DNA of 43,317 bases from a virus, in the IMG/VR virus record IMGVR_UViG_3300021057_000018, positions 1 through 43,317 of that record, one strand, 5' to 3'. Under the pieces are notes generated by a model. It worked only from the letters and a program-made list of their open reading frames with translations. It did no database searches and was not told where the DNA came from. The translations under genes and the position numbers were made by a program. Shown here piece after piece: positions 1-43,317 of the stretch (positions within the stretch are counted from its first letter, which is position 1; every line of letters begins with the position of its first letter).

Positions 1-50
1 CCGACGCCGCCGCCTACGCCGCCTACGCCGCCGCCTACGCCGACGCCGCC
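1..50 (+). repeat. Terminal direct repeat, left copy
   Basis: Bases 1-50 are identical to 43267-43316. The final base of the window (43317, A) differs from the matching base 51 (G). Both copies are in the same codon frame, so merging them restores one open reading frame. This is most simply an assembly overlap of a circular or circularly permuted genome. Because it lies in a repeat, it could also be two repeat copies. Confidence 0.8.
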
Positions 51-131
51 GACGCCGCCGCCTACGCCGACGCCGCCGACGCCGCCGCCTACGCCGACGC
101 CGCCGACGCCGCCGCCTACGCCGCCGCCGCT
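1..131 (+). repeat. In-frame GCC/GAC/TAC tandem repeat tract
   Basis: The sequence is low-complexity and made almost entirely of GCC, GAC and TAC codons. A 27-bp unit is repeated exactly three times (42-68, 69-95, 96-122), preceded by shorter AAY/AAAY units. The copies are identical at the DNA level, including codon choice, which points to recent expansion by slippage or unequal recombination rather than selection on protein alone. Confidence 0.9.
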
Positions 132-248
132 CGCACGCGTGACCGCGTGCTCGGTGACTACGCGGAGTGGGCCGTGCAGATTCTCATTGACCTGAAGTCG
201 CCCGGTTGCGAATGGCTTGACCTCGTTCCGGTTGAGGCCACCGCATGA
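1..248 (+). CDS. Ala/Asp/Tyr-repeat protein, 3' part (joins 42735-43317)
   Basis: This is the C-terminal part of a gene whose 5' part is at the other end of the window. Reading from base 3, it encodes a run built only of Ala, Asp and Tyr, with three exact tandem copies of a nine-residue unit (DAADAAAYA, 27 bp each, bases 42-122). A non-repetitive tail follows, beginning RTRDRVLGDYAEWAVQ and ending with the SPGCEWLDL-type sequence and a TGA at 246-248. The same tail and the same N-terminal domain occur, from memory, in a widespread phage and bacterial family of unknown function in which an Ala-rich helical repeat separates two conserved ends. The stop overlaps the next start (ATGA). Joined in frame after collapsing the 50-bp terminal overlap, the protein is about 259 aa. 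No function is assigned. Confidence 0.85.
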   Translation, partial: DAAAYAAYAAAYADAADAAAYADAADAAAYADAADAAAYAAAARTRDRVLGDYAEWAVQILIDLKSPGCEWLDLVPVEATA

Positions 249-637
249 AACCGATCTACTGGGTCGCTCTCATCTTCGGCTGGATCGGCACTTTGTTACT
301 CGTGGCCACGGATGATGCCGTGGAACGCGCCTATGCGAAGTACTTGATCCTCGCGGCGCTGATCTTAGCGTTGCTGCCGTCGCTGTGGGGCTGTAGTTCA
401 CCGACTGCGCCCACGTCTACGCGCACGCTGGTCTGGGCGGTGGCTCCGAAACCCTGTGATCCCGCGTTGCCGATTCCGACAGCGAAGCGGACGGAGCCGC
501 TGGTCACCACCAAGATTCCTGGTGATCCGAAGTTAACCGCCGTGTGGTTGAACGCGGATGGATCGACGTTGACGGTGCAGTTCCAGGCGCAGCTCAGTGG
601 GATTTTCATGATCTGCGCGTGGGCGGAGAAAAAGTGA
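245..637 (+). CDS. Small membrane protein / possible lipoprotein
   Basis: A 130-aa protein with a hydrophobic segment at about residues 5-21, a second at about 32-49, then a Cys in the context SLWGCSSPTAPTS. The Trp before Gly-Cys is atypical for a lipobox, so this could be a two-helix membrane protein or a lipoprotein with a long leader. The remainder is a polar domain of about 80 residues with predicted beta character, probably periplasmic. Its start overlaps the stop of the repeat protein (ATGA) and its own stop overlaps the next start (TGATG), so it belongs to the same operon. The GCSSPTAP sequence resembles the start of the mature lipoprotein at 38689-39447. Function unknown. Confidence 0.75.
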   Translation: MKPIYWVALIFGWIGTLLLVATDDAVERAYAKYLILAALILALLPSLWGCSSPTAPTSTRTLVWAVAPKPCDPALPIPTAKRTEPLVTTKIPGDPKLTAVWLNADGSTLTVQFQAQLSGIFMICAWAEKK

Positions 638-876
638 TGCTGAATCCCTACGAACACGACGAATCTCCCGAGGACGAGCCGACCACCTTTCCCTGTGCCT
701 GTGGTGACCCGCTCTGTCTCGGAGACAACCGGGACGAGAACAACCGGCGCTTTGGCAAAGAGTGGTTCGCGGCGGGCTGTCAGCAGTTGAAGCATCACCC
801 GGAGATCGTGAGAGAGCGCGAACGGGCGTCACGGGATGACGTGTATCGAGACGATTTCAATTTACGGAGGCGGTAA
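637..876 (+). CDS. Small acidic Cys-containing protein
   Basis: 79 aa, starting at the ATG that shares one base with the preceding stop (TGATG). The GGAG in the upstream GGAGAAAAAGTG serves as ribosome binding site. The sequence is strongly acidic at the N-terminus (EHDESPEDEP), then carries CACGDPLC (residues about 20-27), a possible small metal knuckle, and ends in a basic helix (ERERASRDD...RR). No family recognised. It sits just upstream of the 81-aa gene and Bet, so a role in recombination or as a small regulator is possible but unproven. Confidence 0.7.
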   Translation: MLNPYEHDESPEDEPTTFPCACGDPLCLGDNRDENNRRFGKEWFAAGCQQLKHHPEIVRERERASRDDVYRDDFNLRRR

Positions 877-1122
877 ATGAGCGTGATTCCGTTTACACCG
901 TCGGCGCAAGAGCAGGACGACGATCTGATCCTGCAGGGCGTCTTTGAGCGCCAGTGCCGTCTCTCTCTGATGGTCGAGGGGATGGCTGAGACCCTTTACC
1001 GTGCGCGTTCGTTGTGGATTGGCGGCGGGACGATTCCCTGGTCGGAGTTGACGGTAGATCGCAAAGTGGCCTACCGCCAAGAGGTTGAGGCGTTGGTAAG
1101 GAAGGCGGTAGGTGAGAAATGA
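877..1122 (+). CDS. Hypothetical protein upstream of Bet
   Basis: 81 aa, beginning [18 protein letters not shown] and ending in a basic helix. The ATG directly follows the upstream stop (TAA at 874-876) and is preceded by ACGGAGGCGG, a strong ribosome binding site. The stop overlaps the start of bet by four bases (ATGA), so the two are probably translationally coupled. Predicted all-alpha. No family recognised. Confidence 0.75.
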
Positions 1123-2081
1123 CGACAGCACTGGCAACGCGTGAACCGGCTCAGGTCGTGGCCATCGCGCCGACGATGACGCCGGAGCAGGTGCAACTGA
1201 TTAAGAACACGATCGCCAAGGGCGCATCGTCTGACGAGCTGCAACTGTTTCTGGCCCAGTGCCAGCGGACGGGCCTTGATCCGTTCTCGCGGCAAATCTA
1301 CTGGATCAAGCGCGGGAACAGCGGCACCACTCAGGTGAGCATTGACGGCTTCCGCGTGATCGCGGAGCGGTCGGGCGAGCTGGACGGGCAGGAAGTCCAC
1401 TGGTGCGATGCGGATGGACAATTCGTCGAAGTGTGGCTCAAGCCCACGCCGCCGGCCGCGGCGCGTGTGCTGGTCTACCGCAAGGGCTGCGCGAAGCCGT
1501 TTCCCGGTGTGGCGAAGTGGAGCGAATACAACGCGGGCGGCAACATGTGGTCGAAGATGCCCGCCACGATGCTGGCCAAGTGCGCGGAGGCACTGGCGCT
1601 CCGCAAGGCGTTCCCGCATCAACTCTCCGGCCTGTATACGAGCGACGAAATGGGGCAGGCGGATTCGGCGCCCGCGCTGGTGGTCGAAGCGCCAAGGGTC
1701 GTGCGTGAGGCTCAGGCCGTCGCTGTCGGGCAGGACGCGCCCACCGGCAAGATTCTCGACGCAGAGCCGTTGGTCACAAAGGTGGTGCCCGAGGGCTACT
1801 TCCTGATCTCGCGCTGCGAGGACTTGAACGGCAAGGGCAAGAAGAAAGGCAACGTCACGTTCTCTGACGGCGTGAAGGCGACGATCTGGATGCAGAACGC
1901 ACAGATGTTCGACCTGTGCATGGATTGCTGCCAGCGCGAACGGCCGGTGCAGCGCACCCTGCAGGAGAAGGACGGTTACGACCCTACGCTGAAAGCGATC
2001 AAGGTGCTGGACGCCGACCACGATCAGCGTGTCATCCCTGATCCGCCGATTGCGATTGACGCGAGCGAGATTCCGTTCTGA
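1119..2081 (+). CDS. bet: Bet/RecT-family ssDNA annealing protein with SSB-like C-terminal tip
   Basis: 320-aa phage recombination protein. Residues about 20-185 match the Bet family, with [34 protein letters not shown] and, near residue 145, the [20 protein letters not shown] segment typical of Redbeta-like proteins. These proteins anneal complementary single strands during recombination and replication restart. Residues about 210-300 form an extra beta-rich region (GYFLISRC...[13 protein letters not shown]) that could be an OB-like fold. The last residues are IDASEIPF, resembling the acidic DDDIPF tip with which bacterial SSB recruits partner proteins. No separate SSB and no lambda-Exo-type nuclease was found nearby. 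The family call is firm; the OB-fold and SSB-tip interpretation is inference. Confidence 0.9.
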
Positions 2082-2086
2082 TCGCC

Positions 2087-2338
2087 ATGCCGAAGTATCC
2101 GCGCAACCGTGGCTTGATTCGTCAATGGAAGCTCTTGCGGGCCTTGGAAGCGGCTCCTGGGGGACTGACGTGGAACCAGATCGCCTCGCTCGCGGATGAG
2201 CCCACGGATACGCGGACGATCCGGCGCGACGTGCATGCGCTGAAGGCGGTCGGCTTTCCGGTGGCGGTGATTAATCGAGGCGATGGTGGTCATGCGCGGA
2301 TCACGTTGACGCGGGCGATCTTTCAGGAGTTGCAGTAA
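2087..2338 (+). CDS. Winged-helix DNA-binding protein
   Basis: 83 aa. After a basic N-terminus, residues about 14-70 fit a winged helix-turn-helix of the HTH_11/DeoR type: RQWKLLRALEAAPGGLTWNQIASL, then TDTRTIRRDVHALKAVGFPV, followed by a wing rich in Gly/Asp. There is no ligand-binding (WYL) domain, so it is only the DNA-binding unit. It lies between bet and an HNH nuclease and its stop overlaps the next start (TAATG). Likely an early regulator or a DNA-structure-binding accessory to recombination. Confidence 0.75.
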   Translation: MPKYPRNRGLIRQWKLLRALEAAPGGLTWNQIASLADEPTDTRTIRRDVHALKAVGFPVAVINRGDGGHARITLTRAIFQELQ

Positions 2339-2814
2339 TGGCCATTGAGCCGATTTCCAAGTTCGGCACGCACAACGGCCAAACCGAATCGCTCGCCGAG
2401 TATCGCATTCGCCGGCGGAATGGCCGCAAGTCGAAAGAGCTGTCAACGAAGACGCAATTGCGCGTCCGAGATGGCATCGGCTGCCGCTGGCCCGGCTGCG
2501 AGTACTGGAAGCACGGCGTGATCGTCGAAGGCGTGCACCTGGTGGATAAGGGCATGGGGGGTGATCCAAAGCAGTTGCGGACGCAGCTCGATCTGATGAT
2601 CCGGCTTTGCAAGATTCACCACCAAGGGCCAGTGTCGATTCACTCCGGGCACCGCGTGGTCGAGTTCCTGACCGAGCGCAAGACCAATGGGCCGTGCACG
2701 TTCAAGACGCGGAAAGCGGACGGCGTGTGGATTACGGACGGGATCGAAAACGAGTGGGACTTCCGGAGCCATCGAAACGAAGCGGCGGCGGATAGCTGCG
2801 AGGACGACGAATGA
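2338..2814 (+). CDS. HNH-type endonuclease
   Basis: 158 aa. The centre (residues about 40-105) has the architecture of a phage HNH nuclease: a Cys pair in CRWPGCEYW, a VEGVHLVDKGMGG segment where the first catalytic His lies (GVHLVDK), and MIRLCKIHHQGPVSIHSGHR, with zinc or catalytic Cys/His residues. These proteins cut DNA using a beta-beta-alpha-metal fold. The position directly after bet and a wHTH protein suggests recombination or Holliday-junction processing (compare Rap/NinG-like roles) rather than homing. The stop overlaps the next ORF by four bases. Confidence 0.8.
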   Translation: MAIEPISKFGTHNGQTESLAEYRIRRRNGRKSKELSTKTQLRVRDGIGCRWPGCEYWKHGVIVEGVHLVDKGMGGDPKQLRTQLDLMIRLCKIHHQGPVSIHSGHRVVEFLTERKTNGPCTFKTRKADGVWITDGIENEWDFRSHRNEAAADSCEDDE

Positions 2815-2987
2815 GGGGCGATCAAGAGCCCTGCGGCGATTTTCGGCCATCGATGAAGCCGAGCTACTGCCGCTGTGGGTTCCGGAAAGACGATCACGAC
2901 TTGGACGCCCTACTGCCGGTTCGGGAATGGACATGGGGCTGGCGGTCGCGCCTCTTGGCGCAACCGGATCGTGAGGAGTGCGAATGA
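2811..2987 (+). CDS. Small Cys-containing protein
   Basis: 58 aa, overlapping both neighbours by ATGA (2811-2814 and 2984-2987). It contains a Cys-Arg-Cys motif (YCRCGFRKDDHD) near the middle and a Trp-rich C-terminal half (EWTWGWRSRL). The double overlap and absence of rare codons support it as a real coupled gene. No family recognised. Confidence 0.6.
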   Translation: MRGDQEPCGDFRPSMKPSYCRCGFRKDDHDLDALLPVREWTWGWRSRLLAQPDREECE

Positions 2988-3319
2988 GTATGGCCGAGCA
3001 GATCGAGAGCATCGCCCACGCCATGCAGAACGGTGATCCCACGCCGGCCGAGATTCGCGGCTTCGAAGTCACCCTCGCGGGTCTGCTCTGGCAGGCCAAC
3101 AAAGCGGCGACGAAGGCGGAGATTGACTTCCGTGTAGCCAAGCTCGGGGCCAGCACGCATACGAAGTCGGCGGCGGCGGCGCAGATCGTGGCTGAGGCTG
3201 GCCCATCGTTCGCGGCGTTGCTTGAGGCGAAGAGCCTTCAGGATTCGGTGATGGAAATGTTGCGGACGTGCCGGTCGCATGGTCGCAGCTTGTCCGAAGA
3301 GATGCGGCTACAGCGATGA
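2984..3319 (+). CDS. Hypothetical helical protein
   Basis: 111 aa. The ATG at 2984 is chosen over an in-frame GTG six bases upstream because it has a GAGGAG ribosome binding site at 2972-2977 and forms an ATGA overlap. It is predicted almost entirely alpha-helical (AEQIESIAHAMQ, then FEVTLAGLLWQANKAATKAEID). It resembles small phage proteins of unknown function that accompany recombinases. No enzymatic motif seen. Confidence 0.7.
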   Translation: MSMAEQIESIAHAMQNGDPTPAEIRGFEVTLAGLLWQANKAATKAEIDFRVAKLGASTHTKSAAAAQIVAEAGPSFAALLEAKSLQDSVMEMLRTCRSHGRSLSEEMRLQR

Positions 3320-3354
3320 AGCAGGCCGAACGAGCGGCACGGACAGCCGCCTAG
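3316..3354 (+). CDS. Micro-ORF (12 aa) bridging two genes
   Basis: ATG at 3316 overlaps the previous stop (ATGA). The ORF encodes 12 residues (MKQAERAARTAA) and ends nine bases before the next start. The next gene's ribosome binding site (AGGAG) overlaps its stop. It may only serve to carry ribosomes across the gap; it is one of four such micro-ORFs in the early region. Confidence 0.35.
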   Translation: MKQAERAARTAA

Positions 3355-3362
3355 GAGAGCAA

Positions 3363-3713
3363 ATGGAAAGCAATGGATACGGACAGTTGGGTGATTTCGC
3401 CGGGCCGTTTAACGTCGGCGGCGCGGTCAGTGGTGTGATGGTGGCGAAGGACATTGCACCAACGCCGCCGATGCAATCCGCGCTGCACAACATTGAACGC
3501 AGTATTCACCGGCTCGATGACCTGTTGGGGCAACTCGCCGGTCGTATCGCGCCCGTGTGCCGCGTGGAGCCTCCGTCCGCGATTGGCAACGGCGTGGAGA
3601 CTCGGGCTCCTCGCGCCAACAGCAGCATCGGATCGCAGGTGTGGAGCTATGCGGATCAGATCGACGCGCTGTCGGCGCGTGTGTCCGACCTGCTGAATCG
3701 CTGCGAACTGTAA
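3363..3713 (+). CDS. Hypothetical protein
   Basis: 116 aa from ATG 3363, with AGGAG five bases upstream. The N-terminal third is Gly-rich (MESNGYGQLGDFAGPFNVGG), and residues about 35-65 form a possible coiled-coil (HNIERSIHRLDDLLGQLAG). The C-terminus is a second amphipathic helix (YADQIDALSARVSDLLNRC). No known family. The first codons contain a 17-nt copy of the iteron-like sequence found at 4919-4935. Confidence 0.7.
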   Translation: MESNGYGQLGDFAGPFNVGGAVSGVMVAKDIAPTPPMQSALHNIERSIHRLDDLLGQLAGRIAPVCRVEPPSAIGNGVETRAPRANSSIGSQVWSYADQIDALSARVSDLLNRCEL

Positions 3714-3881
3714 CACGGGTTTCTCTCCCCCGAGGACTTCCGTGTTGCGTGTGTGCTTGAAGCGCTGGGGGCAAGACGGATCGGTAGATCAGGGCTGACG
3801 TGATCTAGCGACTGGCGAACAGTCCGGGAGAGAGCGTACCAAGTTGAAGGTTTTGATTATTGCGCTGCGCTCGCGGAGGAC
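3714..3881 (+). other. Intergenic stretch, no convincing gene
   Basis: 168 bases. A GTG-started 18-codon ORF begins at 3741 behind CGAGGAC, but is too short to support. From 3804 an open frame without any start codon continues in phase into the small ORF at 3882, so this may be the decayed front of that gene. A segment near 3861 (CGCTGCGCTCGCGGAGG) resembles one near 8522. Confidence 0.4.
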
Positions 3882-3962
3882 GTGAACGATACCGGATGGA
3901 GCGAGATCGAGACGGCAAGCGGAATGAAAAAAGTACGGCGGATCGTGCGGTTTTCCCTATGA
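3882..3962 (+). CDS. Very small ORF, possibly remnant
   Basis: 26 aa from a GTG behind GCGGAGGAC, ending in a basic tail (MKKVRRIVRFSL). It overlaps the following ORF by ATGA. The same frame is open upstream to 3804 and reads like protein (WRTVRERAYQVEGFDYCAAL) but lacks a start, so the present ORF could be the residue of a longer gene that lost its front. Function unknown. Confidence 0.35.
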   Translation: MNDTGWSEIETASGMKKVRRIVRFSL

Positions 3963-4069
3963 AACGGAGTGCAATCGTGAGAGAATTGACCTCACAATTT
4001 AAGTCGGAGCCACGCCGGATTTACGAGATCCAACGTGACCCCTTCGCACTCAACGGAGTAAGCCGATGA
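3959..4069 (+). CDS. Small basic protein
   Basis: 36 aa (starts MKRSAIVRELTSQFKSEP), coupled by ATGA at both ends (3959-3962 and 4066-4069). The composition is polar and basic, predicted helical, possibly nucleic-acid binding. The CGGAG in CAACGGAGTAAG near its end provides the ribosome binding site of the next gene. No family recognised. Confidence 0.45.
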   Translation: MKRSAIVRELTSQFKSEPRRIYEIQRDPFALNGVSR

Positions 4070-4539
4070 GCACGCCGGACAAGTCTACCAAATCACCGAT
4101 CCACGACCTATCCAAGGTCGTTACCAGCCGCCCCATTGATGGCACGGCTGCGCGTGTTATCTCGCAAGGCCCAAAAGGCTACGAATCCGGCAAGAAAATC
4201 TTGTCGGTATGCAGCCCAACGCCGCTACCTATCCGATCAATCGGCAAGTCTGAGCGCGCTAATCCCGGCTTCGTTGACTGCGTCGGCGTGAAGCGCGGCA
4301 AACTCACCGTGCTTGGTATCGTGGATGACCGCGCCAATATCGAGCGTAGCAAGAGCGCACAGTTGCGATGGCTCTGCCGCTGTGTGTGTGGCTACTACAC
4401 CACGCGATCATCCAAGTCGATCAAGAACGAGCGCAACGAGCAAGATGCGTGCGACCGCTGCCGACAGGTGGCTTATCTCAAGCGCACGTCTCATTTTCGA
4501 CAGACCGGCCAAAATAAGCCGATCACGGAGTTCATATAG
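4066..4539 (+). CDS. Zinc-ribbon protein related to N-terminal module of phage homing-type nucleases
   Basis: 157 aa. Residues about 75-140 read KRGKLTVLG, then RWLCRCVCG, a spacer, and ACDRC. This matches the pattern (GxRFGRLTVLG ... WLCRCDCG ... CGC) found at the N-terminus of phage HNH/AP2-type homing nucleases, including the one at 34256-34876 here. No HNH or AP2 domain follows, so it is either a stand-alone DNA-binding zinc ribbon or a truncated relative. The first 70 residues are polar, unstructured and unrecognised. It lies directly upstream of the replication gene. Confidence 0.65.
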   Translation: MSTPDKSTKSPIHDLSKVVTSRPIDGTAARVISQGPKGYESGKKILSVCSPTPLPIRSIGKSERANPGFVDCVGVKRGKLTVLGIVDDRANIERSKSAQLRWLCRCVCGYYTTRSSKSIKNERNEQDACDRCRQVAYLKRTSHFRQTGQNKPITEFI

Positions 4540-4541
4540 AG

Positions 4542-5345
4542 ATGGCTCCGCAAAAGTCCCCCGCCTTTAGCTTCTACGCCAAAGACTTCGTTACCGGCAC
4601 ATCCACGATGAGCCTGCAAGAAGTCGGAGCCTACATCCGCCTCCTGGCTTACCAGTGGGACGTGGGTAGCGTTCCGACCGATCCGAGTGATCGCGCCCGC
4701 ATTCTCGGCTGCGCGAAGGCGCAAGAGCGCGAGCTGTGGAAGAAGGTCAGTAAGAAGTTCGTCCTTCGCAACGATGTCTACCTGAACGAACGGTTGGAAG
4801 AGGAGCGCCAGAAGCAGACAGATCGCCGTCAGCGATTGTCCGACAACGGCAAGCTCGGGGGCCGTCCACAGAAAGCAAACGAGAAGCTAGACGAAAGCAA
4901 AAGCTTTCCTGAAACGAAAGCAAATGGAAAGCAATTGAAAAGCCTTCCGTCTTCGTCTTCGTTTTCTGGAAAAGATCACAACACACAAACAGCGCGCGCG
5001 AACGGTCACGGCAATGGCGCAAATGCGCCCGGATCGCTCGGTCGAGACCATCGGTTTCACGCGATCTGCGGCCCTCGGATGCGTGTGTGTCTCACTGATG
5101 CGACCGCCGCGAAATTGGTTGAAAAGTGGGGCGGTTTACCGGACGAGGCGTTGCCGTTCGTGCGCGAGTTTTGCGACTGGTTGGAACAGAAAATTGGCGA
5201 CGGCGCGAAGGGCGATTTCCTCTGGCTTATTCAGCACTTTGAGGCGTTCATGGACGCGCAGGAACGCGTGCCGCTGCCGCCCCCTCCCAAGGCCAAAACG
5301 AACGGCGTAGCCGCACAGATCAACGCATGGGGGAACGATGACTAA
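4542..5345 (+). CDS. DUF1376 (YdaU-like) replication initiation protein
   Basis: 267 aa. Residues about 8-95 match DUF1376/YdaU (SPAFSFYAKDFVTGTSTMSLQEVGAY..., then ...LWKKVSKKFVLRNDVYLNERLEEE), a winged-helix-like domain found in phage replication proteins that act like lambda O. A polar, low-complexity linker (about 105-160) follows, then a second helical domain (about 165-250). The linker-coding DNA holds four iteron-like repeats (4871-4935), as in lambda O, where the origin lies inside the gene. It is followed by a possible helicase loader whose start overlaps its end. Family call firm; initiator role inferred. Confidence 0.8.
   Translation: MAPQKSPAFSFYAKDFVTGTSTMSLQEVGAYIRLLAYQWDVGSVPTDPSDRARILGCAKAQERELWKKVSKKFVLRNDVYLNERLEEERQKQTDRRQRLSDNGKLGGRPQKANEKLDESKSFPETKANGKQLKSLPSSSSFSGKDHNTQTARANGHGNGANAPGSLGRDHRFHAICGPRMRVCLTDATAAKLVEKWGGLPDEALPFVREFCDWLEQKIGDGAKGDFLWLIQHFEAFMDAQERVPLPPPPKAKTNGVAAQINAWGNDD
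4871..4935 (+). repeat. Iteron-like direct repeats; candidate replication origin
   Basis: GAAAGCAA(A/T) occurs at 4871-4879, 4893-4901, 4916-4924 and 4927-4935, with start-to-start spacings of 22, 23 and 11 bases, that is, about two, two and one helical turns. An inverted copy (GCTTTC, 4903-4908) makes a GAAAGC/GCTTTC inverted repeat at 4893-4908. A less GC-rich stretch follows (to about 4990), which could unwind. Placement inside the linker of a replication-initiator-like gene mirrors lambda ori. Confidence 0.6.
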
Positions 5346-5775
5346 GACCGAATTTAAAGAACAGTTCAAGCGTCTCCGTGTGGCTGGCTACCGCCTTCCT
5401 GTCTCCGATGGCGTGACCGTCGATGACGTGATGGACGAGTGGTTTAAGACGTTCCAGGGCTGCACGTCCCGCGAGTTATCCGAGGCCATTGATCGGTTGA
5501 AAAAAGAGAAGACGGACACCTTTTGGCCGGCCACGGGGCAACTCTGGTTCCACATAAAGGATGTCCGGAAGGGTGACGCAATCCGCCGACAGGCGAGCGA
5601 ACACACGGGCGAATGGGCGATGTCTGAGGAAGACACGCAGGAGTTTCTGTCGATTCTGCGAGCGGCCAGAGATCGGATCGTTCGCAAGATGCCCAACGCG
5701 GAAGCGCAGGTACGGCCGCAGCACATTGAAGACGCGGAAGCCTTGGCAATTGAAGACTCGGAGGCGTCGGCGTGA
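5338..5775 (+). CDS. Possible helicase-loader-like replication protein
   Basis: 145 aa, overlapping the DUF1376 gene by eight bases. The N-terminal region (about 1-80) is helical: DVMDEWFKTFQGCTSRELSEAIDRLKKEK, then FWPATGQLWFHIKDVRKG. This is the pattern of phage loader/inhibitor proteins (G39P-like) in which short helices precede a fill-in segment of the form (F/W)PxxxxL. The C-terminus is acidic (EDAEALAIEDSEASA), suitable for binding a helicase. Gene order initiator-loader supports the call; sequence alone is weak, so function stays tentative. Confidence 0.55.
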   Translation: MTKTEFKEQFKRLRVAGYRLPVSDGVTVDDVMDEWFKTFQGCTSRELSEAIDRLKKEKTDTFWPATGQLWFHIKDVRKGDAIRRQASEHTGEWAMSEEDTQEFLSILRAARDRIVRKMPNAEAQVRPQHIEDAEALAIEDSEASA

Positions 5776-5999
5776 AGCTCACGGACGAGCAACTGGCCGC
5801 GATTCTTCAGCGCGAGAACGGACGCATCGGCCTCGAAGTGCGAGACGTGAACGGCGTGAGTTACTGGATCACGGATGTGTCGGCTAATGATCGGCTCCGC
5901 GTGTTGGCACAGGACGGACAAGCGTACTGGTTTGACTCCGAACGCAAGACGGTCACGCCCGTGAACAAGAAATGGAAGCTGATCGGCAGCGGCACGTAG
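5772..5999 (+). CDS. Small hypothetical protein
   Basis: 75 aa from a GTG that overlaps the preceding stop (GTGA). The sequence suggests a small beta-barrel: a helix (TDEQLAAILQREN), then alternating strands (IGLEVRDVNGVSYWITDVS, LRVLAQDGQAYWFDSE, KWKLIGSG). No family recognised; it may be an RNA/DNA-binding SH3-like fold. Confidence 0.65.
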   Translation: MKLTDEQLAAILQRENGRIGLEVRDVNGVSYWITDVSANDRLRVLAQDGQAYWFDSERKTVTPVNKKWKLIGSGT

Positions 6000-6087
6000 T
6001 GACGAAGGAACACGCGGGTAGAACGCGCAGGAGCGCAGCGCAAAAGACATGGCCTCACTTTTGGACACGCACGGTGCAGGAGAGCGC
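6000..6087 (+). other. Intergenic segment with repeated motifs
   Basis: 88 bases without a supported gene. It contains GGAGCGCAGCG (6030-6040), an 11-mer also present at 10929, 13090 and 42327, and CGCAAAAGACAT...GGACA (6039-6067), which recurs with small changes at 9552-9577. Its 3' end carries the AGGAG ribosome binding site for the small ORF at 6088. Confidence 0.6.
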
Positions 6088-6195
6088 ATGAGGAGACAAG
6101 AAGAACACGATTTGGGAGCACACGTGTGCCCACGGAGGGCGTCAGAGCCTTCTCCGGTGTCGGGGATGCAGCTATCGCACGACGGAATGAGCTAA
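6088..6195 (+). CDS. Small ORF upstream of methyltransferase
   Basis: 35 aa (MRRQEEHDLGAHVCPRRA...), preceded by AGGAG five bases upstream and sharing TAATG with the methyltransferase start, so it can couple translation to that gene. Its coding DNA resembles the first part of the gene at 7455 (EEHDLGAH versus EEQDLGAD; GGGATGCAGCTA in both) and contains the 13-mer CTATCGCACGACG shared with 8545 and 12667. It looks like a leader assembled from recurring early-region sequence. Confidence 0.5.
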   Translation: MRRQEEHDLGAHVCPRRASEPSPVSGMQLSHDGMS

Positions 6196-6857
6196 TGAAA
6201 CCGTACTACGAGCAAGACGGGATGACGATTTACCACGGCGATTGCAGGGATTTGCTGCAAACGGTGTATCCGTTCATCTTCAGTTGCGAATCGGTTATCA
6301 CCGACCCTGTATGGCCCAACAACTCCATTCCTGAGTTCGCTGATGTGAACCCGGCGGCTGTGTTGTCGGAGGCGCTTGCGCTTTGCACTGGTGCTGAGCG
6401 GGTAGCGGTTCACCTTGGCTGCGATTCCGATCCGCGCATGTTGACGGCCGTTCCGTCGCGGTTGGCGTTCTTTCGTGTGTGCCATCTCGAGATCGCCCGA
6501 GTGGGCTACAAGGGACGGCTCTTGATGACTGGCGATGCGGCGTATCTGTTTGGCACGCCTCCGCCTTCGGTTAAGGGCGCTCACGTCGTTCCCGGTCGAA
6601 TCATGGACCCCGATAGCGGAGGGAAACAGGCCGATCATCCGTGCCCTCGGAAAGTCGCTCACGTCCAGTTTTTGATTCGCTACTGGTCGTCACCCAAAGA
6701 CACCGTGCTTGATCCGTTCATGGGCAGCGGCACCACTTTGGTTGCCGCAAAGCAACTCGGGCGCAAGGCCGTGGGTATCGAACGTGACGAACGCTACTGC
6801 GAGCTGGCGGCGAACAGGTTGTCTCAGGGTGCCCTGCCGATGGAGTTCACAGCATGA
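6195..6857 (+). CDS. N4/N6 DNA methyltransferase (beta-type motif order)
   Basis: 220 aa from ATG 6195, preferred over upstream GTG 6126 because the family begins near MKPYYEQDGMTIYHGDC. Catalytic motif IV reads TDPVWPN (residues about 36-42) in place of the usual DPPW/DPPY. The AdoMet-binding motif follows later (DPFMGSGTTLVAAKQLGRKA, about 173-192) and is succeeded by GIERDERYCELA. The order IV then I is that of N6_N4_Mtase enzymes, and HPCPRK (about 149-153) is the usual bridging motif. There is no specificity domain or cognate nuclease, so it is an orphan enzyme that probably methylates phage DNA to avoid host restriction. Target sequence unknown. Confidence 0.85.
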   Translation: MKPYYEQDGMTIYHGDCRDLLQTVYPFIFSCESVITDPVWPNNSIPEFADVNPAAVLSEALALCTGAERVAVHLGCDSDPRMLTAVPSRLAFFRVCHLEIARVGYKGRLLMTGDAAYLFGTPPPSVKGAHVVPGRIMDPDSGGKQADHPCPRKVAHVQFLIRYWSSPKDTVLDPFMGSGTTLVAAKQLGRKAVGIERDERYCELAANRLSQGALPMEFTA

Positions 6858-7192
6858 CCCAAGCATCTCTCAATCTCTTTCACCAGCGAGACACCCAGAA
6901 GGCGGATGCCTTAGAAGCGAAGGTCTACGCCGCGCTCAAGGATGGCCAGTGGCACCTCAGAAAAGCCTTGTGTGAGGCGATCCCTGGTCTGAACGAGCGA
7001 GCGGTGCGGATGGTGGCGGCATCCTCCAAGGGCCGGATTATCGGCTCCAGCAAGGGCTACAAATTAACGGCCCACGCGACGGCCACGGAATTAGCGGAGT
7101 GGGAACGGGCGCAGCGGAGTCAGGCGAAGGAAACACTGCGGCGGATTGTGCGGACGCGGAACTGTTTCAACCGGGGAGGGCGGGCGGCATGA
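6854..7192 (+). CDS. Winged-helix-like DNA-binding protein
   Basis: 112 aa, overlapping the methyltransferase by ATGA. Residues about 20-70 (LEAKVYAALKDGQWHLRKAL, NERAVRMVAASSKGRIIGSSKGYKL) fit the phage winged-helix type in which two helices are followed by a hairpin ending at a Gly-Tyr. The C-terminal third is a basic helix (WERAQRSQAKETLRRIVRTR). Possibly a regulator or a replication accessory. Confidence 0.65.
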   Translation: MTQASLNLFHQRDTQKADALEAKVYAALKDGQWHLRKALCEAIPGLNERAVRMVAASSKGRIIGSSKGYKLTAHATATELAEWERAQRSQAKETLRRIVRTRNCFNRGGRAA

Positions 7193-7413
7193 AGTGCAAA
7201 CATCAGGCGGGTTGGTGGGCAGACGAAGTGCTGATTTGGGGCGACTCGAAAGGCATTTACATCGAAGGTCGTAACCATTCGCGGAAACGTAGGCAGCGCG
7301 GAAAGGTGCTGCTGACCTGCAACATGCAGGGATGCCGAGCTACCCGCAACGCGTATTTCGATGTGCCGATCCCGGTCAATCTCGGGCTCGTAAGCAAGGC
7401 GACGAAATCATGA
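7189..7413 (+). CDS. Small zinc-binding-like protein
   Basis: 74 aa, ATG overlapping the previous stop. It has CKHQAGWW near the start and LTCNMQGCRATRNAYFDVP near residue 46, giving C-x-H and C-x4-C positions that could hold one zinc, plus a basic segment (RNHSRKRRQRGK). Many early phage genes encode such small zinc-ribbon proteins. No defined function. Confidence 0.65.
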   Translation: MKCKHQAGWWADEVLIWGDSKGIYIEGRNHSRKRRQRGKVLLTCNMQGCRATRNAYFDVPIPVNLGLVSKATKS

Positions 7414-7454
7414 TCTCCCTTCTCACGGCTCACACGTTCGGCGGGAGGGTGTAG
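7410..7454 (+). CDS. Micro-ORF (14 aa) bridging two genes
   Basis: ATG overlaps the previous stop (ATGA); it encodes MISLLTAHTFGGRV and ends directly before the next ATG (TAG-ATG). The GGGAGGGTG inside its end is the ribosome binding site of the next gene. Probably a coupling leader. Confidence 0.35.
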   Translation: MISLLTAHTFGGRV

Positions 7455-7823
7455 ATGAAGAAGAACGAAGAACAAGATTTGGGTGCTGACGCCGCGGAGG
7501 TCGCCCTTGCAGGTTCCATCGTCAGGGATGCAGCTACCGCACGCCATACCGCCGGACCGTGGTTCGTGGAGGCTTGGTCCACGCTGGAGGTGGTGTCGGG
7601 GGTTGGGATGACCATCTGTAGAACCACAGGGGTTGCGATGCCGCTCACACCCGAGCGCGAAGCCAACGCTCGTCTGATCGCCGCCGCGCCTGAGATGTAC
7701 GAGGCGCTGAAATATGCGCTGCGCTGTTTCGACCGCGAGTCGTACGATCTGATGAAAAGCCTTGATCCGGTTCAGGCGATCGCTCTGGCGAAGCACGCCA
7801 TCGCCAAGGCCGAGGGCCGCTAG
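7455..7823 (+). CDS. Phage accessory protein with ANARLIAAAPEMYEAL signature
   Basis: 122 aa. Residues about 30-100 carry HTAGPWFVE...ANARLIAAAPEMYEALKYAL, a signature common in early genes of many phages and often found alone or fused to other segments; function unknown (Ea22-like accessory proteins). The first 28 residues (MKKNEEQDLGADAAEVAL...) resemble the small protein at 6088, which indicates a modular, exchangeable N-terminus. Ribosome binding site GGGAGGG lies within the preceding micro-ORF. Confidence 0.7.
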   Translation: MKKNEEQDLGADAAEVALAGSIVRDAATARHTAGPWFVEAWSTLEVVSGVGMTICRTTGVAMPLTPEREANARLIAAAPEMYEALKYALRCFDRESYDLMKSLDPVQAIALAKHAIAKAEGR

Positions 7824-8186
7824 ATGATCCGCGCACGCAAAGGCCACAAGTTCGGCGCGGTGCGAACCGAAGTCGATGGCGTGAAGTTCGCCAGCAAGGC
7901 GGAAGCCCGCAGGTATGCCGAACTCAAGATGCTGGAAAAGGCCGGGAAGATTCGCGGATTAGTCCTGCAGCCCAAATATCCGCTCTACGCCTACTGCGCG
8001 CGTGAGTCTCATGGATGGGAGCCGCGCGTGATCGGCAACTATATCGCGGACTTTTCGTACCTGGATAAGCAGGGAAACCAGATCATCGAGGATGTCAAAG
8101 GGATGAAGACGCCTATGTATCGCTGGAAGAAAAGGCACTTCGAGATACAGCAGGGCATCACCATCACGGAGATCACCAGCCGATGA
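7824..8186 (+). CDS. DUF1064 predicted PD-(D/E)xK nuclease
   Basis: 120 aa, starting immediately after the upstream stop. It matches DUF1064 across its whole length: KFGAVRTEVDGVKFASKAEARRYAEL (residues 9-34), YIADFSYL (73-80) and IIEDVKGMKTPMYR (87-100). Asp76, Glu89/Asp90 and Lys92 could form the metal site of a PD-(D/E)xK fold. Family members sit among phage recombination genes and are suggested endonucleases, perhaps acting on branched DNA. It may supply the nuclease partner that Bet otherwise lacks. Confidence 0.85.
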   Translation: MIRARKGHKFGAVRTEVDGVKFASKAEARRYAELKMLEKAGKIRGLVLQPKYPLYAYCARESHGWEPRVIGNYIADFSYLDKQGNQIIEDVKGMKTPMYRWKKRHFEIQQGITITEITSR

Positions 8187-8497
8187 CTCCCCACGTTGTG
8201 ATTTGGGACGGCCGCAAGGGCGGACCTGGAGGCGCGCAGTTGTACGTCGAAGAACCCCAACACGTGCCTGAGCCGCCACCCGTACCTCAACGGACCGTGA
8301 TCCGTCATACCGGCACCTTTGATCGCGTGAAGAAAGCGATCAAAACCTTCGGGTTGGACTGGTTTACCTCCGGCGAGATTCGGGAACTCACTGGGTTACG
8401 TCCCGAACAAGTGGCGACGGCACTCTATGGGTTATGTCAGCAAGGGAAGTTAGAAAAGACGATCACGCCTCGTCGGTATCGGGTGACAGGGAGGTAG
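8183..8497 (+). CDS. Winged-helix protein with proline-rich N-terminus
   Basis: 104 aa, coupled by ATGA to the DUF1064 gene. Residues 1-45 are Gly/Pro-rich and presumably flexible. Residues about 48-104 form an HTH with wing: FDRVKKAIKTFGLDWFTSGEIRELTGLRPEQVATALYGL, then CQQGKLEKTITPRRYRV. This resembles phage replication or regulatory wHTH units. Confidence 0.7.
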   Translation: MTPHVVIWDGRKGGPGGAQLYVEEPQHVPEPPPVPQRTVIRHTGTFDRVKKAIKTFGLDWFTSGEIRELTGLRPEQVATALYGLCQQGKLEKTITPRRYRVTGR

Positions 8498-8499
8498 GA

Positions 8500-8892
8500 A
8501 TGCAAGACGAAACGCATGATGGCGCTGCGCTCACGGAGGGCGATCTATCGCACGACGCGAAGGTAGTTGAAGCCTTACGGAAGTTTCTATCAGGCGTTGA
8601 ACCGAACGTCGATCAAATTGGTATCAACGCGCCTACTTACGGATGGGGCACATGCGGAGCGAACGGCCAGTGGGAGTACCCAGTTCACCCCGCGTTGGTG
8701 GAGCTACGCCGAGACGCGAAGTGCGCCCCTCGGTATCACGAGTTGATCTATGCCGTCGCTCGGGTGCATCCGGGCGAGACGCGCCATCAAACCGCGCTCC
8801 GCTACATCACCGAGCGCGAAATGGTCGGCTCTCACGGTAACCCAGCATCGACTGCGGTAGCCAGCGGGTCGGCACAGAGCGAAGCGCCATGA
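8500..8892 (+). CDS. Hypothetical early protein with mosaic N-terminus
   Basis: 130 aa from ATG 8500 (GGGAGG upstream). The first 20 residues (MQDETHDGAALTEGDLSHD) belong to the recurring early-region tag that includes CTATCGCACGACG. The central domain (about 40-110) has TYGWGTCGANGQWEYPVHPAL and HPGETRHQTALRYI, unrecognised, with conserved-looking Trp and Cys. The tail is Ala/Ser-rich (ASTAVASGSAQSEAP). Start overlaps are absent, but the stop overlaps the next gene by ATGA. Confidence 0.65.
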   Translation: MQDETHDGAALTEGDLSHDAKVVEALRKFLSGVEPNVDQIGINAPTYGWGTCGANGQWEYPVHPALVELRRDAKCAPRYHELIYAVARVHPGETRHQTALRYITEREMVGSHGNPASTAVASGSAQSEAP

Positions 8893-9092
8893 TGTTCTTG
8901 CGTCGTCTCATCTCCGGCTGGGACTCGGACTATCTGGATGACTGGTCCCCTCGACGAGCGAAGCACTACGAAGCACGAACGTATCGCTACTTGGGTATCC
9001 GTCCGGAGCCGATCTTTACCTGGTCGAGGAAGTTTCGACCGAAGGTGAAATCGACCGTGATGAAGATCGCGGATCGTCGGAAGGCGTCTTGA
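8889..9092 (+). CDS. Small basic protein
   Basis: 67 aa, ATGA-coupled to the gene before. Very basic and aromatic (SPRRAKHYEARTYRYLGIRPEPIFTW), ending KIADRRKAS. No membrane segment. No family recognised; possibly nucleic-acid binding. Confidence 0.6.
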   Translation: MMFLRRLISGWDSDYLDDWSPRRAKHYEARTYRYLGIRPEPIFTWSRKFRPKVKSTVMKIADRRKAS

Positions 9093-9120
9093 CACTGAGG
9101 ACACGAGAGGCGAGTTAGTT

Positions 9121-9498
9121 ATGTGCTGTGGATGCTGGGAAGACGACGGAAGTCATGCGATTGACAACGAGCGTGTGAGGGCGGTTCAGCCTCTGATACA
9201 GGCGGTCTATGACCACGCCTGCACGGGAGGCAACCTCCACATCGTTCTCGATGACAACAACCTAGAGGACGGCAATCTGGAGTTTTGCAGCTATTGCATC
9301 GACCACGGCGGCGTGATGCCTCCCGATCAGTGCAACGAAGCCCATGAGCGATACCAGAACGAGAAACGGGCCAACCCCGATCCGCCCGAGCAGCTTGCCG
9401 CCGAGCGTGCGTGTTGTGACGCGCTGATGGCGATGACGTACGAGGAGCGCGTGTCTGCGCTCGGTCTATGGGATGGCTGTTGGGGCGTCGTGCGGTAG
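9121..9498 (+). CDS. Cys-rich early protein
   Basis: 125 aa from ATG 9121. It starts MCCGCWEDD, continues with DNNNLEDGNLEFCSYCIDHGGV (internal C-x2-C) and ends with a helix containing ERACCDALMAM and ALGLWDGCW. A similar small protein with central HIVLDDxNxED and CxxC occurs in several phages, function unknown. Its end contains GTGCGGTAG, the start of the repeated element at 9490. Confidence 0.65.
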   Translation: MCCGCWEDDGSHAIDNERVRAVQPLIQAVYDHACTGGNLHIVLDDNNLEDGNLEFCSYCIDHGGVMPPDQCNEAHERYQNEKRANPDPPEQLAAERACCDALMAMTYEERVSALGLWDGCWGVVR

Positions 9499-9541
9499 CT
9501 GACTAGCACGAACTAAAACGGAGACCGTATCGCCCTCCGTG
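9490..9541 (+). repeat. Post-gene repeat element, copy 1
   Basis: GTGCGGTAGCTGACT (9490-9504) includes the last codon and stop of the preceding gene. It is followed 41 bases after its start by CGCCCTCCGTG. The copy at 15009-15061 has both blocks with nearly identical spacing (42). Between them CGGAG (9519-9523 region) can pair with CTCCG, giving a small hairpin. A partial copy of the first block is at 14782-14794. Confidence 0.65.
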
Positions 9542-9590
9542 AGGCTTGTGCCGCAAAAGACATTCTCGACTTGGACAGGTGAACTGAATC

Positions 9591-10424
9591 ATGGAGCGAT
9601 CACACGCCCTCACGGAACAGAAGAAGAACATGCGACTCGACTTCATTCGCAACTTGGCGGCGCAATGCCGCGATGCCGCCAGCGATTCGGGCTGCATCGG
9701 TGAAGTGGATGGAGGCTGCGTGTCGGCGGTGTCTGACACAGGCAAATGGTGCGAGAAGTGCTTACTGGGCGAAGCGGCGGTTCAACTCGATTGGGCCCTG
9801 ACCCTGCTCCGGGAGCCGCCCTCGACCCCGCTACCGGCTTTTGTCGCTGAAGGGGACGTGATCATCGGTGATGACACGGACACCTTCACCGTGGCCGATC
9901 TGCGCAATTGGTGGACGCGCCTGCGTGCCACCCTCAAACGTGACGAGCCTGTAAAACCAGAGACCGGCCCTATGCGGAACGCGGAGAGTCCGTCAGGTGT
10001 TCAGGCGCTAGGGAGTAGCAGCTCGTCACCTTCTCTCGGGGAGACGCCAGCGCCCCTAGAAGAAACGAAGGAAGAAAAAGATCACGCCCTGTTGCATCCG
10101 GTGTCGCAGGTGTATTTCCGAGCGGGATTACTGGCCTGCCGGGAGTACATGGCGCGGTTCGTGGCGGCGGAGAGTCCGTCGATCGCGAATAGCATTCGCG
10201 CCAATTGGTGGCCCGATCTCGGGCCTGATTTCGGCCCACCGCGCCAACTGGACTGGTCGGAAGTGACGAGCGGTGAATACGGCACGCCGGAGTTTCGCGT
10301 CAAGACAGCAGACGAGGTGTCCCCTACACAGGAGGCGCTTCCTGTCGCCTTGGCATTCCTGCAAGTCGGCCGCGTCTCTCTCCCTGATCAGGCAGAGCAG
10401 ACAGACGACCTGGAGCGCGGGTGA
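9591..10424 (+). CDS. Two-module hypothetical protein
   Basis: 277 aa. The N-terminal module (about 14-85) has a helical Cys-rich pattern (CRDAASDSGCIGEVDGGC, then CEKCLLGEA). A Ser/Glu-rich linker (about 145-175, including SSSSSPSLGETPAPLEE) precedes a C-terminal module that I recognise as a widespread phage segment of unknown function: YFRAGLLACREYMARFV...SIRANWWPDLGPDFGPPR. The linker resembles the LVSGTPGEEQ...EENDHG linkers in the genes at 11172-12690, so the protein looks like a fusion made at a shared linker. Its stop overlaps the next start (TGATG). Confidence 0.7.
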   Translation: MERSHALTEQKKNMRLDFIRNLAAQCRDAASDSGCIGEVDGGCVSAVSDTGKWCEKCLLGEAAVQLDWALTLLREPPSTPLPAFVAEGDVIIGDDTDTFTVADLRNWWTRLRATLKRDEPVKPETGPMRNAESPSGVQALGSSSSSPSLGETPAPLEETKEEKDHALLHPVSQVYFRAGLLACREYMARFVAAESPSIANSIRANWWPDLGPDFGPPRQLDWSEVTSGEYGTPEFRVKTADEVSPTQEALPVALAFLQVGRVSLPDQAEQTDDLERG

Positions 10425-10594
10425 TGGCGAAGACGAAGACACCCATGTATCGCATTGCACCAAGCGGAAATCGCTACGTGATTCTTGAGGGCCGAGACCC
10501 CGCCATTATCTGGGCCTTTGTTTTCACGCGGCGGATGGCCCGTCGCATCTGCAAGTTATTGAACACCGTCTCAGCGAAGAAGGGGAGGAAGTAG
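10424..10594 (+). CDS. Small basic protein
   Basis: 56 aa, starting at the ATG overlapping the previous stop. Begins MAKTKTPMYRIAPSGNRYVI, has a hydrophobic centre (AIIWAFVFTRRM) and a basic end (SAKKGRK). Ends directly before the next ATG with GGGGAGGAAG as the next ribosome binding site. Function unknown. Confidence 0.6.
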   Translation: MAKTKTPMYRIAPSGNRYVILEGRDPAIIWAFVFTRRMARRICKLLNTVSAKKGRK

Positions 10595-10945
10595 ATGGGA
10601 ATGTTTGATCAGCTTGAGTGCAAGCGTCCGTTGCCCGATCTCGGGATTGTGGATGGCGCGCCGTGGCAAACCAAAGACTTCTTCTGCGAGATGGCCACCC
10701 TGACGATCACCGACGACGGCAGGCTGCTACGAGCGGGCGGTCTTTTCAATAACTCGCCTCAGGTGGAAGTGAACTACCACGGCGATCTGTGCTTCTACTC
10801 GGATCGAGACGGCGTTTGGTTCGAGTATGTCGCTCGGTTCACTGAGGGGCGGTTGTCCCGAATCTGGCGCGTGGTCGAAGAAACGGACGGCAACCAGGCT
10901 GCAACGCAGTCCAGCGGTGTCAACCGTGGGAGCGCAGCGAAATGA
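10595..10945 (+). CDS. Conserved phage protein (MGMFDxLECxxPLPD family)
   Basis: 116 aa. It opens MGMFDQLECKRPLPDLG, then WQTKDFFCEMATLTITDDGRLL and VEVNYHGDLCFYSD. This is a family frequent in early regions of tailed phages, predicted mostly beta, function unknown. The tail (about 90-116) is polar and ends NRGSAAK, encoded by the recurrent GGAGCGCAGCG motif (10929-10939). The stop overlaps a micro-ORF. Confidence 0.75.
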   Translation: MGMFDQLECKRPLPDLGIVDGAPWQTKDFFCEMATLTITDDGRLLRAGGLFNNSPQVEVNYHGDLCFYSDRDGVWFEYVARFTEGRLSRIWRVVEETDGNQAATQSSGVNRGSAAK

Positions 10946-10998
10946 TCGTCCTCGCAACCTTACAACCTGTTGACTTGAAAGAGGTATCCCGTGACTGA
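10942..10998 (+). CDS. Micro-ORF (18 aa) bridging two genes
   Basis: ATG overlaps the previous stop; it encodes MIVLATLQPVDLKEVSRD and ends inside the start of the next gene (10991). The preceding GGGAGCG is a suitable ribosome binding site. Same arrangement as at 3316, 7410 and 13466. Confidence 0.35.
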   Translation: MIVLATLQPVDLKEVSRD

Positions 10999-11179
10999 GA
11001 TCAACTGGCCAGCAGGGAAAATTGTCTTTCATCAGGGTGACTGGAAGTGTCGCGTCGTGACCGATCACGGCGAGTCGATCACATACGAGCCGCTAGAGGG
11101 CGTTCTTCCTGAATGCCGAGGGCGTGTGTTCACGGCCGCGAAAGACCTGTTCAAAACAGAGCGGAGGAAGCGTGGCTGA
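10991..11179 (+). CDS. Small beta-rich protein
   Basis: 62 aa from a GTG (AGAGG upstream). The sequence WPAGKIVFHQGDWKCRVVTDHGESITYEPLEG suggests three to four strands, with a basic end (KTERRKRG). The stop lies inside the next gene. Unknown function. Confidence 0.55.
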   Translation: MTEINWPAGKIVFHQGDWKCRVVTDHGESITYEPLEGVLPECRGRVFTAAKDLFKTERRKRG

Positions 11180-11597
11180 GATCACGCGAACGTTGAAAGA
11201 CTTGGCTTGGGTCAAGAAGTTCATTGAATACGCTCGTTATGAGCTACAGCCCGGAGAAACGCAGGTAGGCGATCAGTTTCCACGGCAGGCGGACGCGGAT
11301 AAGGCCATTCGTATTCTTGACGCCTTACTCGTCAGCGGCACGCCCGGAGAAGAACAAGTGAAAGAAGAAAACGATCATGGCGCAGGGCTCATCCATCAAG
11401 TTGCAAGTCCCTTAGCGGAGACCGAGCCGCGTCTGAGCATCCCGATTTCGGCCGAGGAGCTTGATTGGGTTGAACACGCGGCTCGTCTGCGACATCTGCC
11501 CGTAGTCGAATACGTGCGACGGGCAATCAACCTTTCACTGCGTAAAGAGGGTGTAGACGCCCTGTTGCTCGCCCAGAGCGACGACGACGAGGTTTAA
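11172..11597 (+). CDS. Mosaic hypothetical protein with RHH-like C-terminus
   Basis: 141 aa from GTG 11172 with GGAGG upstream. Residues 1-50 are helical (TRTLKDLAWVKKFIEYARYEL). LLVSGTPGEEQVKEENDHG (about 51-69) is the first copy of a linker repeated in the next two genes, identical over 30 bases with the third. The C-terminal part (about 90-130) reads RLSIPISAEELDWVEHAARLRHLPVVEYVRRAI, as in a ribbon-helix-helix DNA-binding protein. Confidence 0.65.
   Translation: MAEITRTLKDLAWVKKFIEYARYELQPGETQVGDQFPRQADADKAIRILDALLVSGTPGEEQVKEENDHGAGLIHQVASPLAETEPRLSIPISAEELDWVEHAARLRHLPVVEYVRRAINLSLRKEGVDALLLAQSDDDEV
11327..11356 (+). repeat. Linker repeat copy 1 (30 bp)
   Basis: Thirty bases starting ACTCGTCAGCGGCACGCCCG, identical to 12312-12341. 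They encode LVSGTPGEEQ in frame in both genes. A 21-base version is at 12081-12101. Confidence 0.85.
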
Positions 11598-12224
11598 ATG
11601 AGCCACAACGAAACCGGCATCGTGAACCGGCTACATGAAGAACGCCTTAAGCAGGCGCGTGAGTCGGAGACCTTCAAGGAGCAGTTATCGCGGCTGCATC
11701 TGATCGCCAGTGGGGATCGTGACTGCGACATGTCCGACAACGATCTTGACGCACTCCGGGCGCTGTTGATGACGTTCGATCAAATGGTCAACAACGGATG
11801 CGATGTTCCCCATGAGACCAAGCTGACAAATCCCACGTGTGGCGCATTGATCGGTCAATACGGAGCGGCGTATACGTGCCTGCTACCGAAGGGGCATGAC
11901 GGCGATCATCAGCGGCCATTTGGTAAGAACTCGGAATCCACATTGATCCAAGAGGCAATGGCTGAACTCGATGCCATTCTGCATAACGAGCGCAAATGCT
12001 TTGCCGAGGATTCAGACGCTGATGAGTTTTTGGGCCACGTCACAAACGCCCGGATCGCGCTAGCAAAGACTGGTCATCCCTTACTCGTCAGCGGCACGCC
12101 CTCAGGAGAGATCGGCGAGCAGGATGAAGCCTGCACCGATGGATATTGCTCGACCTGTGGGGCTATCGCGCTGATGGGCAACCGGTTCTGTGAAGTTCAC
12201 GAAGAGGCCGATCATGCCAATTGA
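11598..12224 (+). CDS. Mosaic hypothetical protein with zinc-ribbon-like end
   Basis: 208 aa starting directly after the upstream stop. It has an N-terminal helical part, then a Cys/His module (CGALIGQYGAAYTCLLPKGH, HDGDHQRP) often seen in short phage and actinobacterial proteins, then a helical segment. LLVSGTPSGEIGEQ (second linker copy) follows, and finally a zinc-ribbon-like end: CTDGYCSTCGAIA...RFCEVH. It overlaps the next gene by 11 bases. Function unknown. Confidence 0.65.
   Translation: MSHNETGIVNRLHEERLKQARESETFKEQLSRLHLIASGDRDCDMSDNDLDALRALLMTFDQMVNNGCDVPHETKLTNPTCGALIGQYGAAYTCLLPKGHDGDHQRPFGKNSESTLIQEAMAELDAILHNERKCFAEDSDADEFLGHVTNARIALAKTGHPLLVSGTPSGEIGEQDEACTDGYCSTCGAIALMGNRFCEVHEEADHAN
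12081..12101 (+). repeat. Linker repeat copy 2 (partial)
   Basis: TTACTCGTCAGCGGCACGCC and one more C match the first 5' part of copy 1 (11325-11345). The element then diverges to encode SGEIGEQ. It is in the same reading frame of its gene as the other copies. Confidence 0.8.
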
Positions 12225-12690
12225 CCGCGAATGCACCTGCGTAGGGTCGTGTAAGGGGCGCGAAGGACTCAGCCCACTCTGGACGTGCGCCTTAGACGGC
12301 AAGCGCGGGTCACTCGTCAGCGGCACGCCCGGAGAAGAACAGAAAGACGAAGCAAAAAATCCGCCCGATGACGAGATCAATGATCTGATCCTCGCAGTGC
12401 AGCAGTCCGGGACGCCACAGATTAGCGATCCCGAGCAAGCGATCTGGGACGCGGCATGGGCGCTCAATGACCCCGATCCGAACGGCCAGCAGTGGCGACG
12501 GTCAAAGGCGCTGAAAGACGCGATTGATGCGTTTGCAGAGGCCCAGCGTGAGCCGCAGACCCCCTCAGAGGTGCAGCCGTCCTCGCCACAGAAGGAAAGG
12601 CCTTTGAGGGAGCGCACACGCGCCACGGGGGCCGATGGTGTCTCCGTTTCAGTTCATGGCGATCAGCTATCGCACGACGTGGATAGATAA
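12214..12690 (+). CDS. Mosaic hypothetical protein
   Basis: 158 aa from ATG 12214, 11 bases inside the previous gene. It begins with a Cys-rich stretch (MPIDRECTCVGSCKG), then SLVSGTPGEEQKDEAKNPPDD (third linker copy). A helical module follows (EQAIWDAAWALND...RRSKALKDAIDAFAEAQ) and a polar tail ending VHGDQLSHDVDR, which carries the CTATCGCACGACG motif. Built almost wholly from elements seen elsewhere in the early region. Unknown function. Confidence 0.6.
   Translation: MPIDRECTCVGSCKGREGLSPLWTCALDGKRGSLVSGTPGEEQKDEAKNPPDDEINDLILAVQQSGTPQISDPEQAIWDAAWALNDPDPNGQQWRRSKALKDAIDAFAEAQREPQTPSEVQPSSPQKERPLRERTRATGADGVSVSVHGDQLSHDVDR
12312..12341 (+). repeat. Linker repeat copy 3 (30 bp)
   Basis: Exact copy of 11327-11356, encoding LVSGTPGEEQ in the next gene. 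Three copies in about 1 kb at module boundaries suggest recombination at short shared linkers. Confidence 0.85.
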
Positions 12691-12698
12691 TAGCGAGC

Positions 12699-13037
12699 AT
12701 GGAAAAGCAAATACTTGACGATCAGCGCAACATTCGCAAGGAAGTGATGATGCGCCATGTCTTGCATCTACTTCAATCAACGGTGCAGCTACAGGGTGTC
12801 TCCATCGATACGCCCATTGATGGCGTCATGGCGGTGATGACCGACGATAGCGCAAAGGTGATCGCGCCGTTAGTCGAAGCGGTGACCATTCTAGAAGAGA
12901 TCATCTTCGCGTCAGATGGGTGTCAAGGCCATAGAGAGTGCGTGCATTCAATGGAGCCGTGGCAGCGAGCGCGGACATTGCTTCAGGGCAAATGGGAGTC
13001 AGAGGATCGCGTGGGAGCGAGATGGCCATCACTGTAG
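12699..13037 (+). CDS. Hypothetical protein
   Basis: 112 aa. Predicted helical, with EKQILDDQRNIRKEVMMRHVLHLLQ and VIAPLVEAVTILEEIIF; two Cys-His positions (DGCQGHRECVHS) could bind metal. The C-terminus overlaps a possible small gene at 13022. No family recognised. Confidence 0.6.
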   Translation: MEKQILDDQRNIRKEVMMRHVLHLLQSTVQLQGVSIDTPIDGVMAVMTDDSAKVIAPLVEAVTILEEIIFASDGCQGHRECVHSMEPWQRARTLLQGKWESEDRVGARWPSL

Positions 13038-13123
13038 TTCGGCAGCGTCTCGGTGCCCACATCAGCGGAGCGAGCGGGTCCTACGAGCAGGAGCGCAGCG
13101 TTATCCAGCCCTTCTCACTCTGA
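13022..13123 (+). CDS. Possible 33-aa protein
   Basis: ATG 13022 lies inside the end of the previous gene with GGGAG upstream. The product (MAITVVRQRLGAHISGAS...) has no known relatives that I recognise. It contains the GGAGCGCAGCG 11-mer (13090-13100). May be spurious. Confidence 0.35.
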   Translation: MAITVVRQRLGAHISGASGSYEQERSVIQPFSL

Positions 13124-13148
13124 TGATCAGCCTTCCAAGGGGACGTAG

Positions 13149-13469
13149 ATGAACGACGAATACAAGGCCGAGATATTCGGGAGCTTCAAGCCAGACCCAC
13201 AGCTGGAAACGGCGGTCGGCTACTGGCTGGAATACTACGACGCGTGCGAAATATTCGACCGCTCCGTGTGTTCGGGCACTCGCAACGGCGTGGCCATGCC
13301 GTTGACTTCGTGGGAATCAGGCGAAATCAACAGGAACGCGGGTCAGCTACATAAGCGATTACTGCACAAAATGCGCGAGGCCGGTATACCTGAGACGTTG
13401 TCGCAACAAGCGCAGGAGATCGCGATCCGCGAGCACGAGCGACGGTTAAAGCAGGATCCCAGCCGATGA
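13149..13469 (+). CDS. Hypothetical helical protein
   Basis: 106 aa. Reads MNDEYKAEIFGSFKPDPQLE, then VGYWLEYYDACEIFDRSVC, NGVAMPLTSWESGEINRNA, and a helical end (HKRLLHKMREAGIPETLSQ...). The NGVAMPLT element resembles TGVAMPLT in the gene at 7455. The stop overlaps a micro-ORF by ATGA. Unknown function. Confidence 0.6.
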   Translation: MNDEYKAEIFGSFKPDPQLETAVGYWLEYYDACEIFDRSVCSGTRNGVAMPLTSWESGEINRNAGQLHKRLLHKMREAGIPETLSQQAQEIAIREHERRLKQDPSR

Positions 13470-13519
13470 TCGAGCAGACGCGCACCCTGAAAACGGCCAC
13501 GACGGGAGAGTGTAAATGA
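13466..13519 (+). CDS. Micro-ORF (17 aa) bridging two genes
   Basis: It overlaps both neighbours by ATGA (13466-13469 and 13516-13519) and encodes MIEQTRTLKTATTGECK. The GGGAGAG near its end is the ribosome binding site for the next gene. Exact double overlap argues that it is translated, at least as a ribosome relay. Confidence 0.4.
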   Translation: MIEQTRTLKTATTGECK

Positions 13520-13788
13520 GTGGAGCGGATCGCGCACGCCGCTGGCGAGATCAACGGACGGCCTTAGGGTTGTGCCATCGCTGCCCCGCGCCGGCCGTGG
13601 GTCACTATTGCGTGGCGTGTGCGCGGTCACGATCGCCGCATCAACAGGTGGGGTATATTACGCGTAAGTTTCTAGTGGTGATGGACTTATTGTCGCAGAA
13701 TCGGTGCGTGGAATGTGGGCAACCAAAGGATCGGTTTGATCCGTGGCGGCATCGGAAATGCGCGGAGCGGAAAGGGAGAGCGGCATGA
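13516..13788 (+). CDS. Double zinc-knuckle protein
   Basis: 90 aa. LCHRCPAPAVGHYCVACARSR gives two C-x2-C pairs, and CVECGQPKDRF...HRKCAERKG gives a further pair plus His/Cys. This is the arrangement of small phage proteins with two zinc ribbons (sometimes annotated as HNH-like or recombination NinG-like). Basic at both ends, so probably binds nucleic acid. ATGA-coupled to the next gene. Confidence 0.7.
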   Translation: MSGADRARRWRDQRTALGLCHRCPAPAVGHYCVACARSRSPHQQVGYITRKFLVVMDLLSQNRCVECGQPKDRFDPWRHRKCAERKGRAA

Positions 13789-14267
13789 ACGACTTGAGTT
13801 ACGAGCACGCCAAGGAACGGCTGGAGTCCGCTCTGCGCCACTACGAGAACCACGGCATACCGACGAATCCCAAGGACTACGCCGACAAGGAGCAGGCTAT
13901 TGAGCGATTCGCGCAGTTCGTGCGTGACGAGATGGCGCAAAGCTCCAGTCTCGGCCAAAAGACGAATGCGTTTCTGTTGTCAGTGATGCGTTCGGCCGAG
14001 TTGCACTTTCGTCTACGCGCAAAAGAAGTCTTAGCTACGAATACCGGAGCCGACATGCGCGAGGTGGGAACCTCTGAGGGTTGGGAGGATGCGGCGGACT
14101 GGTGTAAGTCCGTCAAGTTCGCTTCTCATCAGTTTCTCTATGACGAGGCGTTGAAGGCTGGTTTGGAGCCGCCGATGAATCTGATCTGCGAGCAAAACAC
14201 TGGCATTCATGTGTATCAGCGCTCCGATGGCAAGTTTTACCATTGGCCAGAGGAGACGCTGTTTTGA
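13785..14267 (+). CDS. Hypothetical protein
   Basis: 160 aa from ATG 13785. N-terminal helices (SYEHAKERLESALRHYENHGIP) and a C-terminal part with WEDAADWCKSVKFASHQFLYDEAL and GIHVYQRSDGKFYHWPEE, which reads like a small beta-sheet. No known family. Its last codons contain the TTG start of the next gene. Confidence 0.6.
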   Translation: MNDLSYEHAKERLESALRHYENHGIPTNPKDYADKEQAIERFAQFVRDEMAQSSSLGQKTNAFLLSVMRSAELHFRLRAKEVLATNTGADMREVGTSEGWEDAADWCKSVKFASHQFLYDEALKAGLEPPMNLICEQNTGIHVYQRSDGKFYHWPEETLF

Positions 14268-14551
14268 ATAGACGTACCTTTCTTACCCTCTTCTCCAGCC
14301 TGCCCTTCGTGGGGAGGTTGGTACCGAAGCCTGAGCCGGCGTGGGCTGTTGTCCGCCCTGGGTTTAAGGTTCGTGTGGCCCGTGAGCTGCTAACGATGGA
14401 GCAGCGGCCTGGTCACAGCGTCTACGTGTGTCCGTTTGGTCTGCCCACGCTCGGCCATCCCGAATGCGAGTGTAAGCATCACGCGATTCACCGCTCCTAC
14501 ATCTCGGGTAATCTCCGGGATTCTGGTTTCAGTGTGAGCGACTGGCTGTGA
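14264..14551 (+). CDS. Small protein with Tat-like signal and Cys/His motif
   Basis: 95 aa from TTG 14264 (TTGA overlap with the previous stop; GAGGAG upstream). The N-terminus (M)NRRTFLTLFSSLPFVGRL has twin Arg, x, Phe-Leu and a hydrophobic stretch, as in a twin-arginine signal. The body contains YVCPFGLPTLGHPECECKHH, a C-x-C-x-H-H cluster that could carry a metal. Export by Tat would suit a folded metal-binding protein. It is separated from a second Tat-type gene (15471) by about 0.9 kb. Confidence 0.6.
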   Translation: MNRRTFLTLFSSLPFVGRLVPKPEPAWAVVRPGFKVRVARELLTMEQRPGHSVYVCPFGLPTLGHPECECKHHAIHRSYISGNLRDSGFSVSDWL

Positions 14552-14570
14552 AGGCCGGGAAGCCGATCCT

Positions 14571-15017
14571 ATGATTGGTCATGTTCGACGCACGGAGGAA
14601 ATCGAGCCGTGGTTGGACTCAAAGCTGGAATGCGGTATCGGCCATGTTGTCTCGGGCCGCGTTCGAGTCGTGCGCCACTGGCGTCAGGGTGAATACCGTG
14701 ACGATGAGTGGCTCGATGCGCCGGCAGACGAATACGACCCTCCACGGTGCATCGTCTGTGGGTTATGGATCAACAAGAGACGTGCGGTAGCTGATTCACG
14801 AGGCACCATGAGTGACAAGAAGCCGAAAGAGACGTGTCCCGATTGCGGCGGTGTGAGAATGGGGCCCATTTACTGGCAGGACGACGTGCCGGCAGGCACC
14901 GACAAGATTTGCCGGAAAGGCCGCGTGGTGTTCAGCGGAGAGGATGTTGACGGCTGGTATCGGTGCGATGGTTCCAGATTCCAGATGCTCACCCTCACCA
15001 GCGGCGACGTGCGGTAG
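14571..15017 (+). CDS. Zinc-ribbon protein, possible two-gene fusion
   Basis: 148 aa. The first half (about 1-72) ends with CIVCGLWINKRRAV; the second half begins at an internal Met (MSDKKPKETCPDCGGVRMG) and continues to GWYRCDGSRF. DNA at the junction (14782-14794) is a copy of GTGCGGTAGCTGA, which at two other places ends genes with a TAG stop. Here it is read in another frame, so two neighbouring genes may have become joined. Both halves look like small zinc ribbons. Confidence 0.6.
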   Translation: MIGHVRRTEEIEPWLDSKLECGIGHVVSGRVRVVRHWRQGEYRDDEWLDAPADEYDPPRCIVCGLWINKRRAVADSRGTMSDKKPKETCPDCGGVRMGPIYWQDDVPAGTDKICRKGRVVFSGEDVDGWYRCDGSRFQMLTLTSGDVR

Positions 15018-15061
15018 CTGACTCTGCACGCACTAGACCGGATCATCTACCGCCCTCCGTG
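15009..15061 (+). repeat. Post-gene repeat element, copy 2
   Basis: GTGCGGTAGCTGACT (15009-15023) and CGCCCTCCGTG (15051-15061), spaced as in copy 1 at 9490-9541. The first block contains the stop of the preceding gene. The segment between them differs but keeps CGGAT at a similar place. Confidence 0.65.
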
Positions 15062-15128
15062 GCGCGGATGCGCTCCCGAATACTCTCACTCACCAATTCA
15101 GCCGAACACTCTCAAAATTCTGCCTCAT

Positions 15129-15141
15129 CCTAGATTCTAGG
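15129..15141 (+). promoter_or_regulatory. Perfect 13-nt palindrome before late region
   Basis: CCTAGA-T-TCTAGG lies directly before the GTG start at 15142, at the boundary between the early genes and the morphogenesis genes. The 124-base stretch 15018-15141 otherwise contains only the repeat element and a less GC-rich sequence. The palindrome could be an operator for late transcription or occlude translation initiation. Confidence 0.5.
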
Positions 15142-15471
15142 GTGACTGTCTCTGATCGACTCGCCCAATCCAGGGCTTTCCACAATTCCGCGAAACTCGC
15201 GCGCCGTGCTGGGCGTGTGGATGATGCTCTATCTGCGATTCAGCAAGCCTATGAGCTGAGGCAGGCCGCGCACCAGTCCGATCCCGATCACCTCGATCAA
15301 GCGTGGGCGGAAGAGCCGTCCCTGAAATTCCACCATGACGCGCTGCTCGTGTTCTACCAGGCGGAACTATCCAAAGACGTGCATCAGGAGCGAGAAGTCG
15401 CTAAGTCACGGAGAGAGAAAGGCTTAGCGATTGCGATGGAAGCGGCAAAGCCGAAGGGCGGGGTGATGTGA
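15142..15471 (+). CDS. TPR-like helical protein
   Basis: 109 aa from GTG 15142; no clear ribosome binding site, but the start abuts a palindrome. RAFHNSAKLARRAGRVDDALSAIQQAYELRQAA has the spacing of a helix-turn-helix repeat of TPR type, followed by FHHDALLVFYQAELSKD. First gene of the block that leads into the terminase. Function unknown; perhaps a regulator or assembly factor. Confidence 0.6.
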   Translation: MTVSDRLAQSRAFHNSAKLARRAGRVDDALSAIQQAYELRQAAHQSDPDHLDQAWAEEPSLKFHHDALLVFYQAELSKDVHQEREVAKSRREKGLAIAMEAAKPKGGVM

Positions 15472-15740
15472 TGTTGGGACGCAGAGGCTTTCTTAAGGCG
15501 ATTGGCGCTGGCGTGCTCGGCTTGTCGATCGCATTACGCCGCCCGGACGCGCCCATAGCATTCGAGCCTGAGCCTGATGCTGGTTATCGCATCGGTGACA
15601 CCGTTCGGGTCCGTCTGCCGCAGCGTTTTGTTGTGCGGGATGGCGATGCGCTCAACCCTCAGCCCATTGTGGACCATTACGTCAATGTGGTGATTACGGA
15701 CGCAGACATGGCTGCGCGTCTACAGGGAGTGCGCCTTTGA
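15471..15740 (+). CDS. Tat-signal protein carrying a coat-protein-like segment
   Basis: 89 aa from ATG 15471 (TGATG overlap; a GTG three bases upstream is an alternative). The first 22 residues are a convincing twin-arginine signal: MLGRRGFLKAIGAGVLGLSI, with RRGFLK followed by a hydrophobic helix. Residues 41-79 (IGDTVRVRLPQRFVVRDGDA and on) align without gaps to residues 45-83 of this phage's coat protein, 22 of 39 identical by my count, including VRLPQRFV and VxITD. In a 17-base stretch (GTCCGTCTGCCGCAGCG) the DNA is identical. The protein ends shortly after, so only a coat fragment is exported. Directly upstream of terminase. Role unknown; possible exclusion factor or decoy, or a coat-gene duplicate. 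Confidence 0.75.
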   Translation: MLGRRGFLKAIGAGVLGLSIALRRPDAPIAFEPEPDAGYRIGDTVRVRLPQRFVVRDGDALNPQPIVDHYVNVVITDADMAARLQGVRL

Positions 15741-15761
15741 ACCCTTTGGATTTGTCCTGAG

Positions 15762-16190
15762 ATGCCACGCGGCGGACCCCGACCGAATTCCGGCCCCAAG
15801 AAGGGCACCAAGCATGCCAGCACGATCAGCAAGGAGCAGGCGCGAGAAGCCCTCCGCCAGATCGTGTTGCGCGAGATGGATAGCCTCGTGGCTGCCCAGA
15901 TGGCCCAAGCCAAGGGCCTGAGCTACATGGTCGTCAGAGACAAGGCCACGGGCAAGTTTCTGCGGGTGGCTGAGGATCAGGCGAAGAACCTGAAACCGGA
16001 CGAGCAGGTGATCGAGATTTGGGAGAAAGACCCGTCTGTGCAGGCGTTTACGGACCTGATGAACCGGGCGCTCGACAAACCAAAAGACCAGGAGCAAGAG
16101 GTCAAGGTTGCGGTCGTTTCCCAGATGTCCGATGAGGAATTAGCCGCAAAGGCGGCGCTGTTGCTGTCACAGGTGAAGCGTGGCCAGTAG
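15762..16190 (+). CDS. Small terminase subunit
   Basis: 142 aa. The N-terminus MPRGGPRPNSGPKKGTK is the basic Gly/Pro motif common at the start of small terminase subunits. A helical core (TISKEQAREALRQIVLREMDSL) and a C-terminal acidic helical end follow. Small subunits bind the packaging site and regulate the motor. The large subunit starts 11 bases inside its end. Family assignment rests on position and N-terminus, as these proteins diverge strongly. Confidence 0.75.
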   Translation: MPRGGPRPNSGPKKGTKHASTISKEQAREALRQIVLREMDSLVAAQMAQAKGLSYMVVRDKATGKFLRVAEDQAKNLKPDEQVIEIWEKDPSVQAFTDLMNRALDKPKDQEQEVKVAVVSQMSDEELAAKAALLLSQVKRGQ

Positions 16191-17610
16191 TGAACTGGTG
16201 GCGGTGGTGGCGGAGCTTGAGCGCCGGGCGGCGTGTAAGTTTGGGCACTACTTTCCGGACGATGGCCCCTTTCGACGCGAGCTCTATCCGCGCCACATGG
16301 ATTTTTTTCAGGGTGGTGCGTCGTTTAAAGAGCGGCTGTTTATGGCCGCGAACCGTGTCGGGAAGTCTGAGGGCGGGGCCTTTGAGGTGACCTGTCACCT
16401 GACCGGGCGCTATCCGTCCTGGTGGGCGGGCCGGCGCTTTGATGGACCCGTTGAAGTCTGGGCGTGTGGCACGACCTCAGAAACCACGCGGGACATTGTG
16501 CAGACCAAGCTGTTCGGCCCGATCGATAAGGTGGGGGACTGGACAGGCGGGATGGTGCCGCCGCATCTGATCTCGAGCTTCACGCGCCGGCCGCACGGCT
16601 TGCCCAATTCTCTCGAAAGCGTGTGGGTGCGGCATGTCTCTGGTGGGAAGTCCGTGGTTGGCCTCAAGACGTACGAACAGGGCCGCAAGTCGTTCGAGGG
16701 CACGGCCAAGCATGTCATCTGGTGCGATGAGGAGCCACCGCAGGATTGCTACACCGAAATGCTCTACCGCACGATGACCACAAAGGGTTTAGTGCTCGTC
16801 ACGTTTACGCCCTTGCAGGGCATGTCGGACGTGGTGACGGGCTTTCTCGAGCCCACGGAAGACGCCAAGGCGCGGAAGTACTTTGTGCAGGCGGGCTGGA
16901 ACCATGTCCCGCACTTGGACGAGGACGAGAAGGCGGCGCTGATTGCCACCACGCCGCCGTTTCAGTTAAAGGCCCGCACGGAAGGCGAGCCGTCGCTGGG
17001 TGCCGGCGCGATTTACCCGATCAATGAAGAGGCGATCACGGTCCCGACTCGTCAGGTACCGGAGAGCTGGCGTCGTGTCTACGGGATGGATGTGGGCTGG
17101 AACCGCACTGCAGTGATTTGGGCCGCGCAAGATCCAGGCACGGGTGGCTTTGAGTTGTACGACCTCCACTATCAGGGACAGGGTGAGCCCGCGAGTCATG
17201 CCGCCGCGATCCGTGCGCGTGGGAGTTGGATCAAGGGCGTGATTGATCCGGCATCGGTCGCGTCGAACATCAAGGACGGCACGAAGCTGATCGACGTGTA
17301 TCGCTCGGCGGAATTGGGCTTAGACCTGCAGTTTGCGGAGAACGCGGTGGAAGCGGGGATCACGGTGATGTGGAACTTGCTGATTTCGGGCCGGCTGAAG
17401 GTGCAAGCGCATTTGTTCGCGTGGTTCGCGGAGTTCCGGAAGTATCACCGGGACGAGAAGGGGAAGATCGTGAAGGCGAACGATCACTTAATGGACGCCA
17501 CGCGCTACCTAGTGGTGTCGGGTGGGCCGTATCTCGGGCTGAAGCCGGAGCCGGTGAACGCAATGGCGGGACAGAACCTCAATGACCCGCTGGCATGGAT
17601 GGGCGCATGA
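16180..17610 (+). CDS. Large terminase subunit (packaging ATPase/nuclease)
   Basis: 476 aa from GTG 16180. ATPase motifs: Walker A AANRVGKS (56-63), Walker B VIWCDEEPP (179-187) with catalytic Glu, and a coupling motif around LVTFTPLQG (206-214). RNase H-like nuclease acidic residues: MDVGW (Asp304), VIDPAS (Asp356) and DHLMDATRYL (Asp435/Asp439). The length and motif set match P22-like headful terminases. It drives genome packaging through the portal and cuts the concatemer once the head is full, consistent with the circularly permuted ends of this window. Confidence 0.95.
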   Translation: MASSELVAVVAELERRAACKFGHYFPDDGPFRRELYPRHMDFFQGGASFKERLFMAANRVGKSEGGAFEVTCHLTGRYPSWWAGRRFDGPVEVWACGTTSETTRDIVQTKLFGPIDKVGDWTGGMVPPHLISSFTRRPHGLPNSLESVWVRHVSGGKSVVGLKTYEQGRKSFEGTAKHVIWCDEEPPQDCYTEMLYRTMTTKGLVLVTFTPLQGMSDVVTGFLEPTEDAKARKYFVQAGWNHVPHLDEDEKAALIATTPPFQLKARTEGEPSLGAGAIYPINEEAITVPTRQVPESWRRVYGMDVGWNRTAVIWAAQDPGTGGFELYDLHYQGQGEPASHAAAIRARGSWIKGVIDPASVASNIKDGTKLIDVYRSAELGLDLQFAENAVEAGITVMWNLLISGRLKVQAHLFAWFAEFRKYHRDEKGKIVKANDHLMDATRYLVVSGGPYLGLKPEPVNAMAGQNLNDPLAWMGA

Positions 17611-17870
17611 GCGGGCAGAACGGATTTACGAGTTTCCAGGCAGCAGCTCTGAAGCTGGCCAACAAACGCGAGGAGCACGCCGCCATCATGGCGGTGATTA
17701 ACAACCACGCGGACGGGATCGATCACCTGATGAGTGGCTTGGAGAAGATGTTTTACGAGCTGCAGAAGCGGGACTTTCAGATTGAGGCGTTACTGGATGG
17801 GAACGCGAACCTGACGAAGCGTGTTGAAGCGTTGGAAGCCGAGCGGGCGGAAGGATTGGACGCGCTATGA
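17607..17870 (+). CDS. Small coiled-coil protein
   Basis: 87 aa from ATG 17607, ATGA-coupled to both neighbours. Residues about 20-80 are a heptad-rich helix (KREEHAAIMAVINNHADG, then MFYELQKRDFQIEALLDG and LTKRVEALEAERAEGL). Its place between terminase and portal suggests a head assembly accessory, but no known family is recognised. Confidence 0.7.
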   Translation: MSGQNGFTSFQAAALKLANKREEHAAIMAVINNHADGIDHLMSGLEKMFYELQKRDFQIEALLDGNANLTKRVEALEAERAEGLDAL

Positions 17871-18046
17871 AGGTGCTAGTAAGGGGCGGCTCACAGGATG
17901 GGCAGGTTATTGGGCTTGGCCGGGTGATTCATTTCGGGGGGCCGGACTGGATTGATCCCGAATCGACTGATTTCGATCAGCGCAGCGATAAGTCCGCGAC
18001 GTACGAGTTGCGACCGCTGAAAGCCGCGAGCGTGACGCATGGCTAA
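17867..18046 (+). CDS. Small hypothetical protein before portal
   Basis: 59 aa, ATGA-coupled to the preceding gene and overlapping the portal start by eight bases. It is beta-rich: MKVLVRGGSQDGQVIGLGRV, IHFGGPDWIDPE, ATYELRPLKAASVTHG. No family recognised. Confidence 0.65.
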   Translation: MKVLVRGGSQDGQVIGLGRVIHFGGPDWIDPESTDFDQRSDKSATYELRPLKAASVTHG

Positions 18047-20366
18047 ATCCGCCCTGTTCGGTCGTGACGAGAAAGTCCAAGCGGCCCTCGACTTCCAGAA
18101 GCTCTCGTCTGAAGCCTTCGGCATGCAGCGCAAGCGCGAGGATGACGATCTCGCCTTCCAGGTGCCTGAAAAGCAGTGGCCGGAGAACGTCAAGCAGATG
18201 CGACAGGGGCAGACCGTGCAGGGCGTGCCGTTGCCGGCGCAGCCCATGCTCTCGATCCCCTCCCTGAATCAGCCGATTCGGCAGGTCTACAACCAGTTCA
18301 CACGGGCGCATTTGGGGATTCACGTCAGCCCGAAGTCACAGGACGCCAATCAGGAGACCGCGGAAGTCATCCAAGGGCTGTACCGGCAGATCGAGGTGGA
18401 CTCGCGCGCGTATCTGGCTCGGAACTGGGCCGCAGATCGGGCCTTTAAGTGTGGGTTCGGGGCGTATCGCGTGGATGTGGTCTATGACCAGGAGACCGAC
18501 GATCCGGACGACCTGAAGATCGTCATCAAGCGCATTCTCCGCCAGTCGAGCGTCTATTGGGATCCGTTCGCGGTGGAACCTGATTTCTGCGACATGACGC
18601 GCTGCCTGATCGTGTCGTGGATGAGCCGTAGCCAGTTCAATCGGGAGTTTCCCGACGCGAGGATGGCGGGGCTGTCCACCGACGAAATGATCGATATGCA
18701 GTCCCAGATGCCGAACTTTACGATCTGGAACGTCGATCCGATCAAGGGCGGTGAGCCGATGAAGGGCTCGGAACAGGTGAAGTGGTACGACGGGGCCAAT
18801 GACGCCGTGTGCATCGCGGAGTACTTCTACATGGAGTACGAAGGCACCGGCAAAGAGCGCAAGCCGGTCGTCAAGTGGTGCAAGATCAACGCGCTCGAAG
18901 TGCTGGAAGAGGGCACCTGGAACGGGCGGTATATCCCGATCATCCCGGCGATTGGTGAAGAGTTGCAGCCGTTCGACACCGAGCGCCGGTGGGCGGGAAT
19001 GATCACCCCGAATAAGGATGCGGCCCGCACGATCAACTACGAAATCACGTCGGCGGTGATTAAAGACTCCCTATCCACAAAAGCGCCGTGGGTGGGCTAC
19101 GTGGGCCAATTCAAGACAATGCAGGCTCAGTGGCAGTTGGCAAACGTCCGCAACTTTACACACTTGGAAGTTGATCCGGTCATGGTTGGTGGGCAGTTGG
19201 CCCCGCTGCCGATGCGGAACCTCGATAGCCCGGATTTGTCCTCATCGATCGCGCTGATTCAGTTGGCCAAGGATGCGCTCTCCACCGGCACGGCCATCGT
19301 GGATACGTCCTCGCTGCAGAACCTCGCCAAGCGCAAGGTGGCGCATCAAACCTTGGCGGGGATGGCGGAAGAGAACACCGTCAGTCAGTCCCAGTACGTC
19401 GACAACATGGCGCAGATCAGCATGACCTATGAAGCGAAGGTCGTGCTCGATCTGATGCCGAAGGTCTACGACCGTGCCGGGCGCATGGTGCAAGTTCGGG
19501 AGGAGGACGGGACGCAGCGGGAAGTGATCCTCGGCCAGCCGTTTGTGAAGCATCCGAAGACGGGCCGGCCGTTGGCGCTTCCGCAAGGGATTGGCCTGAT
19601 GCCGCCGGGCATCGATCCGTCAAAGGCGCAGAAGTTTGATCTGTCGAAGGGCGTCTATGGCGTCATTGTGGACATCGGCAAGAGCTACAAGACCCGCGCA
19701 CAGGAAGGCTCGGATGCATTCGGGGCGATTCTGGAACGTGTCCCGAACATGATCCCGATGCTCGGGGATATTTGGATGAACTTCCAAGACTTCCCCGGTC
19801 ACAAGGAAGCGGCCAAGCGCATGAAGAAGATGCTGCCACCGCAGTTGCAGGATTCGGGGGATGAGGAGAACGACCCCGAGGCGATTAAGGCGCAGCGCGA
19901 TCAGGCGGCAATGCTGATCGAGCAGTTGACGCAGCAGTTGCAGCAGGCGCAAAAGCTGATTGAAACCGACCAGATCAAGGCGCAGGCGGACCTCGAAAAG
20001 GCCAAGATCGACGGGGCCACGAAGCTTGAGATCGCCAAGATGCAGATGGACGCAGACTTGCGGATTGCGGCCATGCAGGCGCGGGCGAAGGATGCGCAGG
20101 AGCAGATCAAGGCAATCGCGGCGATGGCGAAACAGGACGATCAGCAGCGGTTTGAGCACGCGGAGAACGCGGTGGATCGGGCGCATGAATCGGCCAAGCT
20201 GGAACAGCAGACGGAACTCGCGGAGGCGCAGGCCGAGAACCAGGCGCGGCGGGAAGTGGCACAGGGCGCGGTGGCGCATTCACAGGAACTTGAAAAGGGC
20301 GAACAGGGGCACGCGCAAGCGGTGGATTTGCAGGCGCGACAGCCGAAACCGGAGAAGGGTGAATAG
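18039..20366 (+). CDS. P22-like portal protein
   Basis: 775 aa, close to the size of P22 gp1. The N-terminal part (about 1-120) contains QPMLSIPSLNQPIRQVYNQ and LYRQIEVDSRAYLARNWAADRAFKCGFGAYRVD, typical of this portal family; the central part has WDPFAVEPDFCDMTRCLIVS and IPAIGEELQPFDTERRWAGM. From about residue 620 the sequence becomes a long Gln/Ala/Glu-rich coiled-coil (AMLIEQLTQQLQQAQKLIET, AKAQ-type repeats to the end), comparable to the P22 portal barrel. Twelve copies would form the DNA channel and tail attachment site. Confidence 0.95.
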   Translation: MAKSALFGRDEKVQAALDFQKLSSEAFGMQRKREDDDLAFQVPEKQWPENVKQMRQGQTVQGVPLPAQPMLSIPSLNQPIRQVYNQFTRAHLGIHVSPKSQDANQETAEVIQGLYRQIEVDSRAYLARNWAADRAFKCGFGAYRVDVVYDQETDDPDDLKIVIKRILRQSSVYWDPFAVEPDFCDMTRCLIVSWMSRSQFNREFPDARMAGLSTDEMIDMQSQMPNFTIWNVDPIKGGEPMKGSEQVKWYDGANDAVCIAEYFYMEYEGTGKERKPVVKWCKINALEVLEEGTWNGRYIPIIPAIGEELQPFDTERRWAGMITPNKDAARTINYEITSAVIKDSLSTKAPWVGYVGQFKTMQAQWQLANVRNFTHLEVDPVMVGGQLAPLPMRNLDSPDLSSSIALIQLAKDALSTGTAIVDTSSLQNLAKRKVAHQTLAGMAEENTVSQSQYVDNMAQISMTYEAKVVLDLMPKVYDRAGRMVQVREEDGTQREVILGQPFVKHPKTGRPLALPQGIGLMPPGIDPSKAQKFDLSKGVYGVIVDIGKSYKTRAQEGSDAFGAILERVPNMIPMLGDIWMNFQDFPGHKEAAKRMKKMLPPQLQDSGDEENDPEAIKAQRDQAAMLIEQLTQQLQQAQKLIETDQIKAQADLEKAKIDGATKLEIAKMQMDADLRIAAMQARAKDAQEQIKAIAAMAKQDDQQRFEHAENAVDRAHESAKLEQQTELAEAQAENQARREVAQGAVAHSQELEKGEQGHAQAVDLQARQPKPEKGE

Positions 20367-20368
20367 CC

Positions 20369-20587
20369 GTGCATCAAGTCGAGCCGAGCGTCGTTTGGCA
20401 TGAGCACGATTGCGCCTGCCGTGCCTGCGAACCGCAAATATTGACGGTCACGCCTGCGGATGGCGTCACCAAGTGGTTCCGAGCGCGAGCAGTCGTAGAG
20501 CATCGGAAGAAGCCATCGCCGCGTGACGCGCTCTTCGCCGTCTTGGACCGCAACATGGAACAGCGCACTGGGGATGACCCTGTTTAA
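20369..20587 (+). CDS. Small hypothetical protein
   Basis: 72 aa from a GTG two bases after the portal stop. HEHDCACRACEPQI (residues about 11-24) is a possible metal knuckle, followed by VTKWFRARAVVEHRKKPS. No family recognised. Confidence 0.55.
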   Translation: MHQVEPSVVWHEHDCACRACEPQILTVTPADGVTKWFRARAVVEHRKKPSPRDALFAVLDRNMEQRTGDDPV

Positions 20588-20786
20588 CGATATGCGAGTC
20601 CGACGCGGCCACAATAATCGCCGGATCATCCTTCGTGCTGACCCCCAAGTCGAGCACGACATCCGCTTGTACGCGGAGTACGTCGGGAAAACCGTCCAAG
20701 AGATCACCCGCGAGTGGTGGGTTTTTGTGATTAAACGCGCCGAAGAAAAAAAGCTGGACTTTCGTGGTGCCTCAAAAGCCAATTAG
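20574..20786 (+). CDS. Ribbon-helix-helix-like small protein
   Basis: 70 aa from ATG 20574, 14 bases inside the previous gene; a second ATG at 20592 is equally possible. The RRIILRADPQVEHDIRLYAE then VGKTVQEITREWW pattern (strand, helix, turn, helix) fits RHH/CopG DNA-binding proteins. Possibly regulates head gene expression. Confidence 0.55.
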   Translation: MTLFNDMRVRRGHNNRRIILRADPQVEHDIRLYAEYVGKTVQEITREWWVFVIKRAEEKKLDFRGASKAN

Positions 20787-20806
20787 CTAAGCATTTCTCG
20801 CACCCT

Positions 20807-20834
20807 AGAACCCGTGGCACATAAAAAGGGTTCT
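20807..20834 (+). promoter_or_regulatory. Intergenic hairpin before scaffold gene
   Basis: AGAACCC (20807-20813) pairs with GGGTTCT (20828-20834) around a 14-base, A-rich loop. It stands between the portal-associated genes and the scaffold start (20849), whose GGAAAG ribosome binding site follows. It has no U-tract, so it is more likely an mRNA processing or stability element than a terminator. Confidence 0.45.
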
Positions 20835-20848
20835 CGGGGCGGAAAGAA

Positions 20849-21919
20849 ATGCTGAAGGACGCCGGATCGGCAACGACCGGGTCTTTTCAGTCTGACGGCG
20901 TTCGCTACGACAGCAATTCTATGTCCGGCGAGGACATGAAGGCGCTGTTTGAGTCAGCCGACGCTCCTGCCGACGCACCTGTCACCACTCCCGAGCCTGA
21001 AACACCGGAGGGCGGCGAGTCTGAAGCCTCTGCCGACGCCACGCCCGCCGATCCCGCCCCGAAGCCCGGTCTTGAGACCAAGCCTGTTGAAGGCGACAAG
21101 ACCCCCAAGGGCAAAAAGAACCCGCAAGAGCGCATTGATCGCATCACGTTTGAGCGCGAAGAAGCCAAGCGTGATGCGGCGAAGGAGCGGCAGGCCCGCG
21201 AAGAGGCGGAGCGCCGGTATACGAGCGAGTTCCAGTCTCTCCGGGCCGAACTCGAAGCGCTGAAGGCTCCAAAGCAGCAGGATCAGCCGAAGCCGAAAGC
21301 CTTTGCTGCTGACCCCAATGAACCCAAGCTCGCGGACTTCCAGGATCAGGAAGACCCGTACGCCGCCTGGATGTTTGCGAAGTGGGAATACAAGCAGGAA
21401 CAGAAAGAACTGCAGGCCCGCGAAGCCTTCCAGCGCCAGCAGGTTGAGCAAGAGCAGCACGCCAAGCGTGAGCAGGAAGTCACGCGCATCCGCGAGTTTG
21501 GTCAGCGGATGGAAACACATTTCGCCTCCAACCCGGAATTGCGTGAGCAGTTGTTTGGGCCACATGGCCCCAAGCTGCACCGCGCCGGGTGGGAAGTAAT
21601 CATGGGATCGCAAATCCCTGAGCAACTTTGCGCGTATCTCGCGCAAAACCCGGAGGCGGAGCAGCGCATCAGCGCCGCCCCCCCTCTGCAGCAGTACCGG
21701 GAACTCACCCGGATTGAATTCGAGCTGGAGAAGGCTGCGACCACCGGATCGGCCGCTCCAGTTAAGCCCAAAACGTCCGCGCATCCTCCTGTCAGTCCGG
21801 TCAGTGGATCGCATGCGGCCCCTCGCTCCGGTGAGCCCGGCCCAGACGCGTCGTACGAAGAGCACGCCGCGTACTGGAACCGAGTCGAAGCGGAACAGAG
21901 ACGGGCCGGTCGTAGGTAA
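20849..21919 (+). CDS. Scaffolding protein
   Basis: 356 aa, directly before the coat gene as in P22. The N-terminal 110 residues are acidic and Pro/Ala-rich (TTPEPETPEGG...). A long helical core follows with heptad character (ERIDRITFEREEAKRDAAKE, QSLRAELEALKA, EQEVTRIREFGQRMETH), and the C-terminus is basic (VEAEQRRAGRR), the expected coat-binding end of P22-type scaffolds. It would direct procapsid assembly and leave before packaging. Assigned by position and composition; sequence identity among scaffolds is low. Confidence 0.8.
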   Translation: MLKDAGSATTGSFQSDGVRYDSNSMSGEDMKALFESADAPADAPVTTPEPETPEGGESEASADATPADPAPKPGLETKPVEGDKTPKGKKNPQERIDRITFEREEAKRDAAKERQAREEAERRYTSEFQSLRAELEALKAPKQQDQPKPKAFAADPNEPKLADFQDQEDPYAAWMFAKWEYKQEQKELQAREAFQRQQVEQEQHAKREQEVTRIREFGQRMETHFASNPELREQLFGPHGPKLHRAGWEVIMGSQIPEQLCAYLAQNPEAEQRISAAPPLQQYRELTRIEFELEKAATTGSAAPVKPKTSAHPPVSPVSGSHAAPRSGEPGPDASYEEHAAYWNRVEAEQRRAGRR

Positions 21920-21921
21920 GT

Positions 21922-23133
21922 ATGGCGAACAATTATTTTCAGTCGCCGCTCTGGATTGGACGCGAAGTCCTGCGTGTAGCCGAGAACGAGACGCGCTTTG
22001 TCCGCAACATCGACAAGAAGCTCTCAGACGATTTCCTCGTCTCGGGTACCAAGGTTGGCGGCACCGTGGGTGTCCGTCTGCCGCAGCGCTTCGTGACCAA
22101 GAAGGGCCAGGCGCTTCAGGAACAGGGCATTAACGATCAGGTGGTCTACGTGACCATCACCGATCAGGCGCAGGTGGCATGGGGCTGGTCCTCGATGCAG
22201 GCCACGCTCGACGTGCAGGATACCCGTGAGCGCTACGTGCGTCCGGCCGCCGTGCAGATCGCGAACACGATGGACAAGGATGGCCTCGGCCGTCTGTATC
22301 AGGACATCTACTTCGCGCAGGGCACGCCGGGGACCACGCCGACCGCCAACACTACGTATTTTGCGCTGGCCGATGATCTGACGCAGATCGCGGCGGTCCC
22401 GAAGGACAACCGCAACATGGTGATCGATGCCGTGATGGGCACCGCGATTGCCAACGCAAACATCACCCTCTTCCAGCCGAAGGCGGACTTCTTCGAGGGC
22501 ATGATGGCCGCCAACGCGCTTAAGTGGAAAGAGTGGTGGGAGGACGTGAACATTGCGTCTCACACCTACGGCACCTACGGCGGCACGCCGCTGGTGAATG
22601 GCGCATCGCAGACCGGCACGTCGCTGGTGACGGATGGCTGGTCCTCGGGTGCCTCGACGCTGAACAAGGGCGACGTGTTCACGATTGGCTCAGGCTCGAC
22701 CGCGGTCAAGGCCGTGAACGTGCAGGGCTATCAGGATGCGGGACTGGCGCAGAAGTTTGTCGTGACCCAGACGGTGAGTGATTCCACTGGGGCCATGACG
22801 ATTTCGATTTCGCCGTCCATTATCACCTCGGGCGCATATCAGACGGTGGTCGCCTCGCCGGCGGATAACGCCACGATCAACGTCACGGGCTCGTCAGGTG
22901 TCACGTCGCGTCAGGGCTTGGGCTTCCACCGGGAAGCGTTCGTCATGGCGGGCGCGGATCTGGTGATGCCGAACCAGGGCAAGGCCGAGCGCGTGCGTGC
23001 GCCGAAGTCGGGCCTGTCACTGCGGTACTGGGAAGCCTCAGACATCCGCACCGATTCACACCCCTCGCGTCTGGATGTCATCTACGGCTTCAGAACGCAG
23101 CGCGCCGATTGGGCCGGCCGCATTCAGGGCTAA
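21922..23133 (+). CDS. Major coat protein (P22 gp5-like)
   Basis: 403 aa. It starts MANNYFQSPLWIGREVLRVAE, and the N-arm/early region contains GGTVGVRLPQRFVTKKGQAL, VYVTITDQAQVAWGWSS and REYRV-type ERYVRPAAVQIANTMD, the set seen in P22-family coat proteins with an HK97 fold. An insert-like region (about 225-330) is rich in Ser/Thr/Gly (SGASTLNKGDVFTIGSGST), corresponding in position to the P22 I-domain. Residues 45-83 are echoed by the Tat protein at 15471-15740. Confidence 0.95.
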   Translation: MANNYFQSPLWIGREVLRVAENETRFVRNIDKKLSDDFLVSGTKVGGTVGVRLPQRFVTKKGQALQEQGINDQVVYVTITDQAQVAWGWSSMQATLDVQDTRERYVRPAAVQIANTMDKDGLGRLYQDIYFAQGTPGTTPTANTTYFALADDLTQIAAVPKDNRNMVIDAVMGTAIANANITLFQPKADFFEGMMAANALKWKEWWEDVNIASHTYGTYGGTPLVNGASQTGTSLVTDGWSSGASTLNKGDVFTIGSGSTAVKAVNVQGYQDAGLAQKFVVTQTVSDSTGAMTISISPSIITSGAYQTVVASPADNATINVTGSSGVTSRQGLGFHREAFVMAGADLVMPNQGKAERVRAPKSGLSLRYWEASDIRTDSHPSRLDVIYGFRTQRADWAGRIQG

Positions 23134-23147
23134 GGGAGGACACGAAC

Positions 23148-23795
23148 ATGGCTCTGACTACGACCACCCTCAACGGCGCAATCTCGGCGGATCAGGTCAC
23201 GATCAAGGTGACATCCGGTACCGGCTTCGGTAAAGGGAAGCTCATTCAGATCGACGATGAGTTCCTTGAGCAGACCGCCGATGCGGATTCCGCTTCTACC
23301 ACGATCATTCCGGTGCGGCGTGGTGTCAACGGCCGCGTGGCGAAGGCCCATCCTACCAGCGCGAATGTCAAAGTCGGCAATCCGTACGACGACTTCGGCG
23401 GTGATGCGGTGGCGACGTCCACCACGTATCCGCTCGCAGGTCGTCAGCGGGTGGTGCTGAGTTACAGCGCTTCTGGTGCGATCACGCTGCCCTCACCCGG
23501 TACCGACATGGTGGCGGTGCTCAATGGCACCGGGACGCTGGCGATGACCGTCGCCGCCCCCACAAAGGATATGGATGGCGACATGTTGCTGATCATCGGC
23601 AACGGCAAGTCGGCCTCCACGATCGACTTCGACGCCACGAACGGCCTCGGCAACGCGGGCTCCGGCTACGACCGCATCACCTTCCAAAACGCGGGACAGG
23701 TGTGCATGCCGGTGATTGCGTGCAATGGCTTCTGGTTGGCGGTGAACGCGCCGATCACGGGCACCTCGACCTCTATTTCTGTGGCGGTCGGCTAA
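23148..23795 (+). CDS. Head decoration/fibre-like protein
   Basis: 215 aa from ATG 23148 (AAGGGAGGA upstream), following the coat gene. MALTTTTLNGAISADQVTIK, then LIQIDDEFLEQTAD and VRRGVNGRVAKAHPTSANVK, form an N-terminal domain often found in phage virion proteins that begin a small beta-sandwich. The C-terminal half (about 110-215) is a beta-rich, Gly/Thr-rich domain. Likely binds the capsid surface. Precise role unknown. Confidence 0.65.
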   Translation: MALTTTTLNGAISADQVTIKVTSGTGFGKGKLIQIDDEFLEQTADADSASTTIIPVRRGVNGRVAKAHPTSANVKVGNPYDDFGGDAVATSTTYPLAGRQRVVLSYSASGAITLPSPGTDMVAVLNGTGTLAMTVAAPTKDMDGDMLLIIGNGKSASTIDFDATNGLGNAGSGYDRITFQNAGQVCMPVIACNGFWLAVNAPITGTSTSISVAVG

Positions 23796-23802
23796 CAACC
23801 AT

Positions 23803-23829
23803 GAGGGCTGGCGGTGATCGCTGGCCCTC
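23803..23829 (+). promoter_or_regulatory. Stable intercistronic hairpin 1
   Basis: GAGGGCTGGCG (23803-23813) can pair with CGCTGGCCCTC (23819-23829) over 11 positions (with G.U pairs) around a five-base loop GTGAT. It lies directly upstream of the AGGAG of the next gene and just after the coat/decoration genes. It may protect the abundant coat mRNA or attenuate downstream expression. No U-tract. Confidence 0.55.
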
Positions 23830-23843
23830 TCTTCAGGAGTCTC

Positions 23844-24419
23844 ATGAGCAACATTCAGCCGGAAACGATCTGGGGCGGCGAGTTCACCGACGAGGATTCG
23901 CAGCGTCTGCACGAAGAAATGAACAAGGCCACGGTCGTGCCTCGCATCAACGGCCGACTGATGACGTTTCCGGCCTACGAATACCGGCCTTACCCGGCGG
24001 CAATTTACGGCGTCTGGACCGACTCGCGTAAGCGCGACGAACTGATCCAGGTCGCACGGCTCAACTCGCTCAATCTGTTGCTCCCCTTGGAGCGTGAGCG
24101 GGCGGAGTCGTTGCTGCCGCCGTGGGATTCGCGTCTCGTGCAGAACGATCGCGAGTTGAAGGACTGGCTGAGCAAGGGCTGGACGGAGCATCCCGATCAG
24201 GTCAAGGAAGCGCACCAGAAGTATCTGGATGCGATTGCGGATCAGGCGGCGATGCGGGCGTATGACGACCAGCGCATGAGCGAGAAGGCGAAAGCCGAAT
24301 TTGATGCGGCGGATCGGGCCAATGGTGCCGAACACCTGGTGGATTTGCCGGTGCCTGTGCTGAACAAGAAGCGCGGGCGTCCTCGGAAAACGGAAGACAC
24401 GGCGACCTCCGTCGCCTAA
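23844..24419 (+). CDS. Virion-region protein with C-terminal AT-hook-like motif
   Basis: 191 aa from ATG 23844 (AGGAG upstream). The first 70 residues read MSNIQPETIWGGEFTDEDSQ, FPAYEYRPYPAAIYGVWTDS. A helical segment follows (KDWLSKGWTEHPDQVKEAHQ, DAIADQAAMRAYDDQRMSEKAK). The end has NKKRGRPRKTEDTA, where RGRP between Lys/Arg residues is an AT-hook-like core. Might contact DNA inside the head or be assembly related. Confidence 0.6.
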   Translation: MSNIQPETIWGGEFTDEDSQRLHEEMNKATVVPRINGRLMTFPAYEYRPYPAAIYGVWTDSRKRDELIQVARLNSLNLLLPLERERAESLLPPWDSRLVQNDRELKDWLSKGWTEHPDQVKEAHQKYLDAIADQAAMRAYDDQRMSEKAKAEFDAADRANGAEHLVDLPVPVLNKKRGRPRKTEDTATSVA

Positions 24420-24437
24420 GGAAAGACTCGGTTCTCT

Positions 24438-25376
24438 ATGTCCAATCTCCTTTCGGCTCAGCAGGGCATTCTCACGGCGGACTCGCTCAAGGGCGCGTCC
24501 TTTGCGGCCATCAACGCGACCTTCTACGTGGACGGCACGTACGGCTTTGACGGCAATCCGGGCACCTCGCCGGGGTTGGCGTTTCGGACGTTTGCGCCGC
24601 TCGACTATCTCTTGCCGCTCTGGCGGAAGAATCACAACTACTCGCAGCAGATCGTCGTGGCGATGGCCGGCGTGATCAACCAGGAATGGTCCACGCCGAA
24701 AGTGAACGACGTGAAGATCGTCGGCGCGGGCACGTTGCCACGGCAGGCGACCACCTCTGGTGTCGCGAACGGCGGCGGCGCGACGTGGCTGTCTCCGACC
24801 AGTGGCACGGGTGCGCTGTTTCAGCCGAACGGGCAGGGATGGGTGGTTGAGAACGTCTTTTTCAACTGCTCGGCCACCGCGAATCCGTGCGTCAAATTGG
24901 TGAACGCGGGCGATCCGCCCTCGTCGAACTGTTCCGAGAAGTTCACGCTGCGCAATTGCATCCTGACCGGCACGGATGAAGGCGTGCATGCCACGGACAA
25001 CCCAAACCACGTCCTGATTGAGGGATGCACGTTCTTTGGCTTCTCGGGTGCGGGAGACATCGCCATCACCGTATCAACGGGGCTGGGGACCGGCACGCTG
25101 CTGGATTGGCGCATCCTGAACTGCAAGTTCTTCAACAACGCGGCCAACATCACGGCGGGCTTCTCCCACGCGACGATCGCCGGGTGTGTCATCGAAAACG
25201 GCACGGCGTCGAACATCAACCTGACGGGTGGCACCGCGCCGAATTTCGTGGTCGGCAACTACTTCAACATTACGGCGGCGGACTTTGATCCGGCCGGTGG
25301 GACCACGGGTGTGACCGGCGACGTGTGGAGTAACACGCTGTCCGACGCGATTGAAACGGGTCTGCCGGCCAACTAA
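24438..25376 (+). CDS. Right-handed beta-helix protein
   Basis: 312 aa. Begins MSNLLSAQQGILTADSLKGA, then ATFYVDGTYGFDGNPGTSPG, the motif that commonly opens pectate-lyase-like folds (xxYVDxxxGxDxxxGTSPxxAF). The repeated short strands with Asn/Cys stacks (FTLRNCILTGTDEGVHAT, HVLIEGCTFFGFSG, WRILNCKFFNNAANI, ATIAGCVIENGT) show at least five coils. No catalytic residues identified. Placed in the head module, so a capsid decoration or depolymerase-like surface protein rather than a tail spike. Confidence 0.75.
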   Translation: MSNLLSAQQGILTADSLKGASFAAINATFYVDGTYGFDGNPGTSPGLAFRTFAPLDYLLPLWRKNHNYSQQIVVAMAGVINQEWSTPKVNDVKIVGAGTLPRQATTSGVANGGGATWLSPTSGTGALFQPNGQGWVVENVFFNCSATANPCVKLVNAGDPPSSNCSEKFTLRNCILTGTDEGVHATDNPNHVLIEGCTFFGFSGAGDIAITVSTGLGTGTLLDWRILNCKFFNNAANITAGFSHATIAGCVIENGTASNINLTGGTAPNFVVGNYFNITAADFDPAGGTTGVTGDVWSNTLSDAIETGLPAN

Positions 25377-25383
25377 CGCCTGG

Positions 25384-25410
25384 CGGGGGAGGACACGGTG
25401 TCTTCCCTCG
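25384..25410 (+). promoter_or_regulatory. Stable intercistronic hairpin 2
   Basis: CGGGGAGGAC with one leading base (25384-25394) pairs with GTCTTCCCTCG (25400-25410) over 11 positions with G.U pairs, loop ACGGT. Same design as the hairpin at 23803-23829 (11-bp stem, five-base loop), so two such elements flank the AT-hook and beta-helix genes. The next gene's GTGAGGA follows. Confidence 0.5.
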
Positions 25411-25424
25411 CATGGTGAGGACTC

Positions 25425-25766
25425 ATGAACATCACCAATACCGGCACCGATCCAGTCTTTTTGCTCGATCGTGTCACCACGGGCACCAGTAAGCCCTTTC
25501 AGGTGATCGGCTCGCACAAAGACGTGTGCGTGACGTTCACCTCGGAGGGGACGACCTCCGGCGGGACGCTCATCATCGAAGAGTCTGATCTGCCGTCCTA
25601 CACCGGCACGTGGAGCCAGATTGCCTCACAGGCGGCGTCCGGGTTTACGGGTGGCGCGAAGCTCTGCACGCATGTCCAGTTGGGGGCGGGGTTGTGGGTG
25701 CGCGCGCGGGTGAGTGCGACGGTCACGGGTGGCGGAACGGCCACCGTCACGATTAGCGGTGCGTAA
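25425..25766 (+). CDS. Small beta-rich virion protein
   Basis: 113 aa. MNITNTGTDPVFLLDRVTTG, VCVTFTSEGTTSGGTLIIEE, AKLCTHVQLGAGLWVRARVS and ATVTISGA give an antiparallel beta-sandwich pattern with little helix. Similar small proteins act as decoration or tail-knob components in podoviruses. It overlaps the gp4-like gene by one base (TAATG). No specific family recognised. Confidence 0.6.
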   Translation: MNITNTGTDPVFLLDRVTTGTSKPFQVIGSHKDVCVTFTSEGTTSGGTLIIEESDLPSYTGTWSQIASQAASGFTGGAKLCTHVQLGAGLWVRARVSATVTGGGTATVTISGA

Positions 25767-26506
25767 TGACCGTCCTCGAACTGATCTCGCTGTCGCTCAA
25801 AGACATCGGCGTCCTCGGACAGGGGCAGACGGCCGGCGGGTCACAGGCGAATGATGCGCTGACCTCGCTGAACATGCTGATCGAGGCGTGGAGCACGAAT
25901 CGCCTGTTAACGCATGTCATCAAGCGCGTGACGTGGACGATTGCGAACGGGACGGCGAGTTACACCGTGGGGACCGGCGCGACAATCAACATTGCGCGGC
26001 CCTCGACGATGAACTATCAGGGCTGCAACGTCACCTACATCGACACCGCGAGCAACGCAGAGATTGAGCTGCCGCTGTTCATGCTCACGGATGACGCCTA
26101 CCAGGCGATCCCACAGAAGCCGCTGGCGGCGACCTATCCGACGAGTTGGTACTACAACCCGACCTACACCAGCAGTGCCGCGCCCTATGGGACATTGACG
26201 CTCTGGCCGGTGCCGAATGTCAGCACGCTCACGGGTGTGTTTTACGCGCCTGTGGCGGCCACGACGGTGGCGCTGGCGGACACGATCGCGTTGCCTCCGG
26301 GCTATACGCGGTTCTATCGCTGGAACCTCTCGGAAGAGTTGCTGTCGGCGTTTGCGGTGCCCGATCAGATCGCGCAGCGGGTGATGGCGAAGGCGCGTGA
26401 AACCAAAGGCGACATCGAAAAAGTCAATACGCGCTTGCAGGACTTGGGATTTGATCTTGCGCTCATTCCGAACGCGCAGAACAGCAACGTATACACCGGC
26501 AGTTGA
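25766..26506 (+). CDS. P22 gp4-like tail accessory (head-tail connector) protein
   Basis: 246 aa. MTVLELISLSLKDIGVLGQG, SQANDALTSLNMLIEAWSTN and RVTWTIANGTASYTVGTGAT match the family of P22 gp4 (first protein to bind the portal after packaging). Further family motifs: MNYQGCNVTYIDTASN, PLFMLTDDAYQAIPQKPLAA and WPVPNVSTLTGVFYAPV. It extends the portal channel and is a binding site for the tail needle/gp10. Larger than P22 gp4 (166 aa), typical of relatives with an extra C-terminal helical part. Confidence 0.9.
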   Translation: MTVLELISLSLKDIGVLGQGQTAGGSQANDALTSLNMLIEAWSTNRLLTHVIKRVTWTIANGTASYTVGTGATINIARPSTMNYQGCNVTYIDTASNAEIELPLFMLTDDAYQAIPQKPLAATYPTSWYYNPTYTSSAAPYGTLTLWPVPNVSTLTGVFYAPVAATTVALADTIALPPGYTRFYRWNLSEELLSAFAVPDQIAQRVMAKARETKGDIEKVNTRLQDLGFDLALIPNAQNSNVYTGS

Positions 26507-26742
26507 TGATGACTCTACAGGAACGCTACGACGCAGAGAAAGCCGCCGCGGCCCAACTCGGCCAGCGGTATCAGCAGGCCCGAACGGCCATTGTGCAGAT
26601 GGAGCAGGAGATGATCCGCTTCGATGCGCGGATGGCGCTGCTCGAACAGTTGATGCAGCCACAGCCCGCACAGGATGCCCCTGCTGAGCCGCTTGCGTTC
26701 ACGAAGCCTCGCCGGAAGAAGGCAGAAAGTGACGTGGCGTAA
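26506..26742 (+). CDS. Small coiled-coil protein
   Basis: 78 aa from ATG 26506 (TGATG overlap). Residues about 5-50 form a continuous coiled coil (RYDAEKAAAAQLGQRYQQAR, IVQMEQEMIRFDARMALLEQ), followed by a Pro-rich hinge and a basic tail (KPRRKKAESDVA). Its position between gp4-like and gp10-like genes would suit a tail accessory or chaperone. Confidence 0.65.
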   Translation: MMTLQERYDAEKAAAAQLGQRYQQARTAIVQMEQEMIRFDARMALLEQLMQPQPAQDAPAEPLAFTKPRRKKAESDVA

Positions 26743-27359
26743 TGGCGGAATCCGTTTGGATCGGCTGGCTCGGCCCGATTCGCTTTGAGGCGAGCGGTTC
26801 CACTGTCATCTTCCCCGGCAACCTGCAAGCGGAACGGTTCTTAGGCGCAGATGGGACCGCAGCCGCGCCCACCTTCAGCTTCTACGGAACGGGTGACGGC
26901 GACAACGGGATGTATTTGTCGGCGGCGGATACGTTGGGGTGGAGTGCGGGCGGGACGCTGAGACTGTCTCTCTCGTCCTCGGCGTTGATCAGCACGCTGA
27001 GTATCACAGCGCCACGGCTCGTTGCCGCAACAAGCACGGACCTGGATCTCGGCGCAGGGGGCTCTGGATGGTGGCGCATTGCAGCGGCCACTGGGAATCT
27101 CACGTCCATTGACAATGGCAGTTCGTTCGGCTGGGCGGATGTCTCCCTCTCTCGCGGAGCCGCCGGACGTGTGGATACCACGAAAGCCTTCCGTATGACG
27201 CCTGTGGCGTTTACGGCGTTGCCCACGGCGGCCGAAGGCGCGATTGCCTCGGTGAATGATTCCAACACGGCGTCATGGGGCGCCACCATCGCTGGCGGTG
27301 GCGCGAACAAAGTGCTTGCGTACTACAACGGAACTAACTGGACCGTGGCCGGCGCGTAG
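26742..27359 (+). CDS. Tail/fibre-like beta protein
   Basis: 205 aa. MAESVWIGWLGPIRFEASGS then FSFYGTGDGDNGMYLSAADT is a motif frequent in phage tail fibre and decoration repeats. The rest is a Ser/Gly/Ala-rich beta region (LRLSLSSSALISTLSITAPR) ending GGGANKVLAYYNGTNWTVAG, a common distal ending of fibre-type proteins. Probably a structural tail component. Confidence 0.7.
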   Translation: MAESVWIGWLGPIRFEASGSTVIFPGNLQAERFLGADGTAAAPTFSFYGTGDGDNGMYLSAADTLGWSAGGTLRLSLSSSALISTLSITAPRLVAATSTDLDLGAGGSGWWRIAAATGNLTSIDNGSSFGWADVSLSRGAAGRVDTTKAFRMTPVAFTALPTAAEGAIASVNDSNTASWGATIAGGGANKVLAYYNGTNWTVAGA

Positions 27360-27367
27360 GAGGGCTA

Positions 27368-27646
27368 GTGGCAGAGATTATCACGCTCACATCTCCGGTC
27401 CCGTCGATCACGAATTACCGCGTAGCGGAGTTGCGTCTGAACTGGGCGGCGGGTCATATCCACGTCGGCCTGCTGGGGCCGAATAACGAGACGGCGACTT
27501 GTGAGTACTCCGGTGCTGCCGCGACGGCGCTCATGACGGCGCTCAATAAGGCCAATCTGACATCCAATTCGTTGCATCGGCGCGTCCTCTCGCAGTTGGT
27601 GAGCGACGGCAAGTTGGCGGGCACGATTTCCGGGATCCCGGACTGA
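27368..27646 (+). CDS. Small virion-associated protein
   Basis: 92 aa from GTG 27368. Reads EIITLTSPVPSITNYRVAEL then HIHVGLLGPNNETATCEYSG and ALMTALNKANLTSNSLHRRV, a compact alpha/beta pattern that recurs in tail regions of many phages. No specific role known. Confidence 0.65.
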   Translation: MAEIITLTSPVPSITNYRVAELRLNWAAGHIHVGLLGPNNETATCEYSGAAATALMTALNKANLTSNSLHRRVLSQLVSDGKLAGTISGIPD

Positions 27647-27652
27647 GCGCAT

Positions 27653-29131
27653 ATGCCCTCGTTTCCGAATGCCCTCGGACGCTCCTATACCCTGAGCAAC
27701 CGCATCACGGATCAGGAATTGACCATTAATTGGTTTGCCGAGATCAGTGAATCCAAGGGGGCCACGTCTCAGGTGAGCTTTCTCCCGACGCCGGGCGTGG
27801 AGCAGGCGGTGCTCGTCGCCAAAGTGGGCTGGCGGGCCATGTGGCAGATGAACGGCCGTTGCTTCGGCGTCTGCCAAGACACGCTGTACGAGATCACGAT
27901 GAGCGCGGGCTCGTTCGTGGCGACCTCTCGCGGGACGGTGGCGCTCGATAACAACCCGGCGACGATCTGCACGAATGGCGACGGTGGCGGGCAGCTATTC
28001 ATTACGTCAGGCGGGAATGGCTACTGCTACACGCTGGCCACGAACGTCTTGACGCAAATCGCAGCCCTAAACGGCCTGGCTACGCAGGGGGATTACCTCG
28101 GTGGCTATTTCCTCGCGTTCGATGCGAACACGTCCACGGTCTACTTTTCGGACCTCTTGGACGGGGCGACGTGGGATCCGACCAACTTCTTCCAGCGCAC
28201 GAATCAGCCCGATCGCTGGGTGGCGATGAAAGTCACCTCCTGGAACTACATCTTCCTAATCGGGGAGCAGACGGGCGAGGGCTGGTATCCGAACGGGGAG
28301 CTTGACCTGCCGTTCCAGCCTGATCCCTCGGCGACATTCGTCAAGGGGTGCGCGGCGGCGTTCTCGCTCACGAATGCGGGCGGCACGCTGGTGTGGTTGT
28401 CGAAGAACAACGACGGCGACTTTGAAGTGATCGCGGCGGCGGGACTGGAGCCGCAGCGCATTTCTGACTTTGCGCTGGAAACGCAGTTGGCGGAGTACGT
28501 CCGCGACGGCCTCTCGATCAGTAACGCGATTGGCCAGTCGTTCCGCATGCAGGGCCATACGTGGTACCGGCTGACGTTACCGACGACGGGCATTGAAAAG
28601 ACCTGGCAGTTTGACTTTACCTCTGGCTGGTGGACGCTGGTCGGGACGTGGATTCCGGAAGAGTCTGAGTACACCTATTTCCGCCCGGTATTTGTGTGCT
28701 TCGCGTTCAATCACACGCTGGCGGGGGATCGTGAATCGGGCGTGCTCTACCACTTGGACATGAACTTTACGTCTGACGTGGACGGGCGCGTGATTCGCCG
28801 GGTACGACGGACGCCGGCCGTGGTGCAGGCGCAGACCTACGTGTATCACCGGAAGCTCACGCTGTTGATGCAGGTCGGGATCGATGTCCCGATCAGCGGG
28901 ACGGGCTCGAATCCGCTCCTGATGCTGCGCTACTCCGATGATGGCGGGATCACGTGGGGCAATGAAATCGATCTCTCAGTCGGGGAACTTGGGAATACCT
29001 CCGCGCTGGTGTGGTTCTGGCAGTTGGGCGTGGCGAGGAATCGCGTGTATGAGCTGAGCTGCACGGATCCCGTACCGTGGAAAATTTCCGAGGCGTACCT
29101 TGATGCGCGTCGATCGCTGGAGGCGGCGTAA
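27653..29131 (+). CDS. P22 gp10-like tail accessory / DNA stabilisation protein
   Basis: 492 aa, similar in length to P22 gp10 (about 472). Begins FPNALGRSYTLSNRITDQEL, TINWFAEI-type N-terminus with LPTPGVEQAVLVAKVGWRAM. The blade-like repeats (GYCYTLATNVLTQIAALNGL, YFSDLLDGATWDPTNFFQRT, WNYIFLIGEQTGEGWYPNG) fit the propeller-like structure of this family. It binds to gp4 and closes the portal so DNA stays inside. It stands after gp4 as in P22, though with four small genes between. Confidence 0.9.
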   Translation: MPSFPNALGRSYTLSNRITDQELTINWFAEISESKGATSQVSFLPTPGVEQAVLVAKVGWRAMWQMNGRCFGVCQDTLYEITMSAGSFVATSRGTVALDNNPATICTNGDGGGQLFITSGGNGYCYTLATNVLTQIAALNGLATQGDYLGGYFLAFDANTSTVYFSDLLDGATWDPTNFFQRTNQPDRWVAMKVTSWNYIFLIGEQTGEGWYPNGELDLPFQPDPSATFVKGCAAAFSLTNAGGTLVWLSKNNDGDFEVIAAAGLEPQRISDFALETQLAEYVRDGLSISNAIGQSFRMQGHTWYRLTLPTTGIEKTWQFDFTSGWWTLVGTWIPEESEYTYFRPVFVCFAFNHTLAGDRESGVLYHLDMNFTSDVDGRVIRRVRRTPAVVQAQTYVYHRKLTLLMQVGIDVPISGTGSNPLLMLRYSDDGGITWGNEIDLSVGELGNTSALVWFWQLGVARNRVYELSCTDPVPWKISEAYLDARRSLEAA

Positions 29132-29647
29132 ATGGCTGTTGGCCTCCCACCGCCGTATCCGGATGCGCCGATTGGCGCGGTCGAACCGAACGAGCTGCCT
29201 GGGAAACCGCCGGTGATTCGCTTGAATGGGCGCTGGGGCATCTACTTCCGCGATCAGCGGCAGTACTTGGCGCAGTTGCCGGTGAGTGTGACGCCCTCGA
29301 TCGCACGCGTGGCGGATCAGAACGCGACGATTGGCACCACGACGCTGTTTACGCCGACGCAATCAGGCTTCTATGCCTTTGAGTACTACCTGGCGATTCG
29401 GACGGCGGCGGGCGTGAGTTCGTCGGCGCAAGTGACGCTCGGGTGGACGGATAGCGGCGCGAAAACGACCGTGTTTGCCGCCATCACGGGCAATACGACG
29501 GGGACCACGGGCTGGGGGCGGTATGCGTTCTACGCGGAGGCGGGCGCACCGATCACGTATGCGGTGGCGTATCTGAGCAATCCGGCGGCGGCGATGCGCT
29601 TTGACGTGTATCCGATGGTATCTGCGGTAGCGACGGTGGCGAGCTAA
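29132..29647 (+). CDS. Tail-associated beta-sandwich protein
   Basis: 171 aa. The first 50 residues are Pro-rich (AVGLPPPYPDAPIGAVEPNE). The remainder is a beta-sandwich: YLAQLPVSVTPSIARVADQN, LFTPTQSGFYAFEYYLAIRT, SSAQVTLGWTDSGAKTTVFA. The phrase GFYAFEYYLAIRTA...WTDSG is common in distal tail proteins of metagenomic podoviruses. It may replace the needle or form part of the tail hub. Confidence 0.65.
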   Translation: MAVGLPPPYPDAPIGAVEPNELPGKPPVIRLNGRWGIYFRDQRQYLAQLPVSVTPSIARVADQNATIGTTTLFTPTQSGFYAFEYYLAIRTAAGVSSSAQVTLGWTDSGAKTTVFAAITGNTTGTTGWGRYAFYAEAGAPITYAVAYLSNPAAAMRFDVYPMVSAVATVAS

Positions 29648-30393
29648 TGGCGATGACCCCGGACGATTACTACACGCTCAATCAGGCGAACGCAAAAGCC
29701 AATCCGATCGCGCCTGTGCGACGGCCGACGATGGACGAGTTCCGCGCCAACAACCGCCGTGTGTATGGGTGGGACGGCACGTTTAAGGACGCGGAGCGGT
29801 GGGCGGCGGCGGATAACAAGCGGCAAATCTGGCTCAAGGGCGTGCTGCCGGCCGCGATCTTTGCGACTGGGGGAGCAGCGAGCGGCGCGCTGATGGCAGG
29901 TGGTGCGGCGGGTGGAGCCGGTGCGGCCGGCGCTGGAGCGGGCGCTGGTGCCAGCGCAGGCGCGGCAGCTGGAAGTGCCGGCGCAGGCGCAGCGGGAGCA
30001 GGAGCGGCAGGGACAGCAGGAGGCGGGATGACGTTCGGCAATCTTCTCAAGCTCGGTGAGTTGGGTGTGGGGCTCGGCACCAACATCTACAACAACCGCC
30101 AGAACAATCGGGCGATGCAAAACGACGCCACGATGCGACAAAACGAGTTCGCGCAGCAGATGCAACTCGTCCAACAGCAGAACGCGTTGGCGGAGCAGCG
30201 GTATCAGGCCGAGCAAGCGCAGCGCGCGCAAGAGTTCGCCATGTTGCAAGAGGATCGCCAGCGCCGGATCGCGGAAGAGAACCGCGTGCGGGCCTTGGAT
30301 GAGGCGCGAGAGCAGCGGCGGGCACCGTATCGCCAACTGTCGAATGACGCATTGCTGCGGATGCGCGATCTCCTGCGCTTGGGAGGGCGGTAA
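29647..30393 (+). CDS. Ejection protein with Gly/Ala hydrophobic segment
   Basis: 248 aa. After a polar head, residues about 60-130 are a very Ala/Gly-rich hydrophobic stretch (AIFATGGAASGALMAGGAAG and on), then an amphipathic coiled coil (QQMQLVQQQNALAEQRYQAE, RQRRIAEENRVRALDEARE). This composition is that of small internal ejection proteins that insert in the host membrane to extend the short tail during DNA delivery. First of four consecutive ejection-like genes. Confidence 0.7.
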   Translation: MAMTPDDYYTLNQANAKANPIAPVRRPTMDEFRANNRRVYGWDGTFKDAERWAAADNKRQIWLKGVLPAAIFATGGAASGALMAGGAAGGAGAAGAGAGAGASAGAAAGSAGAGAAGAGAAGTAGGGMTFGNLLKLGELGVGLGTNIYNNRQNNRAMQNDATMRQNEFAQQMQLVQQQNALAEQRYQAEQAQRAQEFAMLQEDRQRRIAEENRVRALDEAREQRRAPYRQLSNDALLRMRDLLRLGGR

Positions 30394-31307
30394 TGTCACG
30401 CGAACGCGATTACACCAACGACTACGAGGCATGGCTGGCCGCGGGCGGCGATCCTGATCAGGGACAGCCGGAACCGCCGCAGGGCGTGCTTGCGCCGCCG
30501 GGGCCGACGCCGGCCACGCCCACCGCGGCGACCACGACGCCCACGTCGTCGACGACGACCAAGCCGCCGTATGACCCCACGAAAGACCCGAACAAGCCGC
30601 CGGCCCCGTTTCCGGGGTACGAGTGGTACTGGACCGATACCGATGGATGGCGCGCGCGGCCGATCAACACGACGCCAATAACAGGCGGTCCGACGCCCAC
30701 CGGTTCGCCGTCGTCCTCGTTCAGTTTCGAGGGCGGTGGCTGGCCCGAGTACAACGCGCCTGACTTCGTTGATCCTGGCATCTTTGATCCTGGGCCGTCG
30801 TTCTCGTTCCCGGACTTCACGTACGAAAAGTTTGTCGGCCCGCAGCCGGATCAGATCCAGAACGATCCCTCGTTTCAGTGGCGCATGGACCAAGGCCGCA
30901 AGGCGCTCGAAGCCTCTGCGGCGGGCCGAGGTACGTTGCGTTCAGGCGGCACGCTGAAGGATGTCCTGAAGTACGGCCAGAACTTCGCGTCACAGGAATA
31001 CGGGAACATCTGGAACCGTGCCCTGACAGAGTACGACACCAACCGCGACAACGCGTTCGGCTCATGGAATGCGAACCGTGGCAAGTCGTTCGATGAGTGG
31101 AACAGCGGCTATACCGGCCGCAAGGACGCCTATTCGTTCGGAGCGAACCGGGCCAACAGCCTGAACGACTTCAATCTGAACAACTCCCAGTTCGATTACA
31201 GCGGGCGAACGCGCAACATGGAGTTTGATCGGCAGAAAGCGTTCGACAAATGGCTGGCTGAGGGGAACTGGCTGTCTGACCTGTCTGTGGCTGGGCTGAA
31301 TAGCTAA
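30393..31307 (+). CDS. Putative ejection/internal virion protein, Pro/Thr-rich
   Basis: 304 aa. The first 100 residues are Pro/Thr-rich and disordered (TPTSSTTTKPPYDPTKDPNK...). A Phe/Tyr/Asp-rich segment and a long Asn/Arg helical repeat follow (NRALTEYDTNRDNAFGSWNA, NRGKSFDEWNSGYTGRKDAY, NRANSLNDFNLNN). The same N/R-D-F helical pattern is common in internal head proteins of podoviruses without strong sequence relatives. Confidence 0.6.
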   Translation: MSRERDYTNDYEAWLAAGGDPDQGQPEPPQGVLAPPGPTPATPTAATTTPTSSTTTKPPYDPTKDPNKPPAPFPGYEWYWTDTDGWRARPINTTPITGGPTPTGSPSSSFSFEGGGWPEYNAPDFVDPGIFDPGPSFSFPDFTYEKFVGPQPDQIQNDPSFQWRMDQGRKALEASAAGRGTLRSGGTLKDVLKYGQNFASQEYGNIWNRALTEYDTNRDNAFGSWNANRGKSFDEWNSGYTGRKDAYSFGANRANSLNDFNLNNSQFDYSGRTRNMEFDRQKAFDKWLAEGNWLSDLSVAGLNS

Positions 31308-32668
31308 TGGCTGAGTACATCCGATCACCCTACGTGCCGGATCAGCAATCGTTGCTGGACCTGATGCGCATGGCGGCGCAGGATCGCTCGCGGAGTGACC
31401 TGCAACGGGCGCAGCTCCGTTCACAGGGTGTGATGAACATCGGGGAGTTGATCGCGGGCACGTTGGCGAGCTTCCGGCAGGATCGAGAGCGGCAAGAGGC
31501 CGGCCGCGTAGCACAGCAGCGACAGGAGCAGGAGGACGCGTTTAAGCGCCGCGATCAGCAGTTGCGCGAAGCCGATCTGCTGGCGCGAATCGGAGAGCGC
31601 GAGCAGGCCACGGCGCGACAGCGTGAGATCGATCAGCGTCAGGCCACGATGGACGCGCAAAAGGCCGGTGATACCCGCGCCAAGGCGATCGGCTACGGCC
31701 CGATGGCGGAAATGGATGTCGATACCGTGATGCAGTCGCCGGAACGCGCGGGCGACGTGCGGTACGCCTTTGGTCCGGGCACAGCAGATGGTCCGGAGTT
31801 GATGCCGACACGCGAACAGCGGCGCGGGATTGAGACCGAGAACGCGATTAAGCAGATGGGCGGGACGATTGGCCCCAACGGGCAAGTCGTGATGCCGCCG
31901 AAGCCGGAGCGGGAACCGAATCCGACCGAAGCCTCACTCGCGATGTTGGCGGCCAAGGGAGACAAGGGCGCGGAGCGTGCCCTACAGATTATTCGGAGCC
32001 TGCGGCAGACGGATCGCGCTCCTGATGCACTGGTGCCAGTGGTTGGCCCCGATGGTAAGACTCGGTACGGCACGCGTACGGAAGCGCGGGGGCAACTGGT
32101 GCCCAGTTCTCAGCAGAAACCGGCCACCGGCCTCGAGAAGCGGGCGCTGAACTTCTTTAACCGCGCACAGCAGGCCGATACCGACCTCGAGACGATGGAG
32201 GAAGAGATTCAGAAGATGAATCTCGGTGGGCAGACATGGATGAGCGTCATGCCCAACTTCCTCCAGTCCGGGCTCGGCCAGCGATACACCCAAGCGCAGC
32301 GGGCATTCACGGAAGCGCGTCTCCGTAAGGACTCAGGCGCGGCCATTCCCGAAAACGAGTTTGAGAGTGACCGTAAGACGTACTTCGTGCAGCCAGGCGA
32401 TGATCTCGAGACGCAGGAACAGAAACGACGAGCCCGCGCCACGATGCTCGCGTCATTGGGCTTTGAGTCTGGTCAGGCGCTCGGTGAGTTCCTTGGCGAT
32501 TCAGAAGAAGCCTCAAAGCTCGTTCAGGGCTACCGCGAACGCTCACAACGGAAGGCGGCGGATACGGGACTGCTGGTGACGATGGTTGCCCCGGACGGTA
32601 CCGTGAAGAACGTACCGCCCGATCAAGTGAAGCACTTCGAAAGCCTTGGCGCGAAGGTGAAGAAGTAG
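31307..32668 (+). CDS. Putative ejection protein, helical
   Basis: 453 aa, largely helical, with a heptad region at about residues 45-120 (ERQEAGRVAQQRQEQEDAFK, DLLARIGEREQATARQREI). The later part contains a conserved-looking segment (GLEKRALNFFNRAQQADTDL, LPNFLQSGLGQRYTQAQRAF) that I recognise from internal virion proteins of metagenomic podoviruses and relatives, function unknown. Likely packaged beneath the portal. Confidence 0.65.
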   Translation: MAEYIRSPYVPDQQSLLDLMRMAAQDRSRSDLQRAQLRSQGVMNIGELIAGTLASFRQDRERQEAGRVAQQRQEQEDAFKRRDQQLREADLLARIGEREQATARQREIDQRQATMDAQKAGDTRAKAIGYGPMAEMDVDTVMQSPERAGDVRYAFGPGTADGPELMPTREQRRGIETENAIKQMGGTIGPNGQVVMPPKPEREPNPTEASLAMLAAKGDKGAERALQIIRSLRQTDRAPDALVPVVGPDGKTRYGTRTEARGQLVPSSQQKPATGLEKRALNFFNRAQQADTDLETMEEEIQKMNLGGQTWMSVMPNFLQSGLGQRYTQAQRAFTEARLRKDSGAAIPENEFESDRKTYFVQPGDDLETQEQKRRARATMLASLGFESGQALGEFLGDSEEASKLVQGYRERSQRKAADTGLLVTMVAPDGTVKNVPPDQVKHFESLGAKVKK

Positions 32669-34132
32669 ATGCCGCAAGACTGGTTCAGCGCGAACGCCCC
32701 GAAGCCAAAGAGGGACGAGAAGGCTGAAAAGCCGAGTGGGGATTGGTTCGCCGCGAATGCGCCGAAGGCGGACATCGCTCCGCCGAAGCACCCGCACGCC
32801 CGCGTAGGAAACGCGGTGATTGATGCCGTCAAGGGCGCGTTGACCGGGCCGGTATCCACGATGTTCCACGGTGGTGACCTGATTCGGCGCGGGCTTGGCA
32901 TGGAGCGGGTGATCGATCGGCCTGAAGTGAAAGCCGCCATGACGCCTCCGGATAGCGCGGCTGGTAAAGCGGGCTTCATGCTGGAACAGGCGGCAGAGTT
33001 CGGCGTCCCGCTCGCCAAGATCGCCCGCGTCACGAAGGGGATGCCGATCCTCCAGCGGATGGCTGGGGAAGCAGCGGCGAGTGCGGGCGTGGCAGGCATC
33101 CAATCGGGCGGCGATCCAACCTCTATGACCGTTGGCGCGGCGGCGGGTGCCGTGTTGCCGTTTGCAGCGAAAGGCATGGGCGCGGTGGCGAATCGCGTCA
33201 AACAAGCGGCGGCCGGCGCACAAGAGGGCGGTGTCACTGGTGCGCTCGCGGGCGCGGTGCGGAATGTCGCCCCGCCCTCGTCTAAGGCGATGCTCGTCCA
33301 AGGGCTCAAGCCGCGAGCGACACAGCGCGGTTTTGAGAAGTCGCTGGATACCGGCATTGCTGATCTCGCGGCTACGGCACAGGAAACCGGCAAGGCGATC
33401 AACGGCATTGATGATCTGATCGAAACCATTGGCGCGGCGAAGAAGCGCGTCCGTGCGGAATACGACGCCTACGCGGGGCCGATGCGTGAGCGCGGTTCAT
33501 TAGTAGACGGTAACGCCGTTGCCGACCTGATGGAGAAAAGCATCCCGTCCAAGGTGAAGTTGGAAGCGCCGGAAGTCGCCAAGCGCCTCATGGAGCGCGC
33601 CCAGACCTATCGACGCACGTTCCCGCTTGAGGAAGCGGAATTACTGATGAAGGAAACCAACGCGGAGTTGGATTCGTTCTACGGCAAGTATCCAATGGCG
33701 CAGCGTAAGGCGCTGCTAAGCGACCCAGAAGCCGCATTGCTCGATGCACAGGGGAAGGCGTGGCGTGACGCCATCTACAAGACCATCGACAGCGACACGC
33801 AAGGCGCATCCGCGAGAGCGATCAATCGTAGGTACGGGGCATTGCTCGACATCGAAGATGCGGCCGTACGACGCGCCAACGTGGCGAAGCGTCAACAGCC
33901 GGAAAGTCTCTCTGAACAGATCGGTAATGTCCGCGCAGCGGCGGATATGGCGAAGGGTGCCTACAAGATCGCGCAGGGCGATCTTAGCGGCGCGGCGGAT
34001 ATAGCGGCGGGGCGTGCGGGTCGAGAGATGGCGAAGTATCTGAAGGAGCAGCAGACGACGGATGCCCTGATTCGCCGGGCGTTCGCGAATGTTGGTAGCG
34101 GTAAAACAGTGCCACGGCAAGGAGCCCGATGA
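32669..34132 (+). CDS. Large putative ejection protein
   Basis: 487 aa. It opens with two copies of a short motif (DWFSANAPK, DWFAANAPK). A moderately hydrophobic Gly/Ala region (about 70-190: AASAGVAGIQSGGDPTSMTV, GAAAGAVLPFAAKGMGAVAN) precedes a long helical C-terminal half (KKRVRAEYDAYAGPMRERGS, MERAQTYRRTFPLEEAELLM). Fits a third ejection protein that crosses the envelope. The stop overlaps the next ORF by ATGA; immediately downstream is the minus-strand nuclease gene, so it closes the ejection cluster. Confidence 0.7.
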   Translation: MPQDWFSANAPKPKRDEKAEKPSGDWFAANAPKADIAPPKHPHARVGNAVIDAVKGALTGPVSTMFHGGDLIRRGLGMERVIDRPEVKAAMTPPDSAAGKAGFMLEQAAEFGVPLAKIARVTKGMPILQRMAGEAAASAGVAGIQSGGDPTSMTVGAAAGAVLPFAAKGMGAVANRVKQAAAGAQEGGVTGALAGAVRNVAPPSSKAMLVQGLKPRATQRGFEKSLDTGIADLAATAQETGKAINGIDDLIETIGAAKKRVRAEYDAYAGPMRERGSLVDGNAVADLMEKSIPSKVKLEAPEVAKRLMERAQTYRRTFPLEEAELLMKETNAELDSFYGKYPMAQRKALLSDPEAALLDAQGKAWRDAIYKTIDSDTQGASARAINRRYGALLDIEDAAVRRANVAKRQQPESLSEQIGNVRAAADMAKGAYKIAQGDLSGAADIAAGRAGREMAKYLKEQQTTDALIRRAFANVGSGKTVPRQGAR

Positions 34133-34236
34133 CCATCCTCCAGCCCATGCGCTCAATCGACAACGCGAGCCAGAGCACTCCTATAAACGCGGCGGCGATG
34201 GCGACCAGCCAGAGCGGCATGAACGGAGCATTGTAG
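34129..34236 (+). CDS. Small ORF, ATGA-coupled
   Basis: 35 aa (MTILQPMRSIDNASQSTPIN...), with GGAG before the start. The opposite strand at 33984-34220 also reads as an open frame with a hydrophobic front (MPLWLVAIAAAFIGVLWLAL), which would be a small membrane protein downstream of the nuclease gene on the minus strand. I cannot decide between them by eye; the + strand ORF is favoured by its overlap and ribosome binding site. Confidence 0.35.
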   Translation: MTILQPMRSIDNASQSTPINAAAMATSQSGMNGAL

Positions 34237-34255
34237 CACTGTGGCGACCTATACC

Positions 34256-34876
34256 TTACGCCACCCTACGACGATCCTTTTTCATTGGGGTCGTCGCGGC
34301 TTTCTCAAGTGGCCATCCGGAGCGAACTCTTCGATGAAAAGAGGCTTTGGAGATCCCATTGGAGCGAGCTACGAGATGGGCCGGAGTGGAATTCAGCAAT
34401 CGGACGCGGCGCGTATTGTTGGCCTGTTCTGTCGCCGTCTCCCATCGAACATTGCCCGGTTCGTAATGGCCGTTGTTATCAATACGGCCGATCGAGTGTG
34501 TTGGGGTAGGCCTTGGTCCCACATGGGCGTAGAAGGCTTCAAAACTGTCGGCCCATTCTTCGCAAATTTTAATACCTCGTCCTCCATAGAGCCGAAAAGA
34601 GGAGTGGTTTGGCCTACCGCAGCGTTTCTTGATAGACGACCAAATCTCATATTCCGCAGATTCGCTCAGTCCGTGTGTGCGGTGTGTTTGGCGTGCGTGT
34701 TCTCTATTAGCGCACCCGCAACTAATCTGCCGGCCGGCCGTCAGGTTGCCAACGAACACAGAGCGAGTCGCGCCGCAGTCGCATCGACAGATGTATTGAT
34801 GCTTCCGCTCGGTATCTTTCTGCAAGACGACAAGACGCCGGAAGCGTTCACCGATCACGATGCGGTGGTAGGCCAT
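34256..34876 (-). CDS. Homing-type HNH/AP2-like endonuclease
   Basis: 206 aa on the opposite strand to all surrounding late genes. N-terminal module: IGERFRRLVVLQKD then YICRCDCG (29-36) and ISCGC (51-55), a zinc ribbon. The central nuclease-like motif is HGLSESAEYEIWSSIKKRCG (69-88) with FRLYGGRGIKICEEW (94-108), then SIGRIDNNGHYEPGNVRWET (128-147) with the His/Asn positions of the phage homing family. The basic C-terminal segment (SFHRRVRSGWPLEKA) looks like an HTH. Inserted between ejection and tail genes, it is a typical free-standing homing endonuclease, and its presence may have disturbed the start of the next tail gene. Confidence 0.85.
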   Translation of the reverse strand: MAYHRIVIGERFRRLVVLQKDTERKHQYICRCDCGATRSVFVGNLTAGRQISCGCANREHARQTHRTHGLSESAEYEIWSSIKKRCGRPNHSSFRLYGGRGIKICEEWADSFEAFYAHVGPRPTPTHSIGRIDNNGHYEPGNVRWETATEQANNTRRVRLLNSTPAHLVARSNGISKASFHRRVRSGWPLEKAATTPMKKDRRRVA

Positions 34877-34905
34877 CTCAAAATTTTACAGCAAGGCGGT
34901 GTGTC

Positions 34906-35598
34906 ATAGCTCTCTTCACTTTACTGCCCTACGCCAAGAGGCAATATTTCGACAATAGTGGCAACCCGCTAGATGGCGGACGTATCTATACGTACGCGGC
35001 GGGAACATCCACACCGCTAAGTCTTTACAAAACCAGCGGTGGCACCTCATGGGGTGCGTATGTTCAGCTGGATAGCGCCGGCCGTCCAGAAAATGGAGAG
35101 ATGTACGGTTCCCCTGGCTCTAGCTACAAGTTCATCGCGCAGACCTCGGCTGGCGTCACCGTCTGGACCCAAGACAACATCGGTGCAGTCCCGACATCCA
35201 CGGTGAATGTGGACATCAGCTTCACGGCGGGTGAGAGCTTGTCGGCGGGAGCGCTGATCTACCTCTCTGATGGATCGGGCGGACTGACGGCTGGAAGTGG
35301 GTACAAAGCCGACGCCGATCTGAATTACGCCTCTGTGACACCGGTCATGGGATTCGTGGTCGATGCCGTGGCGTCTGGGGACACCGGCACAATGCGCACG
35401 GACGGCCAGATTGAGCTGGCCGGGCCGTTGACGCCTGGGGCTATCTATTACGCGTCGGCCACGGCTGGAGCGGTGACCTCGACCGCGCCGACGTTTGCGC
35501 GGCAGGTCGGCCAAGCCCAATCCACCACATTGTTAGCCATCGCCGTCAACCCTCCGCAAAACTCCGTGAGCGTTCTGGAAATTGAGGTATTCACCTAA
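34906..35598 (+). CDS. Tail/fibre protein with non-standard start (ATA?)
   Basis: About 230 aa if read from ATA 34906: (I/M)ALFTLLPYAKRQYFDNSG, NPLDGGRIYTYAAGTSTPLS, the well-known opening of a phage tail protein family in which the normal start is Met. No ATG, GTG or TTG exists in this frame before ATG 35101, which would remove the conserved N-terminus. AAGGCGG (34893-34899) lies six bases before the ATA. The alternatives are a real AUA start, a one-base sequencing error, or a start lost when the neighbouring nuclease gene inserted. The C-terminal part (ETGESLSAG-like beta region, GALIYLSDGSGGLTAG) is beta-rich. Confidence 0.7.
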   Translation: MALFTLLPYAKRQYFDNSGNPLDGGRIYTYAAGTSTPLSLYKTSGGTSWGAYVQLDSAGRPENGEMYGSPGSSYKFIAQTSAGVTVWTQDNIGAVPTSTVNVDISFTAGESLSAGALIYLSDGSGGLTAGSGYKADADLNYASVTPVMGFVVDAVASGDTGTMRTDGQIELAGPLTPGAIYYASATAGAVTSTAPTFARQVGQAQSTTLLAIAVNPPQNSVSVLEIEVFT

Positions 35599-35954
35599 TG
35601 GCAGCGTTCTCAAAGGTTCAATTGTCCGGCGCGACCAACGGACGCCAAATCAAAGTTGTTGCAACGAGTACACCTGGCACGTTGGTGCATACGGCCACAT
35701 CCACGTCAGGCGTGATGGATGAAGTGTGGCTCTACGCGGTGAACTCAGACACCAGCGATCGCAAGCTGACGATTGAGTACGGCGGCGTCACCTCTCCGGA
35801 TGATCTCCTTGAAGTCACGATCCCGGCTGAGTCGGGATTGGTGCTTGTAGTGCCTGGATCGTCGCCGCTGAATGGCGGCGTGGTGGTGCGCGCTTTCGCG
35901 GCCAGCGCCAACGTCGTAATGGTTCAAGGCTACGTCAACAGGATCACCCAGTGA
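35598..35954 (+). CDS. Small tail-associated beta protein
   Basis: 118 aa, overlapping its neighbours by one and four bases. FSKVQLSGATNGRQIKVVAT, TSGVMDEVWLYAVNSDTSDR, KLTIEYGGVTSPDDLLEVTI, VVPGSSPLNGGVVVRAFAA: a complete beta-sandwich pattern found in small tail or capsid decoration proteins of many metagenomic phages. Role unknown. Confidence 0.7.
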   Translation: MAAFSKVQLSGATNGRQIKVVATSTPGTLVHTATSTSGVMDEVWLYAVNSDTSDRKLTIEYGGVTSPDDLLEVTIPAESGLVLVVPGSSPLNGGVVVRAFAASANVVMVQGYVNRITQ

Positions 35955-36565
35955 GCAATCGCTTTGGTCCACGCACGCGTTTCGGTGGCCTGCCGTTTGG
36001 CGGCAGAGTCGCGCAGTGGATGCCTCAGTTCTCGTTAATCAAATCCGTGCAAGCGGGCGCGATCGACCTCAATAACGCGACATCCGCGACGGCCACACTC
36101 AGCCCTGAAGTGAACACGGCGAATACGATGCTCTTCTTTTTGGGCTTCAGCACGGCGCTGAACACGGGCAACACGCCGCAGCAAGGATATTGCGCGCTGG
36201 CGTTGACGAACAGTACAACGGTGACGGCCTCACGAGCCGCGAACCCCGGCGCATCGGCCCAAAACGTGAACTGGGCGGCGCTCGAATTCAAGGCGGGCGT
36301 CATCAAGTCGATCCAGCGCGGCACGATCGTTGTGGATACAGCCACGTCCAATACAGCCGCGATTACTGCAGTGAACACGGCGAAATCACTGGTGCAGTTC
36401 CTTGGGCAAGTGTCCGCGGATACCAACACGGGTACGACGGGGTGGAATCCGACGCAGTTTCAACACACGGTGGCACTCACGAACGCCACGACGGTGACGG
36501 CGGCTCGGGTGACGGCGGGTACGATCAGCTACACCGTGAGTTATCAAGTGGTGGAGTTTTACTAG
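35951..36565 (+). CDS. Tail protein with repeated beta domain
   Basis: 204 aa from GTG 35951 (GTGA overlap). Two copies of a similar domain can be seen: LIKSVQAGAIDLNNATSATA...VNTANTMLFFLGFSTALNTG and VIKSIQRGTIVVDTATSNTA...VNTAKSLVQFLGQVSADTNT. Each has alternating strands and ends with (V/A)LTN(S/A)TTVTA. So it is an internal duplication, common in phage receptor-binding or fibre proteins. The last base is shared with the endolysin start. Confidence 0.75.
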   Translation: MSNRFGPRTRFGGLPFGGRVAQWMPQFSLIKSVQAGAIDLNNATSATATLSPEVNTANTMLFFLGFSTALNTGNTPQQGYCALALTNSTTVTASRAANPGASAQNVNWAALEFKAGVIKSIQRGTIVVDTATSNTAAITAVNTAKSLVQFLGQVSADTNTGTTGWNPTQFQHTVALTNATTVTAARVTAGTISYTVSYQVVEFY

Positions 36566-36936
36566 TGAGCCGCAAGCTTGACGATCTCTCGCCTCGTATG
36601 TTGCCGCTTGCGATGCAACTGATCGCCCGCTGCGTCGAAGCCGGCATCATGGTGTTGATCGTGGACACCTTGCGGACCAAAGAGGAGCAGGCCGCGAACG
36701 TCAAAAAGGGCGTGAGCTGGACGATGCACAGCAAACACCTGACGGGCGATGCGATCGACATTTGCCCCTTCAGTGTTTACGACCTGCATGGTCCCGACAA
36801 GTTGCAATGGGACGGTGGCGATCCGGTGTGGAAGAAGATCGGCGCGATTGGGGAGTCGCTTGGGTTGAAGTGGGGCGTCGTGAAGAACGGTGTCCAGATT
36901 GATCCGGGACACTTTGAGTACAGAGAGAAAACGTGA
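36565..36936 (+). CDS. M15 family peptidase endolysin
   Basis: 123 aa from GTG 36565 (TAGTG overlap); upstream codons in this frame are an artefact of the preceding gene. It has the T5-like L-alanyl-D-glutamate peptidase set: LIVDTLRTKEEQAANVKKG (31-49), SKHLTGDAIDI (56-66, His58 and Asp65 as zinc ligands) and IDPGHFEY (112-119, His116 as third ligand and preceding catalytic region). It cleaves peptidoglycan stem peptides to lyse the host at the end of infection. No signal peptide, so a holin-like pore is needed for access. Confidence 0.9.
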   Translation: MSRKLDDLSPRMLPLAMQLIARCVEAGIMVLIVDTLRTKEEQAANVKKGVSWTMHSKHLTGDAIDICPFSVYDLHGPDKLQWDGGDPVWKKIGAIGESLGLKWGVVKNGVQIDPGHFEYREKT

Positions 36937-36938
36937 GT

Positions 36939-37070
36939 ATGGCCGTCTATCTAAGAAGGAGCGGGACCGCGCACGACCGCGAATCGCACGCGGCCCCTAG
37001 TGACCATGAGCAACGACACTGCCCATGCCCACCACCGGGCATTATCGGACGGCGATCATGCCAGCTGTAG
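36939..37070 (+). CDS. Possible small ORF
   Basis: 43 aa from ATG 36939, right after the endolysin stop, overlapping the start of the membrane-protein gene in another frame. Arg/His/Pro-rich (MAVYLRRSGTAHDRESHAAP). An alternative overlapping ORF starts at ATG 37007. Neither is well supported; the 88-base gap 36937-37024 may simply be non-coding. Confidence 0.25.
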   Translation: MAVYLRRSGTAHDRESHAAPSDHEQRHCPCPPPGIIGRRSCQL

Positions 37071-37417
37071 AGGCGATGGCATGGCCCGCACAGGATGCCC
37101 CAGACGTGAGCCCTCCCGCTAAATCGACGGATGCCACCACCCTCACCCTGCCCGTCTCATGGGTCTGGGTGATCGTCGTCGCCGTCGTGACGTTCGCCCT
37201 CAATCAAGCCTACACCCTGAATAGCGTCCGCTCCGATGTTCGCTCGATGGCGGACAAGTTTGAAGCGCGCGAGCAGGCGGCGAAGCAGATCGACGACCTG
37301 AATCAGAAGTACCTTGAGCAGCGATTCGCTGCCCTCGAAGCGAAGATCGAAACCGCAGGCCTGCGCAATGCGGCGATGGCCTTGCAGCGCGAAGTCGATA
37401 AGAAGGGGAAACCGTAA
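37025..37417 (+). CDS. Membrane protein with C-terminal coiled coil (holin/spanin-like)
   Basis: 130 aa if it begins at ATG 37025; ATG 37058 and 37076 are also possible. One transmembrane helix (residues about 44-63, TLPVSWVWVIVVAVVTFALN) is followed by a long coiled coil (VRSDVRSMADKFEAREQAAK, LNQKYLEQRFAALEAKIETA). An N-terminal anchor plus helical domain resembles an inner-membrane spanin or a single-helix holin. It directly follows the endolysin, which supports a lysis role. Confidence 0.6.
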   Translation: MPTTGHYRTAIMPAVEAMAWPAQDAPDVSPPAKSTDATTLTLPVSWVWVIVVAVVTFALNQAYTLNSVRSDVRSMADKFEAREQAAKQIDDLNQKYLEQRFAALEAKIETAGLRNAAMALQREVDKKGKP

Positions 37418-37620
37418 TGGGCGAATGTTGCTTGCTTGGGATTTGCTGCCCGCCAGAACAGCGGCAGGCGAATATGACAGCACATTTCGTCGCGCTCGGG
37501 TTTGATCCGGAGCGGGCGAGCGCGGCGGCGAGTGAAGCTTTGCGGATGGTTGATCTGGTGCTCGCGCTGTCACCGGGCCGCGTGGCTGAGATTGCGCTGA
37601 AGCATAAGGGGAAGCCGTAA
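37417..37620 (+). CDS. Small Cys-rich protein
   Basis: 67 aa. It starts MGECCLLGICCPPEQRQANM, with four Cys in the first 11 residues; a helical remainder follows (AHFVALGFDPERASAAASEA). It has no membrane segment, though the cluster of Cys might be a lipid- or metal-binding site. It starts in the TAATG of the previous gene and ends in the TAATG of the next. Unknown function, maybe lysis-linked. Confidence 0.6.
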   Translation: MGECCLLGICCPPEQRQANMTAHFVALGFDPERASAAASEALRMVDLVLALSPGRVAEIALKHKGKP

Positions 37621-38261
37621 TGCGCCGCATCCTTGTTGCACTTCTGCTGTGTGTCTCGGTACCAGCCTTCGCGCAGGTCCCGAATGAATCCGCGCTGGTC
37701 AAGAAGCTGTATGACACGGGTTTCTATGACCTGAAGACCGAAGAGGGGCACGGCGCATTCGTCGATGTCGTGGTGTCCACGCTCCACGCGAAGGACGAGC
37801 GGTGGCTGCACCTCAAAAAGAAACCGGGGCAGACGCAGGTACACGGTCACGCCGAAGACGCGGTGATCTATCTGGTACCGCCCCCGGCATTGTCCGTCGC
37901 CGTCGATTTTATCGGTGGGTCCGGTGGACCGAACCCTGGGCCCGGATGGATCGTGCAGAAGGCGGAGTACACCAAAGCTGATGGCCTTGATCCGACCGTG
38001 CACGTCGCGTCGGCTCCGCCCGCGCCGTTGCCACCGGTTTATCCGCCGTATCCGCAACCGGAAGACGCATTGGACGGTGCTGGCGTGGCGCTGTTTGTGG
38101 ATTTCGCAGAAGCGGGCCAGCAGCCTAATCAGCAGATGTTCAGATTCGCCTTTCGCGTGGCCTATGACTGGCTGACCAAGAACGTCGCCACGCTGGACGC
38201 CTCGATTGCGAAACACCGCCGCGAGTGGCGCGGGCTGCTCGGGTTGAAGCCTGAGCCATGA
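37620..38261 (+). CDS. Secreted protein of unknown function
   Basis: 213 aa. Residues 1-19 (MRRILVALLLCVSVPAFAQ) are a clear Sec signal peptide with AFA as cleavage site, so the mature protein is exported to the periplasm or outside. The mature part contains YDTGFYDLKTEEGHGAFVDV and a Pro-rich hinge (APPAPLPPVYPPYPQPEDAL) before a helical C-terminal part. A secreted phage protein after the lysis genes could be an outer-membrane/lysis accessory (o-spanin-like but with no lipobox). Confidence 0.65.
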   Translation: MRRILVALLLCVSVPAFAQVPNESALVKKLYDTGFYDLKTEEGHGAFVDVVVSTLHAKDERWLHLKKKPGQTQVHGHAEDAVIYLVPPPALSVAVDFIGGSGGPNPGPGWIVQKAEYTKADGLDPTVHVASAPPAPLPPVYPPYPQPEDALDGAGVALFVDFAEAGQQPNQQMFRFAFRVAYDWLTKNVATLDASIAKHRREWRGLLGLKPEP

Positions 38262-38692
38262 GCGCGGCGTGTTTTACTGGCCACGAGGAATTTCACCTCG
38301 GGTACATCGACGGGACGCAGTGGTGCGTTAAAGACGGGTTCACGTTCTGGCTGAGTGACGTAGAGTTTGTCACGGTCCCCTCAGGGTTCGTGACGGACTT
38401 CGCCAGCATCCCGCGCCTCTTGCGGGTCCATTGGCCGTCTCCGGGTGGGCCGTGGGACTTGCCAGCGGTCGTGCATGACTTCCTCTACCAGTTCGCGTTT
38501 GTGCAATGCGTCGATGGTTCCATTCGTGAGATCGACCGCGGCGAAGCGGATCAGATTTTCAGAGACGCGATGGACGTGATGCGAGTACGGGAAACCGCGG
38601 AGTGGTGCATTTACCGCGGTGTCCGTGCGGGCGGGTGGGTGGCGTGGCGGCGGTATCGCAGGACTGAAGAGGCGGACTCGAAAGCGGCCTAG
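38258..38692 (+). CDS. DUF1353 protein
   Basis: 144 aa. Matches DUF1353: FWLSDVEFVTVPSGFVTDFA, SIPRLLRVHWPSPGGPWDLP, AVVHDFLYQF, then DQIFRDAMDVMRV and a C-terminal YRGVRAGGWVAW. This family is common in tail/lysis regions of phages; the DFASIP and HDxLY motifs suggest a small metal- or peptide-binding enzyme of unknown activity. It is the last gene of the late operon and shares its terminal CTAG with the convergent metzincin gene. Confidence 0.8.
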   Translation: MSAACFTGHEEFHLGYIDGTQWCVKDGFTFWLSDVEFVTVPSGFVTDFASIPRLLRVHWPSPGGPWDLPAVVHDFLYQFAFVQCVDGSIREIDRGEADQIFRDAMDVMRVRETAEWCIYRGVRAGGWVAWRRYRRTEEADSKAA

Positions 38693-39447
38693 CGCGGATC
38701 AAGCGATCCAAGCGGCTGGCTATAGGCGATCTGTGCGTGGAATTGTTCCTGGGCTGATGGTGTCATATCGCACTGTGTAAGCGAATTGCCAGTCATCACG
38801 TCATCACGATTCGACGTGTGAAAGTAACCAAAGGCGTGCCCGAGTTCGTGTTTGGCGACCGCTGGACTAATCGCTGATGCGCCACATCCGCACCGCTGGC
38901 GGTAGTAGAACGTAATTACACCTCCGTCCTGGCCGGTGTTTGATGTGCCACACAGCCGACCTGTTGTGTCGGCGCTGAATTTGACGGTGAGCCAGCCTGA
39001 TTGGTATTCCTTGCTGCCAATACCACGCTCAACGCCTGCAAGACCGAAACGCTGCCCAGACCACATACCCGCCACGGCCACAAACGCATCTATAACTGTC
39101 GTCAGGGTTGCCGCACCGATGGCAGCGCCACGGTCGTCCTCGGTGTTCAGGAAAATCATGGGGGCGCGAGTTAAGCGGGTTAGTGGATAGATGGTGCGAT
39201 GCGAATAGAGCCCAAGCGCAAAGTCACGATAAAAGCTCAGGCTAAACCGTGGATCGCTGAGGAGCGGATTCGGCGCTGGTGTCGTAGTGGGCGTGGTGAC
39301 TGGAGGCGTCACGACGGGCGGCGCACTCACGGCCGGCGGCGCAGCGGAGCCGGGGATGATTCCACCCGTCAGATTCGTGGACGAGGGCGACGTAGGCGAG
39401 CTGCAGCCCGCCACGAGGAGCACGCCGACGATCCAGCCATATCTCAT
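38689..39447 (-). CDS. Lipoprotein metzincin metalloprotease
   Basis: 252 aa, leftward. Signal and lipobox LVAGC (11-15) give a lipoprotein with Cys15 as anchor. It is followed by Ser/Thr/Pro linker residues to about 60 (PVVTPPVTTPTTTPAPN). The catalytic domain contains HELGHAFGYFH (200-210), the HExxHxxGxxH zinc motif of metzincins, and a Met in DVMTGN (215-220) placed as a Met-turn. Cys residues (CGTSN, CGCG, C226) suggest disulfides and an extracytoplasmic location. It would be anchored at the host envelope and cut proteins there. It is in the same orientation as, and downstream of, the repressor, suggesting expression from a prophage (lysogenic conversion). Confidence 0.85.
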   Translation of the reverse strand: MRYGWIVGVLLVAGCSSPTSPSSTNLTGGIIPGSAAPPAVSAPPVVTPPVTTPTTTPAPNPLLSDPRFSLSFYRDFALGLYSHRTIYPLTRLTRAPMIFLNTEDDRGAAIGAATLTTVIDAFVAVAGMWSGQRFGLAGVERGIGSKEYQSGWLTVKFSADTTGRLCGTSNTGQDGGVITFYYRQRCGCGASAISPAVAKHELGHAFGYFHTSNRDDVMTGNSLTQCDMTPSAQEQFHAQIAYSQPLGSLDPR

Positions 39448-39623
39448 GACGCGTAGTGTCGCAAGAACGGCCGCGGTGGAAAAGCCGATAGTTTCAGCCG
39501 TATGCTAAGGTTTCTTCGCATGGACAAAATCCCTCATCTGGGATACCGTGCATCTACGCGTACGGATGCGTAGATACGAGGTTGTCATGGCCGATCCATA
39601 CACGGCGCAGGATTACGTTCGGG
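39448..39623 (+). other. Intergenic region between metzincin and next leftward gene
   Basis: 176 bases. An inverted repeat ATCTACGC (39552-39559) / GCGTAGAT (39568-39575) with an eight-base spacer lies in it and could be an operator. A + strand frame from ATG 39587 (MADPYTAQDYVRATEVLLQS) looks protein-like but runs against the leftward gene; I treat it as uncertain. A leftward promoter for the metzincin gene is expected here, but no strong match to -35/-10 boxes was found. Confidence 0.45.
39552..39575 (+). promoter_or_regulatory. Inverted repeat, possible operator
   Basis: ATCTACGC and GCGTAGAT, eight-base arms with an eight-base spacer. Lies upstream of the metzincin gene on its coding strand. 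Confidence 0.45.
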
Positions 39624-39884
39624 CTACTGAGGTTCTCCTTCAAAGTCTCGCAGCAGAGATCGCAGCTGATCGTCGAGCTGTTCTTGCGGCGTTGTCTCCC
39701 GCTTCTCCTTCCGGCGCTGGTACAACTCGGCGAAGCGAGCCGGATCATAGAACGGCTGTTCGCGCAGGTAGTCATCCAGCGCCATAAGGCGCGTATAAAG
39801 CTCCATAAAAAGGGTCGAGAGATTCAACGCACCCTTCGCGAGTCCGTGCACGGTCTTGATGGTATCTTTGAGGGCCTCATCCAT
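39624..39884 (-). CDS. Helical leftward protein
   Basis: 86 aa (MDEALKDTIKTVHGLAKGAL...), strongly helical and charged, with YTRLMALDDYLREQPFYDPA and a Glu/Arg-rich end (KEKRETTPQEQLDDQLRSLL). The reading frame is more protein-like than the overlapping + strand frames. It stands between the repressor and the metzincin on the same strand. No ribosome binding site is obvious. Function unknown. Confidence 0.55.
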   Translation of the reverse strand: MDEALKDTIKTVHGLAKGALNLSTLFMELYTRLMALDDYLREQPFYDPARFAELYQRRKEKRETTPQEQLDDQLRSLLRDFEGEPQ

Positions 39885-40167
39885 TGAGACCGAACACTAC
39901 CATAGCGGCCGGCGCGTTGAATCTATCCATGGCACTTTCCGGATTCCGGCCTGATCCGTGATAGGATTCCGCCTCCTAAGATTAGAGGCATTCAGCGCGT
40001 GGCTATACGGCCCAGCTTTGTGACCCTATCTGACACAAGGAGACATTTTCTCCTTGCATCTGTCCTACCTCGGCTATAACGTTCTCACTCTTTGCTCCCC
40101 TGTATCCGGGAAGCCCCCTAGCTCTCGCGCCACGCCGCCACATGAGCGGCCAATGTGAGGTCGGTTT
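39885..40167 (+). other. Intergenic region with hairpins; no gene
   Basis: 283 bases downstream of the repressor. It contains a short inverted repeat GCCTC/GAGGC around CTAAGATTA (39972-39990) and the strong hairpin at 40036-40056. A minus-strand frame 40003-40245 (Arg-rich) and several short + frames exist, but none is convincing. There is no tRNA-like sequence and no obvious attachment core. Confidence 0.45.
40036..40056 (+). promoter_or_regulatory. Strong hairpin downstream of repressor gene
   Basis: CAAGGAGA (40036-40043) pairs exactly with TCTCCTTG (40049-40056) around the loop CATTT. There is no U-tract on either side, so it is a weak candidate for intrinsic termination. It might be an operator or a regulatory RNA structure for leftward transcription. 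Confidence 0.5.
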
Positions 40168-40401
40168 ATGCCGTGGGTTTTTTGTTCGGACGAAGAAGCG
40201 GCGGATTACTACACGTTTCAGCACGATTGCCCTCCAGAGACGCAAGAGGGGATTAGGGACATCATTCGCTCGTATCGTCGGACGCGTGGCGCTGGCTCGC
40301 GTCCCGCTTTGCGGTTCCGCGCAAAATCTTTAACACGCCTTCGCGGGCCTGCCGCTCGGATCGCGCGTAGAGATCGACCACAAGCTGCTGTTCATCGGTA
40401 A
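40168..40401 (+). CDS. Possible small + strand protein convergent with repressor
   Basis: 77 aa from ATG 40168. The front reads like a protein (MPWVFCSDEEAADYYTFQHD, then ETQEGIRDIIRSYRRTR). From residue about 31 on it overlaps the repressor gene on the other strand, where it becomes Arg-rich. It may therefore be a short real gene that extends into the opposite coding region, or chance. Confidence 0.3.
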   Translation: MPWVFCSDEEAADYYTFQHDCPPETQEGIRDIIRSYRRTRGAGSRPALRFRAKSLTRLRGPAARIARRDRPQAAVHR

Positions 40402-40753
40402 GTTCGGCGCGGCCCGCTTTGGCGCGGCGACTGGATGGCCTGGGCTGCCGATCAAGGATGTCCAGCAGGCCACGGCGCTCTAGCTCCGTCATGTCGCGGA
40501 ACAGGCTGAGAAGTTGGGCCTCGAGGGGCTTGACTTCCTGCCACCCAGCATCCGAGGTGACGCACATTTCGGCCACGCTCATCTGATAGAACGGGCGTAC
40601 GGCGTCGAGCCAGTCTAAGCAGAGGGCGGTCCCGCCCTCCTTGAGTTTCTTCTGAATTGTTGACGGGTCCGCCTTAAGAAACGCCGCGAGCGTGGAGTAA
40701 TTCGGTGTGCGCTCGCGGAGCCGTGCCCGGACAAGTTCCTGGAATTTATTCAT
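40262..40753 (-). CDS. CI-like repressor (HTH, no protease domain)
   Basis: 163 aa from ATG 40753; an in-frame extension to 40852 lacks any support and would cover the operators. Residues about 5-60 form a helix-turn-helix domain (ELVRARLRERTPNYSTLAAF, LKADPSTIQKKLKEGGTALC). The C-terminal 100 residues are helical with Arg/Ala/Glu-rich tail and have no LexA-like Ser/Lys catalytic pair, so the protein should not be SOS-cleaved. Divergent from the Cro-like gene. No ribosome binding site, so the mRNA may be leaderless, as for lambda cI. Confidence 0.75.
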   Translation of the reverse strand: MNKFQELVRARLRERTPNYSTLAAFLKADPSTIQKKLKEGGTALCLDWLDAVRPFYQMSVAEMCVTSDAGWQEVKPLEAQLLSLFRDMTELERRGLLDILDRQPRPSSRRAKAGRAELTDEQQLVVDLYARSERQAREGVLKILRGTAKRDASQRHASDDTSE

Positions 40754-40767
40754 GCGGCACGGGCGTG

Positions 40768-40796
40768 ATCCTAGTGGCAAAACTGCACGATTTCCA
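40768..40796 (-). promoter_or_regulatory. Leftward repressor promoter (PRM-like)
   Basis: On the minus strand: TGGAAA (40796-40791), 17-base spacer, TAGGAT (40773-40768), each matching four of six consensus positions. The transcript would start near 40761, a few bases ahead of the repressor ATG. The spacer contains the operator-like site 40780-40793. Confidence 0.45.
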
Positions 40797-40846
40797 CGGG
40801 AAAATGGCCGTTTCTGCCATGCGGACGAATCGTCGTAAAAAAGTGC

Positions 40847-40875
40847 TTGCACTGTGCGATTTCATCATGCATACT
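40847..40875 (+). promoter_or_regulatory. Rightward early promoter (PR-like)
   Basis: TTGCAC (40847-40852), 17-base spacer, CATACT (40870-40875). The expected transcription start, about seven bases on, is near 40882, only about three bases before the ATG at 40885, so the Cro-like mRNA is nearly leaderless. No ribosome binding site is present, in agreement. Confidence 0.6.
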
Positions 40876-40884
40876 GCCTTCATC

Positions 40885-41106
40885 ATGGCGAAAGCGCACG
40901 ACGACAAGCGGTTCGACAGCGTGGCGGCGTTCATGCGGGCCTCCGGCCTGAACGACGCGGAACTGGCGAAGCTGCTAGACATTGACCGCTCTGAGGCGAC
41001 ACGGCTCCGGCTGGGTCGCACCTACCGCTCCTTGGTGAAGCCACTCAAGATCGCCCGCGTGTGCAAAGTGCCGATCGAGAGCCTTGCACCCAACAAAGCG
41101 GCGTAA
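40885..41106 (+). CDS. Cro-like HTH protein
   Basis: 73 aa from ATG 40885. Upstream in-frame codons exist, but the promoter lies there. MAKAHDDKRFDSVAAFMRAS, GLNDAELAKLLDIDRSEATR, LRLGRTYRSLVKPLKIARVC fit a single HTH domain of the lambda-repressor/Cro type. It is the first gene of the rightward early region. A near-leaderless message is predicted. It would switch off the repressor during lytic growth. Confidence 0.7.
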   Translation: MAKAHDDKRFDSVAAFMRASGLNDAELAKLLDIDRSEATRLRLGRTYRSLVKPLKIARVCKVPIESLAPNKAA

Positions 41107-41118
41107 ATCGCACGATTT
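41105..41118 (+). promoter_or_regulatory. Perfect operator palindrome after Cro-like gene
   Basis: AAATCG-CA-CGATTT, overlapping the Cro-like stop codon. Best copy of the sequence found twice in the divergent region (40780-40793, 40849-40862), so probably the third site bound by the repressor and/or Cro-like protein. Confidence 0.6.
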
Positions 41119-41135
41119 GAACAACGGGTCGAATC

Positions 41136-41723
41136 ATGAGTGCAGAAACTACACAAGATTCTGGAAGTCTGATAATACATGGACTGTCAATGTGCGGAAA
41201 TATCCGCACAGGGCAGCCGTGCGGTGAAGGCCGGAGAGGGCAGCAGGATACCACGCTTGCCGCTCGTTTCTGGGCCAAGGTAGACCGCAAATCCCCGTCT
41301 GAATGCTGGCTCTGGCTGGCGGACGCCAACTACCCGGATCATCGCGGCTACGGCAAGTTCTCGGTGGATGGGCGGTCTGTTCGCGCCCATCGCGTGGCCT
41401 ACGAGTTGGAAGTCGGCCCGATCCCGGCAGGCAAGCTGGTATTGCATCGCTGCGATGTCCGCCGGTGCGTCAATCCTTCGCATCTGTTCCTCGGCACTCA
41501 TTCAGATAACGCGCAAGACGCCTACCGGAAAGGTCGGCGCACAAACCCGCATCGGCTCGGGCGGTTGTATCCGGGCGTGTCGCCTGACGCGATCCGCCTG
41601 ATTCGTCGCGCCGGGTTTCGTTCCTCCGCATCACTCGCGGAAGACCTTGGCCTGAGCGAAGTGCTCGTGCGAGCCATTCGCAACGGACGGTCCGTTGTGC
41701 AAGCCGAAAGGATAGGCCTTTAG
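41136..41723 (+). CDS. HNH endonuclease with C-terminal HTH segment
   Basis: 195 aa. The HNH domain spans about 44-130: FWAKVDRKSPSECWLWLADA, GYGKFSVDGRSVRAHRVAYE (His85), VLHRCDVRRCVNPSHLFLGT (His104, Cys106, Cys111, His116) and HSDNAQDA. The C-terminal part (PGVSPDAIRLIRRAGFRSSA, then SLAEDLGLSEVLVRAIRNGR) is a helix-turn-helix-like DNA-binding tail usual in phage HNH homing proteins. Free-standing in the early region, so a homing-type gene. ATG 41190 is an alternative start. Confidence 0.85.
   Translation: MSAETTQDSGSLIIHGLSMCGNIRTGQPCGEGRRGQQDTTLAARFWAKVDRKSPSECWLWLADANYPDHRGYGKFSVDGRSVRAHRVAYELEVGPIPAGKLVLHRCDVRRCVNPSHLFLGTHSDNAQDAYRKGRRTNPHRLGRLYPGVSPDAIRLIRRAGFRSSASLAEDLGLSEVLVRAIRNGRSVVQAERIGL
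41191..41210 (+). promoter_or_regulatory. Inverted repeat near 5' end of HNH gene
   Basis: TGTGCGGA (41191-41198) and TCCGCACA (41203-41210) with a four-base spacer. GATAAT (41171-41176) lies just upstream and could be a -10 box for a transcript starting near ATG 41190, whose codon directly precedes the repeat. Suggests local control of the HNH gene, or a hairpin in the mRNA. Confidence 0.45.
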
Positions 41724-41725
41724 TC

Positions 41726-41932
41726 ATGAACAACCCCATTGCGAGCGACCTGAGCTATCTCGTCCTGCAAAAGCGCCGTGAGCGTGGCGAGTTGTCGCCG
41801 TGTGCGCTTGACAGCGTGAATCAGCGCCTCTACCCGTTGCCGTCGCGCATGGTCGAGCGCCACGCCTTCATCGCGGATCGGGATGCCGTCATCACGGATC
41901 AACGTGAGTTGACGCAGCGGTTCAGCAGCTAA
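41726..41932 (+). CDS. Small hypothetical protein
   Basis: 68 aa. MNNPIASDLSYLVLQKRRER, LSPCALDSVNQRLYPLPSRM, then a polar end with DRDAVITDQRELTQRFSS. Predicted helical, no family recognised. Between the HNH gene and an HTH-like protein. Confidence 0.55.
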   Translation: MNNPIASDLSYLVLQKRRERGELSPCALDSVNQRLYPLPSRMVERHAFIADRDAVITDQRELTQRFSS

Positions 41933-41942
41933 GCGGTTCGTC

Positions 41943-42341
41943 ATGGCTACCAGTAGACAGCTCACCATCGGGCCAATGGGAGTTCCAAATGTTAAGTCCG
42001 CTGACTTAAGTCCGCTTAACTCGATTAAGAGCGTGACGCTGGCGGAGGTTTTCGTGGTGGCCGGGACGCGGTTGGGCATGCAGAAACAGGAGATGGCGGC
42101 GTTGATGGATTTGTCATCGCCCGATTTCTCGGCCGCGTTCGACTGGAAGACGGAAGAAAACGCGAAGCGGAATCGCTTGATGAAGGTGGCGTTGCCCTTG
42201 GCGCTGGCGCGTCAGATCGCGTTGGTGCTGTGTGAGCAGACCGGGTTAGCGGTGGGCGGGCCGGACGCGGAAAGACACGCCCTCGCAGACCTGTTGGCGA
42301 AATGCGCGGAGTACGTCCGTGTGATGGGAGCGCAGCGATGA
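41943..42341 (+). CDS. HTH-like regulatory/replication protein
   Basis: 132 aa. An N-terminal polar segment is followed by a helical domain (SVTLAEVFVVAGTRLGMQKQ, EMAALMDLSSPDFSAAFDWK) that has the spacing of an HTH of the Cro/CII type, and a helical C-terminal half (LPLALARQIALVLCEQTGLA). Position is as for lambda CII or an early regulator. Coding DNA near the front contains repeated TTAAGTCCGCT elements (41991-42020). Confidence 0.55.
   Translation: MATSRQLTIGPMGVPNVKSADLSPLNSIKSVTLAEVFVVAGTRLGMQKQEMAALMDLSSPDFSAAFDWKTEENAKRNRLMKVALPLALARQIALVLCEQTGLAVGGPDAERHALADLLAKCAEYVRVMGAQR
41991..42020 (+). repeat. Direct and inverted TTAAG repeats within coding region
   Basis: TTAAGTCCGCT is repeated with a 14-base period (41992-42002 and 42006-42016). 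GTTAAG (41991-41996) and CTTAAC (42015-42020) are inverted copies. The arrangement falls early in an HTH gene and may be an autoregulatory operator. Confidence 0.5.
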
Positions 42342-42580
42342 GCCCAGAGAGAGCATGGCGTCGATGCGACTGGCGAACGCTTGAGGGCAAGCGGTGCCGC
42401 GCACGGGCGCAAGGGCACGTTGGGATGCTGCATCTCTGCCGAGGATGCCTGAACTCCCAAATGCTGAAGAAGCCGCTCACGATTGCGGCGCTGCGTGAGC
42501 CGTTCGCAATCGACACGACGCTGGACGGCGAGAAGGTTGGGACGGTTGTGTGGGAGCCCTACGGATGGCCATACGCATGA
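42338..42580 (+). CDS. Small zinc-finger-like protein
   Basis: 80 aa from ATG 42338 (ATGA overlap). Cys/His positions: RRCDWRTLEGKRCRARAQGH, then GMLHLCRGCLNSQMLKKP, giving C-x9-C ... H ... C-x2-C, fit for one zinc. The rest is GEKVGTVVWEPYGWPYA. The GGGAGCGCAGCG upstream is both the recurring 11-mer (42327-42337) and its ribosome binding site. Unknown function. Confidence 0.65.
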   Translation: MSPERAWRRCDWRTLEGKRCRARAQGHVGMLHLCRGCLNSQMLKKPLTIAALREPFAIDTTLDGEKVGTVVWEPYGWPYA

Positions 42581-42714
42581 AAGCCCTCTCCATCCTCGGT
42601 GCGATTGTCTGTGCCTGGATTAGTGGAGCCGCCTCTGCGCGTGTCTCCTCCAATGGGGCGGTGGTGTTCCTCTTTCTGGCGATCTTCTTCGGGATGATCG
42701 CGTGGTACCTGTGA
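42577..42714 (+). CDS. Small membrane protein
   Basis: 45 aa, ATGA-coupled to the preceding gene and ending TGATG before the next. MKALSILGAIVCAWISGAAS is hydrophobic, then a short polar loop (ARVSSNGA) and a second hydrophobic helix (VVFLFLAIFFGMIAWYL). Two-helix membrane protein, possibly a superinfection-exclusion or lysis-related protein. Confidence 0.55.
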   Translation: MKALSILGAIVCAWISGAASARVSSNGAVVFLFLAIFFGMIAWYL

Positions 42715-42734
42715 TGGCAAAAAGGAGTGCGAGC

Positions 42735-43317
42735 GTGAGTGTAGCGATTGATCGGTCATTGGCTCTCAAGGTGCGCGACATCGTAGACGCGGGCCTGTGC
42801 TCTGGTGTGGGTGAGCCGACGCCGGGAAAGATGTGCGTGGAAGCCGCCGTGAACTACGCCATGGGTCTGCCGCACGGGGATCGCCCTGCGTGCGTGTCGA
42901 ATGCCGTCCGCCGCTTCAAGATCGCGCTGAATGACCGGAACTGGTCATCCAATGAGGCGCGGGCGAAGGGCCTGCGCCGTCTCGCGATCGCGCAACTCGG
43001 ATCAGCGGGTGTGGTGAAGGATGCGGAGTTCACGCGCCGGATCATCGATATGACGATCCGGAAGGCCGTCCCGGTCGGTTTGCGCGCCGCCGCGAAGGTG
43101 AATCCGAAATACGCGGCGGAACTGGAAGCGTGCGCGGTGCAGTGCGAAACGGAAGGCACCCGCGAAGCGTGTCAGGAGGCGAGGCGCGTAGCTCGCGCCG
43201 CCGCCGACGCCGCCGACGCCTACGCCGCCGACGCCGCCGACGCCGACGCCTACGCCGCCGACGCCGCCGACGCCGCCGCCTACGCCGCCTACGCCGCCGC
43301 CTACGCCGACGCCGCCA
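42735..43317 (+). CDS. Ala/Asp/Tyr-repeat protein, 5' part (joins 1-248)
   Basis: GTG 42735 with AAAGGAG at 42721-42727, seven bases upstream; ATG 42714 is an in-frame alternative. The N-terminal domain (about 1-155) includes LKVRDIVDAGLCSGVGEPTP, GKMCVEAAVNYAMGLPHGDR, VSNAVRRFKIALNDRNWSSN, EARAKGLRRLAIAQLGSAG and TIRKAVPVGLRAAA. I recognise it from a widespread phage and bacterial family of unknown function, whose members share this N-domain, an Ala-rich repeat and a common C-terminal end. After CQEARRVARAAADAA the Ala/Asp/Tyr repeat begins and runs off the window. With bases 1-248 it forms one ORF. Confidence 0.85.
   Translation, partial: MSVAIDRSLALKVRDIVDAGLCSGVGEPTPGKMCVEAAVNYAMGLPHGDRPACVSNAVRRFKIALNDRNWSSNEARAKGLRRLAIAQLGSAGVVKDAEFTRRIIDMTIRKAVPVGLRAAAKVNPKYAAELEACAVQCETEGTREACQEARRVARAAADAADAYAADAADADAYAADAADAAAYAAYAAAYADAA
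43199..43317 (+). repeat. Ala/Asp/Tyr codon repeat tract, right part
   Basis: Continuation of the tract at 1-131, using GCC, GAC and TAC codons only. Contains several AAD/AAY units of three to ten residues and ends in the 50-bp sequence shared with the left end. Confidence 0.85.
43267..43316 (+). repeat. Terminal direct repeat, right copy
   Basis: Identical to 1-50, in the same codon phase. The last base of the window (43317, A) does not match base 51 (G). If real, the circle is about 43,266 bp. Confidence 0.8.

Follow-up and report, generated by a model that had tools for sequence, protein, structure and literature searches.

We provide evidence for a class of phage genes in which a twin-arginine (Tat) signal is joined to a short piece of a major capsid protein. 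As read from the sequences, we are nearly certain that this anatomy is that of a real and selected gene class. The arrangement of a Tat or membrane signal followed by a capsid piece recurs in many uncultivated bacterial viruses and is apparently undescribed; it links the main virion protein to a protein-export route of the host. Our preferred reading, to which we give a probability of about 0.35, is that the product is an envelope-targeted mimic of the capsid that would remove a capsid-binding factor from the cytoplasm. The likeliest target would be a host capsid sensor, with the gene acting as a counter-defence decoy.

Results

The window ORF and its neighbourhood

The ORF under study lies at 15471-15740 of the window, by which we mean the whole stretch of viral DNA analysed (43,317 nucleotides, IMG/VR record IMGVR_UViG_3300021057_000018). 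The relevant features, all on the plus strand, are as follows.

14261-14551, plus strand: second twin-arginine ORF (VLNRRTFLTLFSSLPFVGRL...), start codon uncertain, without coat similarity
15142-15471, plus strand: upstream ORF with a weak TPR-like match (Pfam)
15460-15467, plus strand: GGGGTGAT, possible ribosome-binding site of the ORF at 15471-15740 (from the sequence)
15471-15740, plus strand: ORF with Tat leader and coat fragment, ATG at 15471, stop at 15738-15740, 89 aa
15471-15542, plus strand: predicted twin-arginine signal, residues 1-24, RRGFLK and a hydrophobic stretch (TIGR01409)
15579-15716, plus strand: coat-like piece, residues 37-82, E-loop region of the coat (alignment, phrog_283, coat HMM)
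16180-17610, plus strand: terminase large subunit (PF03237, E=8e-22)
18039-20366, plus strand: P22-type portal (PF16510, E=8e-91)
20849-21919, plus strand: scaffold protein (phrog_8865, E=2e-18)
21922-23133, plus strand: P22-type major coat protein, 403 aa (PF11651, P22_CoatProtein, E=3e-21; phrog_283, E=5e-57)
22042-22179, plus strand: coat residues 41-86, the part that the Tat ORF resembles (alignment and search of the record)

The translation of the ORF is MLGRRGFLKAIGAGVLGLSIALRRPDAPIAFEPEPDAGYRIGDTVRVRLPQRFVVRDGDALNPQPIVDHYVNVVITDADMAARLQGVRL. Its start overlaps the stop of the preceding ORF (TGATG), to which it is probably translationally coupled. Ribosome-binding sites lend weak support across the set, a recognisable core being present in 11 of the 31 ORFs checked. 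The gene lies directly upstream of the terminase genes, which are followed by those for portal, scaffold and coat. Elsewhere in the window, an ORF of 213 aa (37620-38261, plus strand) begins with a Sec-type signal (MRRILVALLLCVSVPAFAQ...).

A Tat signal at the N-terminus had been claimed in a first-pass annotation of this DNA, and NCBIfam TIGR01409 bears this out by matching residues 3-24 with 19.1 bits, above its curated cut-off of 16.7. A Pfam scan of the ORF gave zero matches, TAT_signal included, and PF11651 did not reach E<1.

The best local alignment pairs residues 37-82 of the ORF with residues 41-86 of the coat at a score of 107, while the scores of 2000 shuffles averaged 28.8 and did not exceed 52; in the comparison within its own contig, the ORF matches the coat at z=19.4. 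When used as a query against the virus record, the ORF returned the coat (E=1.5e-9), and it is matched by PHROG 283 (major head protein) at residues 34-82 (E=4e-5) and by a coat HMM through HMM positions 40-81 (E about 5e-12). An ungapped run of 22 identities in 39 residues had been reported earlier; the count is exact but the numbering was off by one, as the residues are 42-80 of the ORF and 46-84 of the coat. An identity of 17 bases between the ORF and the coat gene, also reported, is real. Over 39 codons the two genes agree at 25 first, 28 second and 16 third positions; because the third positions have diverged, the similarity is old and at the protein level, with no recent copy. Recent gene conversion with the coat was ruled out by the shortness of the DNA identity together with the diverged third positions. 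The coat-like residues make up 46 of the coat's 403, which falls short of a full-length coat subunit of about 400 residues, and the ORF is, by its predicted content, the bearer of a fragment and not a coat protein. AlphaFold models the coat-like part as two strands and a helix, with a pLDDT of about 80, and assigns the leader values below 50.

The description of the fragment as a piece of the phage's own coat was too specific, since it scores 108, 108 and 107 against the coats of other phages. A piece as similar to other coats as to its own may be directed at competitors, as the first-pass annotation had suggested. It would poison the capsid assembly of a co-infecting relative or block its entry, acting in a dominant-negative way or by superinfection exclusion. 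Exclusion factors are often small proteins targeted to the membrane. However, the phage's own capsid would be poisoned too, the capsid stays out of the periplasm when a phage infects, and a search of bacterial and archaeal genomes with the leader pattern described below gave no prophage carrier. Exclusion of competitors is, in our view, improbable.

Recurrence of the architecture

Searches of close relatives with the window ORF returned coats only and no homologue with the window's coat piece. A contig found through its coat (L006) has a Tat ORF with a C-terminus similar to the N-arm of the coat, and a coat HMM scan of 73 sequences yielded further non-coat ORFs with an RR leader, among them one matching the N-arm (L045). 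Two RR ORFs (L030 and L031) match the I-domain region of the coat (profile 225-352) with E values of about 1e-12 to 1e-13.

Several of the ORFs with RR and a coat piece have in common a leader segment, DxERLLWVPGxKTIFLP. A DNA pattern for this segment, chosen without regard to coats, was applied to viral contigs and found 73 stretches, 72 of which have twin arginines upstream and a variable C-terminus after the segment. Beyond the window there are thus 72 phage ORFs made up of RRxFL, a hydrophobic stretch, DxERLLWVPGxKTIFLP and a variable C-terminus. The match in L093, without twin arginines upstream, was rejected as due to chance. A second leader pattern added coat-matching cases (L280, L281, L286, L287, L294, L297 and L299). 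The LLWVPG segment is absent from the window ORF and the RR signal is present, as in L030 and L031; judged by these motifs, the window ORF is part of a wider Tat-plus-coat architecture and lies outside the RR-LLWVPG motif family. The joining of a Tat signal to a coat piece, as the first-pass annotation had proposed for this one ORF, is supported and extends to dozens of phages and three capsid families.

Three leader-bearing ORFs (L077:3187-3618, L135:5081-5455 and one in L285) share another, non-coat C-terminus. A related segment, DPERALWVPGRKxIFxP, occurs without a twin-arginine signal or hydrophobic stretch in L288:752-1237, L295:7452-7937 and, on the minus strand, L292, the last of which shows a very weak match to capsid. 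This segment may serve some purpose other than export.

Isolated phages, searched by tblastn with the window, L006, L113 and L105 proteins, gave no Tat chimera, only coats or chance matches. In bacterial and archaeal genomes the leader pattern, which covers only ORFs with the LLWVPG segment, had eight matches and no Tat ORFs among them. A literature search of incomplete coverage found no description of Tat/capsid-piece proteins, and a description elsewhere is possible.

Specificity for the coat

Each of 82 twin-arginine ORFs was compared with the non-overlapping proteins of 180 aa or more from its own contig; contigs were taken whole where possible. At z>6 there were matches in 31 of 60 ORF-coat pairs versus 0 of 1561 pairs with other own-contig proteins. 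At least one chimera was present in 29 of the 36 contigs with an identified coat; among these 36, the window and G071 had been selected through coat similarity and the rest came from the motif search. One apparent non-coat match (G029 10616-11296) is a pair of tail-protein paralogues in which the RR is not an N-terminal signal, and it was excluded from the count beforehand. Coat profiles at E<0.01 matched 32 of 58 C-termini versus 0 of 58 reversed and 0 of 580 shuffled sequences. When these 58 proteins were scanned with the full set of PHROGs, the only matches were to phrog_283 (4 members) and phrog_1302 (1 member), the latter being matched also by the window coat itself. The statistical signal excludes every other phage protein tested.

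Capsid families and the pieces used

Three capsid families are involved: P22-type, phrog_14242-type and Mu gpT-type. The C-terminus of the L105 ORF matches an ORF of 418-445 aa, mostly at the N-terminus of the latter, in 12 of 17 related contigs; this larger ORF sits after an acidic scaffold-like ORF and matches the phrog_14242 major head protein (E=1.8e-5). The L109 ORF resembles the middle of the phrog_14242-type capsid protein, and G011 has a second, adjacent Tat ORF similar to the C-terminus of that protein. The AlphaFold model of the phrog_14242-type coat has a mean pLDDT of 41.6, too low to be relied on. The protein matched in G044 is a capsid protein of the Mu gpT type (PF10124, E=2e-9; PF25209, E=6e-13), two pieces of which are present in swapped order with scores of 78 and 48 against a shuffle maximum of 41.

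The N-arm region is the commonest piece, and the E-loop, I-domain and C-terminus are recurrent, these domain names being presumed from position and from general knowledge of P22 and HK97 coats. Judged by eye, positions of about 82 to 228 of the P22-type coat profile are not confidently used. Distant pieces can be joined, as in L073/G028 (N-arm and C-terminus), G064 (N-arm and I-domain) and G060 (C-terminus, then I-domain); in some of the joined-piece ORFs the weaker partner is close to shuffle level. Some phages carry two to four twin-arginine/coat-piece ORFs. Four consecutive twin-arginine ORFs lie in G060 at 15820-18987 (L249), at least two of them with different coat pieces. In L037, adjacent ORFs between portal and scaffold (5895-7076 and 7079-8953) have nearly identical beginnings (MGQGPATIRAPWVQR) and are apparently a tandem duplication.

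These pieces bear on the suggestion, made in the first-pass annotation, that the fragment is exported as a folded unit. This part of the proposal is not supported: the pieces are mostly single linear elements, sometimes permuted, for which independent folding is not known, and autonomous folding would be plausible for the I-domain cases only. They also bear on whether an exported coat piece might act outside the cell, displayed on the envelope or on the debris of lysis. The Tat signal predicts a non-cytoplasmic destination and some I-domain cargos (L030 and L031) could fold alone, but the majority of cargos are short linear stretches, and the N-arm, which normally lies buried in the shell, would make a poor surface ligand. 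We give display very little credence.

Selection and gene context

In related pairs where it could be computed, C-terminal dN/dS was 0.09-0.31, with the exception of L030/L031 (0.78); the C-terminus is under purifying selection in most related pairs. These values stand against the view that the coat part is functionless, a leader cassette having repeatedly caught bits of coat gene by illegitimate duplication and the bits then drifting. Such a process would fit the mosaic and permuted pieces, for example in L299, where an N-arm and E-loop are joined to a weaker C-terminal match, and the 17-base DNA identity in the window. It fits poorly with the picking of the coat alone (none of the 1561 other pairs), which is seen across three capsid families and without exception in the sense frame, and we consider it most unlikely.

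In 11 phrog_14242-type phages the C-termini are collinear with the capsid N-terminus. For these pieces the own coat ranks 1 to 8 of 11, a slight own-coat preference (p=0.0145). Similarity between C-termini tracks coat similarity in the same 11 phages (Mantel r=0.47, p=0.003), and so does that between signals (r=0.41, p=0.012); because the signal correlates too, shared ancestry explains much of the correlation between C-terminus and coat.

The first-pass proposal had advised looking for homologues with the same architecture near terminase genes. The architecture does recur, but in P22-type phages the Tat gene is usually near the portal gene, mostly directly upstream of it, and it is the window copy that lies near terminase. 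The phrog_14242-type phages carry the gene in the DNA-polymerase module, with the coat encoded on the other strand; its neighbours are usually a cold-shock-domain-like gene immediately before it and an HTH-like gene after it (names from our own reading of the sequences). The three genes form a conserved early-module trio in G011, G014-G016, G018, G019, G021, G022 and others. Overall, the Tat ORF is on the strand opposite the coat in 18 of 44 cases.

Gene context and choice of pieces together raise the main rival to our reading, a role in capsid assembly. A membrane-bound coat piece could engage coat or scaffold via inter-subunit contacts and so tether, nucleate or throttle procapsid assembly at the inner membrane. 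In HK97-fold coats the N-arm, E-loop, I-domain and C-terminus are elements expected to contact neighbours or scaffold, and the pieces are mostly of this kind; the P22-type gene, moreover, is usually directly upstream of portal. However, the Tat leader would direct cargo out of the cytoplasm, the phrog_14242-type gene is outside the structural module and on the other strand, and the pieces, at about 40-56% identity, have diverged and show no special fit to their own coat. We regard an assembly role as possible but rather unlikely.

Discussion

Under the preferred reading, an envelope-targeted capsid mimic, the product would be made in the cytoplasm, where it would present a capsid-like peptide and bind whatever normally recognises the capsid protein. 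The Tat route, by which export is predicted, would park the mimic at the inner membrane or carry it across, and the capsid-binding factor would thereby be taken out of the cytoplasm. A host sensor of the capsid protein would be the most likely target, which would make the gene a counter-defence decoy. Judging from its signal, the protein probably enters the Tat system or is held at the inner membrane by an anchor, and the arrangement may let the virus intercept, anchor or mimic a binder of its shell protein.

Because the cargo is capsid-like and the part used varies, what matters for function seems to be that it is recognised as capsid protein, whether by coat, scaffold or a third party. The use of different pieces from three families is what would be expected if the need is for capsid recognition and not for keeping one domain. 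A third party is favoured by the variable pieces, the multiple copies and the replication-module location in one group, whereas assembly is favoured by the other group's placement of the gene among structural genes and by the use of contact elements. In phrog_14242-type phages, a place in the DNA-polymerase module on the opposite strand would allow expression before the coat.

The points in favour of a decoy are that only the coat is matched, that the pieces vary and occur in multiple copies, the dN/dS values and the existence of capsid-triggered defences. Capsid protein or peptide triggers several defences, including CapRel-SJ46 and Lit/Gol, and links have been reported for PifA and Pycsar (PMC9712102). 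However, a decoy must bind its sensor without triggering it, and the P22-type gene, beside portal or terminase, is probably expressed late. To our knowledge, no sensor is known for the carrier phages. Tat-dependent export is only predicted: TIGR01409 at E<0.05 matches 24 of 58 proteins of the set, and Pfam TAT_signal matches 11 of 58 relatives. In addition, no coat piece can be recognised in about 45% of leader-bearing ORFs. We hold the decoy reading tentatively.

The chances seem evenly balanced that at least three capsid families have repeatedly evolved Tat-targeted mimics of capsid peptides, as a distinct and undescribed class acting either as decoys versus capsid-sensing immunity or as membrane anchors on capsid proteins. 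The pattern points to an undiscovered factor that recognises capsid protein, and it offers an annotation rule applicable to many phage ORFs that currently carry the label hypothetical or 'Tat-signal protein'.

Comparison with known systems

The C-terminal pieces of the chimeras are homologous to the P22-type coat (PF11651, phrog_283), the phrog_14242 major head protein and Mu gpT (PF10124). Unlike these major capsid proteins, the chimeras have only 20-120 residues of capsid sequence, an added Tat leader, another gene position and sometimes a permuted order, and they cannot form a capsid subunit. With Tat substrates and signal anchors (TIGR01409, PF10518) they have in common RRxFL and a hydrophobic stretch; they differ in the DxERLLWVPGxKTIFLP that follows the signal in most members and in a cargo that is a capsid piece, not a cofactor enzyme.

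The prophage protein Tab blocks virion assembly of other phages, namely tail assembly, and as a small phage-encoded protein acting on virion assembly it is a precedent for exclusion of competitors (PMC10884400). The likeness is one of description, and the description of Tab mentions neither a capsid piece nor a Tat leader (PMC10884400). CapRel-SJ46 recognises the capsid protein of SECphi27, and Lit recognises the Gol peptide of T4 gp23 (PMC9712102). Those capsid-triggered defences are host-side or plasmid systems, whereas here the phage encodes extra capsid peptides behind a signal; by analogy, the chimeras may be connected to defences of this kind.
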